DNA of 64,000 bases from Streptomyces sp. NBC_01439 (GTDB taxonomy: Bacteria > Actinomycetota > Actinomycetes > Streptomycetales > Streptomycetaceae), in the NCBI RefSeq assembly GCF_036227605.1, contig NZ_CP109487.1, positions 2,852,001-2,916,000 on the forward strand, read 5' to 3'. The translations under genes and the position numbers were made by a program. The notes under the pieces were generated by a model, which was not told where the DNA came from, ran no database searches, and saw only the letters and a list, made by a program, of their open reading frames with translations. This document shows positions 1 through 64,000 of the stretch, piece by piece; the stretch's first letter is position 1, and every line of letters starts with the position of its first letter.

Positions 1-597
1 CAGCGCTACTCCGAGTTCCTGGACGAATGGAGGCAGGAACTCACCCACGCCGAGAAGGACGCGCTCACCGAGATCGCGGCAGATCTGGAGGCCCTCGGGC
101 GGGGAGAACCCATGAGCCGATCCCTGGACGGGCTGCTGGATTCCGCCCACGACACCCTGGAGCTGTGCCTGCGGGCCCGGAGCGCCCAGGCCGGAGCGCG
201 CATGGCCGCCCGGCGCGGGAACGGCCTCCTGCCGTCGCAATCCGTGCGGGACATGACGAAAGCGGCCGAGGACGTCAAGGACGCGCGCGAGGCCATGAAC
301 ACCGGGGGGATGCGGACAGCCGCGGACCGGGTGGACAGCCTCATGGCCGGAATCGACCCGGTGGTGCGTGCCGCGCTCTACGCCATCCAGTTCGCCGAGC
401 AGAACGCCTACCCCGCGACCCTGCGCGGTGAGGTCCTGGCCGCCCGCGACGCCCTGCTCGGCGCGAAGGAGGACGATCAGGACACCCGGGACCTTCAGCT
501 CGTCCGCCTCGGGCAGCTCTACGAAAACGGCCGCCACCTGTTCGCCGACAGCAGCACGGTCTCGCTCCCGTCGAGCGTCCTGCCCTCCCGACGGTGA
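1..597 (+). CDS. Hypothetical protein, 3' part (5' end outside the window)
   Basis: The reading frame is open from base 1, and the stretch before the first ATG (112) reads like coding sequence (charged, helical, e.g. EFLDEWRQEL), so the gene probably starts upstream and only its last ~198 residues are seen. If 112 is the true start the product is 161 aa. The sequence is mostly alpha-helical and charged with no enzyme motif, membrane segment or signal peptide that I recognise. It ends 87 bp before the McrB-like gene on the same strand. A palindromic element lies in that gap, so it may be a separate transcription unit at the edge of the defence-type island. Function unknown. Confidence 0.6.
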   Translation, partial: QRYSEFLDEWRQELTHAEKDALTEIAADLEALGRGEPMSRSLDGLLDSAHDTLELCLRARSAQAGARMAARRGNGLLPSQSVRDMTKAAEDVKDAREAMNTGGMRTAADRVDSLMAGIDPVVRAALYAIQFAEQNAYPATLRGEVLAARDALLGAKEDDQDTRDLQLVRLGQLYENGRHLFADSSTVSLPSSVLPSRR

Positions 598-622
598 GCG
601 ATTTCCCGGACATCATGATCCT

Positions 623-635
623 TTGACAGTGTCAA
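623..635. promoter_or_regulatory. Operator-like palindrome before the McrBC genes
   Basis: TTGACA-g-TGTCAA is a perfect 6+6 bp palindrome with a 1-base centre, 49 bp upstream of the McrB-like start. Its left arm is also a consensus -35 hexamer, but no good -10 lies 16-18 bp downstream, so it reads better as an operator overlapping a weak promoter. A related TTGACGT...ACGTCAA pair lies in the divergent promoter region near 7661-7687. Confidence 0.35.
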
Positions 636-684
636 CAAGTAGGCTCTGCGGTAGTTCCCGCAGGTCCGCCCCGGAAGGTCATCC

Positions 685-2502
685 ATGCCCCAGCCCGAAT
701 TCCTCCCCGGCGCTCCGGAGTTCCGCATCACGCTCCCCAAGGGCAGCGGCGTGGCACGGGGCCGGCTCCTCACCGAGTTCGGCGGCAACGGCACCCACAA
801 GTTCCTCCTGCTGGCGGGGTCGGTGGCGGCTGCCGACGCCTGGCCCGGCCTGGGCGAACACCGGCGCCGCTCGCGTGCGGCACTCCGGGCGAACGGCGCG
901 TTCGCCGACGCCCCGGTCAGCCCCGACCTGCCGGAGGCACCCGCACGGTGGGTGGCGACCCGGGACATCACGTGCAACTCCTCGTCCGCGGCGGCGGGAC
1001 TGGTCTACGGGTACGACGCCTCCGGTCCCGAGTCCTGGCGGACCGCCGAGGGCCATCCGCTCGGCGACTACCTCTCCACCAGCTGGCGGGCGCCGCGCAA
1101 GGCATGGCTGGTGCGCGGTTCCAACGTGTCGGGGCACAACCTGGTGCGGCAACTGTGGCTGGAAGGGCGGCTCGTCTCGCTTTCCGGGGCCCATCTGCCG
1201 CCCGTCGAGGAGGACGATCCGACCAAGAGCACGTTGCGCCGTTACGTCGAGGACGGCTACGAAGGGGCGGCCTCCTACAACCAGAAGCGCGGCCTCGTCG
1301 ACGAACTCCACGCATTCCTCACCCAGATGCGGGTGGGCGACACGGTGACGACCATAAGTGACGGGCGCCTGCACGTCGGCCGGATCACTGGCGACGCCGT
1401 GCAGACCGCCTCCCCGGGCGGGCTGTCGAATCTGCGGCGGGCAGTCTCCTGGCTGCCCGGCAGCCACCCGTACGAGGAGCTCCCCGAGGAGGTGCAGCAG
1501 AAGCTGTCGGCGCAGCACGACGTCGTCGACCTCACCGTTGTCCTCGAAGCACTGGACACTCTGTCCGGGTCCGTCGACACGGACGAGGGCGGCACCGCCG
1601 CCCTGCCGCCTTCCGCCGAGGGCGCGGCTCAACGGGAGCTGGTCCTGCCGGAGGTCACGGACGACCTGCTGGCCGAACTCCTCGTCCATGAGCGGAATTG
1701 GCTGGACGAGGTGCGCGAGCTCCTCGTCGACGACCGTCAACTGGTGCTCTACGGCCCGCCGGGCACGGGCAAGACCTATCTGGCCATGAAGCTGGCGGAG
1801 CACTTCGGCGGGGGCCCCGAGCAGGTCAAGATCGTCCAGTTCCACCCGTCCTACGCCTACGAGGACTTCTTCGAGGGTTTCCGGCCCGTGGAGGACCCCG
1901 AGACCCGGGAGGTGGCCTTCCGGCTGACCGCCGGACCGCTACGCGAGCTGGCGGACCTCGCCTCCCGCGAGGGCAACCGGCACGTCCCCCATTTCCTGAT
2001 CATCGACGAGATGAACCGCGCCAACCTGGCCAAGGTCTTCGGCGAGCTGTACTTCCTGCTGGAATACCGCAAGCGGTCCGTCCGGCTCACCTACTCGGGG
2101 GACGACTTCGGGCTGCCGCCCAACCTCTTCGTGATCGGCACCATGAACACCGCCGACCGGTCCATCGCGCTGGTGGACTCGGCCATGCGCCGCCGGTTCG
2201 CCTTCGTGGAGCTGTCACCCCGTACCGAGCCGACCGCCGGTCTTCTCGCACGCTGGCTGGAGCGCGAGAAGAAGGACGAGGAACCCGCCCGGCTCCTCGA
2301 TGCCCTCAACGCCCTCATCGACGACCCCGACTTCGCCGTCGGTCCGTCGTACCTGATGAAGCCAGGGGCGTACCGCGACGGCGGCCTCGACCGGACGTGG
2401 CGTACCAAGATCCTGCCCCTCTTGGAAGAGCACCACTACGGCGAGGGTCTCGACGTCGCCGCCCGCTACGGCCTCGACGCCCTGCGGAAGAAGCTCGTGT
2501 GA
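685..2502 (+). CDS. mcrB: McrB-like AAA+ NTPase with N-terminal DUF4357 and EVE-like modules
   Basis: 605 aa. This is the NTP-driven motor subunit of a modification-dependent (type IV, McrBC-like) restriction system. Residues ~94-119 contain the SSSAAAGLVYGYDASGPESW signature of DUF4357. Residues ~141-240 look like an EVE/PUA-type modified-base reader (MRVGDTVTT ... HVGRITGD). The AAA+ domain has Walker A GPPGTGKT (~357), Walker B FLIIDEMNRAN (~437) and the McrB-family sensor MNTADRS (~486). The ATG is preceded by GGAAGG at a usable distance. The GTG of mcrC overlaps the stop (GTGA), so the two subunits are translationally coupled. The reader combination differs from the E. coli McrB DNA-binding domain, so the recognised modification cannot be told from sequence. 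Confidence 0.92.
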   Translation: MPQPEFLPGAPEFRITLPKGSGVARGRLLTEFGGNGTHKFLLLAGSVAAADAWPGLGEHRRRSRAALRANGAFADAPVSPDLPEAPARWVATRDITCNSSSAAAGLVYGYDASGPESWRTAEGHPLGDYLSTSWRAPRKAWLVRGSNVSGHNLVRQLWLEGRLVSLSGAHLPPVEEDDPTKSTLRRYVEDGYEGAASYNQKRGLVDELHAFLTQMRVGDTVTTISDGRLHVGRITGDAVQTASPGGLSNLRRAVSWLPGSHPYEELPEEVQQKLSAQHDVVDLTVVLEALDTLSGSVDTDEGGTAALPPSAEGAAQRELVLPEVTDDLLAELLVHERNWLDEVRELLVDDRQLVLYGPPGTGKTYLAMKLAEHFGGGPEQVKIVQFHPSYAYEDFFEGFRPVEDPETREVAFRLTAGPLRELADLASREGNRHVPHFLIIDEMNRANLAKVFGELYFLLEYRKRSVRLTYSGDDFGLPPNLFVIGTMNTADRSIALVDSAMRRRFAFVELSPRTEPTAGLLARWLEREKKDEEPARLLDALNALIDDPDFAVGPSYLMKPGAYRDGGLDRTWRTKILPLLEEHHYGEGLDVAARYGLDALRKKLV

Positions 2503-3725
2503 GCTCGCAGGACGTGTCACTGCGCGAGCACGGTCCTGCCGTCTCCGTCCCCCTCGGCACCGACGCAGGACGGGCCCTCGCCGCGGCGGGCATCCTGCGG
2601 AGCGCCACCCCCGATCCCGGCCGGGAGGGGCACTGGCTCCTGCGGGCGGGGAGCAGCGTCGGCGCGGTGCGGATCCCCGGCGGTCCTGTCGTACGGATCG
2701 CGCCCAAGACGTCCGTGAGCCGGCTGTTCTTCCTGCTCGGCTTCAGTCTCGACCCGGCACGGGCCTGGCGAGACAGCCGGGAGGGCACGATCGACATGGG
2801 AGGGCACGACGACGTCGTTCCCTCGCTCGCGCACGCCGTGGAACGGCAGATCGACGCGGCCCTGCGCCAAGGCGTTCTTCAGGGTTACCGGACGGTGGAG
2901 GAGTCCGCTCTCTTCGTCCGTGGACGGATACGGGAGGCCGACCAGGTCCGACGGCACTTCGGCCGGACACCGCCCGTCGAGATCAGCCATGACGACTACA
3001 CGGCCGACACCTCCGAGAACCGCATCCTGCGCGCCGCCGTCGAGCGGCTGCTCCACCTGCCAGGGGTGAGCGGGCCCGTCCGACGCCGACTGGCCCGCCA
3101 TCGCGTCCGCCTCGCGGATGCCCTTCCCCTGGTGCGGGGCCGGGAACTGCCCCGATGGCAGGCGACGCGTCTCAACTCCCGTTACCAGCCGGCCTTGCGA
3201 CTGGCCGAGGCCGTCCTGCGCGGCGCGTCCCCCGAACACCGGCCGGCCGGAGCTGCTCCACTCGCCATGGACGGCTTCCTGATCGACATGAACCGGCTGT
3301 TCGAGGACTTCGTCACGGTCGGACTGCGCGAGGCCCTGCGGGAGCACGGCCTGACCGCGCGCCTGCAGGACCCCCACCACCTGGACACCGCCGAGAGCGT
3401 CCGCATGCGGCCGGACCTGGTCGTGCGCACCGGCGACGGCCGCACTCCGGTCGCCGTCGTCGATGCGAAGTACAAAGTGGTGAAGCCCGACGGCCACCTC
3501 AACGACGACCTGTACCAGGCGCTCGCCTACGCCACCGTCCTCGGGCTGAATGAGGCCCACCTGGTGTACGCCGCGGGCCGCGTTCCCCTACGCGTCCGCG
3601 AGGTACACGGAGCGGGGATCCGTCTGTACCAGCACAGCCTCGACCTCTCGTGCCCGGCCGAAGGGCTGCTGTCGGAGCTGGAGCGCATCGCCGGGCAGCT
3701 CGCCGGGACCGCGGCACGTCTTTGA
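2499..3725 (+). CDS. mcrC: McrC-like PD-(D/E)xK nuclease subunit
   Basis: 408 aa, starting at a GTG that overlaps the mcrB stop by 4 bases. McrC proteins bind the McrB hexamer, stimulate its NTPase and cleave DNA. The C-terminal third carries the nuclease core: RPDLVV (~304) followed by VVDAKYK (~320), matching the PD...DAK pattern, with a conserved helix FEDFVTVGLREAL before it. The N-terminal part (IPGGPVVRIAPKTSVSRLFFLLGFS) is typical of the McrC barrel that contacts McrB. The next gene follows after 36 bp on the same strand, so all three genes are probably one operon. Confidence 0.92.
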   Translation: MSSQDVSLREHGPAVSVPLGTDAGRALAAAGILRSATPDPGREGHWLLRAGSSVGAVRIPGGPVVRIAPKTSVSRLFFLLGFSLDPARAWRDSREGTIDMGGHDDVVPSLAHAVERQIDAALRQGVLQGYRTVEESALFVRGRIREADQVRRHFGRTPPVEISHDDYTADTSENRILRAAVERLLHLPGVSGPVRRRLARHRVRLADALPLVRGRELPRWQATRLNSRYQPALRLAEAVLRGASPEHRPAGAAPLAMDGFLIDMNRLFEDFVTVGLREALREHGLTARLQDPHHLDTAESVRMRPDLVVRTGDGRTPVAVVDAKYKVVKPDGHLNDDLYQALAYATVLGLNEAHLVYAAGRVPLRVREVHGAGIRLYQHSLDLSCPAEGLLSELERIAGQLAGTAARL

Positions 3726-3761
3726 TCACGAACCATCGTCAGGCAGACACGGGAGGACCTC

Positions 3762-5906
3762 ATGCCCCGGCTCGCATTCGCCCAGAGCTTCTGGGACGGT
3801 TACGAGAGCTTGGAGAAGCCCGTTCGCGCCGGGGTGCGCAAGGCCATGGCGAAGTTCCAGGCCCTGAGCGCGGCCGAGCTCAATGCGGACAAGGGGTTGC
3901 ACCTGGAGTCCGTCGAGAAGGCGCGCGACGCCCGGATGCGTACCATCCGCATCACCGACTTCTGGCGGGGTGTCGTGCTCGCCCCCGACGACGGCAGCGA
4001 TGTGTTCCTCCTCGTCAATGTGCTTCCGCACGACGACGCCTACACCTGGGCGGCAAAGCGGCTGTACAGCGCGAACTCCGCGACACGGGCGCTGGAGGTC
4101 CGCAACGCCGTCGCTCTGGACGAGCTGACTCCGCTGTACGAGACAGCCTCGCTCCGGGTGCCGCAGCGGCTGTTCGCGAAAGTGTCCGACGGAACCCTCC
4201 GTCAGCTGGGCGTCGACGATCAAGTACTGCGCGCCGCGCGCTCGCTGGTGGACAAGGGGCAGCTCGACGCCTTCGCCACGCTCCTGCCGGAGGATCAGCT
4301 GGAGGTTCTCCAATACCTCGCCGAAGGCTTCAGCCCTGAGGAGGTGTACCGGGACGTCGTGGCCGTCCGACGGCCGCCGGACGCCCCGGCCGAGGCTGTC
4401 GAAGACCTGGCGACGGTCATCGCCAACACCACCGCCCGCATCCGCCTGATCACGGGACCGCAGGAACTGGAGGAGATCCTGGAAAAGCCGTTCGAGGCTT
4501 GGCGGGTCTTCCTCCACCCTTCCCAGCGCCGCGTCGCCTACCGCGCTTCGTACGGCGGTCCCGTCCAGGTCACCGGTGGACCCGGCACCGGCAAGACGGT
4601 GGCTGCCCTGCATCGGGTACGGCATCTCCTCAGCCGGTCCGAGGACGGCCGCATCCTGCTCACCACCTACACCAACGCACTCGCCTCCGGACTGCGCGAC
4701 ATGCTCGTTCTGCTCCTCGACGAGGACGAGAAGGCACTCGCGCGGGTGGATGTGACGACGGTCGACGCCTTCGCGAACGGAATCGTACGATCGGCTTCGG
4801 CAACCGCGCTCAAGCCGATCGGGGACCGGGAACAACTACAGCTGTGGGACAAGGCGATCAAGCAGCTCGGCCTGCCGTTCAGCACTCAGTTCCTGGCGCA
4901 GGAGTACCGCCACGTCGTCCTCGGCCAGAACCTGCGTGGTCTCGATGCATACCTCGGCGCGAGCCGCCGCGGCCGCGGCACCGGCCTCGGACCCGCTCGC
5001 CGTCGCCAAGTCTGGAGCGGCGTAGAGCGCTTCGAACAGCTCCTCGGCGGCCGAGGCGAGACCACACACCTGCGGATCTGCGCGCGTGCGGCGGAGCTCC
5101 TCGGGGCCAGTTCGACGCCGTACGCGCACGTCGTGGTTGACGAGGCCCAGGACCTTCACCCCGCGCAGTGGCGAGTGCTGCGCGCCGCCGTTCCTGCGGG
5201 TCCCGACGACCTGTTCGTCACCGGTGACCCGCATCAACGAATCTACGATTCCCGGGTGGCTCTCGGCACCCTGGGCATCGCCACCACCGGTCGCAGCTTC
5301 CGGCTACGTGTCAACTACCGCTCCACCGAAGAGATCCTCACCTGGTCGGCGGAGCTCCTCGCACCGATCGCCGTCGACTCACTGGAGGGCGAAGGAACGG
5401 ACTCGCTGTCCGGGTACCGTTCGCTGCTGCACGGGAAACAGCCTCGGTCCCGGGAGTACACGACGCAGGCAGAAGAGACCGAGGCCCTGGTGGAACAAGT
5501 CCGGTCGTGGGTGGCCGGAGGGATCGCGCCGCACGAGATCGGCGTCTGTGCACGCTTCAACCTCCTGCTGAACGCCGCCGAGGAGAAGCTGCGGTCTGCC
5601 GGTATCCCGGCCGTACGTGTCAAGGGGCAGCTACCGCCTGGAACCGAGGGCGTACGGCTGGCGACCATGCACGCGATGAAGGGGCTCGAGTTCCGGGCGG
5701 TCTCCGTCCTCGGTGTCAGTGACGGCACCATACCGTTCGCCCGCGAGATCACGGCTCGGGAATCGGACGCGCTGCAGCACGAGGCCGACCTGCTCCGTGA
5801 ACGCTGCCTGCTCTTCGTCGCCTGCACGCGCGCTCGCGAAGCTTTGGTCGTCACCTGGAGCTCCGATCCGAGCCCCTTCCTGCCCCCTTCCGCCCGCTCC
5901 ACCTGA
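3762..5906 (+). CDS. UvrD/PcrA-type superfamily 1 helicase with N-terminal RelE/ParE-like domain
   Basis: 714 aa. Residues 1-~105 resemble a RelE/ParE mRNA-interferase fold (FWDGYESLEKPVRAGVRKAM ... RIRITDFWRGVVLAPD ... LLVNVLPHDDAY). The rest is an SF1A helicase: GGPGTGKT (~271, motif I), VVVDEAQD (~457, motif II), VNYRST (~516, motif IV region), TMHAMKGLEF (~635, motif V) and VACTRARE (~686, motif VI). A helical linker (110-240) separates them. The gene lies 36 bp after mcrC with GGAGG before its ATG, so it is probably co-transcribed. Whether the RelE-like part still cleaves RNA or only binds nucleic acid cannot be told. A role in processing or unwinding McrBC products is inference. Confidence 0.88.
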   Translation: MPRLAFAQSFWDGYESLEKPVRAGVRKAMAKFQALSAAELNADKGLHLESVEKARDARMRTIRITDFWRGVVLAPDDGSDVFLLVNVLPHDDAYTWAAKRLYSANSATRALEVRNAVALDELTPLYETASLRVPQRLFAKVSDGTLRQLGVDDQVLRAARSLVDKGQLDAFATLLPEDQLEVLQYLAEGFSPEEVYRDVVAVRRPPDAPAEAVEDLATVIANTTARIRLITGPQELEEILEKPFEAWRVFLHPSQRRVAYRASYGGPVQVTGGPGTGKTVAALHRVRHLLSRSEDGRILLTTYTNALASGLRDMLVLLLDEDEKALARVDVTTVDAFANGIVRSASATALKPIGDREQLQLWDKAIKQLGLPFSTQFLAQEYRHVVLGQNLRGLDAYLGASRRGRGTGLGPARRRQVWSGVERFEQLLGGRGETTHLRICARAAELLGASSTPYAHVVVDEAQDLHPAQWRVLRAAVPAGPDDLFVTGDPHQRIYDSRVALGTLGIATTGRSFRLRVNYRSTEEILTWSAELLAPIAVDSLEGEGTDSLSGYRSLLHGKQPRSREYTTQAEETEALVEQVRSWVAGGIAPHEIGVCARFNLLLNAAEEKLRSAGIPAVRVKGQLPPGTEGVRLATMHAMKGLEFRAVSVLGVSDGTIPFAREITARESDALQHEADLLRERCLLFVACTRAREALVVTWSSDPSPFLPPSARST

Positions 5907-5957
5907 CCGGCACCGGTACCGGTTGCCAGGGGTACGGGTGCGCCTGCGCAGCACACC

Positions 5958-7613
5958 TCACTCCTCGGGCGCCAGTCCCCCCGTGGCCAGACCGTCCCGC
6001 GCGAGATCGGCGAGATGCCCGCTCAACTCGACGATCTCGTGCACGTCCCGCTCGAACGCGGACAGCACGCGGAAGGCGGAGCCGTAGCGACGTTGCTCGT
6101 CGATGCCCATCCGGGGGATCCGCGCGCCGCGAGAATCCAGACGGTAGCTCCCACTGGCACTCGTGGACCGACGATTGTTCACGGAGCTGCGCAAGAATCC
6201 CTGCAGGTAGTCCGTGTCGAGCTGATCGCTGGCCGAGACCGGCTCCGAGTCCTCGTAGCTGACCAGCCCGGCCCGAGCGAGATCCGCGACGCTGGTGGTC
6301 GCGCCGTCAAGCGAGCCCGGTCCACCGCCCTCGGCCAACTCGGGCAGCAGAGTGACCAAGCGACGGACCCTCTTCTCTACTTCCGCACGCAGGGCGGAGT
6401 ACTCCGCGCAGTAGTCACGGTGCCGGGAGCGGAGGTGCGCACCGGGGGTGAGATCGACGGTGTCGTCGAGGAGTTCGATCAACGGCACGTCGGCGACCTG
6501 ATCGGGGCGGGGATCCAAGCTGCCGTCAGGGCTGTTGCCGCTCAGATCGACCATGCGCACCGTGTGATTCGTGTCGGCGTTTCCGGAACCCTCAGGGCGC
6601 TGGAGACACCAAACGTGCACAGGTAGGGAGTGCGAGGTGGCCACGCCCGGCGGGAGGGCCACCACTTGTCTCAGGATGCCGCGGCGCACCAGCTCCGAGC
6701 GGATCCGGCGCCCTGCCTTGCGGTAGGCGACCGAGGCAGGCATGACCATGAGAACGTGGCCGCCCGGCCCGGTGTGTGCGTAAGCATGCTGTAGCCAGGC
6801 GAGCTCGCTTTCGGCCTTGGAAGGTGTGCCCAGCTCCCAGCGGGAGTCGAGCAGCAACTCCTCCCGCCCCCACTCGGTGATACCGGCCGGCGGATCGCAG
6901 ACCACGAGATCGGCCCTCAGATCCGGCCAGGCGTCCGCACGCAGGGAATCCCCGGCCGCGACAGTGACGCGTGTGCGTTGCAGGAGATCGGCGCGGAGCT
7001 GCGCGAAACGAGCGCTGTCCGCGTCCGACTCCTGACCACAGCAGCGCGTGTCCACTCCCGCGCCCACGGCCAGGAGCAGGACTCCGATCCCACACGCGGG
7101 GTCGAAGATGGTGGCACCCCGGGGAAGATCGGGGGCGAAATGGCGTACGGCACGCACGATGCGTTCGGGGGTCACCTGATCCGATCCTGCCCGCCGCGCC
7201 GAGTCCATGAACCGCTCGGTCAAGCCGTTCACAAGATTGACAGGCGGTTCGCTCTGGGCGAGTCGACGCACACGTGCCACCAACTCGTCCGGCAGACCGG
7301 GCGCGGGCGCCCCGGCGAGCGTCGCAGCCACTTCCGCCAGTCCCGCGACCATCTGCTCTCCACAAAGCGCCCGAAGGGCTTGCCACAACTCGACCTCGGG
7401 CGAGAGCTCTTGGCCCTTGCGTTGCTTGTCGAGCCAGGCCTGGACCTCGACCAGTGCGAAGAGCGGACTGTTCGCCGCCCCTGCCGCCGGCACGGGGAAA
7501 TCGTCGTGGCGCCGACGCCAGTTGGAGACAGCCGCCCGGGTGACACCGGCGAGGCGAGCGATCTCGGCTCCGGTAACCAAGGCGCCGACTGATGCAGCGG
7601 CTTTCTCCGTCAT
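5958..7613 (-). CDS. N6-adenine DNA methyltransferase with N-terminal helix-turn-helix
   Basis: 551 aa from ATG at 7613; longer versions have no RBS. Residues ~14-60 form an HTH (GAEIARLAGVTRAAVSNWRRR) followed by a short basic segment. The middle is a HsdM/N6_Mtase-like Rossmann fold with DPACGIGVLL (motif I, ~168) and CDPPAG (motif IV, ~237; DPP rather than the usual NPP of HsdM). The C-terminal ~150 residues resemble a target-recognition or helical spacer region. No S or R subunit is adjacent. It is convergent with the helicase gene and divergent from the TIGR04141 gene. It could be a solitary methylase that marks self DNA, or that makes the mark read by the McrB module. Confidence 0.85.
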   Translation of the reverse strand: MTEKAAASVGALVTGAEIARLAGVTRAAVSNWRRRHDDFPVPAAGAANSPLFALVEVQAWLDKQRKGQELSPEVELWQALRALCGEQMVAGLAEVAATLAGAPAPGLPDELVARVRRLAQSEPPVNLVNGLTERFMDSARRAGSDQVTPERIVRAVRHFAPDLPRGATIFDPACGIGVLLLAVGAGVDTRCCGQESDADSARFAQLRADLLQRTRVTVAAGDSLRADAWPDLRADLVVCDPPAGITEWGREELLLDSRWELGTPSKAESELAWLQHAYAHTGPGGHVLMVMPASVAYRKAGRRIRSELVRRGILRQVVALPPGVATSHSLPVHVWCLQRPEGSGNADTNHTVRMVDLSGNSPDGSLDPRPDQVADVPLIELLDDTVDLTPGAHLRSRHRDYCAEYSALRAEVEKRVRRLVTLLPELAEGGGPGSLDGATTSVADLARAGLVSYEDSEPVSASDQLDTDYLQGFLRSSVNNRRSTSASGSYRLDSRGARIPRMGIDEQRRYGSAFRVLSAFERDVHEIVELSGHLADLARDGLATGGLAPEE

Positions 7614-7660
7614 AGCCCCAGCGTACACGGGCAGGAGAGGACACTCCAGAGTGGAATCTG

Positions 7661-7687
7661 TTGACGTCGTACACAGACATACGTCAA
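7661..7687. promoter_or_regulatory. Inverted repeat in the divergent methyltransferase/TIGR04141 promoter region
   Basis: TTGACGT (7661-7667) and ACGTCAA (7681-7687) form perfect 7-bp arms 13 bases apart. GTACAC/GTGTAC pairs flank it (7669-7674 and 7696-7701; another GTACAC at 7623). It sits between the divergent starts at 7613 (minus) and 7783 (plus). TTGACG could serve as a -35 on either strand. The HTH of the adjacent methyltransferase makes autoregulation possible. Confidence 0.35.
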
Positions 7688-7782
7688 TCTCTCTCGTGTA
7701 CAGCGTGTCCCGCAGGGATCCGCCGCGCGGACGTGTCCGCATGGGCTGCGCATTCCTCGCCCCTGTTCCACGGAGGCCCGCG

Positions 7783-9486
7783 ATGACCACGAACACCGAA
7801 GTGCGCACCATCTACCGGTTGAGTTCCGTCGCTCCCACACCAGAAGCCATGCTCGACGTCTTCGATGCGGAGGCGCTGGACCGGCGCGGAGCGGACGTCC
7901 ACTTCCCCGACCTGATCGGCGTCCCCGCTGTGTACATCACCTGCGGAATGGAGATCGACGAAGCTGCATGGTGCGCGCCCATGGCGCGCACCACCGGCAT
8001 CACGGTCACCGAGAGTGTCCGCCGAACCGCGGCCGTCCTGCTCCTCGCCGTCGACGGCACGGTGTACGGCATCGGCTGCGACCAGGGGTACCGACTGATT
8101 CCCGACCACCTCAAGGACAAGCGTTTCGGACTCTCCTTCGTCATCCGACAGATGGATCCGACCATGATCCGCGGCGTGGTCTCGAAATCACTCGGGCTTG
8201 CACGTACGGACATCTCTCTGGTTCCCGGGGGTGCACCAGCGCCCCTGCTCGGCATCCGCGACCACTCGCGCATCGTGCGCAGCCTGGGTGGCTACCTCGA
8301 TGGCATGCCGCTCACCCGCTCGCGCTATGCGCGGGGGAAGGCCGTCAGCGCTCAGGGCGGCTGCGGATTGAAGATCGCCCTGGGGATCGAGCCCGGCGAG
8401 CTGCTCTCCGACCTGCGCACCATCACCGCCATCTGCCACGAGGACGTCCCCCATCCGGAACTGGAGTTCGTCGACCGCATCGCGCCGGTCGGCGACCCTT
8501 CCACCCTCGAAGCGCTCGAACGGACTCTGGACGACCGCCTCGGCCTGACCGGCGGCGAACGGATCGCCATCTCCGTTCCCTTCGACCACCACGAGGCGTA
8601 CACGGAGGCCACGACCTACCTCACACGGATCAACAGCACGGAGGCCAGGCGTTCCGACGGCTTCGACCTCGGTTACGTCCTCGAACGAGCCCGACTGGCA
8701 CCATCCGGTAGGCGCCTCTCAGTACTGCGGGAGGGGACGGTCACGCTGGCGCGGGACCGCCGGGGAAACGCCGGCGAGATGCTCGCCGTCACCGACGCGC
8801 TGTCTTGGTTGGAGGCGGAGGTCTCCCTGGGTCCCCTTCGGTTCTTCCTGCTGGATGGCGAGTGGTACGAGGTGGGAGCGACCTACGTGGAGGAGTGCCG
8901 GGCCGCGGTCACCGCCATGCTGTGCCGTTCGCCCTCGATCACGCTGCCCCCCTGGAACGATGGTGAACGCGAGAACGCGTACAACAACAGGGTGGCCGAC
9001 GAACGGCCGGGGTGGCTCTGCCTCGACACCAAGAACATCACCAATCCTCTCCGAAGGAAGGACCAGGTCGAGATCTGCGACCTCCTCACGCCCGACGGCA
9101 CCCTGGTCCTTGTCAAGCGCGCGGGCGCTTCGGGTCCGCTGAGTCACCTGTTCCAGCAGGCCAGAGTCGCGGTGGAACTGCTCCAGGAGTCCGCCCGAGC
9201 CCGTTCGGATTTCACTGCGAAGGTCGCCCGCCTCAGTCAGGACCAGTACGTGCTTCCAAAGGACTTCACGCCCTCGCGCATCCTTCTTGCCATCCAGCTC
9301 AAGCACCGCGAGAGCCTGACTCCGGAGTCACTGTTCGGCTTCTCCCAGATCACGGTAGTCCAGACCGTAAAGGCCTTGCTGGCTCGAGGCGTGACCGTTG
9401 AGGTGACGGGCATTCCGGAAGGTGGCGCCGGCCCGATCCCCTACACGTCGCATCGTGCGCACATCAGTGCGGGCGTCCCCTGCTGA
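7783..9486 (+). CDS. TIGR04141 / DUF6119 family sporadically distributed protein
   Basis: 567 aa, starting at ATG 7783 with GGAGG six bases upstream. The overall pattern matches the TIGR04141 family: an N-terminal segment with VYGIGCDQGYRLIPD, then RFGLSFVIRQMDPTMIRGV, a glycine-rich block with SLGGYLDGMPLT, and a C-terminal region with KRAGASGPLSHLFQQARVAVELL. Members are patchily distributed, usually with mobile or defence genes, and have no established biochemical activity that I know of. No membrane segment or signal peptide. It is divergent from the methyltransferase, with an inverted repeat between them. The name is fairly secure, the role is not. Confidence 0.75.
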   Translation: MTTNTEVRTIYRLSSVAPTPEAMLDVFDAEALDRRGADVHFPDLIGVPAVYITCGMEIDEAAWCAPMARTTGITVTESVRRTAAVLLLAVDGTVYGIGCDQGYRLIPDHLKDKRFGLSFVIRQMDPTMIRGVVSKSLGLARTDISLVPGGAPAPLLGIRDHSRIVRSLGGYLDGMPLTRSRYARGKAVSAQGGCGLKIALGIEPGELLSDLRTITAICHEDVPHPELEFVDRIAPVGDPSTLEALERTLDDRLGLTGGERIAISVPFDHHEAYTEATTYLTRINSTEARRSDGFDLGYVLERARLAPSGRRLSVLREGTVTLARDRRGNAGEMLAVTDALSWLEAEVSLGPLRFFLLDGEWYEVGATYVEECRAAVTAMLCRSPSITLPPWNDGERENAYNNRVADERPGWLCLDTKNITNPLRRKDQVEICDLLTPDGTLVLVKRAGASGPLSHLFQQARVAVELLQESARARSDFTAKVARLSQDQYVLPKDFTPSRILLAIQLKHRESLTPESLFGFSQITVVQTVKALLARGVTVEVTGIPEGGAGPIPYTSHRAHISAGVPC

Positions 9487-10013
9487 GCACCCCGGACACC
9501 GCTTCATTCACCCTGACAGGCGCCTGGCCTTTGACAATGGGTCAGATCGGAACACGGCTCCGTTCGAACGTCATTCGAGAAGCGCGCTTTTCGCTCAGGG
9601 CCGGCCAATTCATCGCGCCCGAATGGCTACTCGCCGTCAGCCACCAGGCCGAAGAAGACGTACAGCCCGATGAAAACGTCACGCACTGTGCCTGTCCGGG
9701 AAGGGGTCACGTCGCCCAAGCGTTGTGCCGTTGGCGCACGGCACTTCGTGATCCGCACTGTTGACAACTGGGCCGGCAGTCGCGCCGACCGCAGTGAGAC
9801 CGATCCCGCTGACCGGCTCCGGACACCCGGCAACCGGCTGGCCCGTGCCAGCCGGGCCACACGGCGACGTCGAAACCCGCCCGATGTGACGGGCTTTCAG
9901 AGCGAGCGTCACACGAGCGTCATGAACCTGAGGAGCGTGCAGCCACGGCTTGCGCAGCCGCCGTTGGCCCTGGATGAATCCGCAGGTCAGGCGCGTATGG
10001 CCGACAAGCCTCG
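9487..10013. other. Intergenic region, no supportable gene
   Basis: More than 500 bp between the TIGR04141 gene and the RNA methyltransferase terminator. Open frames exist on both strands (e.g. 9531-9764 plus) but none shows a recognisable family or convincing RBS. Several A+T-richer patches and TTGACA-like hexamers (9761) occur. I see no tRNA, att-type direct repeat or IS end. This is the right-hand border between the accessory island and core genes. Confidence 0.5.
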
Positions 10014-10050
10014 CGCTTCACCTGTTGGACAGGCGGAAACAGGTGAAGCG
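10014..10050 (-). terminator. Hairpin downstream of the RNA methyltransferase gene
   Basis: Perfect 13-bp arms CGCTTCACCTGTT (10014-10026) and AACAGGTGAAGCG (10038-10050) with an 11-base loop, 27 bp past the minus-strand stop at 10077. No long U tract, as is common in Streptomyces. Confidence 0.65.
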
Positions 10051-10076
10051 GACCGCGACGGCCACGAAGCCGCAGT

Positions 10077-11414
10077 TCAGGCGGCCTTCGCGATGGGTTC
10101 CAGGATCGCCACGCACTCCACGTGGTGGGTCATCGGGAAGAGGTCGAAGACGCGGAGGGTGCGGACGCGGTAGCCGGCCTCCTTGAAGTAGCCCAGGTCG
10201 CGGGCGAGGGCCGCCGGGTCGCACGCCACGTAGGCGATGCGGCGCGCCGAGAGGCCCGTGATGTGGCGGACCGTCTGCTTGCCCGCGCCCGCGCGCGGGG
10301 GGTCCAGGACGACCAGGTCGCATTCGGTGATGCCGGTCTTCGGGAGGATCGCCTCGACCTTGCCCTGCTCGATGCGGACCCGCGGGAAGTCCGCCAGGTT
10401 GTGGCGGGCGTCCTCCACCGCGCGCTTCGTCGACTCGATGCCGAGGACGGCCCCGGTCTCGCCGAGTCGTTCCGCGAGGGCTCCCGCGAAGATGCCGACG
10501 CCGCAGTAGAGGTCGAGGGCCATCTCGCCCTTGCGCGGCATCAGGCCCTGCATGACGGCCTTGATCAGGGTATCCGCGGCCTGCGGGTGGACCTGCCAGA
10601 AGCCGCCCATGCCCACGCGGTACGTACGGCCGTCCGCGCGCTCCCGTACGAAGGGGCGGCCGTGGACGCGGTGGACCCCGCCGTCCTTCTCCTCCACGCG
10701 CAGGACGGAGACCGGCTTGTCCAGCTCCACGAGGGGGAGGCGGCCGCCGGGGCGGGGGGTCAGGACGACCTGGCGGTCCTGGGAGCCGGTCGCCGCGATC
10801 GCCTCGACCGTGGCCATCTGCGGCCAGTCCTGCTTCTCGATGCCCAGTTCGCTGACGCCGGGCGCCGCGATCATGCAGTGGTCGACCAGTTCGATGGCGT
10901 GCGAGCGGTGCTTGCGCAGGCCCGCGTTGCCGTCCTCGTCGATGGCGAACTGCACGCGGGTGCGCCACTGCGGGACCTGGCCCGCCGGCAGCTTGTCGCC
11001 CTCGGCCGGCATCACGGTGCCGTCCCAGCCGGCTTCCTCCGGGGTGAGCCCCGCGAGCCGCTTCAGCTGCTCGGCGACGACCTCGCCCTTCAGCCGGCGC
11101 TGGGCGCCGGGCTTGGCGTGCTGCCAGTCGCAGCCGCCGCACTTGCCGGGACCGGCGTACGGGCAGGGGGCCGCCACGCGGTCCTTGGAGGCGTCGAGCA
11201 CGGTGATCGCGTCGGCGCGCAGGTAGCGGGAGTCCACGTCGCCCTCGGTGACCTTGGCGATCACCTTCTCCCCCGGGAGGGTGTGGCGGACGAACAGGAC
11301 CCGGCCGTCGGCCGTGCGGGCGATGCAGTGGCCCCCGTGCGCAACGGGGCCGACCTCGACCTCGTACTCCTCCCCGACCAGTGACTGCTTCTCGTTCTGC
11401 TCGGCGCTCGTCAT
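10077..11414 (-). CDS. Class I SAM-dependent RNA (uracil-5) methyltransferase, TrmA/RumA family
   Basis: 445 aa. The N-terminus is a TRAM RNA-binding domain (YEVEVGPVAHGGHCIAR). A cysteine cluster CPYAGPGKCGGC (~83-94) fits the [4Fe-4S] site of RumA-type enzymes. The catalytic Rossmann domain has DLYCGVGIFAG (SAM loop), VLDPPRAG, the catalytic-cysteine motif YVACDPAALARD (~395) and the C-terminal MTHHVECVA motif. It should make 5-methyluridine in rRNA or tRNA; the exact target base cannot be read from sequence. It is transcribed away from the KimA-like permease terminator, which lies just upstream, and has its own hairpin downstream. Confidence 0.9.
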   Translation of the reverse strand: MTSAEQNEKQSLVGEEYEVEVGPVAHGGHCIARTADGRVLFVRHTLPGEKVIAKVTEGDVDSRYLRADAITVLDASKDRVAAPCPYAGPGKCGGCDWQHAKPGAQRRLKGEVVAEQLKRLAGLTPEEAGWDGTVMPAEGDKLPAGQVPQWRTRVQFAIDEDGNAGLRKHRSHAIELVDHCMIAAPGVSELGIEKQDWPQMATVEAIAATGSQDRQVVLTPRPGGRLPLVELDKPVSVLRVEEKDGGVHRVHGRPFVRERADGRTYRVGMGGFWQVHPQAADTLIKAVMQGLMPRKGEMALDLYCGVGIFAGALAERLGETGAVLGIESTKRAVEDARHNLADFPRVRIEQGKVEAILPKTGITECDLVVLDPPRAGAGKQTVRHITGLSARRIAYVACDPAALARDLGYFKEAGYRVRTLRVFDLFPMTHHVECVAILEPIAKAA

Positions 11415-11445
11415 GGTGGGGAGACTCCAAAAAACTGAAAAGGAA

Positions 11446-11495
11446 AACGGCCGGACGACCGACCCACCAGTTTACGTGGATCTCGTCCGGCCGTT
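11446..11495 (-). terminator. Rho-independent-type terminator of the KimA-like permease gene
   Basis: Perfect 13-bp arms AACGGCCGGACGA (11446-11458) and TCGTCCGGCCGTT (11483-11495). Read on the minus strand, the stem is followed by TTTTCCTTTTC. It sits between the permease stop (11506) and the methyltransferase start (11414). Confidence 0.75.
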
Positions 11496-11505
11496 CACCA
11501 ACCTC

Positions 11506-13560
11506 CTAGCCCTTGGAGGAGGGCTCCTTCGGCGGTCGCGGGGTGTCCACCGGGCCGCGACGCACCGCACCCGGGGCGTTCCAGTCCTGGCGCTTCTTCG
11601 CCCGCCGCTTGGCCAGCTCCGAGGACTCCAGCTGGTAGGGCACCGAGGTGACCATCACACCGGGGGTGAAGAGCAGCCGGCCCTTGAGGCGCAGCGCGCT
11701 CTGGTTGTGCAGCAGGTGTTCGTACCAGCGGCCGACGACGTACTCGGGGATGTAGACGCTGACCGCGTCGCGCGGGTTCTCGCTGCGCAGGCCCTTGACG
11801 TACTCGACCACCGGGCGGGTGATCTCGCGGTACGGCGAGTCGAGGATCTTGAGCGGGACGTTGATCCCGCGCCGGTCCCATTCTTCGCGCAGGGCCTTGG
11901 TCTCGGCCGTGTCGACGCTGATGCTGAGGGCTTCCAGGGTGTCCGAGCGGGTCAGCTTGGCGAACGCCAGGGCGCGCAGCGTGGGCTTGTGGACCTTGGA
12001 GACCAGGACGATCGAGTGGACCCGGGAGGGCCGCACGCTGTCCTCGCTGGGGCCTTCGGCGGCGGCGATCTCCGCGGAGACGCGGTCGTAGTGCTTGCGG
12101 ATCGCGGTCATGGTGCCGTAGAAGATCACCATGCCGAGCAGGGCCACCCAGGCGCCGTGGGTGAACTTGGTGGCGAGGACGACGACCAGCACCATGCCGG
12201 TGAAGAAGGCGCCGAAGGTGTTGATGGCCCGGCTACGGTGCATCCGGCGGCGGGCGGCGACGTCGTGCTCGGTCTTCAGGTGCCGGTTCCAGTGCCGGAC
12301 CATGCCGATCTGGCTCAGGGTGAAGGAGACGAAGACGCCGACGATGTAGAGCTGGATCAGCTTGGTCGAGTCGGCGTCGTAGATCCACACGAGCAGCATG
12401 GCCGCGCCCGCGAGGAGCACGATGCCGTTGGAGAAGGCGAGCCGGTCGCCGCGGGTGTGCAGCTGGCGCGGCAGGTAGCGGTCCTGGGCGAGGATCGAGC
12501 CGAGCAGCGGGAAGCCGTTGTACGCGGTGTTCGCGGCCAGGAACAGCACCAGCGCGGTGGCCGCGGCCAGCAGGACGAACAGGAAGCTGCCGTTGCCGAA
12601 GACGGCCTCGGCGACCTGGGAGATGACCGGGTGCTGGACGAATTCGGGGCCCACGGGGACGCCGTTGTCGAGCAGGTCGGTCGCGGGGTTCTCCGCCATC
12701 CGCACGTCGGTGGCCATGGCCAGGCCGATGATCCCGCAGAACATGGTGACGGCCAGGGCGCCCATGAGGGCGAGGGTGCTGGCCGCGTTCTTGCTCTTGG
12801 GCTTGCGGAAGGCGGGGACGCCGTTGCTGATGGCCTCGACGCCGGTCAGGGCCGCGCAGCCGGAGGAGAAGGCCCTCAGCAGCAGGAACACCATCGCGAA
12901 GCCGGCCAGGCCCTGCTGCTCGGGCTTGATCTCGAGATTCGCGGTGGGGGCGGTCATGGTGTCGTCGAGGACGAGGCCCTTCCAGGCACCCCAGCCGATC
13001 ATGACGAATACGGCGGCGACGAAGACATAGGTCGGGATCGCGAAGAGCTTCCCGGATTCCTTCACACCGCGCAGGTTCATCAGTGTGAGGAGAAGGATCA
13101 TGACCATCGCCGAGAGCACCTTGTGCTCGATCACGAAATCCACCGCGGAGCCGAGATTCTCGACTCCGGAGGAGATCGACACGGCGACGGTCAGGACGTA
13201 ATCGACGAGCAGGGCGCTCGCCACGGTGAGGCCGGCCTTGGGTCCGAGGTTCGTGTTGGCGACCTCGTAGTCGCCGCCACCGCTGGGGTACGCGTGGACG
13301 TTCTGGCGGTAGGACGCCACGACCGTGAACATCAGCACGACGACCGCGAGCGCGATCCAGGGGCTGTACTGGTACGCCGACACGCCCGCGATCGACAGGA
13401 CCAGCAGGACCTCGCCGGGGGCATATGCCACGGAGGACAGCGGGTCGGAGGCGAAGACGGGAAGGGCGATCCGCTTGGGAAGGAGTGTTTCTCCGAGGCG
13501 GTCGCTGCGTAGCGCCCGGCCGATCAGGATCCGTTTGGGCACGTCGGTCAGTTTGGACAC
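11506..13560 (-). CDS. APC-superfamily permease, KimA-like potassium importer
   Basis: 684 aa with about 12 membrane segments in the first ~460 residues and a ~200-residue cytoplasmic C-terminal domain. The N-terminus (LPVFASDPLSSVAYAPGE) and the FLAANTAYNGFPLLGSILAQDRYLPRQL stretch match the KimA/YdaO branch of the APC family, which imports K+ with protons and is c-di-AMP-controlled in Bacillus. It is divergent from two TrkA genes, which supports potassium as the substrate. The start ATG (13560) gives the conserved MSKLTDVPKRILIGRALRSD leader. An amino-acid substrate is the alternative for a generic APC permease. Confidence 0.82.
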   Translation of the reverse strand: MSKLTDVPKRILIGRALRSDRLGETLLPKRIALPVFASDPLSSVAYAPGEVLLVLSIAGVSAYQYSPWIALAVVVLMFTVVASYRQNVHAYPSGGGDYEVANTNLGPKAGLTVASALLVDYVLTVAVSISSGVENLGSAVDFVIEHKVLSAMVMILLLTLMNLRGVKESGKLFAIPTYVFVAAVFVMIGWGAWKGLVLDDTMTAPTANLEIKPEQQGLAGFAMVFLLLRAFSSGCAALTGVEAISNGVPAFRKPKSKNAASTLALMGALAVTMFCGIIGLAMATDVRMAENPATDLLDNGVPVGPEFVQHPVISQVAEAVFGNGSFLFVLLAAATALVLFLAANTAYNGFPLLGSILAQDRYLPRQLHTRGDRLAFSNGIVLLAGAAMLLVWIYDADSTKLIQLYIVGVFVSFTLSQIGMVRHWNRHLKTEHDVAARRRMHRSRAINTFGAFFTGMVLVVVLATKFTHGAWVALLGMVIFYGTMTAIRKHYDRVSAEIAAAEGPSEDSVRPSRVHSIVLVSKVHKPTLRALAFAKLTRSDTLEALSISVDTAETKALREEWDRRGINVPLKILDSPYREITRPVVEYVKGLRSENPRDAVSVYIPEYVVGRWYEHLLHNQSALRLKGRLLFTPGVMVTSVPYQLESSELAKRRAKKRQDWNAPGAVRRGPVDTPRPPKEPSSKG

Positions 13561-13780
13561 GCAGAGGATCGTAAGCGTTCGAAATCAGACTGACGAACCC
13601 CGCACCCCCTCATACCGCAATCCCGCCGCAATTCCTCCCCACCCGCAGCACGACTGCGACGCAAGAGACCCCATCGGTGACCGCCCGTGTGTAGCTTGGG
13701 CCATGGTCTGAGACCCTGTTAAACCAGAGCATGCAATGAGGCTGGGAACCAGCGAGTCGCTGACAGCCGGAAGGACGGCC

Positions 13781-14449
13781 GTGCACATCGTCATCATGGG
13801 TTGCGGAAGAGTGGGCTCCGCCCTCGCGCAAACCCTGGAACAGCAGGGGCATACGGTCGCCGTCGTCGACCAGGACCCCACCGCATTCCGCCGGCTCGGC
13901 GCCGGATTCGGCGGCCGCCGCGTCACCGGGGTCGGCTTCGACCAGGACACCCTGAGGGAGGCAGGAATCGAGGACGCGGGCGCCTTCGCCGCCGTCAGCA
14001 GTGGTGACAATTCCAACATCATCGCTGCCCGCGTGGCCCGCGAGATGTTCGGCGTGGAGAACGTCGCCGCCCGCATCTACGACCCCAAGCGCGCCGAGGT
14101 CTACCAGCGCCTCGGCATCCCCACCGTCGCCACCGTGCGATGGACCGCCGACCAGATGCTGCGCCGTCTGCTGCCTTCGGGCGCCGAGCCGCTGTGGCGC
14201 GACCCGAGCGGCGGGGTGCAGCTCGCCGAGGTGCACACCTCCGCCGCCTGGATCGGCCACAAGGTCAGCAAGCTCCAGGACGAGACGGGCGTCCGCGTGG
14301 CGTTCCTCACCCGCCTGGGTGAAGCGATGCTGCCCACGTCGGCGACGGTCCTGCAGGAGGGCGACCTCGTCCACGTGATGATGCGCACGGACGAGATCGA
14401 CAAGGTCGAGGCGGCGTTCGCCGAGGGGCCCGAGGAGGCACACGCATGA
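13781..14449 (+). CDS. trkA: TrkA-family potassium regulatory (RCK) protein 1
   Basis: 222 aa from GTG 13781, with GGAAGG six bases upstream. An ATG at 13736 in frame would add 15 unconserved residues. RCK_N Rossmann domain with nucleotide loop IVIMGCGRVGSALA and acidic ribose-binding residue in VVDQDP, then an RCK_C domain (VQLAEVHTSAAWIGHKVSKL). Such cytoplasmic subunits gate K+ transporters in response to nucleotides. The stop overlaps the next trkA start (ATGA), so the two are made together. No TrkH/KtrB membrane subunit is adjacent; the nearest transporter is the divergent KimA-like permease. Confidence 0.9.
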   Translation: MHIVIMGCGRVGSALAQTLEQQGHTVAVVDQDPTAFRRLGAGFGGRRVTGVGFDQDTLREAGIEDAGAFAAVSSGDNSNIIAARVAREMFGVENVAARIYDPKRAEVYQRLGIPTVATVRWTADQMLRRLLPSGAEPLWRDPSGGVQLAEVHTSAAWIGHKVSKLQDETGVRVAFLTRLGEAMLPTSATVLQEGDLVHVMMRTDEIDKVEAAFAEGPEEAHA

Positions 14450-15108
14450 GGGTCGCGATTGCCGGTGCGGGCGCGGTGGGCCGATCCATCGCGGGCGAAC
14501 TGCTGGAGAACGGCCACGAGGTGCTCCTGGTCGACAAGGCCCCGACCGCCATCTCGGTCGAGCGGGTGCCGCAGGCCGAGTGGCTGCTGGCCGATGCCTG
14601 CGAGATCACCTCGCTGGACGAGGCGGCGCTGCAGCGCTGCAACGTGGTCATCGCGGCCACCGGTGACGACAAGGTCAACCTCGTCGTCTCGCTGCTCGCC
14701 AAGACCGAGTACGGGGTCCCGCGCGTGGTGGCCCGCGTCAACAACCCGAAGAACGAGTGGCTCTTCAACGAGTCCTGGGGCGTCGACGTCGCCGTCTCCA
14801 CGCCGCGCCTGATGTCGGCCCTGGTCGAGGAGGCCGTGAGCGTCGGCGACCTGGTCCGGCTGCTGCGCTTCAGCCACGGTGACGCCAACCTCGTCGAGCT
14901 CACCCTGCCGGCCGACTCCTCGGTCGCGGGCACCCAGATCGGCGACATCACCTGGCCCGAGGACACCTCGCTGGTCACGATCATCCGGGGAAACCGGGTC
15001 CTCACCCCGCACGGGGAGGAGACCCTGGAGCCGGGCGACGAACTGCTCTTCGTGGCCGCCCAGGCCCGCGAGGAACAGCTGGAGGACCTCCTCCAGGCCC
15101 GCCGCTAG
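14446..15108 (+). CDS. trkA: TrkA-family potassium regulatory (RCK) protein 2
   Basis: 220 aa, overlapping the preceding trkA by ATGA. Loop VAIAGAGAVGRSIA and acidic LLVDKAP give a complete nucleotide site. The C-terminal RCK_C domain ends ...EPGDELLFVAAQAREEQLEDLL. RCK_C domains of this kind are known c-di-AMP receptors in several Gram-positives; binding here is inference. Two single-RCK proteins encoded in tandem suggest a hetero-oligomeric ring, in place of the usual two-RCK TrkA. A strong hairpin follows 23 bp downstream. Confidence 0.9.
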   Translation: MRVAIAGAGAVGRSIAGELLENGHEVLLVDKAPTAISVERVPQAEWLLADACEITSLDEAALQRCNVVIAATGDDKVNLVVSLLAKTEYGVPRVVARVNNPKNEWLFNESWGVDVAVSTPRLMSALVEEAVSVGDLVRLLRFSHGDANLVELTLPADSSVAGTQIGDITWPEDTSLVTIIRGNRVLTPHGEETLEPGDELLFVAAQAREEQLEDLLQARR

Positions 15109-15130
15109 CCCTGCGGGCACGCTGGACGAC

Positions 15131-15164
15131 GAAGGGGGCGCGCCCTGCCGGGCGCGCCCCCTTC
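15131..15164 (+). terminator. Terminator of the trkA pair
   Basis: Perfect 14-bp arms GAAGGGGGCGCGCC (15131-15144) and GGCGCGCCCCCTTC (15151-15164) with a 6-base loop, 23 bp after the second trkA stop. Confidence 0.8.
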
Positions 15165-15659
15165 GGGCTTCCCGGCCCCCAACGCGGATACCTCGGCCCG
15201 CCGGCCCCGGCCCTACCGGCCCCGGCCCTACCGGGCCGGGCCCGGGTTCCCCTCCACGGCCTCGACGCTGCGACCGCGGCCCCTCGCTCCCACGGCGGCC
15301 CCGGCCCGGGAGACCGGAGGCTGGAGGCCGGAAGCAGCCCGCCACGGCCTCGGCCCGCTGGGACTCGACCTGTACCGGGGGCCGCCCCGCCCACCCGGCG
15401 GCCGTGCAGGGCTTCCTACGGCCGTCCGCAGCCCGGCCCGCCCGCCGGCCCGGCAGGCGGGCTGGCGGCGCTCCCGCGCCCGTCCGGGGCCAGGAGCCGG
15501 GAAGCCGGGAGCCGGGACGCTGCCCGACCGTGGCCCGACACGGACCGCCCGGCTACCGGCTCCCAGCTCCCGGCCCCGGACTCCCCGCTCACCCTTGCAC
15601 CCCGGCACCCCGGCACCCCGGCACCCGCAGACCCGCTCCCACCGCAGGGACCGGCAACG
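15165..15659. repeat. Very G+C-rich non-coding stretch with short tandem repeats
   Basis: About 500 bp between two terminators with no supportable gene. It holds two exact tandem copies of a 15-bp unit CCGGCCCCGGCCCTA (15201-15230), a GCCGGGA repeat around 15494-15515 and three-plus copies of GCACCCCG (15597-15627). Long frames through it have repeat-type composition and are probably artefacts of G+C content. Confidence 0.55.
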
Positions 15660-15704
15660 CGAAGGGGGCGGGACCGGCCTCCTGGGCCGGTCCCGCCCCC
15701 TTCG
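15660..15704 (-). terminator. Terminator of the DUF3159 gene
   Basis: Perfect stem: GAAGGGGGCGGGACCGGCC (15661-15679) pairs with its complement at 15685-15703, extended one pair on each side, with a 5-base loop. It lies 15 bp past the DUF3159 stop and reads well on both strands. Confidence 0.8.
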
Positions 15705-15718
15705 TCGGCTACGCGCCG

Positions 15719-16474
15719 TCAGGCCTTCGGCCGCTTGGCGGCGGCCTCCGCCGCCTCCTTGGCCTCCCACTCGGCGATCACGTCGATCGGCGGCGGCGCC
15801 TTCGCCAGGAAGACCCAGGTGAAGTACACGGCGAGCACCATCGGCGGGAGCTTCAGCGCGATCAGCACCCAGCCCAGCTGCGTCGCGTCACCCCACCAGT
15901 ACAGCGGGAAGAGGATCGCGTACTTGGCGAGGAAGATCAGGCCCCAGGCCAGGCTGGCCTTGACGTACGCCTTCTTGCGCCCGGGGTTGCGGGTGCGCCA
16001 GGAGAGGTTCTCCTTGAACACCGGGCCCAGGATCACGCCGAGCAGCGGGAAGCCCACCAGCGCTGAGAGCGTGAAGGCCACGCCGAGGCTGACGCCGTAG
16101 ATCATGCCCGGCAGGTAGAAGCCCTTCGGGTCGCCCGTGAACAGGGCGAAGGCCACGCCCACACCCACGCCGAAGACCCCGCTGAAGGCGTGCTTGACCG
16201 TGTCCTTGCGCAGCAGCCGCACGAGCACCAGCAGGACCGCGACCGCGCCGGCCGCGATGGCCGACGACTTCACGTCCTTGTTGATCGTGTAGATCATGAC
16301 GAAGAGCAGCCCGGGCAGCATCGTCTCCACGGTGCCCCGGATACCGCCGAAGGCGTCGAAGAGCGCCGCCTGGGTCACGGCCTTCTGGTCTGCGGAAGGG
16401 GTGGCGGCATGGCGGGCGGCGGCGTGGCGCGGCCCGGTCGAGTCCGGGGTGGTCGGTTTGTCGAGTGACGTCAC
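15719..16474 (-). CDS. DUF3159 integral membrane protein
   Basis: 251 aa. After a polar ~35-residue N-terminus with AAARHAAT repeats there are about six hydrophobic segments (e.g. MLPGLLFVMIYTI, AIAAGAVAVLLVLVRLL, LGVAFTLSALVGFPLLGVILG) and a charged C-terminal tail EWEAKEAAEAAAKRPKA. This matches DUF3159, an actinobacterial membrane family of unknown function. It is 3 bp from the OB-fold gene upstream and probably in the same transcript. Its place next to trk and kdp genes suggests an ion or envelope role, but nothing in the sequence proves it. Confidence 0.85.
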   Translation of the reverse strand: MTSLDKPTTPDSTGPRHAAARHAATPSADQKAVTQAALFDAFGGIRGTVETMLPGLLFVMIYTINKDVKSSAIAAGAVAVLLVLVRLLRKDTVKHAFSGVFGVGVGVAFALFTGDPKGFYLPGMIYGVSLGVAFTLSALVGFPLLGVILGPVFKENLSWRTRNPGRKKAYVKASLAWGLIFLAKYAILFPLYWWGDATQLGWVLIALKLPPMVLAVYFTWVFLAKAPPPIDVIAEWEAKEAAEAAAKRPKA

Positions 16475-16477
16475 CGG

Positions 16478-16897
16478 TCAGTGCTCCTGTCCGAGCGGGC
16501 GGAGTTCGTACTTCGGGTTGAAGAGCACCCGACGGCCGTGGGTCATGGAGATGCGCCCCGAGGCGATCATGCGTCTGCCGGGCTCGATTCCCACGATCGA
16601 GCGACGCCCGAGCCAGACCACGTCCAGCGCGGCCGAGCCGTCGAAGAGCTCGGCCTCCAAGGCGGGAACGCCCGCGCGCGGCCGCAGGGTGACGGTGCGC
16701 AGGGTTCCGGTCACCTTGACTATCTGACGGTCGTGGCAGTCGCAGATCCGCGTGCACCCCGCGGCTTCTGCGTCCTCCTGCAGCTCCGCCGAATGCAGCT
16801 CCTCCTGGGAGGTGGACAGCCGCTCAATCATCCGGCGGAACCGGCCCGCAGGCCTGACCGGCTTCGCGGACTTCTCGGGACGCGGTTCAGCACTCAT
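16478..16897 (-). CDS. OB-fold nucleic-acid-binding domain protein
   Basis: 139 aa. The C-terminal ~85 residues form an OB fold of the tRNA-anticodon-binding type: VKVTGTLRTVTLRPRAGVPALEAELFDGSAALDVVWLGRR ... GRRMIASGRI. The N-terminal ~50 residues are helical and contain CTRICDCHDR, whose cysteines could bind metal. It lies 3 bp upstream of DUF3159 and 24 bp after kdpE, all on the minus strand. Role unknown; the fold suggests binding single-stranded nucleic acid. Confidence 0.85.
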   Translation of the reverse strand: MSAEPRPEKSAKPVRPAGRFRRMIERLSTSQEELHSAELQEDAEAAGCTRICDCHDRQIVKVTGTLRTVTLRPRAGVPALEAELFDGSAALDVVWLGRRSIVGIEPGRRMIASGRISMTHGRRVLFNPKYELRPLGQEH

Positions 16898-16921
16898 ACA
16901 GGAAGCGTACCGGCGCGCCCA

Positions 16922-17608
16922 CTACCGCTCGAAGCGGTATCCCATGCCCGGCTCGGTGATGAAGTGCCGCGGATGCGAGGGGTCCGCCTCCAGTTTGCGC
17001 CGGAGTTGGGCCATGTAGACCCGCAGGTAATTCGTCTCGGTGCCGTACGAGGGCCCCCAGACCTCCTGGAGCAGCTGCTTCTGGCTGACCAGCTTGCCGC
17101 GGTTGCGGACCAGGACCTCCAGCAGGTGCCACTCGGTGGGCGTCAGCCGTACGTCGCGGCCCCCGCGCACGGCCTTCTTGGCGGCCAGGTCCACCGTGAA
17201 GCCGTCCGTCTCCACGATCACCTCGTCCTCGACGGAGCCCGCGGACGGCTCGGCCCGGCGGACGGCGGCGCGCAGCCGCGCCAACAGCTCGTCCATGCCG
17301 AAGGGCTTGGTGACGTAGTCGTCGGCGCCCGCGTCCAGGGCCTCGACCTTCTCGTCGGAGCTGTGCCGGGCGGAGAGGACCAGGATCGGTACCCGGGTCC
17401 AGCCACGCAGGCCCTTGATCACCTCGACCCCGTCCATGTCGGGCAATCCGAGGTCGAGCACGACCACGTCGGGGTGGCGGGCGGCCGCGAGCTCCAGTGC
17501 GCTCGCGCCGTCGGCCGCGGCGTCGACCTCGTACCTGCGCGCCTTCAGGTTGATCACAAGCGCTCGGACGATCTGCGGCTCGTCTTCCACCACGAGCACC
17601 CGGGTCAT
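16922..17608 (-). CDS. kdpE: KdpE-like response regulator
   Basis: 228 aa. Receiver domain with acidic pocket VVEDEPQ and phospho-acceptor Asp52 (VVVLDLGLPDMDG), then an OmpR-type winged helix (RDVRLTPTEWHLLEVLVRNRGKLVSQKQLLQEVWG ... NYLRVYMAQLRRKLE). The ATG overlaps the kdpD stop (ATGA), giving coupled translation. In the Kdp system the regulator activates kdpFABC when potassium is limiting, but no kdpFABC genes are in this window, so the target operon must lie elsewhere or be different. Confidence 0.93.
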   Translation of the reverse strand: MTRVLVVEDEPQIVRALVINLKARRYEVDAAADGASALELAAARHPDVVVLDLGLPDMDGVEVIKGLRGWTRVPILVLSARHSSDEKVEALDAGADDYVTKPFGMDELLARLRAAVRRAEPSAGSVEDEVIVETDGFTVDLAAKKAVRGGRDVRLTPTEWHLLEVLVRNRGKLVSQKQLLQEVWGPSYGTETNYLRVYMAQLRRKLEADPSHPRHFITEPGMGYRFER

Positions 17609-20301
17609 TGAGGTCCTGCCTTCTGTCGCGTCAACCGATCACGGTCGTGATCAAGTTCGTTCTGTTCGTTCTGTTCCATGGGGTCCGCCGTCGCACCCGC
17701 CCCGGCGTAGGCGTCGGCGTAGGCGTCGGCGTCGGCGTCGGCATCCTCGCCCGCGCCCGCGCCCACCGTGGCACGCTCCGGTGCCCGGCCGCCGCCCACC
17801 GCGCGCAATGTGAGCACCATGGTCAGCCCGCCCCCGGGAGTGTCCTCGGCCGACAGGGTCCCGTCCATGGCTTCGGCGAAGCCGCGGGCGACGGCGAGCC
17901 CGAGGCCCACGCCGGCCCCGCGCGGGGCGTCCCCGTACCTCTGGAAGGGGGCGAAGATCCGGTCCTTGGCCTCGTCGGGCACGCCCCGCCCGCGGTCGAC
18001 GACGCGGACCTCGACCCGGTCGCCGAGGCAGCTGGCCGCCACCAGGACGGGCTCCCCCGCCGGGCTGTACTTGACGGCGTTCTCCACCACGTTGGCCACG
18101 GTCCGCTCCAGCAGCCCCGGGTCCACCGCCACCATCGGCAGTACCTCGGGCACGTCCAGCAGCACGCTGTCCTCCGGTACGCCGCCCAGCGCCATCGGGA
18201 CCACCTCGTCGAGGTCGATCTCGCGGATCAGCGGGGTGACGGTGCCGGTCTGCAGCCGGGACATGTCGAGCAGGTTGCCGACCAGGTGGTCGAGGCGGTC
18301 AGCACCGTCCTCGATGCCTTCGAGGAGCTCGGCCCGGTCCTCCTCGCTCCACTCCACGTCAGCGGAGCGCAGGGAGCTCACGGAGGCCTTGATGGAGGCC
18401 AGCGGCGTACGGAGGTCATGGCTGACGGCGGCCAGCAGCGCGGTGCGGATCCGGTTGCCCTCGGCCATCCGGCGCGCCTCCTCGGCCTCGCCGACCAGCC
18501 GCTGGCGGTCCAGGACCACGGCGGCCTGCGCTGCGAAGGCACCGAGCACCCTGCGGTCCTCGGCGGGCAGCACCCGGCCGGACAGGGCCAGTGCCATGTG
18601 GTCCCCGATGGGCATGTCCACGTCGGCGTCCTCGGGCCGGGCGACGGGGCCGGGGCCGACGCTGCCGGCCGGTTTCCAGGGCTCCACGTCGTTCGCCCGC
18701 TCCAGCAGGGCCACGGACTCCATGGCGAAGGTCTCGCGCACCCGCTCCAGCAGCGCGTCCAGGGCGTCCTCGCCGCGCAGCACGCTGCCGGCGAGGAAGG
18801 AGAGGATCTCGGACTCGGCGCGCAGCCGGGCCGCCTGGTGGGTGCGGCGGGCGGCGAGGTCCACGACCGAGGCCACGGAGACGGCGACCCCGAAGAAGAC
18901 GGCGATGGCGACGATGTTCTTGGGGTCGGAGACCGTGAAGCGGTGCAGCGGCGGCGCGAAGAAGTAGTTCAGCAGCAGCGAGCCGAGGGCGGCGGAGGCC
19001 AGGGCCGGCCAAAGCCCGCCGAGCAGTGCGGCCGCCACCGTCAGCGACAGGAAGAGCAGCATGTCGTTGGCGAGGCCGAGGTCCGCGTCGACGTGCGTGA
19101 GCAGCAGGCACAGCGGTACTGGCAGGACCGTCCCCACCACCCAGCCGGCGATGATCCGGGGCCGCCCCAACCGGGCCGCCGAGGGCACCACGGGCAGGCC
19201 GCGCCCCTTGGCGACGTGCTCGTGCGTGACGATGTGCACGTCGAGGTCGGGCCCCGAGTCGCGGGCGACGCTCGCACCGACCCCGGGGCCGAAGACGTAC
19301 TGCCACGAACGGCGGCGGCTGGAGCCGAGCACGATCTGGGTGGCGTTGACCCCGCGGGCGAAGGCGAGCAGGGCGTCGGGGATGTTGTCGCCGATCACAT
19401 GGTGAAACGTTCCTCCCAGGTCTTCGACCAGGGTCCGCTGGACCGCGAGCTCCTTCGGCGAGGCGGCGGTCAGCCCGTCGCTGCGGGCGATGTAGACGGC
19501 CAGGATCTCGCTGCCCGAGCCCTTGGCGGCCATCCGCGAGGCGCGCCGGATCAGCGTGCGCCCCTCCGGCCCGCCGGTGAGCCCGACGACGATCCGCTCC
19601 CGCGCCTGCCACGTCGAGTGGATGTCGTGCTCGCCCCGGTACTGCTGGAGGTACTCGTCCGCCCGGTCGGCCACCCACAGCAGCGCCAGTTCGCGCAGTG
19701 CGGTGAGGTTGCCCGGCCGGAAGTAGTTCGACAGGGCCGCGTCGACCTTCTCAGGCTTGTATATGTTCCCGTGGGCCATCCGCCGGCGCAGGGCCTGCGG
19801 GGACATGTCGACCAGTTCGACCTGGTCGGCCCGGCGGACCACCTCGTCCGGCACGGTCTCCCGTTGCCGCACCCCGGTGATCGACTCGACCACGTCCCCG
19901 AGCGACTCCAGGTGCTGGATGTTCACGGTGGACACGACGTCGATGCCAGCCCGCAGCAGCTCCTCCACGTCCTGCCAGCGCTTGGCGTTGCGCGAGCCGG
20001 GCACGTTGGTGTGCGCAAGCTCGTCCACCAGCGCTATGGCGGGCCGGCGGGCGAGGAGCGCGTCCACGTCCATCTCGGTGAAGGCGGCGCCCCGGTAGCC
20101 GAGGGGCTTGCGCTCGACCTGTTCGAGGCCGTGGAGCATGACCTCCGTCCGCGGCCGGCCGTGGTGCTCGACGAAGCCGACGACGCAGTCCGCGCCCCGC
20201 TCCACCCGGCGATGGCCCTCGGAGAGCATCGCGTAGGTCTTGCCCACACCGGGTGCCGCGCCGAGGTAGATCCTGAGCTTGCCGCGTCCCATGCGCCCCA
20301 T
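17605..20301 (-). CDS. kdpD: KdpD-like potassium/turgor sensor histidine kinase
   Basis: 898 aa from ATG 20301 (GGAGG nine bases upstream; a second ATG at 20292 is possible). Order: KdpD domain with Walker A GAAPGVGKT, a universal-stress-protein domain (~250-370), four membrane segments (DUF4118), a GAF-like region, HisKA with SHDLRTPLASIKA and HATPase (NVVENAVKY, DRGRGVPDE, GVGLGLAVARG). The USP domain is the c-di-AMP receptor in Staphylococcus KdpD. The C-terminus carries a low-complexity tail DADADADAYADAYAGAGA not expected in the family. It overlaps kdpE by ATGA. Confidence 0.93.
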   Translation of the reverse strand: MGRMGRGKLRIYLGAAPGVGKTYAMLSEGHRRVERGADCVVGFVEHHGRPRTEVMLHGLEQVERKPLGYRGAAFTEMDVDALLARRPAIALVDELAHTNVPGSRNAKRWQDVEELLRAGIDVVSTVNIQHLESLGDVVESITGVRQRETVPDEVVRRADQVELVDMSPQALRRRMAHGNIYKPEKVDAALSNYFRPGNLTALRELALLWVADRADEYLQQYRGEHDIHSTWQARERIVVGLTGGPEGRTLIRRASRMAAKGSGSEILAVYIARSDGLTAASPKELAVQRTLVEDLGGTFHHVIGDNIPDALLAFARGVNATQIVLGSSRRRSWQYVFGPGVGASVARDSGPDLDVHIVTHEHVAKGRGLPVVPSAARLGRPRIIAGWVVGTVLPVPLCLLLTHVDADLGLANDMLLFLSLTVAAALLGGLWPALASAALGSLLLNYFFAPPLHRFTVSDPKNIVAIAVFFGVAVSVASVVDLAARRTHQAARLRAESEILSFLAGSVLRGEDALDALLERVRETFAMESVALLERANDVEPWKPAGSVGPGPVARPEDADVDMPIGDHMALALSGRVLPAEDRRVLGAFAAQAAVVLDRQRLVGEAEEARRMAEGNRIRTALLAAVSHDLRTPLASIKASVSSLRSADVEWSEEDRAELLEGIEDGADRLDHLVGNLLDMSRLQTGTVTPLIREIDLDEVVPMALGGVPEDSVLLDVPEVLPMVAVDPGLLERTVANVVENAVKYSPAGEPVLVAASCLGDRVEVRVVDRGRGVPDEAKDRIFAPFQRYGDAPRGAGVGLGLAVARGFAEAMDGTLSAEDTPGGGLTMVLTLRAVGGGRAPERATVGAGAGEDADADADAYADAYAGAGATADPMEQNEQNELDHDRDRLTRQKAGPQ

Positions 20302-20412
20302 TCTCCGGGACCTCCACGCCGCACACGCACCGATCGGCGCCCCGGCGCCGATCCCTGACGGATCCCTGACGCGGGGTGCGGGGCCCCCGACTTCCGGGGG
20401 TCGCGCGGACAA

Positions 20413-20452
20413 GCCGGTGGGCCCCGCTCCCGAAGGAGCGGGGCCCACCGGC
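20413..20452 (-). terminator. Terminator of the DUF3710 gene, upstream of kdpD
   Basis: Perfect 18-bp arms GCCGGTGGGCCCCGCTCC (20413-20430) and its complement (20435-20452) around a CGAA loop (UUCG-type on the minus strand), 55 bp past the DUF3710 stop. It separates that unit from kdpDE. Confidence 0.8.
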
Positions 20453-20506
20453 CGAAATGCACGACGAGCCCCCCTGTGCGCGGGGGCCGTCCGAGGTCGT
20501 CCGAGG

Positions 20507-21283
20507 TCAGCGGACCTCGGTGATCTCCGGGCCGCGTTCGAGCTGCCCCATGCCGCCGCCGAAGCGGGAGCCTTCCTGGTCGTCCGTCTGCACACCGTCC
20601 GGCACCATCTGGGCGTCGTTCGGCAGCTTCAGGACGATCGGGTCGCGCGGAGCCATCGGGCCGTCACCGCGGACGACGACGGTGTCCCGGAAGATCTGCT
20701 CCAGCACGCCCGCCGACTCGGGGCGCACCGCGCCCTGGCCGGAGATGACGCCGCGCAGGAACCAGCGCGGGCCGTCGACGCCGACGAAGCGGACCAGCTG
20801 GGCGCCGGTCTGCCCGTCCGGGAGCGGTACGGGCACCTGGGCGCGCAGCTCCCAGCCCAGCGAGCCCTGGGCCTCGTCGATGATGCCGCCCTGCTGGGTG
20901 ATGCCCGCGGCGATCTCCTCGCGGACCTCGCCCCAGATGCCCTCCTTCTTGGGCGCGGCGAAGGCCTGCAGCTGCACGGCACTGTCGCCCAGGACCACGG
21001 TCGCGGCCACGATCGCGTCCCCGGCGACCTCGACGCGCAGCTCCATGCCCTCGATGCCGGGTACGAGGATGCCGCCCAGGTCGACCCGGCCGTCGGCCGG
21101 GTTCCCGAGCACCTCGGAGACGTCCCAGGGGCCGTCGGGCCGCGGGGCCGGCGGCAGGTTCACCCGACGCGGGGCGGCGCTCTCCTGCTCGCCCGTGTCG
21201 TCCTGCTCGGCGACGCCGTCTACGACCTGCTCGGCCGCGCCGCCGTCATGGGCGGAGTCGTTCTTCTTGCGACGTCCGAACAC
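20507..21283 (-). CDS. DUF3710 family protein
   Basis: 258 aa. It starts with the typical MFGRRKK leader and an acidic linker, then the family core RVDLGGILVPGIEGMELRVEV ... VQLQAFAAPKKEGIWGEVREEI ... VRFVGVDGPRWFLRGVISG and the conserved PMAPRDPIVLKLP near the C-terminus. DUF3710 is an actinobacterial family without a known activity that is usually found beside dut, as here (1 base apart). No membrane segment. Confidence 0.9.
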   Translation of the reverse strand: MFGRRKKNDSAHDGGAAEQVVDGVAEQDDTGEQESAAPRRVNLPPAPRPDGPWDVSEVLGNPADGRVDLGGILVPGIEGMELRVEVAGDAIVAATVVLGDSAVQLQAFAAPKKEGIWGEVREEIAAGITQQGGIIDEAQGSLGWELRAQVPVPLPDGQTGAQLVRFVGVDGPRWFLRGVISGQGAVRPESAGVLEQIFRDTVVVRGDGPMAPRDPIVLKLPNDAQMVPDGVQTDDQEGSRFGGGMGQLERGPEITEVR

Positions 21284-21284
21284 G

Positions 21285-21830
21285 TCACTGTCCTTCCCGG
21301 TCGGTTACGACCGAAGCGTAGCCATTCCCACCCTGCTGACCAGCCCCGGATCCGGCCACGGCCGCATGCCCGCCGGTGGAGCCGAAGCCCCCCTCGGCCC
21401 GGGCCGAGCCGGGAAGTTCCGCCACCTCGTGGAAGCGCACCTTCTCGACCCGCTGGACAACCAGCTGGGCGATGCGGTCGAAACGCTCGAACCGGACGCT
21501 CTCGCGAGGGTCGAGATTGACCACGATCACCTTGATCTCCCCACGGTACCCGGCATCCACCGTCCCCGGGGCATTCACGAGCGCGAGCCCGCAGCGTGCG
21601 GCCAGGCCGGACCGCGGGTGCACGAACGCCGCGTACCCGTCGGGCAGGGCGATCGAGACGCCGGTGGGCAGTACGGCGCGCTCGCCGGGTTCCAGCTCGG
21701 CGGCCTCGGTGGTGACGAGGTCGCAGCCGGCGTCGCCGGGGTGCCCGTATGCCGGAATCGGCACCTCCGGGTCGACGCGACGGATCAGTACGTCGACCGG
21801 CCGGTGGGAATCGTGGTTGCTCTGGGACAT
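21285..21830 (-). CDS. dut: dUTP diphosphatase
   Basis: 181 aa trimeric dUTPase that hydrolyses dUTP to dUMP and PPi. All five motifs are present: HPGDAGCDL, PRSGLA, GTVDAGYRGEIKV, ERFDRIAQLVVQRV and the C-terminal EGGFGSTGG arm that closes over the active site. A glycine-rich tail of about 30 residues follows motif V and is longer than in many homologues. Its start overlaps the stop of the thioesterase gene by one base. Confidence 0.96.
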   Translation of the reverse strand: MSQSNHDSHRPVDVLIRRVDPEVPIPAYGHPGDAGCDLVTTEAAELEPGERAVLPTGVSIALPDGYAAFVHPRSGLAARCGLALVNAPGTVDAGYRGEIKVIVVNLDPRESVRFERFDRIAQLVVQRVEKVRFHEVAELPGSARAEGGFGSTGGHAAVAGSGAGQQGGNGYASVVTDREGQ

Positions 21831-22414
21831 CAGGGGTTCACCTCAAAGGCGCGTGCGCGCCTGACCTGGTCCGGGTCGGCCATCGCCGCCTGGATCTCCT
21901 CGGGCCGTCCGTTGTCGATGAAGTGGTCGACCTTCACCTCGATGAAGAGGGCGTCGGCACGAACGGCGACCGGGCCCTGCGGTCCGCCTATCCGACCCAC
22001 GGCCGTGCAGTAGATCTTCCGTCCGGCGACGGCGGTGACCTCGGCCTCCAGGTACAGCACGGTGTCCACCGGCACGGGCCGCACGAAGTCGGTCTCCAGC
22101 CGCCCCGTCACCGCGATGACGCGCAGCAGCCAGTTCAGGGAACCGAGCGTCTCGTCGAGCGCGGTGGCGAGCACCCCGCCGTGGGCGAGACCGGGTGCGC
22201 CCTGGTGCGCGGGCTTGACGGTGAACTCGGCGGTGACGCGCACGCCCTCGCCCGCACGGGCCTCCAGGTGGAGTCCGTGGGGTTGGCCCTCGCCGCAGCC
22301 GAAACAGTGCTCGTAGTGCGCACCGAGGAGGTCGCCGGGCGCGGGCGCCTCGGGGTGCCTGACCGGCGCGGCGGCGTCGGCCGGGGGCGTCAGCGCTGTG
22401 TTTCGTCCACTCAC
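21830..22414 (-). CDS. PaaI/4HBT-type hotdog thioesterase
   Basis: 194 aa from GTG 22414. A cysteine pair HYEHCFGCGEGQPHGLHL precedes the hotdog fold, which has the PaaI-like signature PGLAHGGVLATALDETLGS and the strand EVTAVAGRKIYCTAVGRI. Such enzymes hydrolyse acyl-CoA or other thioesters; the substrate is not evident. The stop overlaps the dut start (TGATG) and its 5' end faces the divergent DUF3093 gene 58 bp away, so one short region serves both promoters. Confidence 0.8.
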   Translation of the reverse strand: MSGRNTALTPPADAAAPVRHPEAPAPGDLLGAHYEHCFGCGEGQPHGLHLEARAGEGVRVTAEFTVKPAHQGAPGLAHGGVLATALDETLGSLNWLLRVIAVTGRLETDFVRPVPVDTVLYLEAEVTAVAGRKIYCTAVGRIGGPQGPVAVRADALFIEVKVDHFIDNGRPEEIQAAMADPDQVRRARAFEVNP

Positions 22415-22472
22415 AGCCGCAGACCTTACCCGCGCGGCTACCCACCGGTCGCCTCGTGGCAGGCTTGACCAC

Positions 22473-22937
22473 ATGCAGCTCTCCACCGCGCACCACGACG
22501 AACGTCTGACCGCCCCCCGTTCCTGGTGGGGCATCGCCGTACTGCTCGGCCTCGCGTGCGCACTGATGCTGCTGCCGCTGGGCACGATGCCGCTGCTGGC
22601 CGGTCTGGTCGGGGGCACCGCGCTGGCCGGGCTGGTGGTGAGCTCGTACGGCTCGGCGCGCGTGCGCGTGGTGGGCGGTGCGCTGGCGGCCGGCGACGCG
22701 CGGATCCCGGTGACGGCCCTGGGCGAGCCCGAGATCCTGGACGCCGAGGAGTCGCGCGCCTGGCGCACGTACAAGGCGGACACCCGCGCCTTCATGCTGA
22801 TGCGCAGCTACGTGCCGACCGCGGTCCGCATCGAGGTCACCGACCCGACCGACCCGACCCCGTACGTGTACGTCTCCACCCGTGAGCCGCAGGCCCTGGT
22901 GGCGGCCCTGCTCGCCGCCCGTACCCAGGCGGCCTGA
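22473..22937 (+). CDS. DUF3093 membrane protein
   Basis: 154 aa with two adjacent N-terminal membrane segments (WGIAVLLGLACALMLLPLG and LLAGLVGGTALAGLVVSSYG), then a soluble domain containing SYVPTAVRIEVTDPTDPTPYVYVSTREPQALVAAL. This is the DUF3093 family, found in actinobacteria beside dut/DUF3710. No clear Shine-Dalgarno precedes the ATG, so it may be leaderless. Function unknown. Confidence 0.85.
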   Translation: MQLSTAHHDERLTAPRSWWGIAVLLGLACALMLLPLGTMPLLAGLVGGTALAGLVVSSYGSARVRVVGGALAAGDARIPVTALGEPEILDAEESRAWRTYKADTRAFMLMRSYVPTAVRIEVTDPTDPTPYVYVSTREPQALVAALLAARTQAA

Positions 22938-22961
22938 CCGGCCGGTGGGGCCGGTGGTGCG

Positions 22962-22982
22962 GCCGGGGCGGACCGCCCCGGC
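22962..22982. terminator. Short G+C hairpin between convergent genes
   Basis: GCCGGGGCGG and CCGCCCCGGC flank a single base, so the real stem is about 8 bp. It lies between the convergent DUF3093 (ends 22937) and the minus-strand gene ending at 22991. Confidence 0.45.
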
Positions 22983-22990
22983 GGAGGGCC

Positions 22991-23932
22991 TCAGCCGTGC
23001 ACGGAGGGATCCGCGGCCTCCAGCGCGATCCTGGTGGCCTCGGGAAGGGGCCCTGCGGGCCGTTCCAGGGGCGGCAGGGAGCTCAGGGTGTCCCAGTCCA
23101 CGGCCCGCCGCCGCAGGTCACCACGGACCTTCTCGGCGAGTTTGCGGGTGTCCCGGCGGTTCATGACCGCGCCGACGGCGGCGCCCACCATGAACGGCAT
23201 GAGGTTCGGCAGGCTGCGGAACATCCGCTTCATGATCTGCTGGCGCAGTTCGCGCTTCATCTGCCCGCCGAGCGCCGCGTTCAGCGTGGTCGGCTTGGTC
23301 AGGTCGACCCCGCGCTCCTCCGTCCAGGCGGTCAGGTAGGCGAGGCTGCGCTCCGTGAGGCCGCCGTGCGGTCGCCGGCCGTAGACCTCGTGGAGTTCGG
23401 CGATGAGCTTGAGCTCGATGGCCGCGACCGCGGTGATCTCGGCCGCCAGTTCCGCCGGCATCGCGGGCGGCACGGGCAACATGGCCGCGGCGCCGATTCC
23501 CGCACCCACGGTCGAGGTGGCGGCGCAGGCGCCGGACACCAGCTTTTCGGCGAGCTGCTCGGGGCCGAGGCCCGGGAACTGCGCGCGCAGCGTCGCGAGG
23601 TCCCGAACCGGAACGCGCGGGGCGTTCTCGATGATCCGGTCGGTGACGTACTGGGTGGCGCCCTTGACGCCTTCGCCGCCCTTGCGCACGCCGTTCTTGA
23701 CGGCCTGGACGGCTTGCGTCCGACGAGCCCCGGAGCCGTGCCGGGACCCCTCGTCGGGATCGGTTTGCGACGGCACCGCCGGGGCGGTGTCGTACGGCCC
23801 GGCGATCGCCGCACTGGCGGAGCCGCCGGAAGCCCCAGGAGCCGTTTCCGGATCCATGGGTGCCACCTGCGTCTCCGCCGGATCACCAGATTTCCGGAAG
23901 CGGCGCTTCCGGAAGGGTGTGGAGCCAGCCAC
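22991..23932 (-). CDS. Hypothetical protein with glycine/alanine-rich amphipathic region
   Basis: 313 aa. The N-terminus is basic and repetitive (RKRRFRKS) followed by a disordered stretch. The central part has ACAATSTVGAGIGAAAMLPVPPAMPAELAAEITAVAAIELKLIAELHEVYG, which resembles the membrane-associated helices of EcsC-type proteins, and the C-terminal part has PNLMPFMVGAAVGAVMNRRDTRKLAEKVR. The gene is conserved-looking and follows DUF4193 by 12 bp on the same strand, so the two are probably co-transcribed. Function unknown; the EcsC resemblance is weak. Confidence 0.7.
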   Translation of the reverse strand: MAGSTPFRKRRFRKSGDPAETQVAPMDPETAPGASGGSASAAIAGPYDTAPAVPSQTDPDEGSRHGSGARRTQAVQAVKNGVRKGGEGVKGATQYVTDRIIENAPRVPVRDLATLRAQFPGLGPEQLAEKLVSGACAATSTVGAGIGAAAMLPVPPAMPAELAAEITAVAAIELKLIAELHEVYGRRPHGGLTERSLAYLTAWTEERGVDLTKPTTLNAALGGQMKRELRQQIMKRMFRSLPNLMPFMVGAAVGAVMNRRDTRKLAEKVRGDLRRRAVDWDTLSSLPPLERPAGPLPEATRIALEAADPSVHG

Positions 23933-23944
23933 GACCGACGCCTA

Positions 23945-24241
23945 TCAGTCGCAGTCGCGACAGATCGGCTGGCCGTTCTTCTCACGTGCCAACTGGCTGC
24001 GGTGGTGCACCAGGAAGCAGCTCATGCAGGTGAACTCATCGGCCTGCTTGGGCAGGACCCGGACGGCCAGCTCCTCGTTGGAGAGGTCCGCACCGGGAAG
24101 CTCCATGCTCTCGACAGAGTCGAATTCGTCCATGTCCGCGGACGAAGTCGACTTCTCGTTGCGCCGGGCCTTCAGCTCTTCGATGCTGTCGTTGTCGACG
24201 TCATCGTCGGTCTTGCGCGGGGTGTCGTAGTCCGTTGCCAT
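23945..24241 (-). CDS. DUF4193 small zinc-ribbon-like protein
   Basis: 98 aa, acidic N-terminal half, then a C-terminal CMSC ... CRDC pair that would make a zinc ribbon (TCMSCFLVHHRSQLAREKNGQPICRDCD). This is the DUF4193 family, conserved in actinobacteria and related to RNA-polymerase-binding or RbpA-like small proteins only by size and charge; no function is proven. The start is well defined (MATDYDTPR) with GGGGGAGAG upstream. Confidence 0.88.
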   Translation of the reverse strand: MATDYDTPRKTDDDVDNDSIEELKARRNEKSTSSADMDEFDSVESMELPGADLSNEELAVRVLPKQADEFTCMSCFLVHHRSQLAREKNGQPICRDCD

Positions 24242-24622
24242 TGTTCGCTCTCCCCCTCTGGGTGTTAGCGGTGTCTCAGCGCACGTAACGCACGAGAGGC
24301 CGGACTTGTGCCCGACCTGAGGCGGAGATTTTGCCTCACATCAAGGTCTGTTACTCAATCGACACCCAGCCGCCCGCCCGAAGGACGATTGGCTGGGATG
24401 ACGAGCGGGACCGTACACGGTCCGGGGGCCGTCTTGCACAAACGCCACCCCGTGTATTTCCCGCCATCCGAGGGGCCGGAAACCCGGACTTCCCGGGCTT
24501 TCCGGCCGCGGCGGGGTCACTGAACGCACATGGACAGACACCGGCCACTGTGATCGATCACACAGGACCGATTGTTTTCACAGGGCAGGTATTCAGCCAA
24601 AAGCGAACACGGGGTCGGGGTC
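24242..24622. other. Intergenic region between cutS and DUF4193
   Basis: 380 bp with no gene. It holds the promoter and leader of DUF4193 at its left end and a perfect palindrome at 24549-24562 (listed separately). GGACCGT..ACGGTCC at about 24407-24422 is a second, shorter inverted repeat. No convincing cutS terminator hairpin is visible. Confidence 0.5.
24549..24562. promoter_or_regulatory. Perfect 14-bp palindrome, Crp-like half-sites
   Basis: TGTGATCGATCACA is a perfect palindrome. It contains GTG-N6-CAC, the core described for Streptomyces Crp sites. It lies 60 bp past the cutS stop and ~310 bp before the DUF4193 start, so the controlled gene is unclear. Confidence 0.4.
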
Positions 24623-25873
24623 TCACAAAGGAAGAGTGACACGCATCACGAGGCCACCGCCCTCCCGCGGCATCGCTTGGATCCTGCCGCCGTGTGCGCG
24701 CGCCACGGAGCGCGCGATCGACAGGCCCAGCCCGACACCCTTGTCACTGCCCGTGCGCTCCGTACGCAGCCGCCTGAAGGGCTCGAAGAGGTTGTCCACC
24801 TCGTACGCGGGAACAACGGGACCCGTGTTCGATACCAGGAGGACCGCCTGATCGTGCTGGGCCTCGGTGACCACCTCCACCCAGCCGTCCTCCGGCACGT
24901 TGTACCGGACGGCGTTCTGCACCAGGTTGAGCGCGATCCGCTCCAGCAGCACCCCGTTGCCCTGCACCACGGCCGGTGCGCGCTCGCCGCGGATCTCCAC
25001 GCCCTTCGTCTCGGCCTCGCCGCGCACCTGGTCGACGGCGCGCGAGGCGACCTCCGCCAGGTCCACCGGCTTGCGCTCGACGATCTGGTTCTCGCTGCGG
25101 GCCAGCAGCAGCAGGCCCTCGACCAGCTGCTCGCTGCGCTCGTTGGTGGCCAGCAGGGTCTTCCCGAGCTGCTGGAGCTCGACCGGGGCCCCGGGATCGG
25201 AGAGGTGGACCTCCAGCAGCGTCCGGTTGATCGCGAGCGGGGTCCGCAGCTCGTGCGAGGCGTTCGCGACGAACCGCTGCTGGGCCGTGAAGGCCCGCTC
25301 CAGCCGGTCGAGCATCTCGTCGAAGGTGTCGGCGAGCTCCTTGAGCTCGTCGTCCGGCCCGTCCAGCTCGATCCGTCGGGTCAGGTCGGAGCCGACCACC
25401 CGGCGCGCGGTCCGGGTGATCTTGCCGAGCGGGGAGAGCACCCGGCCGGCCATCGCGTAGCCGAAGGCGAAGGCGATGATGCTCAGGCCCAGCAGGGCCA
25501 TGAGCGACCGGCTCAGCAGGTCGTCCAGGGCGTGCCGGCGCTGCTCGAGGACGCACTGGTTGACCGCCGCGTTGAACTGCTCGGGCTCCAGCGGGCCTCC
25601 CATGACACCCGGGCAGTTGGTACTGGAGACCTTGACCTGGCCGCCGACGATCTGGAACGGCAGCGCATTGCCCTGCCGCAGCGCCTGCGCCGCCAGTAGG
25701 TAGATGATCGACAGCAACAAGATGCCGGCGATCAGGAACATCCCGCCGTACAGCAGCGTGAGCCGTATCCGGATGGTCGGCCGCAGCCACGGGAAGGGAC
25801 CCTCGGGCTGGCCGGGGTCCCATGTCGGTTTCGGTGGCGCCGCCGGTGGCGCCGGGGTGGTCGCCATGCGCAT
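24623..25873 (-). CDS. cutS: CutS sensor histidine kinase
   Basis: 416 aa (or 414 from the second ATG). A proline-rich N-terminus, a first membrane segment (LLYGGMFLIAGILLLSIIYLLAA), a ~75-residue extracytoplasmic sensor domain with two cysteines (TNCPG and NQCVLEQ), a second membrane segment, HAMP, HisKA (NASHELRTPLAINRTLLE) and HATPase (NLVQNAVRYN, DKGVGLGLSIARS). The CutRS pair is conserved across Streptomyces and affects secondary metabolism and, in reported work, secretion stress. The paired cysteines fit a redox or folding sensor. The start overlaps the cutR stop (TGATG). Confidence 0.93.
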   Translation of the reverse strand: MRMATTPAPPAAPPKPTWDPGQPEGPFPWLRPTIRIRLTLLYGGMFLIAGILLLSIIYLLAAQALRQGNALPFQIVGGQVKVSSTNCPGVMGGPLEPEQFNAAVNQCVLEQRRHALDDLLSRSLMALLGLSIIAFAFGYAMAGRVLSPLGKITRTARRVVGSDLTRRIELDGPDDELKELADTFDEMLDRLERAFTAQQRFVANASHELRTPLAINRTLLEVHLSDPGAPVELQQLGKTLLATNERSEQLVEGLLLLARSENQIVERKPVDLAEVASRAVDQVRGEAETKGVEIRGERAPAVVQGNGVLLERIALNLVQNAVRYNVPEDGWVEVVTEAQHDQAVLLVSNTGPVVPAYEVDNLFEPFRRLRTERTGSDKGVGLGLSIARSVARAHGGRIQAMPREGGGLVMRVTLPL

Positions 25874-26526
25874 CAGATCCGGTATCCGGAGCCGGGCACG
25901 GTCACGATGACGGGCGGCTCACCCAGCTTGCGGCGCAGGGTCATCACGGTCACCCGGACGACGTTGGTGAAGGGGTCGGTGTTCTCGTCCCAGGCCTTCT
26001 CCAGCAGCTGCTCGGCGGAGACGACGGTCCCCTCGCTGCGCATGAGCACCTCCAGCACCGCGAACTCCTTCGGTGCCAGCTGGACCTCCTTGCCCTCGCG
26101 GAACACTTCCCTCCGGTTCGGGTCCAGCTTGATGCCGGCCCGCTCCAGTACGGGCGGCAGCGCGACCGTGGTGCGCCGCCCGAGCGCCCGTACGCGGGCG
26201 GTCAGCTCGGTGAAGGCGAAGGGCTTGGGCAGGTAGTCGTCCGCACCGAGCTCCAGCCCCTGCACCCGGTCGCTGACGTCGCCGGAGGCGGTGAGCATCA
26301 GCACGCGGGTGGGCATGCCGAGCTCGACGATCTTCCGGCACACGTCGTCACCGTGCACGAGCGGGAGGTCCCGGTCGAGCACGACCACGTCGTAGTCGTT
26401 CACGCCGACCCGCTCCAGGGCGGCGGCGCCGTCGTACACGACGTCCACGGCCATGGCCTCCCGGCGTAGTCCGGTGGCCACCGCATCGGCGAGCAGTTGC
26501 TCGTCCTCGACGACGAGTACGCGCAC
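25873..26526 (-). CDS. cutR: CutR response regulator
   Basis: 217 aa from GTG 26526, preceded by GGAAGG at good spacing. Receiver with VVEDEQLL and phospho-acceptor Asp51 (YDVVVLDRDLP), then an OmpR/PhoB winged helix (KEVQLAPKEFAVLEVLMRSEGTVVSAEQLLEKAW ... VVRVTVMTLRRKL). Overlaps cutS by one base. It starts in the region divergent from the 59-aa gene at 26772. Confidence 0.93.
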   Translation of the reverse strand: MRVLVVEDEQLLADAVATGLRREAMAVDVVYDGAAALERVGVNDYDVVVLDRDLPLVHGDDVCRKIVELGMPTRVLMLTASGDVSDRVQGLELGADDYLPKPFAFTELTARVRALGRRTTVALPPVLERAGIKLDPNRREVFREGKEVQLAPKEFAVLEVLMRSEGTVVSAEQLLEKAWDENTDPFTNVVRVTVMTLRRKLGEPPVIVTVPGSGYRI

Positions 26527-26771
26527 GTCGTTTCCTTCCTCCGAGCCCAGAAGGGCACACGTGTATTGCGTCGCCCATCCTGCCCGTTTCGGCCATAAAC
26601 CGGCTGTAAGGCGGCTCGTGGAGGGGCTGACGGGGCGCAAGTGAGGATTCCCTGGCCCCGTGAGGTTTCTGGGCCCGGGGCGCAGGGGAGGACGAGATCA
26701 CACCCCATCCACTCCCTGACGGCGGAGAGCCACGTTCCGCCGCCGACCCACGAAGAGGGGGCGAACCCATC

Positions 26772-26951
26772 ATGGACGCATTCACCGCGGGTCTCCTGCA
26801 GCGCATCAGGACCACGCAGTCGGACCTCAGGCACGCCCGCGAGACGGGCGACGACTTCCTCGCGGAAGTGGAACTGGCGGAGCTGGAGGACCTCCAGCGC
26901 CTGGCCGCCGAACACGGTGTCCCGGTCTCGGCCGCCGTGCCCGCCTGCTGA
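26772..26951 (+). CDS. Conserved-looking 59-aa protein
   Basis: ATG 26772 with GAGGGGG about 11 bases upstream. The product is MDAFTAGLLQRIRTTQSDLR... followed by an acidic helix ETGDDFLAEVELAELEDLQRLAAEHGV, and ends at TGA 26949-26951. Codons show the G/C third-position bias of real genes here. It is predicted as one or two amphipathic helices, cytoplasmic, with no known domain. It is divergent from cutR with a ~245-bp gap. Function unknown. Confidence 0.72.
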   Translation: MDAFTAGLLQRIRTTQSDLRHARETGDDFLAEVELAELEDLQRLAAEHGVPVSAAVPAC

Positions 26952-26979
26952 TCCCCCGATCGGCCGGCCCGCCCTTCCC

Positions 26980-27079
26980 GCACGACTCCGCACGACCCCT
27001 GCACGCATCCTGCTTCCGCACGGCCTCTGCAAGATCCCTGCACGACCCTTGCGCGACTCCTGCAAGACCTCTGCACGAC
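26980..27079. repeat. Imperfect ~11-bp tandem repeat (consensus GCACGACCCCT)
   Basis: About nine imperfect copies follow each other with an 11-base period (GCACGACCCCT, GCACGCATCCT, GCACGGCCTCT, GCAAGATCCCT, GCACGACCCTT, GCGCGACTCCT, GCAAGACCTCT and partial units). It fills the space between the small gene and a terminator. Confidence 0.7.
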
Positions 27080-27119
27080 GTGGACCCCGGACGCCCGAGC
27101 GGGCATCCGGGGTCCACGT
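27078..27119. terminator. Bidirectional terminator
   Basis: ACGTGGACCCCGGA (27078-27091) pairs with TCCGGGGTCCACGT (27106-27119); a GCCC/GGGC inner stem lies between. It separates the plus-strand small gene from the minus-strand monophosphatase ending at 27140. Confidence 0.75.
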
Positions 27120-27139
27120 GCTTTCAGTCGTGCGTGCTT

Positions 27140-27943
27140 TCAGTCGTGCCAGGCTCCGGACTCCTCCAGCAGCGGCTGCAGCGAGGCGAACACGGCCGGC
27201 GTGGCGGCCAGGGTCAGCTCGCCCGAGGCCGGCTCGCCCGGACGGCCCCCGGTCAGGGCCCCGGCCTCGCGGGCGATCAGGTCACCGGCGGCCAGGTCCC
27301 ACGGGTTCAGTCCCCGCTCGTAGTACCCGTCCAGCCGCCCGGCGGCCACGTCGCACAGGTCCAGCGCCGCCGACCCGCCCCGCCGGACGTCCCGCACCAG
27401 CGGGATGATCCGCGCCGCGACCTCGGCCTGGTGGGCCCGCCTGGTCTGGACGTACGCGAAGCCGGTCCCGAGCAGCGCCTGGTCCAGCGGCGCCGCCGAC
27501 CGGCAGGCGAGGCGCGTCGTCCCCAACCACGCCCCGCCGCCGAGCACCGCGTGGTAGGTCTCCCCGCGCATCGGGGCCGCCACCACGCCCACCACGCTCT
27601 CGCCGCCGTACTCGGCCGCGATGGACACGCCCCAGCTCGGGAGCCCGTAGAGGTAGTTCACGGTGCCGTCCAGTGGATCGACGATCCAGCGCACCCCGCT
27701 CGTTCCCGGGGCGTCCGCGCCCTCTTCGCCCAGCAGCCCGTCCTCGGGACGCCGCTCGGCGAGGATGCCGGTGATCAGCTTCTCCGCCGCGATGTCCATC
27801 TCGGTCACCACGTCGATCGGGCTGGTCTTCGTCGCCGCCACCGCCAGATCGGCCGGTCGGCCGTCGCGCAGCAGGGCCCCGGCCCGCCGGGCGGCCTCCA
27901 GGCCCACTTCCAGCAGTTCGGCCTTCAGCTCGTCAGAGATCAC
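27140..27943 (-). CDS. Inositol-monophosphatase family phosphatase
   Basis: 267 aa from GTG 27943 (GGGAG upstream at normal spacing). Metal-binding motifs of the family are complete: LLGEEGAD, WIVDPLDGTVNYLYG and NPWDLAAGDLIAREAGA. Substrates in this family include inositol phosphates, PAP and fructose-bisphosphate; the order of residues fits a general SuhB/IMPase. It lies 11 bp after cpfC on the same strand, so the two are probably co-transcribed. Confidence 0.9.
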   Translation of the reverse strand: MISDELKAELLEVGLEAARRAGALLRDGRPADLAVAATKTSPIDVVTEMDIAAEKLITGILAERRPEDGLLGEEGADAPGTSGVRWIVDPLDGTVNYLYGLPSWGVSIAAEYGGESVVGVVAAPMRGETYHAVLGGGAWLGTTRLACRSAAPLDQALLGTGFAYVQTRRAHQAEVAARIIPLVRDVRRGGSAALDLCDVAAGRLDGYYERGLNPWDLAAGDLIAREAGALTGGRPGEPASGELTLAATPAVFASLQPLLEESGAWHD

Positions 27944-27954
27944 GGTCCCACTCC

Positions 27955-29109
27955 CTACGCGTACGGACTGTCCACGCCCGCGGCCGCCGGCCGGGGGCCC
28001 CGCGCCGGGCAGCAGCCCACCGCGCACAGGTCATGACTCTGGCCCAGCGTGCCGACCCAGCACTCCGCGGCCGGCTCCCCGCGCTCCTTGGCGGCCCGCT
28101 CCAGCACCAGCTCCCGGACGGCACCGGCGAAGCGCGGATCGGCGCCGACGGTCGCGGACCGCCGCACGGGCAGGCCCAGCTCGGCCGCCTTCGCGGTGGC
28201 CTCGGTGTCCAGGTCGTAGAGGACTTCCATGTGGTCGGAGACGAAGCCGATGGGCACCATGACGACGGCGGGCGCCCCGGCCGCGTGCAGGGCCTCCAGG
28301 TGGTCGCAGATGTCCGGCTCCAGCCACGGGATGTGCGGGGCGCCGCTGCGGGACTGGTAGACGAGCTCCCAGGGGTGCGCGACCCCGGTCCGGGCGGCCA
28401 CCTCGTCCGCGATCACCCGGGCGACGTCGAGGTGCTGCTTGACGTACGCCCCGCCCTGGCCGTCCTCGGTGTGGTCCTCGACCGGACCGGAGGTGTCCGC
28501 GGCGGCGGTCGGGATGGAGTGGGTGGTGAAGGCGAGGCGCGCGCCGGAGCGCACCTCCGCGGGCAGGGCGGCGAGCGAGGCCACCACCCCGTCGATCATG
28601 GGCTCCACGAAGCCGGGGTGGTTGAAGTAGTGGCGCAGCTTGTCGACCCGCGGCAGCTCCACGCCCTCCTCGGCGAGGGCGGCCAGCGCGTCGGCGAGGT
28701 TCTCGCGGTACTGGCGGCAGCCCGAGTACGAGGCGTACGCGCTGGTCGCGAGCACCGCGATGCGGCGGCGCCCGTCGGCGGCCATCTCCCGCAGCACGTC
28801 GGTCAGGTACGGGGCCCAGTTGCGGTTGCCCCAGTAGACCGGCAGGTCCAGGCCGTGCCCGGCGAAGTCCCCCCGCAGCGCGTCCAACAGCTCGCGGTTC
28901 TGCCCGTTGATCGGGCTGACCCCGCCGAATCCGAAGTAGTGCTGCCCGACCTCCTTGAGCCGCTCGCGCGGGATGCCCCGCCCGCGCGTGACGTTCTCCA
29001 GGAAGGGCACCACGTCGTCGGGTCCCTCGGGGCCGCCGAAGGACAGCAGCAAGAGGGCGTCGTAAGGGGCGGCGGAGCCGCCGTCGGGGGCACGGAGCTG
29101 GTCTGACAT
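27955..29109 (-). CDS. cpfC: Coproporphyrin III ferrochelatase
   Basis: 384 aa from ATG 29109. Inserts iron into coproporphyrin III in the coproporphyrin-dependent haem pathway of Gram-positives. Family motifs: [34 protein letters not shown], the catalytic-His segment [10 protein letters not shown] and the acidic [11 protein letters not shown]. The cysteine in YSGCRQY and the C-terminal cluster CAVGCC fit the four [2Fe-2S] ligands typical of actinobacterial enzymes. Upstream lies an iron-box-like palindrome shared with the divergent MFS gene. Confidence 0.93.
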
Positions 29110-29181
29110 GCCTCGAATCCTGCCACCCCGACGTCCTCGCCCCGGCAACGGACCCGGCCCGTCCCACACCTCGGACGCCAG

Positions 29182-29197
29182 GTAAGGTCACCCTTAC
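29182..29197. promoter_or_regulatory. Iron-box-like (DmdR/DtxR-type) palindrome
   Basis: GTAAGG-TCAC-CCTTAC, preceded by AG, resembles the DmdR1 iron box (consensus close to TTAGGTTAGGCTCACCTAA). It lies between cpfC (starts 29109, minus) and the MFS gene (starts 29285, plus). Confidence 0.55.
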
Positions 29198-29284
29198 TTC
29201 CTGTCGGTATTTTCCCCATGCGGGCGCCTTGTCGGCAGACGTAACCTGTGTGAGCCAACCACGTCCCTTACGGAGGGCACCACC

Positions 29285-30541
29285 TTGCCCAGTCCCTACC
29301 GCGCGATATTCGCGACCCCCGGCACCAAGGGGTTCACAGCCGCCGGCCTGCTGGGCCGGATGCCGCTGTCCATGGTGGGCATCGGTGTCCTCACGATGAT
29401 CACCGAGTTGGGCGGCAGCTACGCCCTCGCGGGCGGCATCACCGCCACCATCGCGCTGTCCGCCGCGGCCGTGGGCCCGCAGGTGTCCCGCCTGGTCGAC
29501 CAGTACGGGCAGCGGCGGGTGCTGCGCCCCGCCACCCTGACCGCGGCCGCCGCGGTGACCGGCCTGCTGGTCTCGGCGGCGAACGGCTGGCCGAGCTGGA
29601 CGCTCTTCGTCTTCGCCGTCGTCGCCGGATGCGTGCCCAGCGTCGGGTCGATGGTCCGGGCCCGCTGGACGGCCCTCTTCCGCGACACCCCCCAGCTGCA
29701 CACGGCCTACTCGTTCGAGTCCATCGTCGACGAGCTCTGCTTCATCGTGGGCCCGCCGCTGGCCGCCACCCTCTCGGCCGGCTGGTTCCCCGAGGCCGGC
29801 CCGGTGGTCGCCCTCGTCTTCCTCCTGACGGGCGTGTGGTGGCTGACGGCACTGACCACCACCGAGCCGGAGCCGCATCCGCACGAGGAGCACACGGACC
29901 GGTCCTCGGCGCTGCGCTCCCCCGGCCTGCAGGTCCTGGTGGCGACCTTCGTCGCGACCGGCGCGATCTTCGGCTCCGTGGACGTGGCCACCCTGGCCTT
30001 CGCCGCGGAGCACGGCAACAAGTCCCTCGGCGGGGTGTTCCTGGCGGTCTGGGCGTTCGGATCCTGCCTGGCCGGCATCGTCTTCGGCCTGCTGCACTTC
30101 AAGGGCAAGGCCGAACCCCGCTGGGTACTGGGCATCAGTGCGATGGCCGTGAGTATGATCCCCCTCCTACTGGCCGGGAACTTGCCGTTTCTGGCCGTGG
30201 CGCTCTTCGTCTCGGGCCTCGCCATCGCTCCCACGATGATCACCACGATGGCCCTGATCGAGGCGCACGTGCCACACGCGAAGCTGACCGAGGGCATGAC
30301 CTGGATCAGCACCGGCCTCGCGGTCGGAATCGCGCTCGGGTCCTCCGTGACCGGCTGGGTCGTCGACGCAGCCGGTGCGCAGACCGGGTACGTCGTCTCC
30401 GTATCGGCGGGGGTGGCCGCGGCGGCGGTTGCGTTCGCGGGATTCCGCCGGCTGACGAGGCCGGCGCAAGGGGAGGGACCAGCAATCGATGGGGACGGCG
30501 ACAGCAGGGCAGAGCAGCACGGAACGGACCGCGTGGCATAA
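29285..30541 (+). CDS. MFS transporter
   Basis: 418 aa from a TTG start with GGAGGG upstream. About 12 membrane segments; the cytoplasmic loop RLVDQYGQRRVLRPATL carries the MFS A-motif variant, and the central loop is histidine/glutamate-rich (EPEPHPHEEHTDRS). Resembles efflux MFS proteins with no assigned substrate. Its last 53 bases overlap the lactone-oxidase gene, and the shared promoter region has an iron-box-like site, so its expression may depend on iron. Confidence 0.85.
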   Translation: MPSPYRAIFATPGTKGFTAAGLLGRMPLSMVGIGVLTMITELGGSYALAGGITATIALSAAAVGPQVSRLVDQYGQRRVLRPATLTAAAAVTGLLVSAANGWPSWTLFVFAVVAGCVPSVGSMVRARWTALFRDTPQLHTAYSFESIVDELCFIVGPPLAATLSAGWFPEAGPVVALVFLLTGVWWLTALTTTEPEPHPHEEHTDRSSALRSPGLQVLVATFVATGAIFGSVDVATLAFAAEHGNKSLGGVFLAVWAFGSCLAGIVFGLLHFKGKAEPRWVLGISAMAVSMIPLLLAGNLPFLAVALFVSGLAIAPTMITTMALIEAHVPHAKLTEGMTWISTGLAVGIALGSSVTGWVVDAAGAQTGYVVSVSAGVAAAAVAFAGFRRLTRPAQGEGPAIDGDGDSRAEQHGTDRVA

Positions 30542-31820
30542 CTGGGCGGGCAACGTCACCGCCACACCGGCCCGCACGGTGACCCCGGCCTCGGTCGGGG
30601 AACTCCAGGAGGCGGTCCGCCGGGCCGCCGAGGACGGACTGCGGGTGAAGGCGGTCGGCACCGGCCACTCCTTCACCGCGGCCGCCGCGACCGACGGGGT
30701 GCTCGTACGCCCGCAGGCCCTGGCCGGGATCCGGTCGATCGACCGGGCCGCGGGCACCGTCACGGTGGCGGCGGGCACGGCCTTGAAGGACCTGAACCGG
30801 GCCCTGGCCCGGGAAGGCCTGTCGCTCACCAACATGGGCGACATCATGGAGCAGACGGTCTCCGGTGCCACCAGCACCGGCACCCACGGCACCGGCCGCG
30901 ACTCGGCCTCCATCGCCGCCCAGATCCGCGGCCTGGAACTGGTCACGGCCGACGGCCGGCTGCTGACCTGCTCCGAGAAGGAAAATCCCGAGGTCTTCGC
31001 GGCGGCCCGGGTCGGCATCGGCGCGCTCGGCATCGTCACCGCGATCACCTTCGCGGTGGAGCCCCTCTTCTTCCTGACCGCCCGGGAGGAGCCGATGGGC
31101 TTTGAGCGGGTGACGGCGGAGTTCGAGGAGCACTTCGCGGAGAACGAGCACTTCGAGTTCTACTGGTTCCCGCACACCGGCAACTGCAACACCAAGCGGA
31201 ACAACCGCAGCCAGGGCCCCGCCGCCCCACCCGGACGGGTGAGCGCCTGGGTCGAGGACGAGTTGCTCTCCAACGGCCTCTTCCAAGCCGTCAACTCGCT
31301 GGGCCGCGCGGTCCCGGCCACCATCCCCTCCATCGCCCGCCTGGCCAGCCGCGCCCTGTCGGCCCGCACGTACACGGACATCCCGTACAAGGTGTTCACC
31401 AGTCCGCGCCGGGTGCGCTTCGTGGAGATGGAGTACGCCCTCCCGCGCGAGCAGGTGGTCGAGGCGCTGCGGGAGCTTCGGGCGATGGTCGACCGCTCCA
31501 CGTTGCGGATCAGCTTCCCCGTGGAGGTGCGGACGGCCCCGGCGGACGACATCACGCTGTCGACGGCCTCCGGGCGCGACACGGCGTACATCGCGGTGCA
31601 CATGTACAAGGGCACCCCGTACCAGGCCTACTTCACGGCGGCCGAGCGCATCTTCACCGCGCACGGCGGGCGTCCGCACTGGGGCAAGGTGCACACGCGG
31701 GACGCGGGGTACTTCGCGGAGGCCTACCCGCGCTTCGGCGAGTTCACCGCGCTGCGCGACCGGCTCGACCCGGACCGGGTCTTCGGCAACGACTACCTGC
31801 GGCGCGTCCTGGGGGACTGA
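30489..31820 (+). CDS. FAD-linked D-arabinono-1,4-lactone oxidase-like enzyme
   Basis: 443 aa. N-terminal FAD-binding (VAO-type) domain with VKAVGTGHSFT, GTHGTGRDSASIAAQI and GIGALGIVT, followed by the ALO C-terminal domain ending GRPHWGKVHTRDAGYFAEAYPRFGEF ... RVFGNDYLRRVLG. The HWGK motif is the family active-site signature. Enzymes of this group oxidise sugar-acid lactones or sugars with O2 or another acceptor. The gene starts inside the preceding MFS gene (53-base overlap), implying coupling. A frameshift has to be considered but both frames are well conserved in pattern. Confidence 0.9.
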   Translation: MGTATAGQSSTERTAWHNWAGNVTATPARTVTPASVGELQEAVRRAAEDGLRVKAVGTGHSFTAAAATDGVLVRPQALAGIRSIDRAAGTVTVAAGTALKDLNRALAREGLSLTNMGDIMEQTVSGATSTGTHGTGRDSASIAAQIRGLELVTADGRLLTCSEKENPEVFAAARVGIGALGIVTAITFAVEPLFFLTAREEPMGFERVTAEFEEHFAENEHFEFYWFPHTGNCNTKRNNRSQGPAAPPGRVSAWVEDELLSNGLFQAVNSLGRAVPATIPSIARLASRALSARTYTDIPYKVFTSPRRVRFVEMEYALPREQVVEALRELRAMVDRSTLRISFPVEVRTAPADDITLSTASGRDTAYIAVHMYKGTPYQAYFTAAERIFTAHGGRPHWGKVHTRDAGYFAEAYPRFGEFTALRDRLDPDRVFGNDYLRRVLGD

Positions 31821-31827
31821 GCCGGGG

Positions 31828-32658
31828 TCAGGACGCGCTCGGCCGCACCGTCGGCGGCGGCGCGTCCGGACTGGGTGTCGGGGCCTGCGGGGCGGGGGCC
31901 GGGGCCGAGCTCGGGGCCTCCTTCGACGGGGAGGCACTGGGCGCCGGGTCGACGGAGGCCTCGGGGGTCCCGGAGCCGGAGGAGCTGGGTCCGGGGCTCG
32001 GGGCGCGGCCGCCGGACGACGGCGCGGGGCTCGGGGAGGTCCCGGTCCCGGGGCCGTTCCCGCTCTCCTCCTCGCCGCCCGGCTCGTCCCGGGGCGGGGC
32101 GGGGCGGTCCTGTCCCACCTTGCGGGTGCCGCCGGAGAAGAGGGTTCCGCCGTCGCTGCTGACGGAGGTGCCGGCCATCGCCTCGTAGGTGCCGAGGCCG
32201 CCGAGGGTGATGGCGAAGGTCAAGCCGGAGGCGACCGCGGTCCGCTTCCAGCCCCGAACCCGGGTGCCGTGCACGGTGGCCTCGCCGAACTCCCCGGTGG
32301 CGGGCCCCGCAACTCCCGGCCCCACCGCTCCCGGCCCCACAGCTCCCGGCCCCGCGGCGTCCGCGCCCGTCGACTCCGCGCGGGGCCGCGACGCCTGACG
32401 GGCCCCGGGCCGGGCGCCGCCCCGCAGCTGGTCGCCGGTACGTCGAAAGAGGTGCTGGATGACGGGCCCGCCCGCGGTGGCGACCACGCTGACCACGCCG
32501 GCTCCGAGGATGGTCCCGTAGACGCCCATCTTCGAGGCGAGCAGGGCCGCTGCGACGGTGGCGAGCGAGGAACCGGCGACCTGGGCCGCGCTCAGGTCGA
32601 GCTTCTCCTTCTCCGGTTCGCCCTCGACGTACCGCGTCACCTTCTGACCCATCGCCAT
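31828..32658 (-). CDS. Hypothetical membrane protein with proline/serine-rich C-terminus
   Basis: 276 aa. One hydrophobic stretch at ~25-70 (GSSLATVAAALLASKMGVYGTILGAGVVSVVATAGG), a linker with the repeat PGAVGPGAVGPGVAGPA, a second membrane segment (AVASGLTFAITLGGLGTYEAMAG) and then ~100 residues of Pro/Ser/Gly-rich, probably extracytoplasmic tail. The layout recalls small envelope proteins with wall-spanning tails. It is convergent with the lactone oxidase. No known function. Confidence 0.75.
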   Translation of the reverse strand: MAMGQKVTRYVEGEPEKEKLDLSAAQVAGSSLATVAAALLASKMGVYGTILGAGVVSVVATAGGPVIQHLFRRTGDQLRGGARPGARQASRPRAESTGADAAGPGAVGPGAVGPGVAGPATGEFGEATVHGTRVRGWKRTAVASGLTFAITLGGLGTYEAMAGTSVSSDGGTLFSGGTRKVGQDRPAPPRDEPGGEEESGNGPGTGTSPSPAPSSGGRAPSPGPSSSGSGTPEASVDPAPSASPSKEAPSSAPAPAPQAPTPSPDAPPPTVRPSAS

Positions 32659-33181
32659 CCCCGGTGTGTCGTGCCTCTCGCGCTTCTCCTCTTCCAGGAG
32701 TTACCGACCGCTGAGCGAAGCAGATAGTTCCGTTTCTGGTGATGATGTGAAGCAAGACACCCCAAAACGGACCACAGGTGCAGGGTCGGACCCGATCGAG
32801 GGCACGCCAACTCCCGCCGTCCGGGTAAAGTTCGGCGGCGCGGCGGTCCACCCAGGTGGCCCGAATGGAGTACTGTGGCGAGCCCTGGGGCCGTCCTTCC
32901 TTTCGGATGTCCGGACTCGGGAGAGGGGGCCGACGGATGGAACACGGCACTCGATGACCGGTGATGCCGCGGTATCGCACGGGCTCCTGATGCGCACAGT
33001 AACCATCCGGTCACTGTGCGTGCCCAACAGGTAACCGTGCCATAACGGCGATCAAGGGCGCATGCCCGACACGCCGGTTTAACTCGGCAAGGTTGTGGCA
33101 GGCTGCACCCGGGCAGGCCACACTCGACTAGCGGAAGCAGCGACGCACGTGACGTCGGCAGGCACCACCCGGGAGGTCCCC
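32659..33181. promoter_or_regulatory. Long intergenic region upstream of sepH
   Basis: About 520 bp divergent region without a supportable gene. It contains the promoter areas for the minus-strand membrane protein and for sepH. CGCACAGT (32993-33000) and ACTGTGCG (33013-33020) form an 8-bp inverted repeat with a 12-base spacer, and GCCGTCCGGGTAAAGTTCGGCGGC near 32817 is an imperfect repeat. Confidence 0.45.
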
Positions 33182-34210
33182 ATGCCCGAACTGCGTGTCG
33201 TGGCCGTCTCAAATGACGGCACACGACTGGTGCTCAAGGCTGCGGACAGCACGGAGTACACGCTTCCGATCGACGAGCGGCTCCGCGCCGCGGTCCGCAA
33301 CGATCGCGCGCGCCTGAACCAGATCGAGATCGAGGTGGAGAGCCACCTCCGCCCCCGCGACATCCAGGCCCGCATACGGGCCGGTGCCTCCGCGGAGGAG
33401 GTCGCCCAACTCGCCGGCATCCCCGTCGACCGCGTGCGCCGCTTCGAGGGCCCGGTGCTCGCCGAGCGCGCGTTCATGGCCGAGCGCGCCCGCAAGACCC
33501 CCGTGCGCCGTCCCGGCGAGAACACCGGTCCGCAGCTCGGCGAGGCCGTGCAGGAGCGGCTGACCCTGCGCGGGGCCGAGAAGGAATCCGTCCAGTGGGA
33601 CTCCTGGCGCCGCGACGACGGCACCTGGGAGGTCCTGCTCGTCTACCTGGTCGCCGGCGAACTGCACTCGGCGAGCTGGACCTACGACCCGCCGCGCCGT
33701 CTGGTCGTGGCCGTGGACGACGAGGCCCGTTCCCTGATCGGCGAGTCGGAGGACCTGCCGGCCGCGCCGGAACCGAGCTTCCCCTTCGTTCCGAGGATCG
33801 CGCGGCTGCCGCGCGACCGGCCGCTGGACCGCGCCCTGGACCGGCAGTTGGAACGGGCCGAAGCCAGGCCCGCTCCCACGCCGGAACCGGAGGAGGAACG
33901 GGACACCCTCACCAGCCTGCTGGAGGCGGTCCCGAGCTTCCGCGGCGACATGGTGGTCCCGGACCGCACCGAAACCCCGGACGACACCGAACCGGAAGCG
34001 GAGGAGCCGCCGGCCCCCGCCGCCTCGGCGGGCGCGGGCGCCGCGTACGCCGATGTGCTGATGCCGCGCACCGTGGCGGGCCACCGGGACCGCCTGACGG
34101 GCACCACCGACCGCCAGGCCGAGGCCGACGGGGTCCGCCCCGGGCGCCGTGCGGCGGTACCGAGCTGGGACGAGATCGTCTTCGGCACCCGCCGCAAGAA
34201 GCAGGAGTAG
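33182..34210 (+). CDS. sepH: Septation protein SepH
   Basis: 342 aa from ATG 33182 (GGGAGG upstream). N-terminal DUF3071 domain (MPELRVVAVSNDGTRLVLKA ... LRPRDIQARIRAGASAEEVAQLAGIPVDRVRRFEGPVLAERAFM) with a helix-turn-helix, followed by the conserved WDSWRRDDGTWEVLLVYLVAGELHSASWTYDP segment, a long disordered acidic/proline linker and a short basic C-terminal motif WDEIVFGTRRKKQE. SepH binds FtsZ and promotes assembly of division rings in Streptomyces. A hairpin follows the stop. Confidence 0.93.
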   Translation: MPELRVVAVSNDGTRLVLKAADSTEYTLPIDERLRAAVRNDRARLNQIEIEVESHLRPRDIQARIRAGASAEEVAQLAGIPVDRVRRFEGPVLAERAFMAERARKTPVRRPGENTGPQLGEAVQERLTLRGAEKESVQWDSWRRDDGTWEVLLVYLVAGELHSASWTYDPPRRLVVAVDDEARSLIGESEDLPAAPEPSFPFVPRIARLPRDRPLDRALDRQLERAEARPAPTPEPEEERDTLTSLLEAVPSFRGDMVVPDRTETPDDTEPEAEEPPAPAASAGAGAAYADVLMPRTVAGHRDRLTGTTDRQAEADGVRPGRRAAVPSWDEIVFGTRRKKQE

Positions 34211-34224
34211 CGAGAGCAACGGGG

Positions 34225-34257
34225 GCACCGCCTCCGGGTCCTGCCCGGCGGCGGTGC
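34225..34257. terminator. Bidirectional hairpin after sepH
   Basis: GCACCGCC (34225-34232) pairs with GGCGGTGC (34250-34257), with an inner CCGGG/CCCGG stem. It lies between sepH (plus) and the sulfurtransferase (minus) and is followed by TCCTGTTT on the plus strand. Confidence 0.65.
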
Positions 34258-34277
34258 TCCTGTTTGCCGCAGCCCGC

Positions 34278-35132
34278 CTACTGGGGGTCCGGGCCCGTGG
34301 CCACCGGTCGGGTCGGGTCGCCGGACCACTCGGACCAGCTGCCCGCGTAGAGGTCCGACTCGATGCCGGCCACTTCCAGGGCCAGTACCTCGTGCGCTCC
34401 GGAGACCCCGGAGCCGCAGTACACGCCCACCGCCGTCCCCTCGGACGCGCCGAGCCCCTCGAACCGGGCGCGCAGGGCGTCCGCCGGCAGGAAACGGCCG
34501 TCCGGACCCACGTTCTCCGTGGTCGGGGCCGACAGTGCGCCCGGGATGTGACCGCCGACCGGGTCGATCGGTTCGACCTCGCCCCGGTAGCGCTCCCCCG
34601 CGCGGGCGTCCAGGAGGACCCCGGCCCGCGCGCGCAGGGCCGCAGCGTCCGCGTCCAGCAGCCCGACGGCACCCGGCGTTGGCTTGAAATCGCCTTCCGC
34701 GGGAGTCACCCGGTCGGCCGTCACCGTACCCCCGGAGGCCGTCCAGGCGGCCAAGCCGCCGTCCAGGACCCGCACGTTCGGGTGACCCGTCCAGCGCAGC
34801 AACCACCACGCCCGGGCCGCCGCCCAGCCCAGCCCGCCGTCGTACACAACGACGGGCCCGTCCGCCGGGACGCCCGCCCGCCGCATGGCCTCTCCGAAGG
34901 CCTCGGGGTCCGGCAGCGGGTGGCGGCCGCCCGCCCCCGGCGGACCGGCCAGTTCGCGGTCGAGGTCGACGTACACCGCCCCGGGCAGGTGTCCTGCCTC
35001 GTAGGCGGGCCGCTGGTCGGGTCCGCCGAGCTGCCAGCGGACGTCCAGCAGCACCGGCGGGCGGGGGCCGGCCAGCTCGTTCCTCAGTTCGGCGGCGGCG
35101 AGGATCGCAGATTTCGCAGTCATGTCGGCCAT
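34278..35132 (-). CDS. Sulfurtransferase, tandem rhodanese (3-mercaptopyruvate/thiosulfate type)
   Basis: 284 aa from ATG 35132 (GGAGG just upstream; ATG 35123 also possible). Two rhodanese domains: the first has VLLDVRWQLGG and GHLPGAVYVDLD without a catalytic cysteine; the second has LLDARAGERYRGE, GHIPGALSAP and the active-site loop VYCGSGVSGAHE. This transfers sulfane sulfur from thiosulfate or 3-mercaptopyruvate. The CGSGVS loop fits the sulfurtransferase SseA/MST group. Confidence 0.92.
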   Translation of the reverse strand: MADMTAKSAILAAAELRNELAGPRPPVLLDVRWQLGGPDQRPAYEAGHLPGAVYVDLDRELAGPPGAGGRHPLPDPEAFGEAMRRAGVPADGPVVVYDGGLGWAAARAWWLLRWTGHPNVRVLDGGLAAWTASGGTVTADRVTPAEGDFKPTPGAVGLLDADAAALRARAGVLLDARAGERYRGEVEPIDPVGGHIPGALSAPTTENVGPDGRFLPADALRARFEGLGASEGTAVGVYCGSGVSGAHEVLALEVAGIESDLYAGSWSEWSGDPTRPVATGPDPQ

Positions 35133-35299
35133 CTTCCTCCCCGCCCGCCACGCGCGTAACAAGGCCGTCATCGGCGGGCCGAACCGATCCGGTCAACTCC
35201 GCGCCGGGCCGCATTTATGCGGCCCGGTCGGGGCGCGCCGAGTCGCCGGGAGTGGAAGCATCAGCACCGGTAAGCGCCACGACGGAGGAGACGGCTGAC

Positions 35300-36085
35300 A
35301 TGACCGAGGCAGCGGAAGCAACCCGGCGCACGCCCGGCACCCCGTGCTGGGTGAGCCTCATGGTGCACGGGCTCGGGACCACCGAGGACTTCTACGCCGA
35401 CCTGTTCGGCTGGGAGTACGAACCGGGACCCGAGCAGCTCGGCCCGTACGTCCGCGCGGTGCTGGACGGGCACGAGGTGGCCGGGATCGGCGAGATGCCG
35501 CCGGACCGGCATCTGCCGGTGGCCTGGACGACGTACCTCGCCACGGACGACGCGGACGCGACCGCCGAGTCGGTCCGGGCCTGCGGCGGCACGGTGGCCG
35601 TGGGGCCGCTGGACGCAGGTATCGCGGGGCGGGTGGCGATCTGCTCCGATCCGTTGGGCGCCATCTTCGGCCTGTGGCAGGCGCAGAGCCGCATGGGCAC
35701 CCGGCCGTACCGCGGGCCGGGCACCCCCGTGTGGAACGAACTGGTCACCCAGGACACCTCGACGGTCGGGAAGTTCTACGAGCACGTCTTCGGCCACGAG
35801 GCCCAGACCCACGCCACGGCCTCCGACGACTTCGACTACCTGACCCTGCACCTGGAGGGGCACCCGGTGGCGGCCGTGCACGGCGTCGGCCGCTCCCTGC
35901 CGCACGACCGGGGGCCGCACTGGATGGCGTACTTCGAGGTGGAGAACACCGACGTGGCGGCCGCGCGGGTCGTCGAGCTCGGCGGGCGCGTCGTCGACCC
36001 GCCCCGTGAGGGCCCGCGCGGACGGCAGGCCACGGTCGCGGACCCGGAGGGCGCGGTCTTCGCCCTCGTGCGCCCGCAGCGCTAG
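35300..36085 (+). CDS. VOC (glyoxalase-fold) family protein, two repeats
   Basis: 261 aa from ATG 35300 (AGGAG nine bases upstream); an ATG at 35252 would add 16 residues. Two VOC modules of about 120 residues: PCWVSLMVHGLGTTEDFYADLFGWEYEPG and PVWNELVTQDTSTVGKFYEHVFGHEAQTH. Each ends in the typical DPLGAIFGLWQ or DPEGAVFALVRP strand. Such proteins bind metal and act as dioxygenase-, lyase- or resistance-type enzymes; many actinobacterial members have no assigned role. Confidence 0.85.
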   Translation: MTEAAEATRRTPGTPCWVSLMVHGLGTTEDFYADLFGWEYEPGPEQLGPYVRAVLDGHEVAGIGEMPPDRHLPVAWTTYLATDDADATAESVRACGGTVAVGPLDAGIAGRVAICSDPLGAIFGLWQAQSRMGTRPYRGPGTPVWNELVTQDTSTVGKFYEHVFGHEAQTHATASDDFDYLTLHLEGHPVAAVHGVGRSLPHDRGPHWMAYFEVENTDVAAARVVELGGRVVDPPREGPRGRQATVADPEGAVFALVRPQR

Positions 36086-36124
36086 CCGGCGGCGCCAAAC
36101 GGCCCGCGTCCGACTCGGCCCGGC

Positions 36125-37384
36125 TCAGCGCGCCCTCGGTCCCGCAGTCCGCCCGAAGTGCCGGGCGGTGGGTACGAGGGCGGCCGCGGCGGGTGCGAGG
36201 AAGCAGGCCGCGGCGCACACGGCGAGGACCGGGGTGACGCCGATGGTGTCGATGGCCGGGGCGATGAGGGCGAGGCCCACCGGGGCGAAGCCGTAGGACA
36301 GCAGGAAGTCCAGCGAGGAGACGCGGGCGAGCTTGTCCGGGGCGACCTCGCGCTGGGTGGCCGTGAACCAGGGCACGTTGAACAGCTCGATCCCGATTCC
36401 GGCCACGGCGTAGGCCGCGATGACCACGGCCGGGTGCACCGGCAGCATCAGGCTCAGCGGCGCGAAGCCGTAAACGGCCAGGCCGGCGAAGGCGCTCCAG
36501 CCCTGGGAGCGGGGCCGCCGGCGGGCGGTGACCAGGGCCCCGCCGAGCGCGCCCACGGTGTAGGCGGTCATGGCCGCGGCCATGACCCACCCGGCGCCGT
36601 AGCGGTCGCGGCTGATGAGGGGCAGGGCAACGCTGGTGGCGGAGTAGCCGAGCGCTATCACGGTGGTCAGGGCGCCGAGTCCGGCGAGGAACCAGGGGTG
36701 GCGGCGGGCCTCGCGCATGCCGTCGACGAACTCGGCACGCAGGGACGCGCGCGGGGCGGGGGCCGCCGCTTCGGCGGTCGGAGCGCCGCGGCCCGGCAGG
36801 AAGGCGGCGACCAGCCAGAGCAGGCCGATCCCCAGCAGCAGCGTCCCCACGTCGACGAACGCCGCCAGCAGCGCCGTCAGGGTGGGGCCCGCGAGCGTGG
36901 AGGTCCGTACCGCCATGGTCATGGCGGCATTGGCCTGGTGCCTTCGGTCGGCGGCGACGACCTCGGCGGTGAGCGCCTGGAAGGCGGGGCGGCAGGCCCC
37001 CTGACCCGCGCCCGCGAGGGCGGCGGCCAGGGTCATCACCAGCAGCGACCGACCGAGGCCGAGGGCGAGGAGCGGGGCGGCGGACGCGGCTGCGAGGGCG
37101 GACCAGAGCACGACGGCCCGGCGTGCATGACGGTCGGCCAGCACCCCGCCGACGGCGACGGCGACGAGGAAGCCGGCGGTGCGTGCCGCGAGGACCAGGC
37201 CCAGGCCGGCTGCACCGAGTTCCCGGTGCAGGACGGCGAGACCCAGGACGAAGGGCAGCGCCCAGGTCGCGAGTCCGGAGGCGGTGGTGCCCGTCCAAAG
37301 GCGCAGGAAGGCGGTGTCGCGCAGGACGGAACGCGCGGGCGGCGGGCCGGTCTTGGGCGTCGCGGGCACGGGTGTGGTCGCCAC
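36125..37384 (-). CDS. MFS exporter divergent from the metal-uptake operon
   Basis: 419 aa from GTG 37384 with AGGAG nine bases upstream. Twelve predicted membrane segments; the loop GGVLADRHARRAVVLW carries the MFS A-motif and GACRPAFQALTAEVVAADRRHQANAAM resembles the enterobactin-exporter (EntS-like) branch of the family. It shares a 160-bp promoter region, with a Zur-like palindrome in the middle, with the operon starting at 37545. This layout suggests secretion of a small molecule that the operon makes and recaptures. Confidence 0.85.
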   Translation of the reverse strand: MATTPVPATPKTGPPPARSVLRDTAFLRLWTGTTASGLATWALPFVLGLAVLHRELGAAGLGLVLAARTAGFLVAVAVGGVLADRHARRAVVLWSALAAASAAPLLALGLGRSLLVMTLAAALAGAGQGACRPAFQALTAEVVAADRRHQANAAMTMAVRTSTLAGPTLTALLAAFVDVGTLLLGIGLLWLVAAFLPGRGAPTAEAAAPAPRASLRAEFVDGMREARRHPWFLAGLGALTTVIALGYSATSVALPLISRDRYGAGWVMAAAMTAYTVGALGGALVTARRRPRSQGWSAFAGLAVYGFAPLSLMLPVHPAVVIAAYAVAGIGIELFNVPWFTATQREVAPDKLARVSSLDFLLSYGFAPVGLALIAPAIDTIGVTPVLAVCAAACFLAPAAAALVPTARHFGRTAGPRAR

Positions 37385-37451
37385 GGTGGGGTGCTCCTGA
37401 TTCGTCGGCAGGTCGCGGGTCGCGGTTCGGTGAACCTCGACCCGGGGGTGT

Positions 37452-37472
37452 TAATGAAAACGATAACCATTA
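37452..37472. promoter_or_regulatory. Zur-box-like palindrome in a divergent promoter
   Basis: TAATG-N11-CATTA, with the inner sequence AAAACGATAAC. It shares TGAAAA.GAT with the Streptomyces Zur consensus TGAAAATGATTTTCA. It is 68 bp from the MFS start and 72 bp from the lipoprotein start. It is locally A+T-rich in otherwise G+C-rich DNA. Confidence 0.55.
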
Positions 37473-37544
37473 CAGTACCCTTCGAACGCGGCACTCCTGC
37501 CCGGTGCACGACCACACCCACGCTCTTCCCAGACCGGAGAACCC

Positions 37545-38579
37545 ATGCGCCACCGCGCCCGGATCGGCATTCCCCTCGCACTCACCCTGGCCCTGGCCCT
37601 CGCCACCACGGGCTGCTCGACCCCCACCGACGACCACGCGCCGAAGGGCGAACCCGCCGCCCGGACGGCGGCACTCGACAGTTGCGGGCGGCAGTTCTCC
37701 TTCGACCGTCCCCCGCAGCGCGCCGTCGCCCTGGACCAGACCTCGACCGAAACCCTGCTGGAACTCGGGCTTCAGGACCGGATGGCCGGGACGGCCAACC
37801 TCAAGACGAAGATCCCCGCGCAGTACCAGGACGCCTATGCCAAGGTCCCGGTCATCGCCCCCAAGATCGCCACCGGCGAGCAACTGCGCGCGACCGCAGC
37901 CGACTTCGTGGTGGCCGGCTCCACCGACCTCTACACGAAGGACCGCGCCGGCACCCGCGAGGAACTGGCCGCCTTCGGAGTCCCCAGCTTCGTCAGCGCG
38001 GTGGACTGCCCGCAGCAGAACGAGGCCGGGAAGACCCCCTTCGAACTGCTCTTCTCCGACTACGAACAGCTCGGCAAGGTCTTCGGCGGCGAGGAACGGG
38101 CCGGCCGGCTCGCCCAGGAGCAGCGCGCCGCCGTCGCGAAGGCCGCCGAGAACGCCGCCGGGGCCACCGCCCGGGGCGGTAAGCAGCCCACCGTCGTCTA
38201 CCTCTACTCGGTCTTCAACGGCATGCCCTACGTCGCCGGCCGGACCGGTCTGCCCAGTGAGATGAGCCGGATCGTCGGCGCGAAGAACGCCTTCGACGAC
38301 GTGGCCGAGGACTGGCCCGAGGTCTCCTGGGAGGAAGTCGCCCGGCGCGACCCGGACTTCATCGTGATCGGCGATCTGAGCGAGCGCGGCCGGCCCGGCG
38401 ACAGCGCCGCCGAGAAGCGCGCCACGATGGCCGCGGACCCGCTGGTCTCCAAGCTGGCGGCGGTCCGCGAGAACAGGATCATCGAGGTGCCGGGCATCGA
38501 ACTGGACCCCTCCGTACGCTCCGTGCACGCCCTGGGGCTGCTGGCCGCGGGGATGAAGGACCTCGGACATGTCCGCTGA
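37545..38579 (+). CDS. Metal/metallophore-binding lipoprotein (FecB/BtuF type)
   Basis: 344 aa with a lipoprotein signal peptide: basic start, hydrophobic core and lipobox ATTGC at about residue 21-25. The mature part is a PF01497-type periplasmic-binding fold (RAVALDQTSTETLLELGLQDRMAG ... PDFIVIGDLSER ... VRSVHALGLLAAGMKDL). It is the extracellular receptor for the FecCD-type importer encoded next; the ligand could be a metallophore, haem or cobamide. First gene of a six-gene operon: the permease ATG lies inside its 3' end (11-base overlap). Confidence 0.9.
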   Translation: MRHRARIGIPLALTLALALATTGCSTPTDDHAPKGEPAARTAALDSCGRQFSFDRPPQRAVALDQTSTETLLELGLQDRMAGTANLKTKIPAQYQDAYAKVPVIAPKIATGEQLRATAADFVVAGSTDLYTKDRAGTREELAAFGVPSFVSAVDCPQQNEAGKTPFELLFSDYEQLGKVFGGEERAGRLAQEQRAAVAKAAENAAGATARGGKQPTVVYLYSVFNGMPYVAGRTGLPSEMSRIVGAKNAFDDVAEDWPEVSWEEVARRDPDFIVIGDLSERGRPGDSAAEKRATMAADPLVSKLAAVRENRIIEVPGIELDPSVRSVHALGLLAAGMKDLGHVR

Positions 38580-39696
38580 CCCGGGGCCGGGGGTGATGGA
38601 CCTGCTGGTCCCGGCCGCCCGCGAGGTCCGGGTGGGTGCGCCGTCCGCGCCGCCGCGGGCCGCGCGGTCCGGCACACCGGCCCGGGTGGGGCTGTTCCTC
38701 ACCGGGGTGCTCGTACTGGTCGCCTCGGTGGCGGCGGGCACCCGTATCGGCAGCGCCGACGTGGGGTGGACCGACCTCGGCCGGGTGCTCGGCGCCCGGC
38801 TGGGCCTGGCCACCGAACCGCTGCCGCCGCTGCTGGACTCGCTCGTCTGGGACCTGCGGCTACCGCGGGTCTTGATGGCGGCCCTGGTCGGCGCCGCGCT
38901 GGCGGTCTGCGGCACCGTACTGCAGGCCGTCACCCGCAACGCGCTGGCCGACCCGTACCTGCTCGGGGTGTCCTCGGGGGCCTCGGTCGGAGCCGTCACC
39001 GTGGCCGTCCTGCCCCTGCCCCTGTCCGGGCTGGGCGCCGGAACGCTCGGGATCACCGGCGGCGCCCTCCTCGGCGCCCTGCTCTCCTTCGGCCTGCTGC
39101 TGGCGCTGTTGCACCGGACGGGCCTGGACTCGGTCCGCATCGTCCTCACCGGCGTGGTCGTCGGACAGCTCTTCACCGCCCTGACCTCGCTCGTCCTGAT
39201 GGCCTCGGCCGACGCCGACACCACGCGCGCCCTCACCCACTGGCTGCTGGGCTCGATGGCCCCGGCCCGCTGGGACGCCGTCGCGGTCTGCGCGGTCGTC
39301 ACCCCGCTGGGGCTCGCGGCCGCCTGGCTGTGCGCGAACGCCCTCGACGGGCTCGCGTTCGGCGCGGACACCGCCGCCTCGCTGGGGATCGCCGTACGAC
39401 GCACCCGGATGCTGCTGCTCGTGGTGACGGCCGTGCTGACCTCGGTGGCGGTGGCCACCGTCGGCGCCATCGGGTTCGTCGGGCTGATCGTCCCGCACGG
39501 GGTGCGCCTGCTGGCCGGTCCGCTGCACCGGGTGCTGCTCCCCCACGCGGCGCTCGCCGGCGCGGTGTTCCTGGTGTGGACCGACGCCCTGGCGCGGGTC
39601 GCCTTCGCGCCGCGCGAGATACCGGTCGGCGTGATCACCGCGCTGCTCGGCGTACCGCTGTTCCTCCTCGTCCTGCGCAGGAGGGGTGAGCTGTGA
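38569..39696 (+). CDS. FecCD-family ABC importer permease
   Basis: 375 aa. After a ~40-residue polar leader there are about ten membrane segments. Signature regions: LRLPRVLMAALVGAALAVCGTVLQAVTRNALADPYLLGVSSGA (coupling segment of BtuC/FecD permeases) and GAIGFVGLIVPHGVRLLAG. Overlaps both neighbours (11 bases upstream, GTGA downstream). Forms the membrane channel for the lipoprotein ligand. Confidence 0.92.
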   Translation: MSADPGPGVMDLLVPAAREVRVGAPSAPPRAARSGTPARVGLFLTGVLVLVASVAAGTRIGSADVGWTDLGRVLGARLGLATEPLPPLLDSLVWDLRLPRVLMAALVGAALAVCGTVLQAVTRNALADPYLLGVSSGASVGAVTVAVLPLPLSGLGAGTLGITGGALLGALLSFGLLLALLHRTGLDSVRIVLTGVVVGQLFTALTSLVLMASADADTTRALTHWLLGSMAPARWDAVAVCAVVTPLGLAAAWLCANALDGLAFGADTAASLGIAVRRTRMLLLVVTAVLTSVAVATVGAIGFVGLIVPHGVRLLAGPLHRVLLPHAALAGAVFLVWTDALARVAFAPREIPVGVITALLGVPLFLLVLRRRGEL

Positions 39697-40535
39697 GGAT
39701 CACCGCCGAAGACCTGAACTGGTCGGTCTCGGACACGCCCGTCGTCCGCGGGGTCGACCTGGACGTCGCGCCGGGCGAGACGGTCGGACTGATCGGCCCC
39801 AACGGCTCCGGCAAGTCCTCGTTGCTGCGCTGCCTGGCCGGGCTGCGCGTGCCCGACGCGGGCACGGTGCGCTACGACGACCGGTCGATACGGAACTGGA
39901 GCGCGCGCCGGATCGCCCGTCGGATCGCCTTCGTGGAACAGGACTCCGGATTCGGCTCCGACCTGCGCGTCGCCGACGTCGTGGGGCTGGGACGGACCCC
40001 CTTCCGCGACGGCCTGCGCGGACCGGACGCCACCGACCGGGCGGTCGTCGCGGCCGCGCTGGACCGCGTCGGCCTCACCGCGCTCGCCGGGCGCTCCTGG
40101 AAGGGCCTGTCGGGCGGCGAGCGGCAGCGCGCCCACATCGCCCGCGCGCTCGCCCAACAACCGTACGGTCTGCTCCTCGACGAGCCCACCAACCACCTGG
40201 ACGTCAAGCACCAGTTGGAGCTGATGGAACTGCTCGCCGGCACCCCGCAGACGGTCCTGGTCGCCCTGCACGACCTCACCCTGGCCGCCCGCCACTGCGA
40301 CCGGCTGCTGCTCATGCACCGGGGCCGCCTGATCGCCTCCGGCACCCCCGCCGCCGTCCTCACCGCCGAGCACCTGGCCCAGATCTTCGAGGTCGACGCC
40401 GAACTGGCCACCGACTCCCTGGGACGGCCCTCGGTGTCCTACCGCGGCCCCTTGCGCGCCGTCACGCCCGCCACCGCCCCCACACCCACACCCACACCCG
40501 TACCTCTTCCCGTACTCCGACAAGGAACGTCATGA
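39693..40535 (+). CDS. FecE/BtuD-type ABC importer ATPase
   Basis: 280 aa from GTG 39693. Walker A GPNGSGKSS (~36), Q-loop VEQDSG, signature LSGGERQRA, Walker B LLLDEPTNHLD and H-loop ALHDLT are all present. The C-terminus has an unusual TPTPTPTPVPLP tail, encoded by a CCCACA repeat, reaching into the start of the next gene. Overlaps the DUF364 gene by ATGA. Energises uptake through the FecCD permease. Confidence 0.93.
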   Translation: MRITAEDLNWSVSDTPVVRGVDLDVAPGETVGLIGPNGSGKSSLLRCLAGLRVPDAGTVRYDDRSIRNWSARRIARRIAFVEQDSGFGSDLRVADVVGLGRTPFRDGLRGPDATDRAVVAAALDRVGLTALAGRSWKGLSGGERQRAHIARALAQQPYGLLLDEPTNHLDVKHQLELMELLAGTPQTVLVALHDLTLAARHCDRLLLMHRGRLIASGTPAAVLTAEHLAQIFEVDAELATDSLGRPSVSYRGPLRAVTPATAPTPTPTPVPLPVLRQGTS

Positions 40536-41365
40536 CGAGCCACCCGACCACCGCGCCCGCACCGACCGTCGACTCCCTCGTCGCGGCCGTACTGGCCGGC
40601 GAACACGGCCCGCTGCCCTGCGAACTCGTGGCGACCAGCGTGTTCTGGATCCACCACGGCACCCGGCTCGCCGGCAGCGACACCACCTACCTCAACCAGT
40701 ACGTCCTGGTGCGCCTCGGCGGCTCCTTCGGCGGCTGCGCCTTCGAGGCCGGCGAGATCGACCCGACGATCTGCCGCGACTCCTCGGGCGCCCCGCTCGA
40801 CGTGCTGCTCCGCGAGGCTCCGCGCCCGCTGCGGATCGCCGCCCTCGACGCGTACCTGGCCGGGCAGCTCCCGCACCGCGACGCCGGGGCGGAGCCGCTC
40901 ACCCTCCCCGCGGGCACCCCCGAAGTGCGCGCCCGGGCCCGTGACGCGGCCATCGCCGGGCTGCTGGACATCCGCGCGGGCGCCCGGGTCGGCCTCATCG
41001 GCGTGGTGAACCCGCTGGTCGCGGCGATCCGCGAGCGGGGCGGCGTACCGCTGCCGTGCGACTTCAACCTGAGGTCCACCCAGTGGGGCGATCCCGTCAC
41101 CACCGACATGCACGAGGTGCTGGAGCGTGCCGACGCCGTCGTCGCCACCGGCATGACCCTCAGCAACGGTTCCTTCGACACCGTCCTCGACCGCTGCCGC
41201 ACCCGGGGCGTGCCCCTGGTCGTGTACGCACAGAGCGGCAGCGCGGTGGCCCGGGCCTTCCTCGGCTCCGGGGTGACCGCCCTGTCCGCGGAGCCCTTCC
41301 CCTTCTCCCAGTTCAGCGCTGACCCGACGACCCTGTACCGCTACCGGACGGCGGGGCAGCCGTGA
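40532..41365 (+). CDS. DUF4213/DUF364 Rossmann-like protein
   Basis: 277 aa. N-terminal DUF4213-like part (LVATSVFWIHHGTRLAGSDTTYLNQY, GEIDPTICRD) and C-terminal DUF364 Rossmann part (GARVGLIGVVNPLVAAIRERGGVPLPCDF ... ADAVVATGMTLSNGSFDTVLDRCR ... ALSAEPFPFSQFS). DUF364 has been called a heavy-metal chelation domain from a structure, but its reaction is not established. The order in the operon, between the ATPase and the kinase, suggests it is a biosynthetic or metal-handling step. Stop overlaps the kinase start (GTGA). Confidence 0.82.
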   Translation: MTSHPTTAPAPTVDSLVAAVLAGEHGPLPCELVATSVFWIHHGTRLAGSDTTYLNQYVLVRLGGSFGGCAFEAGEIDPTICRDSSGAPLDVLLREAPRPLRIAALDAYLAGQLPHRDAGAEPLTLPAGTPEVRARARDAAIAGLLDIRAGARVGLIGVVNPLVAAIRERGGVPLPCDFNLRSTQWGDPVTTDMHEVLERADAVVATGMTLSNGSFDTVLDRCRTRGVPLVVYAQSGSAVARAFLGSGVTALSAEPFPFSQFSADPTTLYRYRTAGQP

Positions 41366-42396
41366 CCGCTCCCCCCGCCCGCCGCGGCACCGGGCACGCC
41401 GCCTGCCACCACGGCGAGATCCTCCAGGGCGTCTTCCTCGACGCCACCGGGCGCCGGTGCGCCGGCCTGGTCACCCTGCCGATGACCGGGATGGGCAGCC
41501 GGGCCGAGTTCACCCGGCGTCCGGGCACCCCGCCGCAGCAGCTCACCGTCGTACCGGGCGACCGTACGAAGGCCGCCCGGGCGGCGGCCCTCACCGTCGC
41601 GGAATGCGCGCGGCGGCATCGGGAGCCGCCCTGCGGAGGGGAGTTGCGGATCACCGGGGACATCCCGGTGGGACTCGGCATGGGGAGCTCCACCAGTGAT
41701 GTCATCGCCGTCGTGCGCGCGGTCGCGGACTCCTACGGGGTGCGGCTGGCACCCGGTACCGTCGCCCGGCTGGCAGTGCGCGCCGAACTGGCCTGCGACC
41801 CGCTGATGCTCGACGCCCGCCCGGCGCTCTTCGCCCAGCGCGAGGGGCGGGTGCTGGAGGTCCTCGGCCCCCGCCTGCCGCCGCTGGTCGTCGTGGGCTG
41901 CGCCCTGGGCGGGGGCTCGCCCGTGGACACCCTCGCCCTGCCGGCGCGTACGTACGACGAGAGCGAGGTGCGCGCCTTCGAACGGCTGCGCGCCCTGCTG
42001 CGGCGGGCCGTGGCCAAGGGCGACGCGGCCCTGCTGGGCCAGGTCGCGACCGCCAGCGCGCGACGGGGCCAACAACTCCTGCGTCACCCGGAGTTCGACA
42101 CGCTGGCCGGCATCGGCCGGCGGCTCGGGGCCCTGGGGGTCCAGATCGCGCACAGCGGTGCGGTGGCCGGTCTGCTCCTCGACCCGGCGGCCCCGGGCCT
42201 GCACCACCGGATCCGCGGCTGCGTGCGGGCCCTGGACAGCAACGGCATCGCCGCGACCCGCGTCTTCACGACCTTCCCACCCCTCCCGCCCCTCCCGACG
42301 ACCCAGGAGTTCTCCAGTGGACCAGCACATTGCGGAGGCCGTCGGCCGTCCCGACCTGATACGCCTCGACGACCGGCTCGTCTGCCTGCGCTTTGA
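41362..42396 (+). CDS. GHMP-superfamily kinase, L-threonine kinase (PduX)-like
   Basis: 344 aa from GTG 41362. The N-terminal CHHGEILQGVF resembles the GTCGELVQG motif of PduX; the phosphate-binding loop PVGLGMGSSTSDVIAVVRAV is the GHMP P-GLG-SS-T motif of threonine kinases; the C-terminal region HSGAVAGLLLDP is the third GHMP motif. It should phosphorylate the side-chain hydroxyl of threonine, serine or a related amino acid. The last ~27 residues lie in the overlap with the next gene (80 bases) and look unconserved (Pro/Arg-rich), so the functional protein may end near residue 315. Confidence 0.85.
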   Translation: MTAPPARRGTGHAACHHGEILQGVFLDATGRRCAGLVTLPMTGMGSRAEFTRRPGTPPQQLTVVPGDRTKAARAAALTVAECARRHREPPCGGELRITGDIPVGLGMGSSTSDVIAVVRAVADSYGVRLAPGTVARLAVRAELACDPLMLDARPALFAQREGRVLEVLGPRLPPLVVVGCALGGGSPVDTLALPARTYDESEVRAFERLRALLRRAVAKGDAALLGQVATASARRGQQLLRHPEFDTLAGIGRRLGALGVQIAHSGAVAGLLLDPAAPGLHHRIRGCVRALDSNGIAATRVFTTFPPLPPLPTTQEFSSGPAHCGGRRPSRPDTPRRPARLPAL

Positions 42397-43363
42397 AACC
42401 ATGAAGGTCGTCTCCGCCCTCGCCGCGGTCCGCCACCTGCTCGACACGGGGGTGGTGCGGCGCGGGGACACGCTGCTGGACAGCTCCAGCGGGATCTACG
42501 CGTACGCCCTCGCGCTGGCCTGCCACCGCCACGGGATGCGCTGCCACATCGTCGGATCGACGACCGTCGACCGCACGCTCTGCGCCCAACTGGCCGTGCT
42601 CGGGGCGACGCTGGAGCGGATGGAGCCCTGCGAGGACCTGAAGTTGGACCAGAAGCGGCGGGTCGAGCGCATCCACGAGATCCTCGCGGAGCACCCCGAG
42701 TACCACTGGATGCGGCAGTACCACGACGACATCCACTACCTGGGCTACCGGGCGGTGGCCGAGCGGATCCGGCGGTCGACCGGCGGGGACGCCCTGACCC
42801 TGGTCGGCGGGGTCGGCTCGGGCGCCTCCACCGGGGCCCTCGCCCGCTATCTGAGGGAGGACTCCCCCGATGTCGAACTCGTCGGTGTGCAGCCCTTCGG
42901 CAGTGTCACCTTCGGCTCCGAGCACGTGGCCGACCCCGAGATCATCATCGCCGGGATCGGCAGCTCCATCCCCTTCGGGAACGTCAGCCACGCGTCCTAC
43001 GACACGCTCCACTGGATCTCCTTCGACGCCGCGCTGTCCGGCAGCGTCGACCTGTTGCGGCGGCACGCGGTCTTCGCCGGCCTGTCCACCGGGGCCGGTT
43101 ACCTCGCCGCCCGCTGGGAACGGGCCCGGGCGCCGCAACGCACGGTCCTCTTCATCGCCGCCGACACCGGCCACCGGTACGTGGACGGCGTGTACGCCCG
43201 CCACCGGGAAGCGGCCGCCGTCGACTCCCTGACGCCGCACCAGGTCACGGATCGGGCCGAACTCGCGCTCCCCTGGTCCCGGATGCGCTGGAACCGGGCC
43301 CCGGACGCACGGCCGACCGATCGGCCCCGTCCACCGACCCGTTCAGCCATCAGTCACGAATGA
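42317..43363 (+). CDS. PLP-dependent cysteine-synthase-like enzyme (SbnA-type)
   Basis: 348 aa from GTG 42317 (AGGAG seven bases upstream). Fold type II PLP enzyme: probable Schiff-base lysine Lys30 in RFETMKVVSALAAV, substrate loop DSSSGIYAYALALA (replacing the TSGNTGIALA of cysteine synthases) and phosphate cup GGVGSGASTGALARYL (~165). With the kinase before it, the likely chemistry is beta-replacement of a phosphorylated hydroxy amino acid, as SbnA does with O-phosphoserine. The product here is not known. Starts 80 bases inside the kinase gene and ends the operon. Confidence 0.85.
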   Translation: MDQHIAEAVGRPDLIRLDDRLVCLRFETMKVVSALAAVRHLLDTGVVRRGDTLLDSSSGIYAYALALACHRHGMRCHIVGSTTVDRTLCAQLAVLGATLERMEPCEDLKLDQKRRVERIHEILAEHPEYHWMRQYHDDIHYLGYRAVAERIRRSTGGDALTLVGGVGSGASTGALARYLREDSPDVELVGVQPFGSVTFGSEHVADPEIIIAGIGSSIPFGNVSHASYDTLHWISFDAALSGSVDLLRRHAVFAGLSTGAGYLAARWERARAPQRTVLFIAADTGHRYVDGVYARHREAAAVDSLTPHQVTDRAELALPWSRMRWNRAPDARPTDRPRPPTRSAISHE

Positions 43364-43540
43364 TCGATCCGATCGCGCCGCTCCGCCCCGTACCCGATTC
43401 CTCGGCCGTGTGGAACTCGGGGCAGGTGGCCCTCGGGGCGGCGTCCCGGGACGGATCACCGGCCGGTGGCCGCGTGGGCGGCGGTCCCGTCGACGCCGTC
43501 CGGTGGTGCGGGTCCGACGATGTCCTACCCGCCTACCCGC

Positions 43541-44644
43541 CTACCCGCCGTCGCGGATCGCGTTCACGAGTCCCGTGACGAGATTCGCCCGCTCCGCCAT
43601 GGCATCGACCACCAGGTACTCGTGGTCGGCATGGGCACCACCGCCGACCGCTCCCAGGCCGTCGAGCGTAGGAACCCCCAACGCGCCCGTGAAGTTGCCG
43701 TCGCTGCCGCCACCGACCGCCTTGCCCTCGATGCCGGGGAGCAGTCGCCGCGCCATCTCGAACAACCCCGCCGACGCCGACTCCGGCATCGGGGGTCGGC
43801 CCACGGCTCCCCGAACCACGATCTCCGCCCCGTCCAAGTGCGGCGCCAATGCCGCCATCGCCGCCTCGACGCGCTCCTTCTCCCCGGCCGACTCGACCCG
43901 GACGTCGACCAACACCGTCGCCTCCGCCGGAACGACGTTGTCCGAGGTTCCCGCCGAGGCCACGGTCGGCGTCACCGTCGTCCCGATCTCCGGCCGGCCG
44001 AGCGCCACGAGGTCCAGTACCTGCTGCGCCGCCTCGACCAGCGCGTTCACGCCCGCCTCCGGCTCCAACCCGGCATGCGCCGCCCGCCCCTTGACGACCA
44101 CCTCGAACGTGCCGCACCCCTTGCGACCAGTCTTCAGGCCCCCGCCATCGGCTGCGCCCTCGAACACGAGCACCACGCCGCAAGCGCGGGCCCGCTCCTC
44201 GATCAGAGCCCGGGAGGAACCGGAACCGACCTCCTCGTCGGCGGTCACCAGGACCTCCACTCCCGACAGGTCATCCAGGGCCGCCAGGCCGTGAACGGCC
44301 TGGACGAGACCCCCGAGCATGTCGAAGACGCCGGGGCCCGTCGCGTGCCCGCCCTCCACCCGGAAGGGGCGGCGCGCCAACGTGCCCAGCGGGAAGACCG
44401 TGTCGTGGTGACCGAGGATCAGCACCCGGGGATCGCCTCCGCCCGACCAGTACACGTGCGGGCCGGCCTGGCTCTCCACCAGGGCGGCCCGCCCGCCCAG
44501 TCGGCTCTCGATGACCGCCGCCACGGCACGGGCCGAGGCGTTCAGCGCATCGAGGTCGCGCGACGGGGACTCGACCTCCACGAGCGTGCGCAGGTCCTCG
44601 AGCATCGCGTCAACGCTCACGGCAGTGCTCTGGTACATCCTCAT
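43541..44644 (-). CDS. M20-family metallopeptidase
   Basis: 367 aa from ATG 44644; an in-frame ATG at 44716 is possible but adds a non-conserved leader. Zinc-binding motifs: LILGHHDTVFPLG, GVFDMLGGLVQAVHGL, ADEEVGSGSSRALIEE and EGAADGGGLKTGRKG, plus the dimerisation domain in between and the final AHADHEYL. This resembles carboxypeptidase G2/ArgE-type enzymes that hydrolyse an N-acyl or C-terminal amino acid. The start lies close to the thioesterase remnant and the end faces the metallophore-type operon. Confidence 0.9.
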   Translation of the reverse strand: MRMYQSTAVSVDAMLEDLRTLVEVESPSRDLDALNASARAVAAVIESRLGGRAALVESQAGPHVYWSGGGDPRVLILGHHDTVFPLGTLARRPFRVEGGHATGPGVFDMLGGLVQAVHGLAALDDLSGVEVLVTADEEVGSGSSRALIEERARACGVVLVFEGAADGGGLKTGRKGCGTFEVVVKGRAAHAGLEPEAGVNALVEAAQQVLDLVALGRPEIGTTVTPTVASAGTSDNVVPAEATVLVDVRVESAGEKERVEAAMAALAPHLDGAEIVVRGAVGRPPMPESASAGLFEMARRLLPGIEGKAVGGGSDGNFTGALGVPTLDGLGAVGGGAHADHEYLVVDAMAERANLVTGLVNAIRDGG

Positions 44645-44801
44645 GTCCTCACGGTACGGGGTACACCCGGCGGCCCCCGGAAGCACCGCGTCGACCGACG
44701 GCTTCAGCGCGCGCATCGTCGGCGAGATCCAGGTGGTCCACGCGGTCCACGCGGTCCGCTGAGGCGGTGAGGCTGCTGGAGGGCACGCGGCCCGGTGCGG
44801 G

Positions 44802-44966
44802 TCAGAGTCGGATGACCGTGGGGGCCGCGCCCGGAATGCCCGCGGCCAGCAGCACCTCCCACAGCGCGTGCTCGCCGTACTGGAGGTAGACCGCCTGGTT
44901 GAGGTGGCCGCGGGTGTCGAGCTCGTACTCGCGGACGGCGATGCGAACGCTGAACGGCTGGGGCAC
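44802..44966 (-). pseudogene. Truncated 4HBT (hotdog) thioesterase, N-terminal fragment
   Basis: GTG 44966 with AAGGGA nine bases upstream opens a frame of only 54 residues: VPQPFSVRIAVREYELDTRG then HLNQAVYLQYGEHALWEVLLAAGI. The D-x-x-G-H-L-N-x-x-x-Y motif is the diagnostic start of YbgC/4HBT acyl-CoA thioesterases, which are normally 130-150 aa. TGA follows after PTVIRL, and the remaining hotdog strands are absent downstream. It looks like a decayed gene with a retained RBS, or a short standalone peptide. Confidence 0.7.
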
Positions 44967-45111
44967 GTCAGTGCGTCCCTTCCTTGTTCCGTGTGGCCTA
45001 CGGTGGTTCGGTCAGGTCGTGCGGTGCGGGCTGTATGAACGTGGCCCGTGGGCCGTCACGGTAGTTGGTGAGAGCGGCGTCGATCGGACCCGAGGAACAG
45101 GTGAGGACCGC

Positions 45112-46200
45112 ATGACCCGCACCACCCCGCCCCGCCCGGTCGACGCCGAGGCCCTGTTCCCCGCCCTCGGTGACCATCGCCGTACCAGCACGCGCCTCCA
45201 CCCGCGCCCCGGCACACCGAAGGCCGACGAGAGCTCGGTGGCCGGGCCGCTCCTGTGGCCCGCCGCTGAACCGTGGCCCGTGTGCACCGCCGTCCACCCC
45301 AAGGGCGGCGGGCACCGGCTGTCCGACGTGCGCCTCCAGCGGCGGATCCTCGACGAGGCATGGCACCGCACCCCCGCTACGGGTCCCACCGATGCGGAAC
45401 GCGCGGTCCTGGAGAGCCTCCAGCCAGGACCGCACGCCCCGCACATCGCGGACGCGGACCCGATTCCGCTGCTCGCCGCCGCGCAGCTCTTCGCCCGCGA
45501 CGTCCCCGACCTGACCGGACCGGACGGTTGTGACCTGCTCCAGGTCCTCTGGTGTCCTTTCGAAGTGCACGGCCCCGACCGGACCATCGAGGTCGTGCTG
45601 AAGTGGCGGCGCTCCCAGGACGTGGGCGAGGTCCTCGGCGTGATCCCTGAACCCGTAGTGGTGGGCAGGGCCGAATGCGTCCCGAACACGTGCGTGCTCC
45701 ACCCCGAACAAGTGGTGGAGCACGAGTACGAGGGTCTGCTGGACGAGGACCTCCAGGAGGCCATCGAAGTGTGGGAGGGGGGAGACGACGAAGAGGACGA
45801 TGACGCCTTCGACTCCTCCGCCACGGCCGTCTTCGACACGTACGAGGAGTACGAGGCCGCCATGGCCACCGCGCGCGCGGACCAGGATAACGAGGTGGCC
45901 TACCGGGGCGATCTGTCCATCGCGCCCGGCTGGAAGGTCGGCGGCTTCGCCTCGTGGCACCTCACCGACCCGGCGCACATCGATTGCGGAGTCTGCGGAG
46001 CACCGATGCCTCCGTTGCTCACGGTGGCCGTCAGCGAATGGGACGGGGCCTCGGAGAGCTGGATCCCGTTGGAGGACAAGGACTCCCTACCGGACAGCCG
46101 CATCAGCGACCCCACCGGTGTCTACCTCGGCCGTGGCCTCATGCGCGTCCACACCTGCCCCACCACCCCGGCGCACCCGCACCGGCTCAGCTTCCAGTAG
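45112..46200 (+). CDS. Hypothetical DUF-type protein with CxxC pair
   Basis: 362 aa from ATG 45112 (GTGAGGA upstream). The core contains LLWPAAEPWPVCTAVHPKGG, DLLQVLWCPFEVHGPDRTIEVVLKWRRS, a long acidic stretch (GGDDEEDDDAFDSSA), and then WKVGGFASWHLTDPAHIDCGVCGAPMPPLLTVAVSEWDG, where CGVCG is a likely zinc knuckle. This architecture recalls DUF1963-type proteins of actinobacteria. It reads as a soluble protein; no activity is known. Confidence 0.8.
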   Translation: MTRTTPPRPVDAEALFPALGDHRRTSTRLHPRPGTPKADESSVAGPLLWPAAEPWPVCTAVHPKGGGHRLSDVRLQRRILDEAWHRTPATGPTDAERAVLESLQPGPHAPHIADADPIPLLAAAQLFARDVPDLTGPDGCDLLQVLWCPFEVHGPDRTIEVVLKWRRSQDVGEVLGVIPEPVVVGRAECVPNTCVLHPEQVVEHEYEGLLDEDLQEAIEVWEGGDDEEDDDAFDSSATAVFDTYEEYEAAMATARADQDNEVAYRGDLSIAPGWKVGGFASWHLTDPAHIDCGVCGAPMPPLLTVAVSEWDGASESWIPLEDKDSLPDSRISDPTGVYLGRGLMRVHTCPTTPAHPHRLSFQ

Positions 46201-46223
46201 GCGGCCCGCGTGCCGCCCGGTGG

Positions 46224-46874
46224 TCAGGCGTGGTTGACCGGGAGGACGTCCGGGGAGAGGGCGCCCGCGCGGGCCGCGGCCGAGGTCATCCGCTTGCGGT
46301 GGTGGCGGCGGCAGAGGACCTCGTACCCGATCTCGCCCGCCGGGCGGTTGACGTCGCCGACCACCACCTGGGCGCCCTCGACCACCATCTCGCCGCCCAC
46401 CGTACGGGCGTTGTGCGTGGCGCGGGCACCGCACCAGCACAGGGCCTCCACCTGGAGCTGCTCCAGTCGGTCCGCCAGCTCGATCAGCCGCTGCGAACCC
46501 GGGAACAGCTTCGTCCGGAAGTCCGTCGTGATGCCGAAGGCGAAGACGTCCATGTCCAAGTCGTCCACGATGCGCGCCAGTTGGTCGATCTGGACGGGGG
46601 CCAGGAACTGGGCCTCGTCCACGATCACGTAGTCCGCCCTGCCGCCCTGGGAGATCTGCGCCACCAAGTACGCGTACAGGTCCATGCCCTCCGGCGCCTC
46701 GACCGCCTCCGTCACCAGGCCGAGCCGGGACGAGAGCTTGCCCTCGCCCGCCCTGTCGTCACGGGTGAAGATCACGCCCTGGAGTCCCCGCGCGTCACGG
46801 TTGTGGGCGATCTGGAGCGCCAGGGTGCTCTTTCCGCAGTCCATCGTTCCGGAGAAGAACACCAGCTCGGGCAT
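46224..46874 (-). CDS. tdk: Thymidine kinase
   Basis: 216 aa type II thymidine kinase: phosphorylates thymidine in pyrimidine salvage. P-loop GTMDCGKST (~9-17), catalytic DEAQFL (Walker B with Glu), lasso segment and a zinc site (CWCG ... CRRHHRKR). It is 76 bp from the phosphodiesterase gene on the same strand. Confidence 0.95.
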   Translation of the reverse strand: MPELVFFSGTMDCGKSTLALQIAHNRDARGLQGVIFTRDDRAGEGKLSSRLGLVTEAVEAPEGMDLYAYLVAQISQGGRADYVIVDEAQFLAPVQIDQLARIVDDLDMDVFAFGITTDFRTKLFPGSQRLIELADRLEQLQVEALCWCGARATHNARTVGGEMVVEGAQVVVGDVNRPAGEIGYEVLCRRHHRKRMTSAAARAGALSPDVLPVNHA

Positions 46875-46950
46875 GGGAAGTACGGGACCTTTCGGGACGT
46901 GGGAGGGACGCAGGTGACGGGCGGTGGGCCGGGCGGCCGGGCGGAGAAGG

Positions 46951-48153
46951 TCAGGTGCGGATTTCGAGCAGCGGGACGAGCTGCTCCGCCGCGGTCATCG
47001 AGCCGTGCATTCCGGCGAGGGCGGATTCGTTCGGCTCGTTGCGCGAGGCAGTGATCGCGACATCGGCCTGGGCGGCCGCCACCACGTCGCCGATGCGTCC
47101 GAGCACGCGCTCGTCGCACTCCCCCGGCGCGCCGAACCAGCCGAGTTCCAGGGCCTCTTCGCGGCTCGCGACCCAGAACCGGTCGCCGAGCACCTCGCGC
47201 CACACGGTCAGTACGTCGGCCTCGGCGCCCGGCACCGCGTACACGTGCCGGGCCCGGCCCTCGCCGCCCAGCAGCGCGACGCCGGCGCTCAGCTCCCAGT
47301 CCTCGTCGAAGTCGATCCGGGAGTCCTCGTCGAAGGGGACGTCGACCATGCCGTGGTCCGCGGTCACGTACAGGGCGGTGCGCGGCGGCAGTTGCTCGGC
47401 GAGCCGCTGGACGAGCCGGTCCACGTACATCAGCTGGCCGCGCCACGCGTCGGAGTCCACGCCGTGCCGGTGGCCGGCCCCGTCGAGCTCGCTGAAGTAG
47501 GTGTAGACGAGCGAGCGGTCACCGGCCGCGAGGCGCTCGGCCGCCAGGTCCATCCGCTCCTCGCCGGTCATCCGGCCGAGGAAGGTGCCGCCACTCAGCG
47601 CGATCTTGGTGAGCGGGGTGGTCTGGAAGGCGGGCGAGGACACCTGTGCGGTCGCCACCCCGGCCTTGTCGGCCTGCTGGAAGACGGTCGGGTACGGCTG
47701 CCAGGGCTTCGGCGAGGTCCACGGGTGCCAGCGGAGCTGGTTCATGAGTTCGCCCGTGGCGGGGTTGCGGACGGCGTAGCCGGGCAGGCCGTGGCGGGCC
47801 GGCGGCAGGCCGGTGCCCACGGAGGCGAGCGAGGTGGCGGTGGTCGCCGGGAAGCCCGCGGTGATCGGGCGGCCGGTGCCGCCGCGCGAGCTGCCGAGCA
47901 GGGAGGTGAGGTACGGGGCCTCGTCCGGGTGCGCCTTGATCTGCTCCCAACCCATGCCGTCGACCAGGAACACGCAGTTCCGGTCGGCCGGGGTCAGCTC
48001 GGTGATGGCGGCGGTGAACCCGGGGACGCCCTGGCCCGCCACGAGCGTGGGCAGCAGGTCGGCGAGCGACCCGACGCCGTACTCCGGGACGGGGGCGCCC
48101 GCCAGGTCCAGCAGCTCCGGCTCGGGCCACTCCTGTGCCGCGGAGTACGCCAT
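46951..48153 (-). CDS. Nucleotide pyrophosphatase/phosphodiesterase (alkaline-phosphatase fold)
   Basis: 400 aa. Metal and nucleophile sites of the family are present: FLVDGMGWEQI (first metal Asp), FPATTATSLASVGTGLPPARHGLPGY (Thr nucleophile), TYFSELDGAGHRHGVDSDAWR and TADHGMVDVP (second metal site). No signal peptide is seen, so it should be cytoplasmic. The gene overlaps DUF5998 by one base and is probably co-transcribed with it. Confidence 0.88.
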   Translation of the reverse strand: MAYSAAQEWPEPELLDLAGAPVPEYGVGSLADLLPTLVAGQGVPGFTAAITELTPADRNCVFLVDGMGWEQIKAHPDEAPYLTSLLGSSRGGTGRPITAGFPATTATSLASVGTGLPPARHGLPGYAVRNPATGELMNQLRWHPWTSPKPWQPYPTVFQQADKAGVATAQVSSPAFQTTPLTKIALSGGTFLGRMTGEERMDLAAERLAAGDRSLVYTYFSELDGAGHRHGVDSDAWRGQLMYVDRLVQRLAEQLPPRTALYVTADHGMVDVPFDEDSRIDFDEDWELSAGVALLGGEGRARHVYAVPGAEADVLTVWREVLGDRFWVASREEALELGWFGAPGECDERVLGRIGDVVAAAQADVAITASRNEPNESALAGMHGSMTAAEQLVPLLEIRT

Positions 48154-48752
48154 CAGCGGGCGGAGGGGGAAGACGTCGCCGCGGTGGCCTCGCTGAGGGC
48201 CTGAGCGAAGACCAGGGTCTGGCGCACCGCCTCCGGCCCGTCGCCGGCTTCGCTGACCCGCAGGCTGAGGTCGTCGGCGGTGGAGTTGCCGGTGTAACCG
48301 TGGTCGGAGTCGCAGTTCGGGTCGCCGCAGGCGGCCGGCTCCAGGTCGATCCGGGAGACGGCGCCCCAGCCGATGGTCAGGACGACCTCGCGGGGCAGGG
48401 TGCCGGGGGTGTAGGACTCCGGGTTGGCGACGACGCGGCTCAGCACCACGGAGGAGATGCTGGACAGCTTGACCGACTCGGTGGAGGTGGTCGCGTACGG
48501 GGAGGGGGATCCGGCGTCGGCGGCCTGCTCGTCGGTGTGGCTGACGATGAAGCGGTTGCCGGTCAGGACCAGCACGGTGACGTGACGGCGCACCTCGTTG
48601 GAGTCGAAGGTCGTCTCCTGGTGGACCAGGTACGACGAGATCGGCTCGCCGCCCACCGCGGCCTCCACGGCCTCGGCCACGAGGGCCGGGTAGTAGCCGC
48701 TGCGCTCGATCGCCGTGCGCAGCCCCTGGGTCGTCGTACCGGATTTCGCCAT
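48153..48752 (-). CDS. DUF5998 family protein
   Basis: 199 aa from ATG 48752 (AGGA about nine bases upstream). Sequence includes GYYPALVAEAVEAAVGGEPISSYLVHQETTFDSNEVRRHVTVLVLTGNRFIVSHTDE and DPNCDSDHGYTG, typical of an actinobacterial family of unknown function. The single CGDPNC pair could bind metal. Stop overlaps the phosphodiesterase start. Confidence 0.85.
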   Translation of the reverse strand: MAKSGTTTQGLRTAIERSGYYPALVAEAVEAAVGGEPISSYLVHQETTFDSNEVRRHVTVLVLTGNRFIVSHTDEQAADAGSPSPYATTSTESVKLSSISSVVLSRVVANPESYTPGTLPREVVLTIGWGAVSRIDLEPAACGDPNCDSDHGYTGNSTADDLSLRVSEAGDGPEAVRQTLVFAQALSEATAATSSPSAR

Positions 48753-48802
48753 GAGGTCCATCCTAAGGCCCGTACGGGCCCCTCAGGCCGCGCCGTACCC
48801 GG

Positions 48803-51592
48803 TCAGTAACTGGGGAGGGTCCGGGGGCCGAGATCGCCGCGGGCCGGCGGGTGGGCGACGCGGACGGTGGCGCTGAGCACGGAGACGCCTTCGGCGGCGA
48901 CCACGACGGGCTCCAGTGAGACGCCGATCACCTCGGGGTGGTCGTCCACGAGGCGGGACAGCCGCAGGAGCAGTTCCTCCAGGGCGGGGGTGTCCACGGG
49001 ATCGCTGCCGCGCCAGCCGAACAGGAGGGGTGCGGTCCGGATGGATCGGATCAGTCCGGCGGCATCCCGGTCGGTGGTCGGGACGAGCCGGTGCGCGGTG
49101 TCGCCGAGCAGCTCGGAAGCGACGCCGGCGAGCCCGAAGGAGAGGACGGCGCCCGCGGCGGGGTCGATGACGGAGCGGACGACGGTGTCCACCCCGCGCG
49201 CCACCATGGCCTGCACCACGGGCTGGAGCTCGGCCGGCTTGCCCAGCGCGTCGGTGAGCTCCTCGTACGAGCGCCTCAGCTCGGCCTCGTTCGTGAGGTC
49301 GAGGCGTACGCCGCCCAGGTCCGCGCGGTGCCGCAGGTGCGGCGCGGTGGTCTTGAGCGCCACCGGGTAGCCCAGCACCGCGGCGGCGCGGACCGCCGCG
49401 TCGGCGCTCGGCGCGGGCAGGGTGGGCAGGACGCGGATCCCGTAGCCGGCGAGCAGCTGGCGGGCGTCCCGGTCGGTCAGGGTCAGCACGGCGCCGGGGT
49501 CGACGTCCGTCAGCAGCCCGGCCAGCCGGTCCGCGGTCCCGGCCTCGTCGATGTCCTCGTACTCGGGGACCCGCCCGTCGTCGTCGGCGGCGGCCCGGCG
49601 CCACTGCCCGTACCGGACGGCCTCGGCGACGGCCTTGACCGCCCGCTCGGCGGCGGGGTAGCTGGGGATGCTGTCGCCGGCGGCGGACAGCGGACCGGCC
49701 GGTGCGGGGGGCGCGGGGTCCGCCACGGGGCCCCAGTTCCGGGGCGGGGCGGAATGCGGGGCGCCGCGCACGGCGGACAGGGCTTCGACGAGCTCGGCGA
49801 GCTCGACGTGGACCACCGCGACCGGCTTGCCCGGGTACTCGGCCACGGCTTCGCGCAGGGCACCGGCCAGGTCGTCCGCCGGAGCGTCCTCGCTCACCCA
49901 CGGGATGGCCGTGACCACCACCGCGTCGCAGTCCTCGGAGCGCAGCGCGTCGGTCAGGGCGGCGCGGAAGTCCGCCGGCGCGGCCGCCGTCGTCAGGTCC
50001 AGCGGCGGCAGCGGCCGCAGGCCCTGGGTGAGGCAGGCGTCGTAGGTGAGGATCCCGAGGGATTCGGAGTTGCCGAGGATCGCGATCCGGGGACCGGCTG
50101 GCAGCGGCTGCGCCGCGAGCAGGAGGCCTACGTCCACCAGCTCGGTGACCGTGTCGACGCGGATGACGCCGGCCTGGCGCAGCAGCGCGGAGACGGTGGC
50201 CTCCGGGAGTCGGGTGTCGGGGACGACGTGCCCGGCCGGGCTGTGCCGGCCGCCCTTGGCGACGACCACCGGCTTGACGGCCGCGGTCCGGCGGGCGAGC
50301 CGGGTGAACTTGCGCGGGTTGCCGAGGGTTTCGAGGTAGAGCAGGGCGACGTCGGTTGCCCCGTCGTCGTACCAGTACTGGAGGATGTCGTTCCCGGACA
50401 CGTCGGCGCGGTTGCCCGCGGAGACGAAGGAGGAGAGGCCCTCGCCGCGCCGGAGCAGGGCCGAGAGCAGGGCGATCCCGATCGCCCCGGACTGCGTGAA
50501 CAGGCCGATCCGGCCGCGCGTCGGCATCGGCGCGGGGGTCAGGGAGGCGTTGAGTTCCACCTCCGGCGCGGTGTTGATCACGCCGTAGGCGTTCGGTCCG
50601 ATCAGCCGCATCCCGTACGAGCGCACCTGCCGCACCAGTTCGCGCTGGCGGGCGAGTCCGGCCGGGCCGCTCTCCCCGTACCCGGCGGACAGGACGACGA
50701 GCCCCTGCACCCCGTGCTCGCCGCAGGCGGCCACCGCTTCGGGTACCCGGTCGGCCGGGACCGCGATCACCGCGAGGTCGACCGGGGCGGCGATGGCTTC
50801 GATGGTCCGGTAGGCCCGCACGCCGTCGAGCAGGTCGCGGGTGACGGCCTCGTTGACGGCGTACAGGTGGCCGTGGAAGCCGCTGTCGCGCAGGTTGCGC
50901 AGTGCGGCCGCGCCCACTCCTGCACCGGAGCGGCTGACTCCGACGACGGCCACCGAGCCGGGGGCGAGCAGCCGCTGGACCGAGTGTGCCTCGGCGCGCT
51001 GTTCGCGGGCGCGCTGCACGGCGAGGGACTCGGCGGTGGGTTCGAGGTCGAGGGTGAGGTGGACGGAGCCGTCCTCGAAGCTGCGCTTCTGCTGGTAACC
51101 GGCGTCCGTGAAGACTTTGATCATCTTGGTGTTGGCGGGCAGCACCTCGGCGGCGAACCGCCGGATGCCGCGCTCGCGGGCCACCGCGCCGATGTGTTCG
51201 AGGAGGGTGGAGGCGACCCCGCGGCCCTGGTGGGCGTCCTGGACGAGGAAGGCGACCTCGGCCTCGTCGGCGGGTCCGGAGGCGGGCCGGCCGTCGGCGC
51301 CGATGCGGTCGTAGCGGACGGTGCCGATGAACTCCCCGCCGATGGTGGCGGCGAGCCCGACCCGGTCCACGTAGTCGTGGTGCGTGAAGCGGTGCACGTC
51401 ACGGTCGGAGAGCCGGGGGTAGGGAGCGAAGAACCGGTAGTACTTCGACTCGTCCGAGACCTGCTCGTAGAAGCTGACGAGCCGGCCCGCGTCCTCGGTG
51501 GTGATGGGCCGGATCCGGGCGGTGCCGCCGTCGCGCAGGACGACATCGGCTTCCCAGTGGGCCGGGTACGAGGGGTCCGACTCGATGGTCAT
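48803..51592 (-). CDS. GNAT-fused acyl-CoA synthetase (ADP-forming)/protein acetyltransferase
   Basis: 929 aa. An N-terminal GNAT domain (~1-190; VAFLVQDAHQGRGVASTLLEHI) is followed by a CoA-binding domain (SVAVVGVSRSGAGVG), succinyl-CoA-ligase-like domains (IAILGNSESLGILTYDACLTQGL) and a C-terminal ATP-grasp domain (LAGYGIRVLPTLPA ... GYPVALKTTAPHLRHRADLGGVRLDL). This order is that of the Pat/Pka-type bifunctional enzymes that acetylate proteins such as acetyl-CoA synthetase. The ATP-grasp phosphate loop is intact-looking. It is divergent from ptsH. Confidence 0.92.
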   Translation of the reverse strand: MTIESDPSYPAHWEADVVLRDGGTARIRPITTEDAGRLVSFYEQVSDESKYYRFFAPYPRLSDRDVHRFTHHDYVDRVGLAATIGGEFIGTVRYDRIGADGRPASGPADEAEVAFLVQDAHQGRGVASTLLEHIGAVARERGIRRFAAEVLPANTKMIKVFTDAGYQQKRSFEDGSVHLTLDLEPTAESLAVQRAREQRAEAHSVQRLLAPGSVAVVGVSRSGAGVGAAALRNLRDSGFHGHLYAVNEAVTRDLLDGVRAYRTIEAIAAPVDLAVIAVPADRVPEAVAACGEHGVQGLVVLSAGYGESGPAGLARQRELVRQVRSYGMRLIGPNAYGVINTAPEVELNASLTPAPMPTRGRIGLFTQSGAIGIALLSALLRRGEGLSSFVSAGNRADVSGNDILQYWYDDGATDVALLYLETLGNPRKFTRLARRTAAVKPVVVAKGGRHSPAGHVVPDTRLPEATVSALLRQAGVIRVDTVTELVDVGLLLAAQPLPAGPRIAILGNSESLGILTYDACLTQGLRPLPPLDLTTAAAPADFRAALTDALRSEDCDAVVVTAIPWVSEDAPADDLAGALREAVAEYPGKPVAVVHVELAELVEALSAVRGAPHSAPPRNWGPVADPAPPAPAGPLSAAGDSIPSYPAAERAVKAVAEAVRYGQWRRAAADDDGRVPEYEDIDEAGTADRLAGLLTDVDPGAVLTLTDRDARQLLAGYGIRVLPTLPAPSADAAVRAAAVLGYPVALKTTAPHLRHRADLGGVRLDLTNEAELRRSYEELTDALGKPAELQPVVQAMVARGVDTVVRSVIDPAAGAVLSFGLAGVASELLGDTAHRLVPTTDRDAAGLIRSIRTAPLLFGWRGSDPVDTPALEELLLRLSRLVDDHPEVIGVSLEPVVVAAEGVSVLSATVRVAHPPARGDLGPRTLPSY

Positions 51593-51736
51593 GGGCCTAC
51601 CTTACGGCCGGATCGGGCCGTCGAACCCTCGCGCGGCGCCGAGGCATGACGGGACGAACCAGGGCAAGCTGGGGAAGGCCGAACGGCGGAAAATTCAGGC
51701 CGGAGGTAGGCCCGAGCATTCCGGGTGCCATGAGAG

Positions 51737-51752
51737 ACTGGTCTAGACAACC
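51737..51752 (+). promoter_or_regulatory. DasR-type dre site before ptsH
   Basis: ACTGGTCTAGACAACC matches the 16-bp DasR-responsive element (near AGTGGTCTAGACCACT) in the central TGGTCTAGAC block. It lies 23 bases before the ptsH start codon. Confidence 0.72.
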
Positions 51753-51775
51753 GTAAGAACCTGAAGGGCATCACC

Positions 51776-52057
51776 ATGGCAGAGCGCCGCGTCAACGTTG
51801 GTTGGGCCGAGGGCCTGCACGCTCGTCCCGCCTCGATCTTCGTCCGTGCGACGACCGCTTCCGGCGTCCCGGTGACCATCGCGAAGTCCGGCGGCGACCC
51901 CGTCAACGCCGCCTCCATGCTGGCGGTCCTGGGCCTCGGCGCCCAGGGTGGCGAGGAGATCGTCCTCGCCTCCGAGGCCGAGGGTGCGGACGCCGCGCTC
52001 GACCGCCTCGCGAAGCTGGTCGCCGAGGGTCTCGAGGAGCTCCCCGAGACCGTCTGA
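51776..52057 (+). CDS. ptsH: Phosphocarrier protein HPr
   Basis: 93 aa. Phosphorelay protein of the sugar PTS, carrying phosphate from EI on His15 (GLHARPAS). The second conserved site around residue 46 (NAASMLAVL) has Ser47, the residue used by HPr kinase in Firmicutes. The dre site upstream implies DasR control by N-acetylglucosamine signals. A strong terminator follows. Confidence 0.97.
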   Translation: MAERRVNVGWAEGLHARPASIFVRATTASGVPVTIAKSGGDPVNAASMLAVLGLGAQGGEEIVLASEAEGADAALDRLAKLVAEGLEELPETV

Positions 52058-52080
52058 CCCTTCGGGTTCCACTTCACGCG

Positions 52081-52118
52081 CGAAGCCGCGGCCCCGATCC
52101 GGGGGGGCCGCGGCTTCG
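52081..52118 (+). terminator. Terminator of ptsH
   Basis: Perfect 15-bp arms CGAAGCCGCGGCCCC (52081-52095) and GGGGCCGCGGCTTCG (52104-52118), 24 bases past the stop. Confidence 0.8.
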
Positions 52119-52431
52119 TCGTTCGCCAGAGCCCGGACCGAGGAGCCGAGCCGGACCCCGCCCCGGGGACGGTCGCGCGCTCGGGGCGACCCGGGAGCCG
52201 GGCTCCGGGCCCGCCCCATGCGCTCACCCCGCGGGACCGCGGCCCCGCGGGACCGCGCACCACGAAGAAATCCCGCTCGGCGAAAAAGGCCCGCCGAAAT
52301 CCAGCCCGGCGCACGCCGAATCAAGCTCGGCCAGAATTCCGCACGGGGAATTGTTTCAACCCAACAACCCAACACAGACCGGCCACCGTACGGCGAATTC
52401 GAGCGATCCCACCCTTTGTATACGGCTCCTG
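52119..52431. other. Intergenic region, no gene seen
   Basis: About 310 bp between convergent ptsH and the GntR regulator. The right half is comparatively A+T-rich (CGAATTCGAG, TTTGTATACGG) and has no obvious hairpin or gene. Confidence 0.5.
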
Positions 52432-53109
52432 TTAATGTCGGCCGCTCGACATGTTTACGGCAGGTTGCGAAGTGCTCACCGCCGGGCGGCGCCGCAGCCG
52501 GTGCGCCCCCGCCGCACGGTCGGCGTGGACCGCGGTCAGCGCCCGCGCCCGTTCGGCGTCGCCGCGCGCCACCGCGTCCACGATCGCCCCGTGCTCCGCC
52601 CAGGACTCCACGGGCCGGGCCGGCGCCTCCACCACGTACATCCACGCGATCTTGTGCCGCATCTGCGTGAGCAGCGCGATCAGCCCGGGGCTGCCGGAGG
52701 ACTGTGCGAGCGTCTCGTGGAACCAGCCGCCCAGGGACCGCAGGTCCTCGCCCTGGCCCCGCCTGGCCCGCTCCTGCCCCAGCCTGACCAGCCCGCGCAG
52801 CACCTTGAGGTGCGCGTCGGTGCGCCGGCGGGCGGCCCTCGCGGCGGCGAGCGGCTCCAGGAGCATCCGCAGCTCCAACAGGTCCGCGGCCTCCTGCTCG
52901 GTCGGCTCCGCCACACAGGCCCCCGCGTGCCGCCGCGTGGTCACGAACCCCTCGGACTCCAGGGTCCGCAGGGCCTCGCGCACCGGGACGCGCGAGACCC
53001 CGTACCGGCGGGCCAGCACCTCCTCGGTCAGCCGGCCGCCCGGCTCGAACACCCCGGAGACGATGTCGTCGCGGATTGCCGTGCATACCGCGTGCGCAGG
53101 AATACGCAA
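52432..53109 (-). CDS. GntR-family (FadR/FCD) transcription regulator
   Basis: 225 aa. N-terminal winged helix with the GntR signature GGRLTEEVLARRYGVSRVPVREALRTLESEGFV, then an all-helical FCD effector domain (ELRMLLEPLAAARAA ... FHETLAQSSGSPGLIALL ... EHGAIVDAVARGDAERARALTAVH). It may regulate a neighbouring or distant metabolic operon; the ligand is not evident. Confidence 0.92.
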   Translation of the reverse strand: MRIPAHAVCTAIRDDIVSGVFEPGGRLTEEVLARRYGVSRVPVREALRTLESEGFVTTRRHAGACVAEPTEQEAADLLELRMLLEPLAAARAARRRTDAHLKVLRGLVRLGQERARRGQGEDLRSLGGWFHETLAQSSGSPGLIALLTQMRHKIAWMYVVEAPARPVESWAEHGAIVDAVARGDAERARALTAVHADRAAGAHRLRRRPAVSTSQPAVNMSSGRH

Positions 53110-53243
53110 GACCGAACCTCCGCCTATTTCCGACTGCCACCCTCATTGCACGCACATGCGCGTGCTGCGACTCTATTGCAACACACGATAATTTCCGAGA
53201 GCGGCCGGAAATACGAAACATTTGCACAAAGACGCAACACACA

Positions 53244-53272
53244 AAGACCCCGGCTCGGGGAGCCGGGGTCTT
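53244..53272 (-). terminator. Terminator of the M23 peptidase gene
   Basis: Perfect 12-bp arms AAGACCCCGGCT (53244-53255) and AGCCGGGGTCTT (53261-53272), followed by TTTGTGTG on the minus strand. Confidence 0.75.
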
Positions 53273-53295
53273 CGGTGAAGCGGTGCGAGGCGGTG

Positions 53296-54099
53296 TCAGA
53301 GGCTGACGCCGTGCGAGCGCAGGTACGAAATCGGGTCGATGTCCGAGCCGTACTGCGAACCCGTGCGGGCCTCGAAGTGCAGGTGCGGGCCGCTGGAGTT
53401 GCCGGTGGAGCCCGACAGGCCGATCTGCTGGCCCGGGGTGACCTGCTGGCCGACGGAGACGTTCAGCGAGGTCATGTGCCCGTACTGGGTGTAGGTGCCG
53501 TCGTTGTGCTTGATGACGACGTTGTTGCCGTACGCGCCGCCCCAGCCGGCCTCGACGACGGTACCGAGGCCCACCGCGTGGACCGAGGTGCCGGAGGCGG
53601 CGTGGAAGTCGATGCCGGTGTGGGAGCCGGAGGACCACATGCCGCCGCCCGCGTGGTACTGCGTGCTGACGTACGAGCCGTCCACCGGGGCGACGAAGGT
53701 GTTGAGGCGCTTGCGCTCCTCCTCGCGGGCGGCGCGCTCGGCGGCCTCGCGCTCGACCTTCGCCTTGGCCTCGGCGAGGCGCTTGGCCTCCGCGGCCCGC
53801 TGCTTCGCGTCGGCCTCGGCCTGCGCCTTGACGGCGTCCTGCTCGGCGACGCGGTGCTGGGACTCGGCCTGGTCGGCTATGTCGCCCGCGAGGTCCTCGG
53901 CGACGACCACGGCACCCAGGCCGTTGTCCTGGCCGATGGTGCTGCTGTGGTTGTCCGCGGCGAAGGCCGGGCCGGCGAGGGAGCCGACGACGCCCGTGGT
54001 GGCGATCGCGGCGATACCGGCGTAACCGGCGGTCTTCTTGCTCAGGCGGCTGGAGCCACGGTGCTTACCGGTACCAGCGGGACGACTGCCAAGCGCCAT
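53296..54099 (-). CDS. Secreted M23 (LytM) peptidoglycan peptidase with coiled coil
   Basis: 267 aa. N-terminal signal peptide or membrane anchor (KKTAGYAGIAAIATTGVVGSLAGPAFAA), an alanine/glutamate-rich coiled coil (~75-130, AEADAKQRAAEAKRLAEAKAKVEREAAERAA) and a LytM domain with zinc residues in HTGIDF and HLHFE. It cuts peptide bonds in the wall. The 5' leader carries a ydaO-type c-di-AMP riboswitch, so levels of the messenger should set its expression. Confidence 0.93.
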   Translation of the reverse strand: MALGSRPAGTGKHRGSSRLSKKTAGYAGIAAIATTGVVGSLAGPAFAADNHSSTIGQDNGLGAVVVAEDLAGDIADQAESQHRVAEQDAVKAQAEADAKQRAAEAKRLAEAKAKVEREAAERAAREEERKRLNTFVAPVDGSYVSTQYHAGGGMWSSGSHTGIDFHAASGTSVHAVGLGTVVEAGWGGAYGNNVVIKHNDGTYTQYGHMTSLNVSVGQQVTPGQQIGLSGSTGNSSGPHLHFEARTGSQYGSDIDPISYLRSHGVSL

Positions 54100-54126
54100 G
54101 AAGGGGTTGATCCTTTCCTTCCTTCT

Positions 54127-54275
54127 CGCCTACCGGGTTAGCTGACGGGTTCGGAGCAGGAAGGTCTCCTACGGACCTCCTCTTGCGAGGGGGTCCGATT
54201 CACCCCAGGGACTCATGTGGGTCCCCGGCTCCCCAGGCTCGCGCCTGACGGGGACTCGGCGATCGCTGTCCGGTG
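54127..54275 (-). ncRNA. c-di-AMP (ydaO/yuaA) riboswitch aptamer
   Basis: The leader upstream of the M23 gene contains, in order on the minus strand, GCCGAGTCC, a G-rich arm GAGCCTGGGGAGCCGGGGAC, CTGGGGTGAATC, AGACCTTCC and the diagnostic GAACCCGTCAGCTAACC followed by GGTAGGCG. This is the pattern of ydaO-type riboswitches, common before wall-lytic genes in actinobacteria. Confidence 0.85.
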
Positions 54276-54315
54276 CCGCGGGTGCGGCGAGTACAACTGA
54301 CGGGCAGCACGGCCG

Positions 54316-54345
54316 ACGCTAGGCGGATCATCAGTCAATCGCCAA
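54316..54345 (-). promoter_or_regulatory. Candidate promoter of the riboswitch/M23 transcript
   Basis: On the minus strand TTGGCG (complement of 54340-54345) and TAGCGT (54316-54321) are 18 bases apart and lie just upstream of the aptamer. Confidence 0.35.
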
Positions 54346-54410
54346 ACAGACACGGCTTTTTGTTGCGTACGCCACACCGCATACAAGCAACCTCGCCATT
54401 AAACGGACAA

Positions 54411-54444
54411 AAGGGGTTCCGGCGACAAGTCGCCAGAACCCCTT
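54411..54444 (-). terminator. Terminator of the M16 peptidase pair
   Basis: AAGGGGTTC-c-GGCGAC (54411-54426) pairs with GTCGCC-a-GAACCCCTT (54429-54444) with one mismatch. On the minus strand CCCCTTTTGT gives a short U run. It lies 44 bp past the stop of the second M16 gene. Confidence 0.75.
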
Positions 54445-54487
54445 GCTGAAACCTTCAGCCGACCCTCAATGAGCCGTCATCCTCCGG

Positions 54488-55879
54488 TCAGTTGGAGACG
54501 ACCGTGACCTCTCCGATCCCCAGGGCCCGCACGGGCTCCTCGATCAGCGCCGCGTCGCCCACCAGGACGGTGACCAACCGGTCCGCGGGGAAGGCCTGGA
54601 CGACCGCCGTGGTCGCCTCCACCGTGCCCGTCGCGGCGAGCTGGGCGTACAACTGCGCCTGGTAGTCGTCCGGCAGTTCTTGCTCGACCTGATCGGCGAG
54701 GGTGCCTGCGACCGAGGCCGCCGTCTCGAACTTCAGCGGGGCCACGCCCACCAGGTTCTGCACGGCGACATCGCGTTCGGCGTCGGTCAGACCGCCCTCC
54801 GCGAGGGTGCGCAGCACCTTCCAGAGGTCCTCCAGCGCCGGTCCCGTGTTCGGGGTGTCCACCGAGCCGCTGATGGCGAGCATCGAGGCGCCCTTGCCGT
54901 CCGCGGTGGAGCGCAGCACCTGGCCGAAGGCGCGCACGCCGTAGGTGTACCCCTTCTCCTCGCGCAGCACCTTGTCCAGGCGCGAGGTGAGGGTGCCGCC
55001 CAAGCAGTACGTGCCCAGCGCCTGGGCCGCCCACACCCGGTCGTGGCGGTCCGCCCCGATCCGGCCGATCAGCAGCTGCGTCTGGACCGCGCCGGGCCGG
55101 TCGACGATGACCACGCGGCCGGTGTCGTCGGCGGTCACCGGCGGCACCGGGAGGGCGGCGGCCGTGTTGCCCGTCCAGGTGCCCAGGGTGTCCGCCAGCA
55201 CGGCGTCCAGGTCGATGCCGGTCAGGTCGCCGACGACCACCGCGGTGGCGGTGGCGGGGCGCACGTGGGCCTCGTAGAAGGCGCGCACGGCGGCGGAGTC
55301 GATCCGGGCGACCGTCTCCTCGGTGCCCTGGCGCGGCCGGGACATCCGCAGGGTGGCCGGGAAGAGCTCCTTGGAGAGCTGCTGGGCGGCGCGGCGCTGC
55401 GGGTTGGCCAGCTCGTGCGGGATCTCGTCGAGCCGGTTGCGCACCAGCCGGTCGACCTCGGCGTCGGCGAAGGCGGGGGCGCGCAGCGCCTCGGCGAGCA
55501 GGCCCAGTGCCTTGGGCAGCCGGGAGGCCGGGACCTCCAGCGAGACCCGCAGGCCGGGGTGGTCGGCGTGCGCGTCCAGGGTGGCGCCGCAGCGCTCCAG
55601 CTCGGCCGCGAACTCCTCGGCGGAGTGCTTGTCGGTGCCCTCGGAGAAGGCCCGCGCCATGATGGTCGCCACGCCGTCCAGGCCCTCGGGCTCGGCGTCG
55701 AGCGGGGCGGCGAGGTTGACCTCGACCGCGACGACCTGCTGGCCCGGCCGGTGGCAGCGCAGCAGGGTCAGCCCGTTGGACAGCTGTCCGCGGTCGGGGG
55801 CCGGAAAGGCCCACGGCTGCGGTTCGCCGGCCCGCGGGCGCGGGTGGAAGGTCATCGTGACGGCTGCCGTGTCGCTCAC
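54488..55879 (-). CDS. M16-type metallopeptidase-like subunit lacking the zinc motif
   Basis: 463 aa from GTG 55879. It has the M16 fold (LSNGLTLLRCHRPGQQVVAVEVNLAAPLDAEPEGLDGVATIMARAF; C-terminal GTYCLGGTLTSRLDKVLREEKGYTYGVRAF) but where catalytic members have HxxEH it reads GLDGVATIMARAF, so it is expected to be non-catalytic. It overlaps the catalytic M16 gene (GTGA) and presumably forms a two-subunit M16B enzyme with it. Confidence 0.88.
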   Translation of the reverse strand: MSDTAAVTMTFHPRPRAGEPQPWAFPAPDRGQLSNGLTLLRCHRPGQQVVAVEVNLAAPLDAEPEGLDGVATIMARAFSEGTDKHSAEEFAAELERCGATLDAHADHPGLRVSLEVPASRLPKALGLLAEALRAPAFADAEVDRLVRNRLDEIPHELANPQRRAAQQLSKELFPATLRMSRPRQGTEETVARIDSAAVRAFYEAHVRPATATAVVVGDLTGIDLDAVLADTLGTWTGNTAAALPVPPVTADDTGRVVIVDRPGAVQTQLLIGRIGADRHDRVWAAQALGTYCLGGTLTSRLDKVLREEKGYTYGVRAFGQVLRSTADGKGASMLAISGSVDTPNTGPALEDLWKVLRTLAEGGLTDAERDVAVQNLVGVAPLKFETAASVAGTLADQVEQELPDDYQAQLYAQLAATGTVEATTAVVQAFPADRLVTVLVGDAALIEEPVRALGIGEVTVVSN

Positions 55880-57243
55880 TGCTCCGCCCCTTCGTTCTCG
55901 TCGGAGTCGTCGGACTCGTCGTGCTGGTCGGACTCGTCGGCCGCGAGCGGCTCGTAGACGAGCACCGCGCGGTTGTCCGGGCGCAGTCGGGCCGCGGCCA
56001 CGGCCTGTACCTCCTCGGCGGTGACGTCGAGGACGCGCTGGACGGCGGTCAGCGCCAGCTGCGGGTCGCCGAACAGCACCGCGAAACGGCACAGTTCGTC
56101 GGCGCGGCCGGCCACCGTGCTCAGCCGGTCCAGCCACTCGCGCTCCAGCTGTGCCTGGGCGCGCTCCATCTCCTCGGCCGTCGGGCCCTCGGCGGCGAAC
56201 CGCGCGAGCTCCTCGTCCACGGCCGCCTCGATGGCGGGGATCTCGACCCCGCTGGAGGTCTTGACGTCCAGCCAGCCCAGCGAGGGGGCCCCGGCCAGGC
56301 GCAGCATGCCGAAGCCGGCCGCGACGGCGCTCTGGTCGCGGCGCACCAGCCGGTTGTGCAGCAGCGAGGACTCGCCGCCGCCCAGGATGGTCAGCGCCAC
56401 GTCCGCGGCGTCGCACTCGCGGGTGCCGTCGTGCGGCAGCCGGTAGGCGGCCATCAGCGCACGCGCCGGGACCTCCTCGACGATCTCCTCGCGCAGCTGC
56501 TCCCCGATGACGTCGGGCAGCGATCCGTCGCGGGGCGGCTGCTTGCCGTCGTGCGCGGGGATGGTGCCGAAGTACTTCTCGACCCAGGCGAGCGTCTGCT
56601 CGGGGTCGATGTCCCCGACGACCGAGAGCACCGCGTTGTTCGGCGCGTAGTACGTGCGGAAGAAGGTGCGCGCGTCCTCCAGGGAGGCGGCGTCCAGGTC
56701 GGCCATGGAGCCGATCGGGGTGTGGTGGTACGGGTGGCCCTCGGGGTACGCCAGGGCGGTGAGCTTCTCGAACGCCGTGCCGTAGGGAACGTTGTCGTAC
56801 CGCTGACGGCGCTCGTTCTTGACGACATCGCGCTGGTTCTCCATGGACTCGTCGTCCAGGGCGGCCAGCAGCGACCCCATCCGGTCCGCCTCCAGCCAGA
56901 GCGCGAGCTCCAGCTGGTGGGTCGGCATCGTCTCGAAGTAGTTGGTGCGCTCGAAGCTGGTGGTGCCGTTGAGGGAACCGCCGGCGCCCTGGACCAGTTC
57001 GAAGTGCCCGTTGCCGGGTACGCTCGCCGATCCCTGGAACATCAGGTGCTCGAAGAGGTGAGCCAGGCCGGTGCGTCCCTTGACTTCGTGGCGCGAGCCG
57101 ACGTCGTACCAGAGGCAGACCGCGGCGACCGGGGTCAGGTGGTCCTCGGACAGCACCACGCGAAGGCCGTTGGCCAGCCGGTGCTCGGTCGCTGTCAGGC
57201 CGCCGGAGCCGGCCTGGGCTGTGGCCGTGTGACCCATGGGCAT
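55876..57243 (-). CDS. Catalytic M16-type zinc peptidase
   Basis: 455 aa from ATG 57243 (GAAGGGA upstream; next ATG at 57237). Inverted zinc motif GLAHLFEHLMFQGS with downstream Glu in the ENQRDVVKNERRQRYDN segment, and a second M16 domain ending in an acidic tail (DESDQHDESDDSDENEGAEQ). Coupled by GTGA to the inactive partner gene that follows. Confidence 0.92.
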   Translation of the reverse strand: MPMGHTATAQAGSGGLTATEHRLANGLRVVLSEDHLTPVAAVCLWYDVGSRHEVKGRTGLAHLFEHLMFQGSASVPGNGHFELVQGAGGSLNGTTSFERTNYFETMPTHQLELALWLEADRMGSLLAALDDESMENQRDVVKNERRQRYDNVPYGTAFEKLTALAYPEGHPYHHTPIGSMADLDAASLEDARTFFRTYYAPNNAVLSVVGDIDPEQTLAWVEKYFGTIPAHDGKQPPRDGSLPDVIGEQLREEIVEEVPARALMAAYRLPHDGTRECDAADVALTILGGGESSLLHNRLVRRDQSAVAAGFGMLRLAGAPSLGWLDVKTSSGVEIPAIEAAVDEELARFAAEGPTAEEMERAQAQLEREWLDRLSTVAGRADELCRFAVLFGDPQLALTAVQRVLDVTAEEVQAVAAARLRPDNRAVLVYEPLAADESDQHDESDDSDENEGAEQ

Positions 57244-57512
57244 GTGGTCCCTTCGATCGCGATGCAGAGATTTCTTATCGACCTGCCACTGTATGCAAGC
57301 GCGCCGACCGCCGGATAAGTTCCCGGGTCACTCCCCCGCACTCCGTCCGGGGGACCCCCGGGGTCGGAGTCGGCGTTGTCGGTGCGTCGGGCCACAATGG
57401 TCCGCGTCGTACCCTCGCCGGACACCACAAGACCGCCAGACCCAGTCAGACCCAGCCAGACCCCCCGCCCGACACCCAGCACACCCCATTTTGGTTAAGG
57501 AGCCGCGCAGCG

Positions 57513-59969
57513 ATGGCCCGCCGCAGCACGAAGACCCCGCCGCCGGAGGATTTCGAGGAGAAGATCCTCGACATCGACGTCGTCGACGAAATGCAGGGCT
57601 CCTTCCTCGAGTACGCGTACTCGGTGATCTACTCCCGTGCCCTGCCCGACGCCCGGGACGGCATGAAGCCGGTGCACCGGCGCATCGTGTACCAGATGAA
57701 CGAGATGGGCCTGCGCCCCGACCGCGGCTACGTGAAGTGCGCCCGTGTCGTCGGCGAGGTCATGGGCAAGCTCCACCCGCACGGTGACGCGTCGATCTAC
57801 GACGCCCTCGTGCGCATGGCCCAGCCCTTCTCCATGCGGCTGCCGCTGGTCGACGGCCACGGCAACTTCGGCTCGCTCGGCAACGACGACCCGCCGGCCG
57901 CGATGCGTTACACCGAGTGCAAGATGGCCGACGCCACCTCGCTGATGACGGAGTCGATCGACGAGGACACCGTCGACTTCACCGCCAACTACGACGGCCA
58001 GGAGCGGGAGCCGGTCGCCCTGCCCGCCGCGTACCCGAACCTGCTGGTCAACGGCGCGTCCGGGATCGCGGTCGGCATGGCCACCAACATGCCCCCGCAC
58101 AACCTCGGCGAGGTCATCGCGGCCGCCCGCCACCTGATCCGGTACCCGCAGGCGGACCTCGAGGCGCTGATGCGCTTCGTACCGGGTCCCGATCTGCCCA
58201 CCGGCGGCCGGATCGTCGGGCTCTCGGGCATCAAGGACGCCTACGAGAAGGGCCGCGGCACCTTCAAGATCCGTGCGACGGTGGCCGTGGAGGACGTGAC
58301 GGCGCGCCGCAAGGGCCTGGTCGTCACCGAACTGCCCTTCACGGTCGGCCCCGAGAAGGTCATCGCGAAGATCAAGGACCTGGTCGGCTCGAAGAAGCTC
58401 CAGGGCATCGCCGACGTCAAGGACCTCACCGACCGCTCGCACGGCCTGCGCCTGGTCATCGAGATCAAGAACGGCTTCCACCCGGAGGCCGTGCTGGAGC
58501 AGCTTTACAAGCTGACGCCGATGGAGGAGTCCTTCGGCATCAACAACGTGGCGCTGGTGGACGGGCAGCCCCTGACGCTGGGCCTCAAGGAGCTGCTGGA
58601 GGTCTACCTCGACCACCGCTTCGAGGTCGTCCGGCGGCGCAGCGAGTTCCGCCGCACCAAGCGCCGGGACCGGCTGCACCTGGTCGAGGGCCTGCTGGTG
58701 GCGCTCCTCGACATCGACGAGGTCATCCGGCTCATCCGGGACAGCGACAACTCCGCGCAGGCCAAGTCCCGGCTGATGGAGCGGTTCTCGCTGAGCGAGA
58801 TCCAGACCCAGTACATCCTGGACACGCCGCTGCGCCGACTCACCCGGTTCGACCGGATCGAGCTGGAGTCCGAGCGCGACCGGCTGACGGGCGAGATCGA
58901 CGAGCTGACCGGGATCCTGGAGTCGGACAGCGAGCTGCGCAAGCTGGTCTCCGCGGAACTGGCCGCGGTCGCGAAGAAGTTCGGCACCGAGCGCCGTACG
59001 GTGCTGCTGGAGTCCGCGGGCACCGCGGTGGCGGCCGTTCCGCTCGAGGTCGCGGACGACCCGTGCCGGGTGCTGCTGTCCTCCACGGGCCTGCTGGCCC
59101 GCACGGCGAACGGCGAGGCGCTGCCGGAGGAGGAGGGCGGCGCCCGCGCCAAGCACGACCTGATCGTCTCGCAGGTCGCCGCGACCGCCCGGGCCGATGT
59201 CGGCGCGGTCACCTCGTACGGGCGTCTGCTGCGGCTGTCGGTGATCGACCTGCCGCAGCTGCCGGACACGCACGCCGCGCCGAACCTGGCGGGCGGCGCC
59301 CCGGTCTCGGAGTTCCTCTCCGGGCTGGAGGCGGACGAGAAGGTGATCTGCCTGACCTCGCTGGACGAGTCCTCGCAGGGCCTCGCGCTGGGCACCGAAC
59401 AGGGCGTGGTCAAGCGCGTCGTGCCGGACTACCCGGCGAACAAGGACGAGCTGGAGGTCATCACCCTCAAGGACGGCGACCGGATCGTCGGCGCGGTCGA
59501 GCTGCGCACGGGTGAGGAGGATCTGGTCTTCATCACCGACGACGCCCAGCTGCTGCGCTACCCGGCGGGCCAGGTCCGCCCGCAGGGCCGTCCGGCGGGC
59601 GGTATGGCGGGCATCAAGCTCGCCGACGGCGCCAAGGTGATCCACTTCTCCGCCGTGGATCCGGCGCGGGACGCGGTGGTCTTCACGGTGGCGGGCTCGC
59701 AGGGGACCCTGGACGGCTCGGTGCTGTCCGGGAAGCTGACCCCCTTCGACCAGTACCCGCGCAAGGGCCGGGCCACGGGCGGCGTGCGCTGCCAGCGGTT
59801 CCTGAAGGGCGAGGACGTACTGGTCCTGGCCTGGGCGGGCGGTTCCCCCGTCCGCGCCGCGGCGGCGAACGGCACTCCGGCCGAGCTGCCGATCGTGGAC
59901 CCGCGCCGGGACGGCTCCGGGGCGGCGCTGCCGTCGACGGTCGCGGCGTTGGCGGGAGCCGCGCTGTAG
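57513..59969 (+). CDS. parC: Topoisomerase IV/DNA gyrase-type subunit A (ParC)
   Basis: 818 aa. Winged-helix/tower domain with the active-site tyrosine in AAMRYTECK (~133), GyrA-like segments [25 protein letters not shown] and [28 protein letters not shown], then a long coiled segment and a C-terminal beta-pinwheel domain. The C-terminal domain lacks a clear GyrA-box (QRRGGKG), which supports ParC rather than GyrA. Short CAGACCCAG direct repeats lie just upstream (57437-57465). Confidence 0.9.
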
Positions 59970-60068
59970 GTCGCGGGAGGGCGTTCGGGTGGTGCGACCG
60001 GGGGGACGTACCACCCGAATGCCGACTAGTGTTTTCCCCCAGGACGTGGTGGGGGGAGAACGCAGCTG

Positions 60069-62138
60069 ATGAGCCGTCGAGCGGGCAGCGGACTGATCGG
60101 GAACTGGGCGGAGGCCCAGCGCCGGCAGCAACAGACGCAGCTGGTCCAGCAACGGGAGGCGGAGCGCCGGCAGCGGGCCCACGAACGGGACGCGAACCGG
60201 AGCCACAGGCAGTACCGCGAGGCCGAGGCCCTACGGCGTACCGCACAGCTCGACGCCGAGGTCGAAGCCCTCAAGGGCCTGTTGGTCGCGGGCTGCCGGA
60301 CACCGGCGTTCCGGATTTCCGCCCTGGCCCGGCCCGACCGGCTGCAGCCCTTCGACCCCGGGGCCCTGGCGCACCCGGTGCCGATGCCCCGCATCGAGGA
60401 CTTCCAGCAGCGGAGCAGCGGCTGGACGCTCGGCTCGAACCACCGGGCGCAGGCGGAGCGGGAGGCGCACGCCCGCTACACCCAGGCCTGGCAGGCCGCG
60501 AACGCCGCGGAGGCGCAGCGCCAGCAGCAACTGGCCGCGTACCGGCAGCAGTACGACCGGTGGGCGGCGGAGCAGATCGCCGGCGTACGGGCGCACAACG
60601 GCGGGCTCACGGAGCTGGCGGAGGCGCTGCGCGCGGGTGATGCCGAGGCGGCGGTGGAGTACTTCTCGGCGGCCCTGTACGCCTCGACCGCCTGGCCCGA
60701 GGGGCTGCCGAGGCAGGTGGCGGCCGCGTACGATCCGGCCGCGCGCCAGCTGGTGTTGGACTGGGAGCTGCCCGGGTACGCGGTGGTACCGGAGGCCCGG
60801 GCGGTGCAGTACCTGCCGAGCACGGACCAGGACAAGGTGAAGCCCCGCCCGGTCACGGAACGACGGGCGCTGTACCGGGACCTGCTGGCCCAGTGCGTGC
60901 TGTTGGTGGTGCGCGAGCTGTACGCGGCGGACGAATTCGGCGCACTGGACTCGGTCGTGGTCAACGGCTTCGTGGACTGCCACGATCCGGTGACGGGCCA
61001 GGAGGCGCGGTTCGTGCTCGCCACCGTGCCGGCGGCGCGCAGCGCCTTCTCCGGACTGCGGCTGGAACAGGTCAGTGCGGTGGACTGTCTGGTCGCGGGG
61101 CTGGGCGGGCTGCTGTCGACGCGGCCCGACCAGCTGACGGCGGTGCGCCCCGGGCGCCGGCCCGACGAGGTCGGCGGGGGTGTCGTCAGCCACGGCGGGC
61201 ACGCGGGCGACGGGGACGATGACGAGCCGGATCTCTTCGCGATGGACCCGATCGCCTTCGAGAACCTGGTCGCCGAGCTGTTCCGGGCGATGGGCATGGA
61301 GGCGGTGACCACGCAACGGTCGGGAGACGGCGGGGTCGACGTGGAGGCGGTGGACCCGGCGCCGATCCGGGGCGGTCGGATCGTCGTGCAGGTCAAGCGC
61401 TACCGCAACACGGTGCCGCCGACGGCCGTGCGTGATCTGTACGGCACGGTCCAGGACAAGGGGGCGAACAAGGGGGTGCTGGTCACCACCGCGGCCTTCG
61501 GCCCCGGGTCGTACACCTTTGCCAACGGCAAGCCGCTGGAGTTGGTTCCCGGGGCGGACCTGGTCGAGCTGCTCCACCAGTACGGCCTGCGCGGCCGGCT
61601 CGGCAGCGGCGCCACGCCACCGGCCCGGCGGGCGGCAGAACCGGCTCCCCCGGCCGAGCACAACGTGCTCGGCATGTCCTGGTCGGGTTCGGTGGCCCTC
61701 GACGTGTGCGCGCTCGTCTGCACGGGCAACCGGGTGCTGAGCGAGGAACACTTCGTCTTCTTCAACAACCCGCGGACCCCGGACGGTTCGGTACGGGCCC
61801 GCGCGCACGCTGCGCCCGACAAGGCAGCGCTGGAGGTCTCCTTCGACGCCCTGCCCCCGCAAGCAGACCGGCTGGTCCTCGTGGCCGCGATCGATCCGGA
61901 GGTCGATCCCCGCGCCGACCTCGCCGGCTTCACCGACGCCCACATCCGGCTGCTGTCCGCGGGCGGCGAAGAACTGGGCCGGCTCGACGTCTCCGACGGG
62001 CGCGCCGGCGAAACGGCCCTGGTCCTCGGTTCGTTCCGGCACCGCTCCAACGGCGACTGGGACTTCGTGATCGGCGGCAAGGGCTACCGGGGAGGCCTGG
62101 AGGCCCTGTTGGGCGAGTTCGGGGTCGAGGTCGCCTAG
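60069..62138 (+). CDS. Mrr-type restriction endonuclease fused to a TerD domain
   Basis: 689 aa. Residues ~10-180 are a charged, glutamine-rich coiled coil. A helical domain follows, then an Mrr-cat/restriction-endonuclease-fold domain at ~392-500: DPIAFENLVAELFRAMGMEAV, DGGVDVEAVD and RIVVQVKRYR give the Glu-Asp-QxK nuclease pattern. The last ~155 residues (535-689) match TerD (FVFFNNPRTPDGSVRA, VSFDALPPQADRLVLVAAIDPE, DWDFVIGGKGYRGGLEALL). Fusions of TerD with nucleases are part of predicted Ter-linked stress/defence networks. Start ATG 60069, GGGGAG upstream. Confidence 0.9.
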   Translation: MSRRAGSGLIGNWAEAQRRQQQTQLVQQREAERRQRAHERDANRSHRQYREAEALRRTAQLDAEVEALKGLLVAGCRTPAFRISALARPDRLQPFDPGALAHPVPMPRIEDFQQRSSGWTLGSNHRAQAEREAHARYTQAWQAANAAEAQRQQQLAAYRQQYDRWAAEQIAGVRAHNGGLTELAEALRAGDAEAAVEYFSAALYASTAWPEGLPRQVAAAYDPAARQLVLDWELPGYAVVPEARAVQYLPSTDQDKVKPRPVTERRALYRDLLAQCVLLVVRELYAADEFGALDSVVVNGFVDCHDPVTGQEARFVLATVPAARSAFSGLRLEQVSAVDCLVAGLGGLLSTRPDQLTAVRPGRRPDEVGGGVVSHGGHAGDGDDDEPDLFAMDPIAFENLVAELFRAMGMEAVTTQRSGDGGVDVEAVDPAPIRGGRIVVQVKRYRNTVPPTAVRDLYGTVQDKGANKGVLVTTAAFGPGSYTFANGKPLELVPGADLVELLHQYGLRGRLGSGATPPARRAAEPAPPAEHNVLGMSWSGSVALDVCALVCTGNRVLSEEHFVFFNNPRTPDGSVRARAHAAPDKAALEVSFDALPPQADRLVLVAAIDPEVDPRADLAGFTDAHIRLLSAGGEELGRLDVSDGRAGETALVLGSFRHRSNGDWDFVIGGKGYRGGLEALLGEFGVEVA

Positions 62139-62380
62139 CCGGCCCAGTGCTCTGACCGGGAACGCTTGCCGGGTTGGCGGCTCGACCGGGAACATCGGCG
62201 CAACCACCGGGCCCGCCAACGACCCGCTGCTCGATCTGCGAGGTCGGTCTCAGCGATCTGCACCCGCCGCGCGATGTCCCCGATCGAGCGCGAGCCGCCC
62301 GCAGGTGCGCCGTTCGCCCTTGGGACAGCAGGCCCGCGGGAGCGCACCCACAACCGACGGGTGCGTCACCGGTGCACGTT
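62139..62380. other. Intergenic region with possible decayed coding sequence
   Basis: About 240 bp between the Mrr-TerD gene and the isomerase. A minus-strand frame (62135-62353) contains RSIGDIARRVQIAETDL, faintly like an IS3-type OrfA helix-turn-helix, but no full element, terminal repeats or target duplication is visible. Confidence 0.25.
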
Positions 62381-63154
62381 CTACGCGTTCGGGTCCCAGT
62401 CCGCGAGCTGCTCCATCGGCTCGGTGTCGCCGGTGGTCTCCAGGCCGTCGAGCGGGATGCGCGCGTAGAAGTAGAGGACCAGTTCGCTCGCTGCGCCTCG
62501 CATCGCCATGTCACCCGGCTCCGCGTCGGCGGCGAGGTCGTCGCAGCGGACGCCGTCGGCGTTGAGGGTCAGGCGCCAGGAGGGGCCCTCGGTCGTGTGC
62601 AGGTCGATGGTCGCCGGCTTGAACGGCCAGGGGACGGTCGTCGCCGCGACGGTCGTCAGGAACTCGTCGACGCCCTCGACCGCGACATCCGTCGGCAGCG
62701 GCTGTGCTGCCCCCTGGGTGAGCTGGACGTCGTAGGTGTGGACGGCGAACTCCTGGATCTGGTGCCTCGCCAACGCCCCGCTGTTCTCCGGGGCCTGCGA
62801 GCGGCCCCACCAGGTCCAGCAGCCGCGGTCCGGGCCGGCCTCGCGCATCGCGTCGAGCATGAGCTCGGTCGACTCGGCGAGCCAGGCGTCCAGGGCTTCG
62901 CGGTCGCGGGGCGCGGTCGGGGCGCCCTTCGGGTCCGTCCTCGCCGGGGGCTCGGCGCCCGGGCCCGCCGCGACGATGGCGGCCTGACGGCGGCGGCCGT
63001 CGCCGAGGTGCTGCGCCAGTTCGCGCAGCGTCCAGTCCGGGCAGGTCGGGACCTGGACGTCAAGGTCGGGGGCGGACGCGATCGAGGCGCGGAACGCGGC
63101 CGAGCGGTCTTCGATCAGCCGCAGGACCTCGGGAAACTCTAAAGTGTTGTGCAC
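62381..63154 (-). CDS. Maleylpyruvate isomerase family (mycothiol-dependent-like) protein
   Basis: 257 aa. N-terminal MDMPI domain (APDLDVQVPTCPDWTLRELAQHLGDGRRRQA) with a metal-site-like HQIQEFAVHTYDVQL near the middle, and the usual C-terminal sterol-carrier-like part (LHTTEGPSWRLTLNADG). Members are thiol-dependent isomerases or DinB-fold enzymes; the substrate is unknown. No upstream partner gene is evident on its strand. Confidence 0.85.
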   Translation of the reverse strand: MHNTLEFPEVLRLIEDRSAAFRASIASAPDLDVQVPTCPDWTLRELAQHLGDGRRRQAAIVAAGPGAEPPARTDPKGAPTAPRDREALDAWLAESTELMLDAMREAGPDRGCWTWWGRSQAPENSGALARHQIQEFAVHTYDVQLTQGAAQPLPTDVAVEGVDEFLTTVAATTVPWPFKPATIDLHTTEGPSWRLTLNADGVRCDDLAADAEPGDMAMRGAASELVLYFYARIPLDGLETTGDTEPMEQLADWDPNA

Positions 63155-63287
63155 CTCGGTTGTGTATCACGGCGCTCCGGCTGCCGGGTAACGAATTTGT
63201 CGGACGAACGCGTCGGCGGCCGGGCGGAGCCCCGCCGCCGCCAACCCGGTGCACGTTCCCGATCGGAGCACCAGGGTGGTGACGCCC

Positions 63288-64000
63288 TCAGGTCTCGTCC
63301 GAGCCGGTCCCGGGAACCCCGCTCCCGGGCTCCGCGGGCCGGGCGACGTACCGCAGTACGCCCCACATGCTCTCGGGACGCGCCTCGTGCGGGGCCGCTT
63401 CGCGGCAGGCTTCCAGTTCGCGCAACAGACCCGGCCCGTCGGTGCCGGAGCCGATCAGGACGAGCTGGCTCACGCGCGCTTCGCCCCGCCCCCAGGGCCT
63501 CGGCGCGAAGCGGAGGAAGCGGCCGACCGCGTGGACCTCGTAGCGCTCCTCGTGCCCGGGTACGCCGAAGTAGACGAAGCCCTTGATCCGGTAGAGCCCG
63601 GCCGGACGCCGGTCAAGGAAGTCGATGAACCGGCGGGGGGACAGCGCCTGCTCGGAGGTGAACTCCGTGCTCTCGTACGCGGCGTGCGCATGGTCACAGC
63701 GGCCGTGGCCGTGCTCGGGGCCGTGCTCGTGGTCGTGCTCGTGGTCGTCGGCCTCCGCGAGCAGGTCCTCGAAGGAGAGCTGTCCCCGGGTCTCGGTCCA
63801 GGGCCTGCGGTCGAAGAGCAGTTCCGGATCGATCCGCCCGTGATCGGTGGCCATGACCGGGGTGCCCGCGGCGCAAACCACGGCGAGCTGCTGCTCGATC
63901 CGGGCCCGCTCGACCGCGTCCACCCGGTCGATCTTGTTGAGCACCACCAGGTCCGCGACGGCGAGGTGGCGGTCGGTCTCCGGGTGCCTGGTACGGATGG
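63288..64000 (-). CDS. COG0523/CobW-family GTPase metallochaperone, C-terminal part (cut by window edge)
   Basis: The frame is open to the right edge. GTPase G4 motif VVLNKIDRVDAVERARIE is present; P-loop and switch regions lie outside the window. A histidine-rich loop (DDHEHDHEHGPEHGHGRCDHAH) precedes the C-terminal CobW_C domain (RRFIDFLDRRPAGLYRIKGFVYFGVPGHEERYEVHAVGRFLRFAPRPWG). Such proteins deliver zinc, cobalt or other metals and are often Zur-controlled; the specific metal is not determined. Confidence 0.88.
   Translation of the reverse strand, partial: IRTRHPETDRHLAVADLVVLNKIDRVDAVERARIEQQLAVVCAAGTPVMATDHGRIDPELLFDRRPWTETRGQLSFEDLLAEADDHEHDHEHGPEHGHGRCDHAHAAYESTEFTSEQALSPRRFIDFLDRRPAGLYRIKGFVYFGVPGHEERYEVHAVGRFLRFAPRPWGRGEARVSQLVLIGSGTDGPGLLRELEACREAAPHEARPESMWGVLRYVARPAEPGSGVPGTGSDET

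Follow-up and report, generated by a model that had tools for sequence, protein, structure and literature searches.

A predicted Zur-controlled operon in Streptomyces that may make, export and recover a small zinc metallophore

We considered a cluster of seven genes in a 64 000-nucleotide stretch of Streptomyces sp. NBC_01439 (contig NZ_CP109487.1, positions 2 852 001 to 2 916 000; hereafter, the window), and we find it likely that this operon provides for Zur-controlled synthesis, export and re-import of a small molecule that we infer to be a metallophore, most probably a zincophore. In related loci a DUF364 gene and a gene for a PLP enzyme form a constant core, Zur-like boxes accompany this core and the importers are swapped; a metallophore system under Zur control, most likely serving zinc, is therefore the interpretation that we prefer. 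The initial annotation had arrived at a metallophore system from the letters of the window, and the co-occurrence of the genes together with the Zur-like boxes argues for such a system.

The gene set of the initial annotation, with its end-to-start overlaps, divergent MFS gene and palindrome, was confirmed in full: six genes lie on the plus strand and one on the minus strand. The plus-strand genes code for a FecB-type substrate-binding lipoprotein (SBP; 37545..38579; PF01497, 92.9 bits) with a lipobox-like TTGCS motif, a FecCD permease (38569..39696; PF01032, 285 bits), an importer ABC ATPase (39693..40535; PF00005, 118 bits), a DUF364 protein, presumably a biosynthetic enzyme (40532..41365), a GHMP-fold small-molecule kinase (41362..42396) and an SbnA-like fold-type-II PLP enzyme (42317..43363; PF00291, 113 bits). 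Neighbors share 11, 4, 4, 4 and 80 bases, in gene order; the PLP gene starts with GTG, preceded by AGGAG. The minus-strand gene (36125..37384) codes for an MFS transporter, the presumed exporter (PF07690, 100.6 bits); 70 of the 80 related loci have its orthologue. Promoter and terminator scans found none, which carries little weight in a high-GC actinomycete. The SBP, permease and ATPase families occurring together mark the importer as FecBCD-type. Its subunits had their best NCBIfam matches in the EitABC siderophore and 'F420-0' ABC families, all below curated cut-offs; the ATPase was nearest to EitC (284 bits, cut-off 485).

The palindrome, TAATGAAAACGATAACCATTA, occupies 21 bp (37452..37472), with the MFS start 67 bases away on one side and the SBP start 72 bases away on the other. 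With its 7-1-7 core, TGAAAACGATAACCA, we predict it to be a Zur box; it resembles the znuA operator of the same genome. Zur motifs have been published for S. coelicolor (PMC5472717) and C. glutamicum (PMC2823685). The window box departs from the published Zur core, TGANAANNNTTNTCA, at two positions, one of them strongly conserved. When up to two mismatches were allowed, the core was found in 64 of the 71 regions upstream of MFS genes (that of the window among them), which come from related strains and so are not mutually independent, versus ∼2% of Markov-resampled regions. A search with the S. coelicolor consensus of 15 bp, TGAAAATGATTTTCA, tolerating up to three mismatches, gave 13 genomic matches, including two at znuA; the window site, having four mismatches, was missed. 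A looser pattern, TGRAAAYGATWRYCA, matched exactly at just two sites of the 9.58-Mb genome, the window site and one at znuA; since it was drawn up after the znuA site was known, it serves as a description and not as an independent test.

Considering relatives of the PLP enzyme, we took the best 80 of 198 by PLP similarity, so that co-occurrence in this sample is conditioned on the PLP gene. The kinase gene adjoins it in 80/80 and the DUF364 gene in 77/80, with the contigs of the other three ending there. Relatives were seen in Streptomyces, Kitasatospora, Saccharopolyspora, Amycolatopsis, Pseudonocardia, Actinopolyspora and Thermocrispum; carriers of the operon include Streptomyces avidinii, S. 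virginiae and S. xanthophaeus (L003, L005 and L007). A second sample was started from DUF364 in 199 genomes of one genus, taken as Streptomyces (PLP-chosen relatives are Streptomyces and 12 places coincide). It gave 85 loci, 34 of a first type, 12 of these being the same places as PLP-chosen loci, and 51 of a second type; two further loci, L199 and L200, with weak DUF364 profile matches, no PLP gene and no box, are among the 87 loci found and are not counted among the 85. The initial annotation had named a lack of co-occurrence in other genomes as its refutation; the neighborhood search that it proposed showed these genes together widely.

Within the 85 loci, the PLP gene lies <2.5 kb from DUF364 in 84, and 76 have importer genes, each set belonging to one of three kinds (two FecBCD types and an Opp/Nik type). 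What is kept together is DUF364 and the PLP gene; importers are swapped, and so are partner enzymes, which include the GHMP kinase, an ATP-grasp enzyme with a dipeptide epimerase, a methyltransferase (in ∼20 loci of its cluster) and an oxygenase, counts of such extra genes being approximate as genes were called roughly, by codon-position GC. The kinase, a member of the system in every PLP-chosen relative, proved not to be universal in the DUF364-started loci: 20 of the 34 first-type loci have the window-type kinase, five have one only 34–36% identical and in nine none was seen (one on a cut contig). The pathway drawn below leaves out the latter 5 and 9 loci. We rejected a single fixed six-gene system, as kinase and importer are exchangeable. 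Scoring the best candidates per genome, we saw DUF364 systems in at least 83 of the 199 sampled Streptomyces genomes (about 40%). We give roughly even chances to a wider proposition, that DUF364 and an SbnA-like enzyme lacking the usual asparagine (see below) form the core of an entire class, so far undescribed, of Zur-controlled zincophore systems with several architectures.

Zur-like boxes were scored with a motif matrix trained on 29 distinct first-type sites (threshold 22.5), which makes box counts for first-type loci partly circular; second-type loci, znuA promoters and the published-core test stand outside this circularity. The matrix, trained on relatives, gave 24.1 and 21.6 at the genome's own znuA promoter. 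A box at or above threshold was present in 81 of the 85 loci (for first-type loci, wherever it lay in the retrieved stretch), the exceptions being four of the 34 first-type loci (L193, L202 with 21.8, L204 and L236). In the second-type loci, which contributed nothing to training, the best box preceded the first gene (ATP-grasp) by <200 bases in 51/51. Of 20 control stretches one had such a box, directly upstream of a znuA gene. Among the 181 non-control loci searched, six had a gene for a Fur-family regulator (family checked for one). The sequence mark of a Zur regulon, a 7-1-7, 21-bp box at the promoter, is present in the window and kept in relatives; the Zur-like character first ascribed to the palindrome is supported by relatives, controls and znuA alike.

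The metal had been left as zinc or iron in the initial annotation. FecBCD importers commonly carry iron chelates, which would suit a ligand for iron, or for cobalt, nickel, copper or several metals, with Zur as one control among others; the NikA-like binding protein of second-type loci (143 bits, under the cut-off of 600) points the same way. We regard this as unlikely: the box is of Zur type, and the best IdeR-type site had 8/19 mismatches in the window and 6/19 in one of the 71 upstream regions. With no good IdeR-type site in either, iron control was rejected, and zinc, which the Zur-type box favors, is the more likely metal.

The PLP enzyme was initially called SbnA-like. Its assignment to the fold-type-II PLP family stands, whereas the SbnA model (TIGR03945) was not reached (133 bits, cut-off 350). 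Among 40 aligned sequences the Schiff-base lysine, Lys30, is invariant; the position of the SSGN/TSGN asparagine is occupied by I in 29 and by T in 11, while the best PDB relative aligned with the enzyme has GN at that loop. The structure model (pLDDT 68.5) was too weak for use. Relatives of 47–63% identity were found in clusters that have neither box nor DUF364 nor importer, and L141 has importer, PLP and ATP-grasp genes, no annotated DUF364 and no box at the importer promoter; because of these cases the PLP enzyme alone does not signify metal uptake. One could imagine that kinase and PLP enzyme make an exported amino-acid antimetabolite, with the importer attached incidentally, since kinase–PLP or PLP cassettes do occur in importer-less NRPS, ATP-grasp and lyase clusters, and three of these (L088, L089 and L142) lack a Zur-like box where the cluster begins. 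The frequency of importer genes (76) and of Zur-like boxes (81) among the 85 DUF364 loci makes such an origin quite improbable.

The kinase was described as a PduX-like GHMP kinase, of which the GHMP fold was borne out: the N-terminal domain scored 49 bits (PF00288, cut-off 22.3), the C-terminal domain 20.9, just under its cut-off of 21, and the motifs HHGE-x-x-QG and GxGSS are conserved. The PduX label was not, as no PduX model appeared among the matches in the libraries scanned; NCBIfam matches were weak only, to galacto-, mevalonate, homoserine and shikimate kinases. PduX is a threonine kinase for cobamides, and presumably shares a GELxQG motif with the window kinase. This role of PduX and the cysteine-synthase fold of the PLP enzyme would fit a cobamide side-chain or cysteine pathway, which the initial annotation saw as its own refutation if conserved. 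We disfavor it strongly, to the point of near exclusion: no cobamide or cysteine gene was seen among the scanned neighbors, related kinase–PLP pairs adjoin argininosuccinate-lyase-type, ATP-grasp and NRPS genes instead, the operator is of zinc type, and the PLP enzyme, without the SSGN asparagine, scores far under cysteine-synthase cut-offs.

The DUF364 protein scored 45 bits against PF04016 (gathering cut-off 23) and has the enolase-N-like and Rossmann-like domains of its fold. A PDB sequence search with the DUF364 profile matched 3npg only. Window DUF364 is 14–19% identical to Dhaf4260 (3l5o) and PH1506 (3npg), and the available portions of their descriptions mention no PLP or kinase partner. 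The acidic residue D177 aligns with a Glu at the ribose-binding position; the protein is perhaps an enzyme that joins or modifies the PLP product with involvement of an adenosyl cofactor. It might instead act in the cytosol to unload, or load, metal from the complex brought in by the importer, the ligand being made by kinase and PLP enzyme only. We consider this the less probable role: DUF364 genes are tied to metal ABC transporters in other prokaryotes (PMC2954201), and in the window the gene directly follows the ATPase gene; yet the partner of DUF364 in 84/85 loci is the PLP gene, whatever the importer, and in second-type loci DUF364 is flanked by the ATP-grasp and PLP genes and lies apart from the Opp genes.

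Returning to DUF364 as a biosynthetic enzyme, we propose the following pathway. At low zinc, Zur would leave the shared operator and both transcripts would rise, as the operator predicts. The kinase would phosphorylate a hydroxy amino acid, for instance Thr or Ser, on its hydroxyl. The PLP enzyme would then exchange this phosphate for the amino group of another amino acid, and the product would be an N-linked polycarboxylate amine. Some related kinase–PLP cassettes include an argininosuccinate-lyase-type gene, whose product would cleave an Asp adduct; since the window operon has none, the adduct may stay as a chelating group. The constant pairing with the PLP gene suggests that DUF364 would carry out a further step on the PLP product. 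Judging from their families, the MFS protein would export the product, and the lipoprotein–FecCD–ATPase system would recover its metal complex.

Several known systems come close. The S,S-EDDS (aes) system includes an SbnA-like enzyme, as does the window; to our knowledge it has neither DUF364 nor a GHMP kinase, which would set it apart from the window. It belongs to Amycolatopsis japonicum and makes a small actinomycete metallophore under Zur control (PMC6103462), a type of control that the window shares by prediction. In the staphyloferrin B route to 2,3-diaminopropionate (SbnA–SbnB), as would be the case here, an SbnA-type PLP enzyme acts on a phosphorylated hydroxy amino acid. That route has a dedicated kinase, SbnI. 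The window differs from it in the PLP enzyme, under the SbnA cut-off and without the SSGN asparagine, and neither an SbnB-type nor an NIS synthetase gene was seen in the operon. The same two enzyme families are adjacent in the kinase–PLP–lyase–ATP-grasp cassettes of NRPS and plasmid clusters (L084, L085 and one at 1.73 Mb of the same genome); unlike the window operon, these have lyase and ATP-grasp genes, and no DUF364 or metal importer was seen in their stretches. Staphylopine and pseudopaline (Cnt) are small amino-carboxylate metallophores with their own importers. Second-type loci are akin to the Cnt systems in their Opp/Nik-type importer, which resembles CntA weakly (52 bits); the core seen here is DUF364 and PLP enzyme. 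Pseudopaline is under Zur control (PMC6103462).

The enzyme pair appears to be linked to no known chelator, and in many other Streptomyces its relatives appear to be preceded by a zinc switch of this type. A literature search had no description of a DUF364–PLP–kinase metallophore among the matches listed, its scope leaving aside subscription papers and preprints. Genome mining readily overlooks metallophores whose synthesis uses no NRPS or NIS synthetase. Zinc chelators of the small aminocarboxylate kind also attract pharmacological interest; aspergillomarasmine A takes up zinc and thereby inhibits metallo-beta-lactamases (PMC8319579). If our interpretation is true, the pathway would be compact, with two or three soluble enzymes, and open to testing; the long-orphan DUF364 family would gain its first defined function; and a simple rule, DUF364 and a PLP gene behind a Zur box, would locate systems of this kind in a sizeable fraction of Streptomyces.

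The seven-gene layout claimed in the initial annotation is present in full. The source genome is a single contig of 9.58 Mb (window at 2852001–2916000), and here a divergent MFS gene (36125–37384, minus strand) stands next to six plus-strand genes (37545–43363). The first three encode the parts of a FecBCD-type importer (FecB-type lipoprotein, FecCD permease and ATPase, in this order); genes for a DUF364 protein, a GHMP kinase and a fold-type-II PLP enzyme follow. Successive plus-strand genes overlap by 11, 4, 4, 4 and 80 bases. The start codon of the PLP gene is a GTG at 42317, with AGGAG in front of it. The set is flanked upstream by a glyoxalase-family gene and downstream by an M20 peptidase gene on the opposite strand. 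Among the nine window proteins scanned for domains no NRPS or NIS gene was seen, in agreement, within this scope, with the claim that none is nearby.

Relatives were found by similarity to the window PLP protein, and the best 80 of 198 were kept; they are mostly from Streptomyces, and hosts also include Kitasatospora, Saccharopolyspora, Amycolatopsis, Pseudonocardia, Actinopolyspora and Thermocrispum. The co-occurrence search named earlier gave a positive answer in this set: the kinase accompanied PLP in 80 of 80 relatives and DUF364 in 77, the contigs of the remaining three (L017, L043, L055) ending there. An MFS orthologue was present in 70. The importer was of the window type in 46 relatives, of a more distant FecBCD type (permease identity 36–49% to the window's) in 25, and was not seen in nine, including two with full-length stretches (L057, L064). 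In about 20 loci DUF364 is preceded by a methyltransferase of ∼250 residues, with PF05175 at or below the cut-off and weak HemK-like matches.

The palindrome noticed in the divergent promoter region, TAATGAAAACGATAACCATTA (37452–37472), is a predicted Zur box. In the literature the Zur motif of S. coelicolor is given as tGaNNatSatNNtCa and the 21-bp actinobacterial motif as taaTGaNAANNNTTNtCANta (PMC5472717). When up to two mismatches to the central core of taaTGaNAANNNTTNtCANta are allowed, a match occurs in 64 of 71 MFS-upstream regions versus about 2% of Markov-resampled regions; the window copy has two mismatches. The stricter S. coelicolor 15-bp consensus, searched in the whole genome with up to three mismatches, matched 13 places, two of them at znuA (PF01297, 273 bits), and missed the window box. 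For the looser pattern TGRAAAYGATWRYCA the genome contains two exact matches, the window's and one at znuA, and 43 sites at up to two mismatches versus 11 for the reversed control; as the znuA site was already known when this pattern was composed, it describes the likeness and is no test of it. No IdeR-type iron box was found, the closest candidates differing at 8 of 19 positions in the window and at 6 of 19 in one of the 71 regions.

A scoring matrix was built on 29 distinct sites of the first type of locus (that of the window operon). The two znuA sites score 24.1 and 21.6, and the threshold of 22.5 is passed once in the 64-kb window. Scores of at least 22.5 were reached, partly by construction, in 72 of the 80 PLP-chosen loci; seven of the eight misses are contigs without the promoter region, the eighth being L070 with 20.7. 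On a Tsukamurella plasmid (L082) the system is rearranged to importer, DUF364, MFS, hypothetical protein at the kinase position and PLP, and its Zur-like box scores high (36.1).

Starting from DUF364, a profile matched 88 times, in 83 of 199 same-genus genomes; across the phylum it matched in 7 of 396 genomes, six of these same-genus; the tallies may be low, as the best candidates per genome were scored. All 87 loci were examined (two matches are fragments of one gene), and 85 had this kind of DUF364, two weak matches lacking it. A PLP gene lay within 2.5 kb in 84 of the 85, all but L204, whose contig measures 6.7 kb. A box scoring 22.5 or more occurred anywhere in the stretch in 81 (missing in L193, L202 with 21.8, L204 and L236), and importer genes were seen in 76. 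Twenty similar-sized control stretches from 20 of these genomes contained one box (24.4 bits), which a znuA gene follows immediately (PF01297, 249 bits); thus, in 335 kb of control DNA the motif picked up a zinc gene and nothing else. The metallophore reading of the initial annotation, now under predicted Zur control, is the best explanation of the window operon and a fairly probable one; zinc is the likeliest metal.

We infer in what order the enzymes act, what the kinase phosphorylates, what is made and which reaction DUF364 performs. In 40 aligned PLP sequences the Schiff-base Lys30 is invariant and the SSGN asparagine of SbnA-type and cysteine synthases is always replaced by Ile or Thr; the window enzyme scores far below the SbnA cut-off. 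Kinase–PLP pairs occur in Azospirillum with ATP-grasp and argininosuccinate lyase, in Streptomyces sp. ITFR-16 inside an NRPS cluster, and in the source genome at about 1.733–1.742 Mb (L136) beside NRPS-like genes, a Lyase_1 protein and an ATP-grasp region; this last set, its PLP enzyme 33% identical to the window's, probably makes a diamino acid. Pairs on rhizobial and other plasmids (L083–L087; Mesorhizobium, Azospirillum, Rhizobium, Pantoea) adjoin transketolase, lyase or ATP-grasp genes. PLP relatives (47–63%) in L088, L089 and L142 cluster with ATP-grasp and MFS, without annotated DUF364 or importer and with no box at the cluster start; these clusters probably make other small natural products.

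We read the kinase–PLP–lyase cassettes as a route in which a substrate is phosphorylated, Asp displaces the phosphate and fumarate is then released, yielding a diamino acid. Such a route occurs for diamino acids in natural products; the literature searched held nothing on point. The window operon has no lyase gene, so an N-linked polycarboxylate may be its end product or the core of it. EDDS and aspergillomarasmine-type compounds are zinc chelators, and such a product would be chemically near them.

A second type of locus, initially met on plasmids of Streptomyces angustmyceticus and Rhodococcus (examples are L137, L138, L139, L140 and L151–L170), makes up 51 of the 85 DUF364 loci from the 199 genomes. 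Its set of ATP-grasp ligase, DUF364, PLP, dipeptide epimerase, MFS, methyltransferase and Opp/Nik-type ABC importer is completely visible in 45; in all 51, all outside the matrix training, the highest-scoring box sits no more than 200 bases upstream of the ATP-grasp gene. The remaining 34 loci have a window-type kinase (20), a divergent one (34–36% identity; five) or none in the stretch (nine); among these nine, eight have the methyltransferase and seven the second FecBCD-type or an Opp-type importer. In one of them, L194, genes for a PhyH-type oxygenase and for a Fur-family regulator (L194:10228–10659) are present as well; Fur-family-like regulator genes occur inside or near DUF364 systems in six of 181 non-control loci searched (L194, L190, L193, L198, L050, L214).

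A contrary case is L141, where a FecBCD importer stands with PLP (61%) and ATP-grasp genes but neither DUF364 nor a kinase is annotated and the importer promoter has no box; it is possibly a third version or a decayed one. Zinc-controlled metallophore systems are already known; the DUF364 and PLP core was found undescribed in the literature searched. Of the six-gene unit proposed earlier, this pair held as constant, while kinase and importer are exchanged or not seen elsewhere. DUF364 and PLP are thus kept as importers and partner enzymes vary, as one would expect if the pair formed a biosynthetic core and its product, once decorated, required an importer to match.
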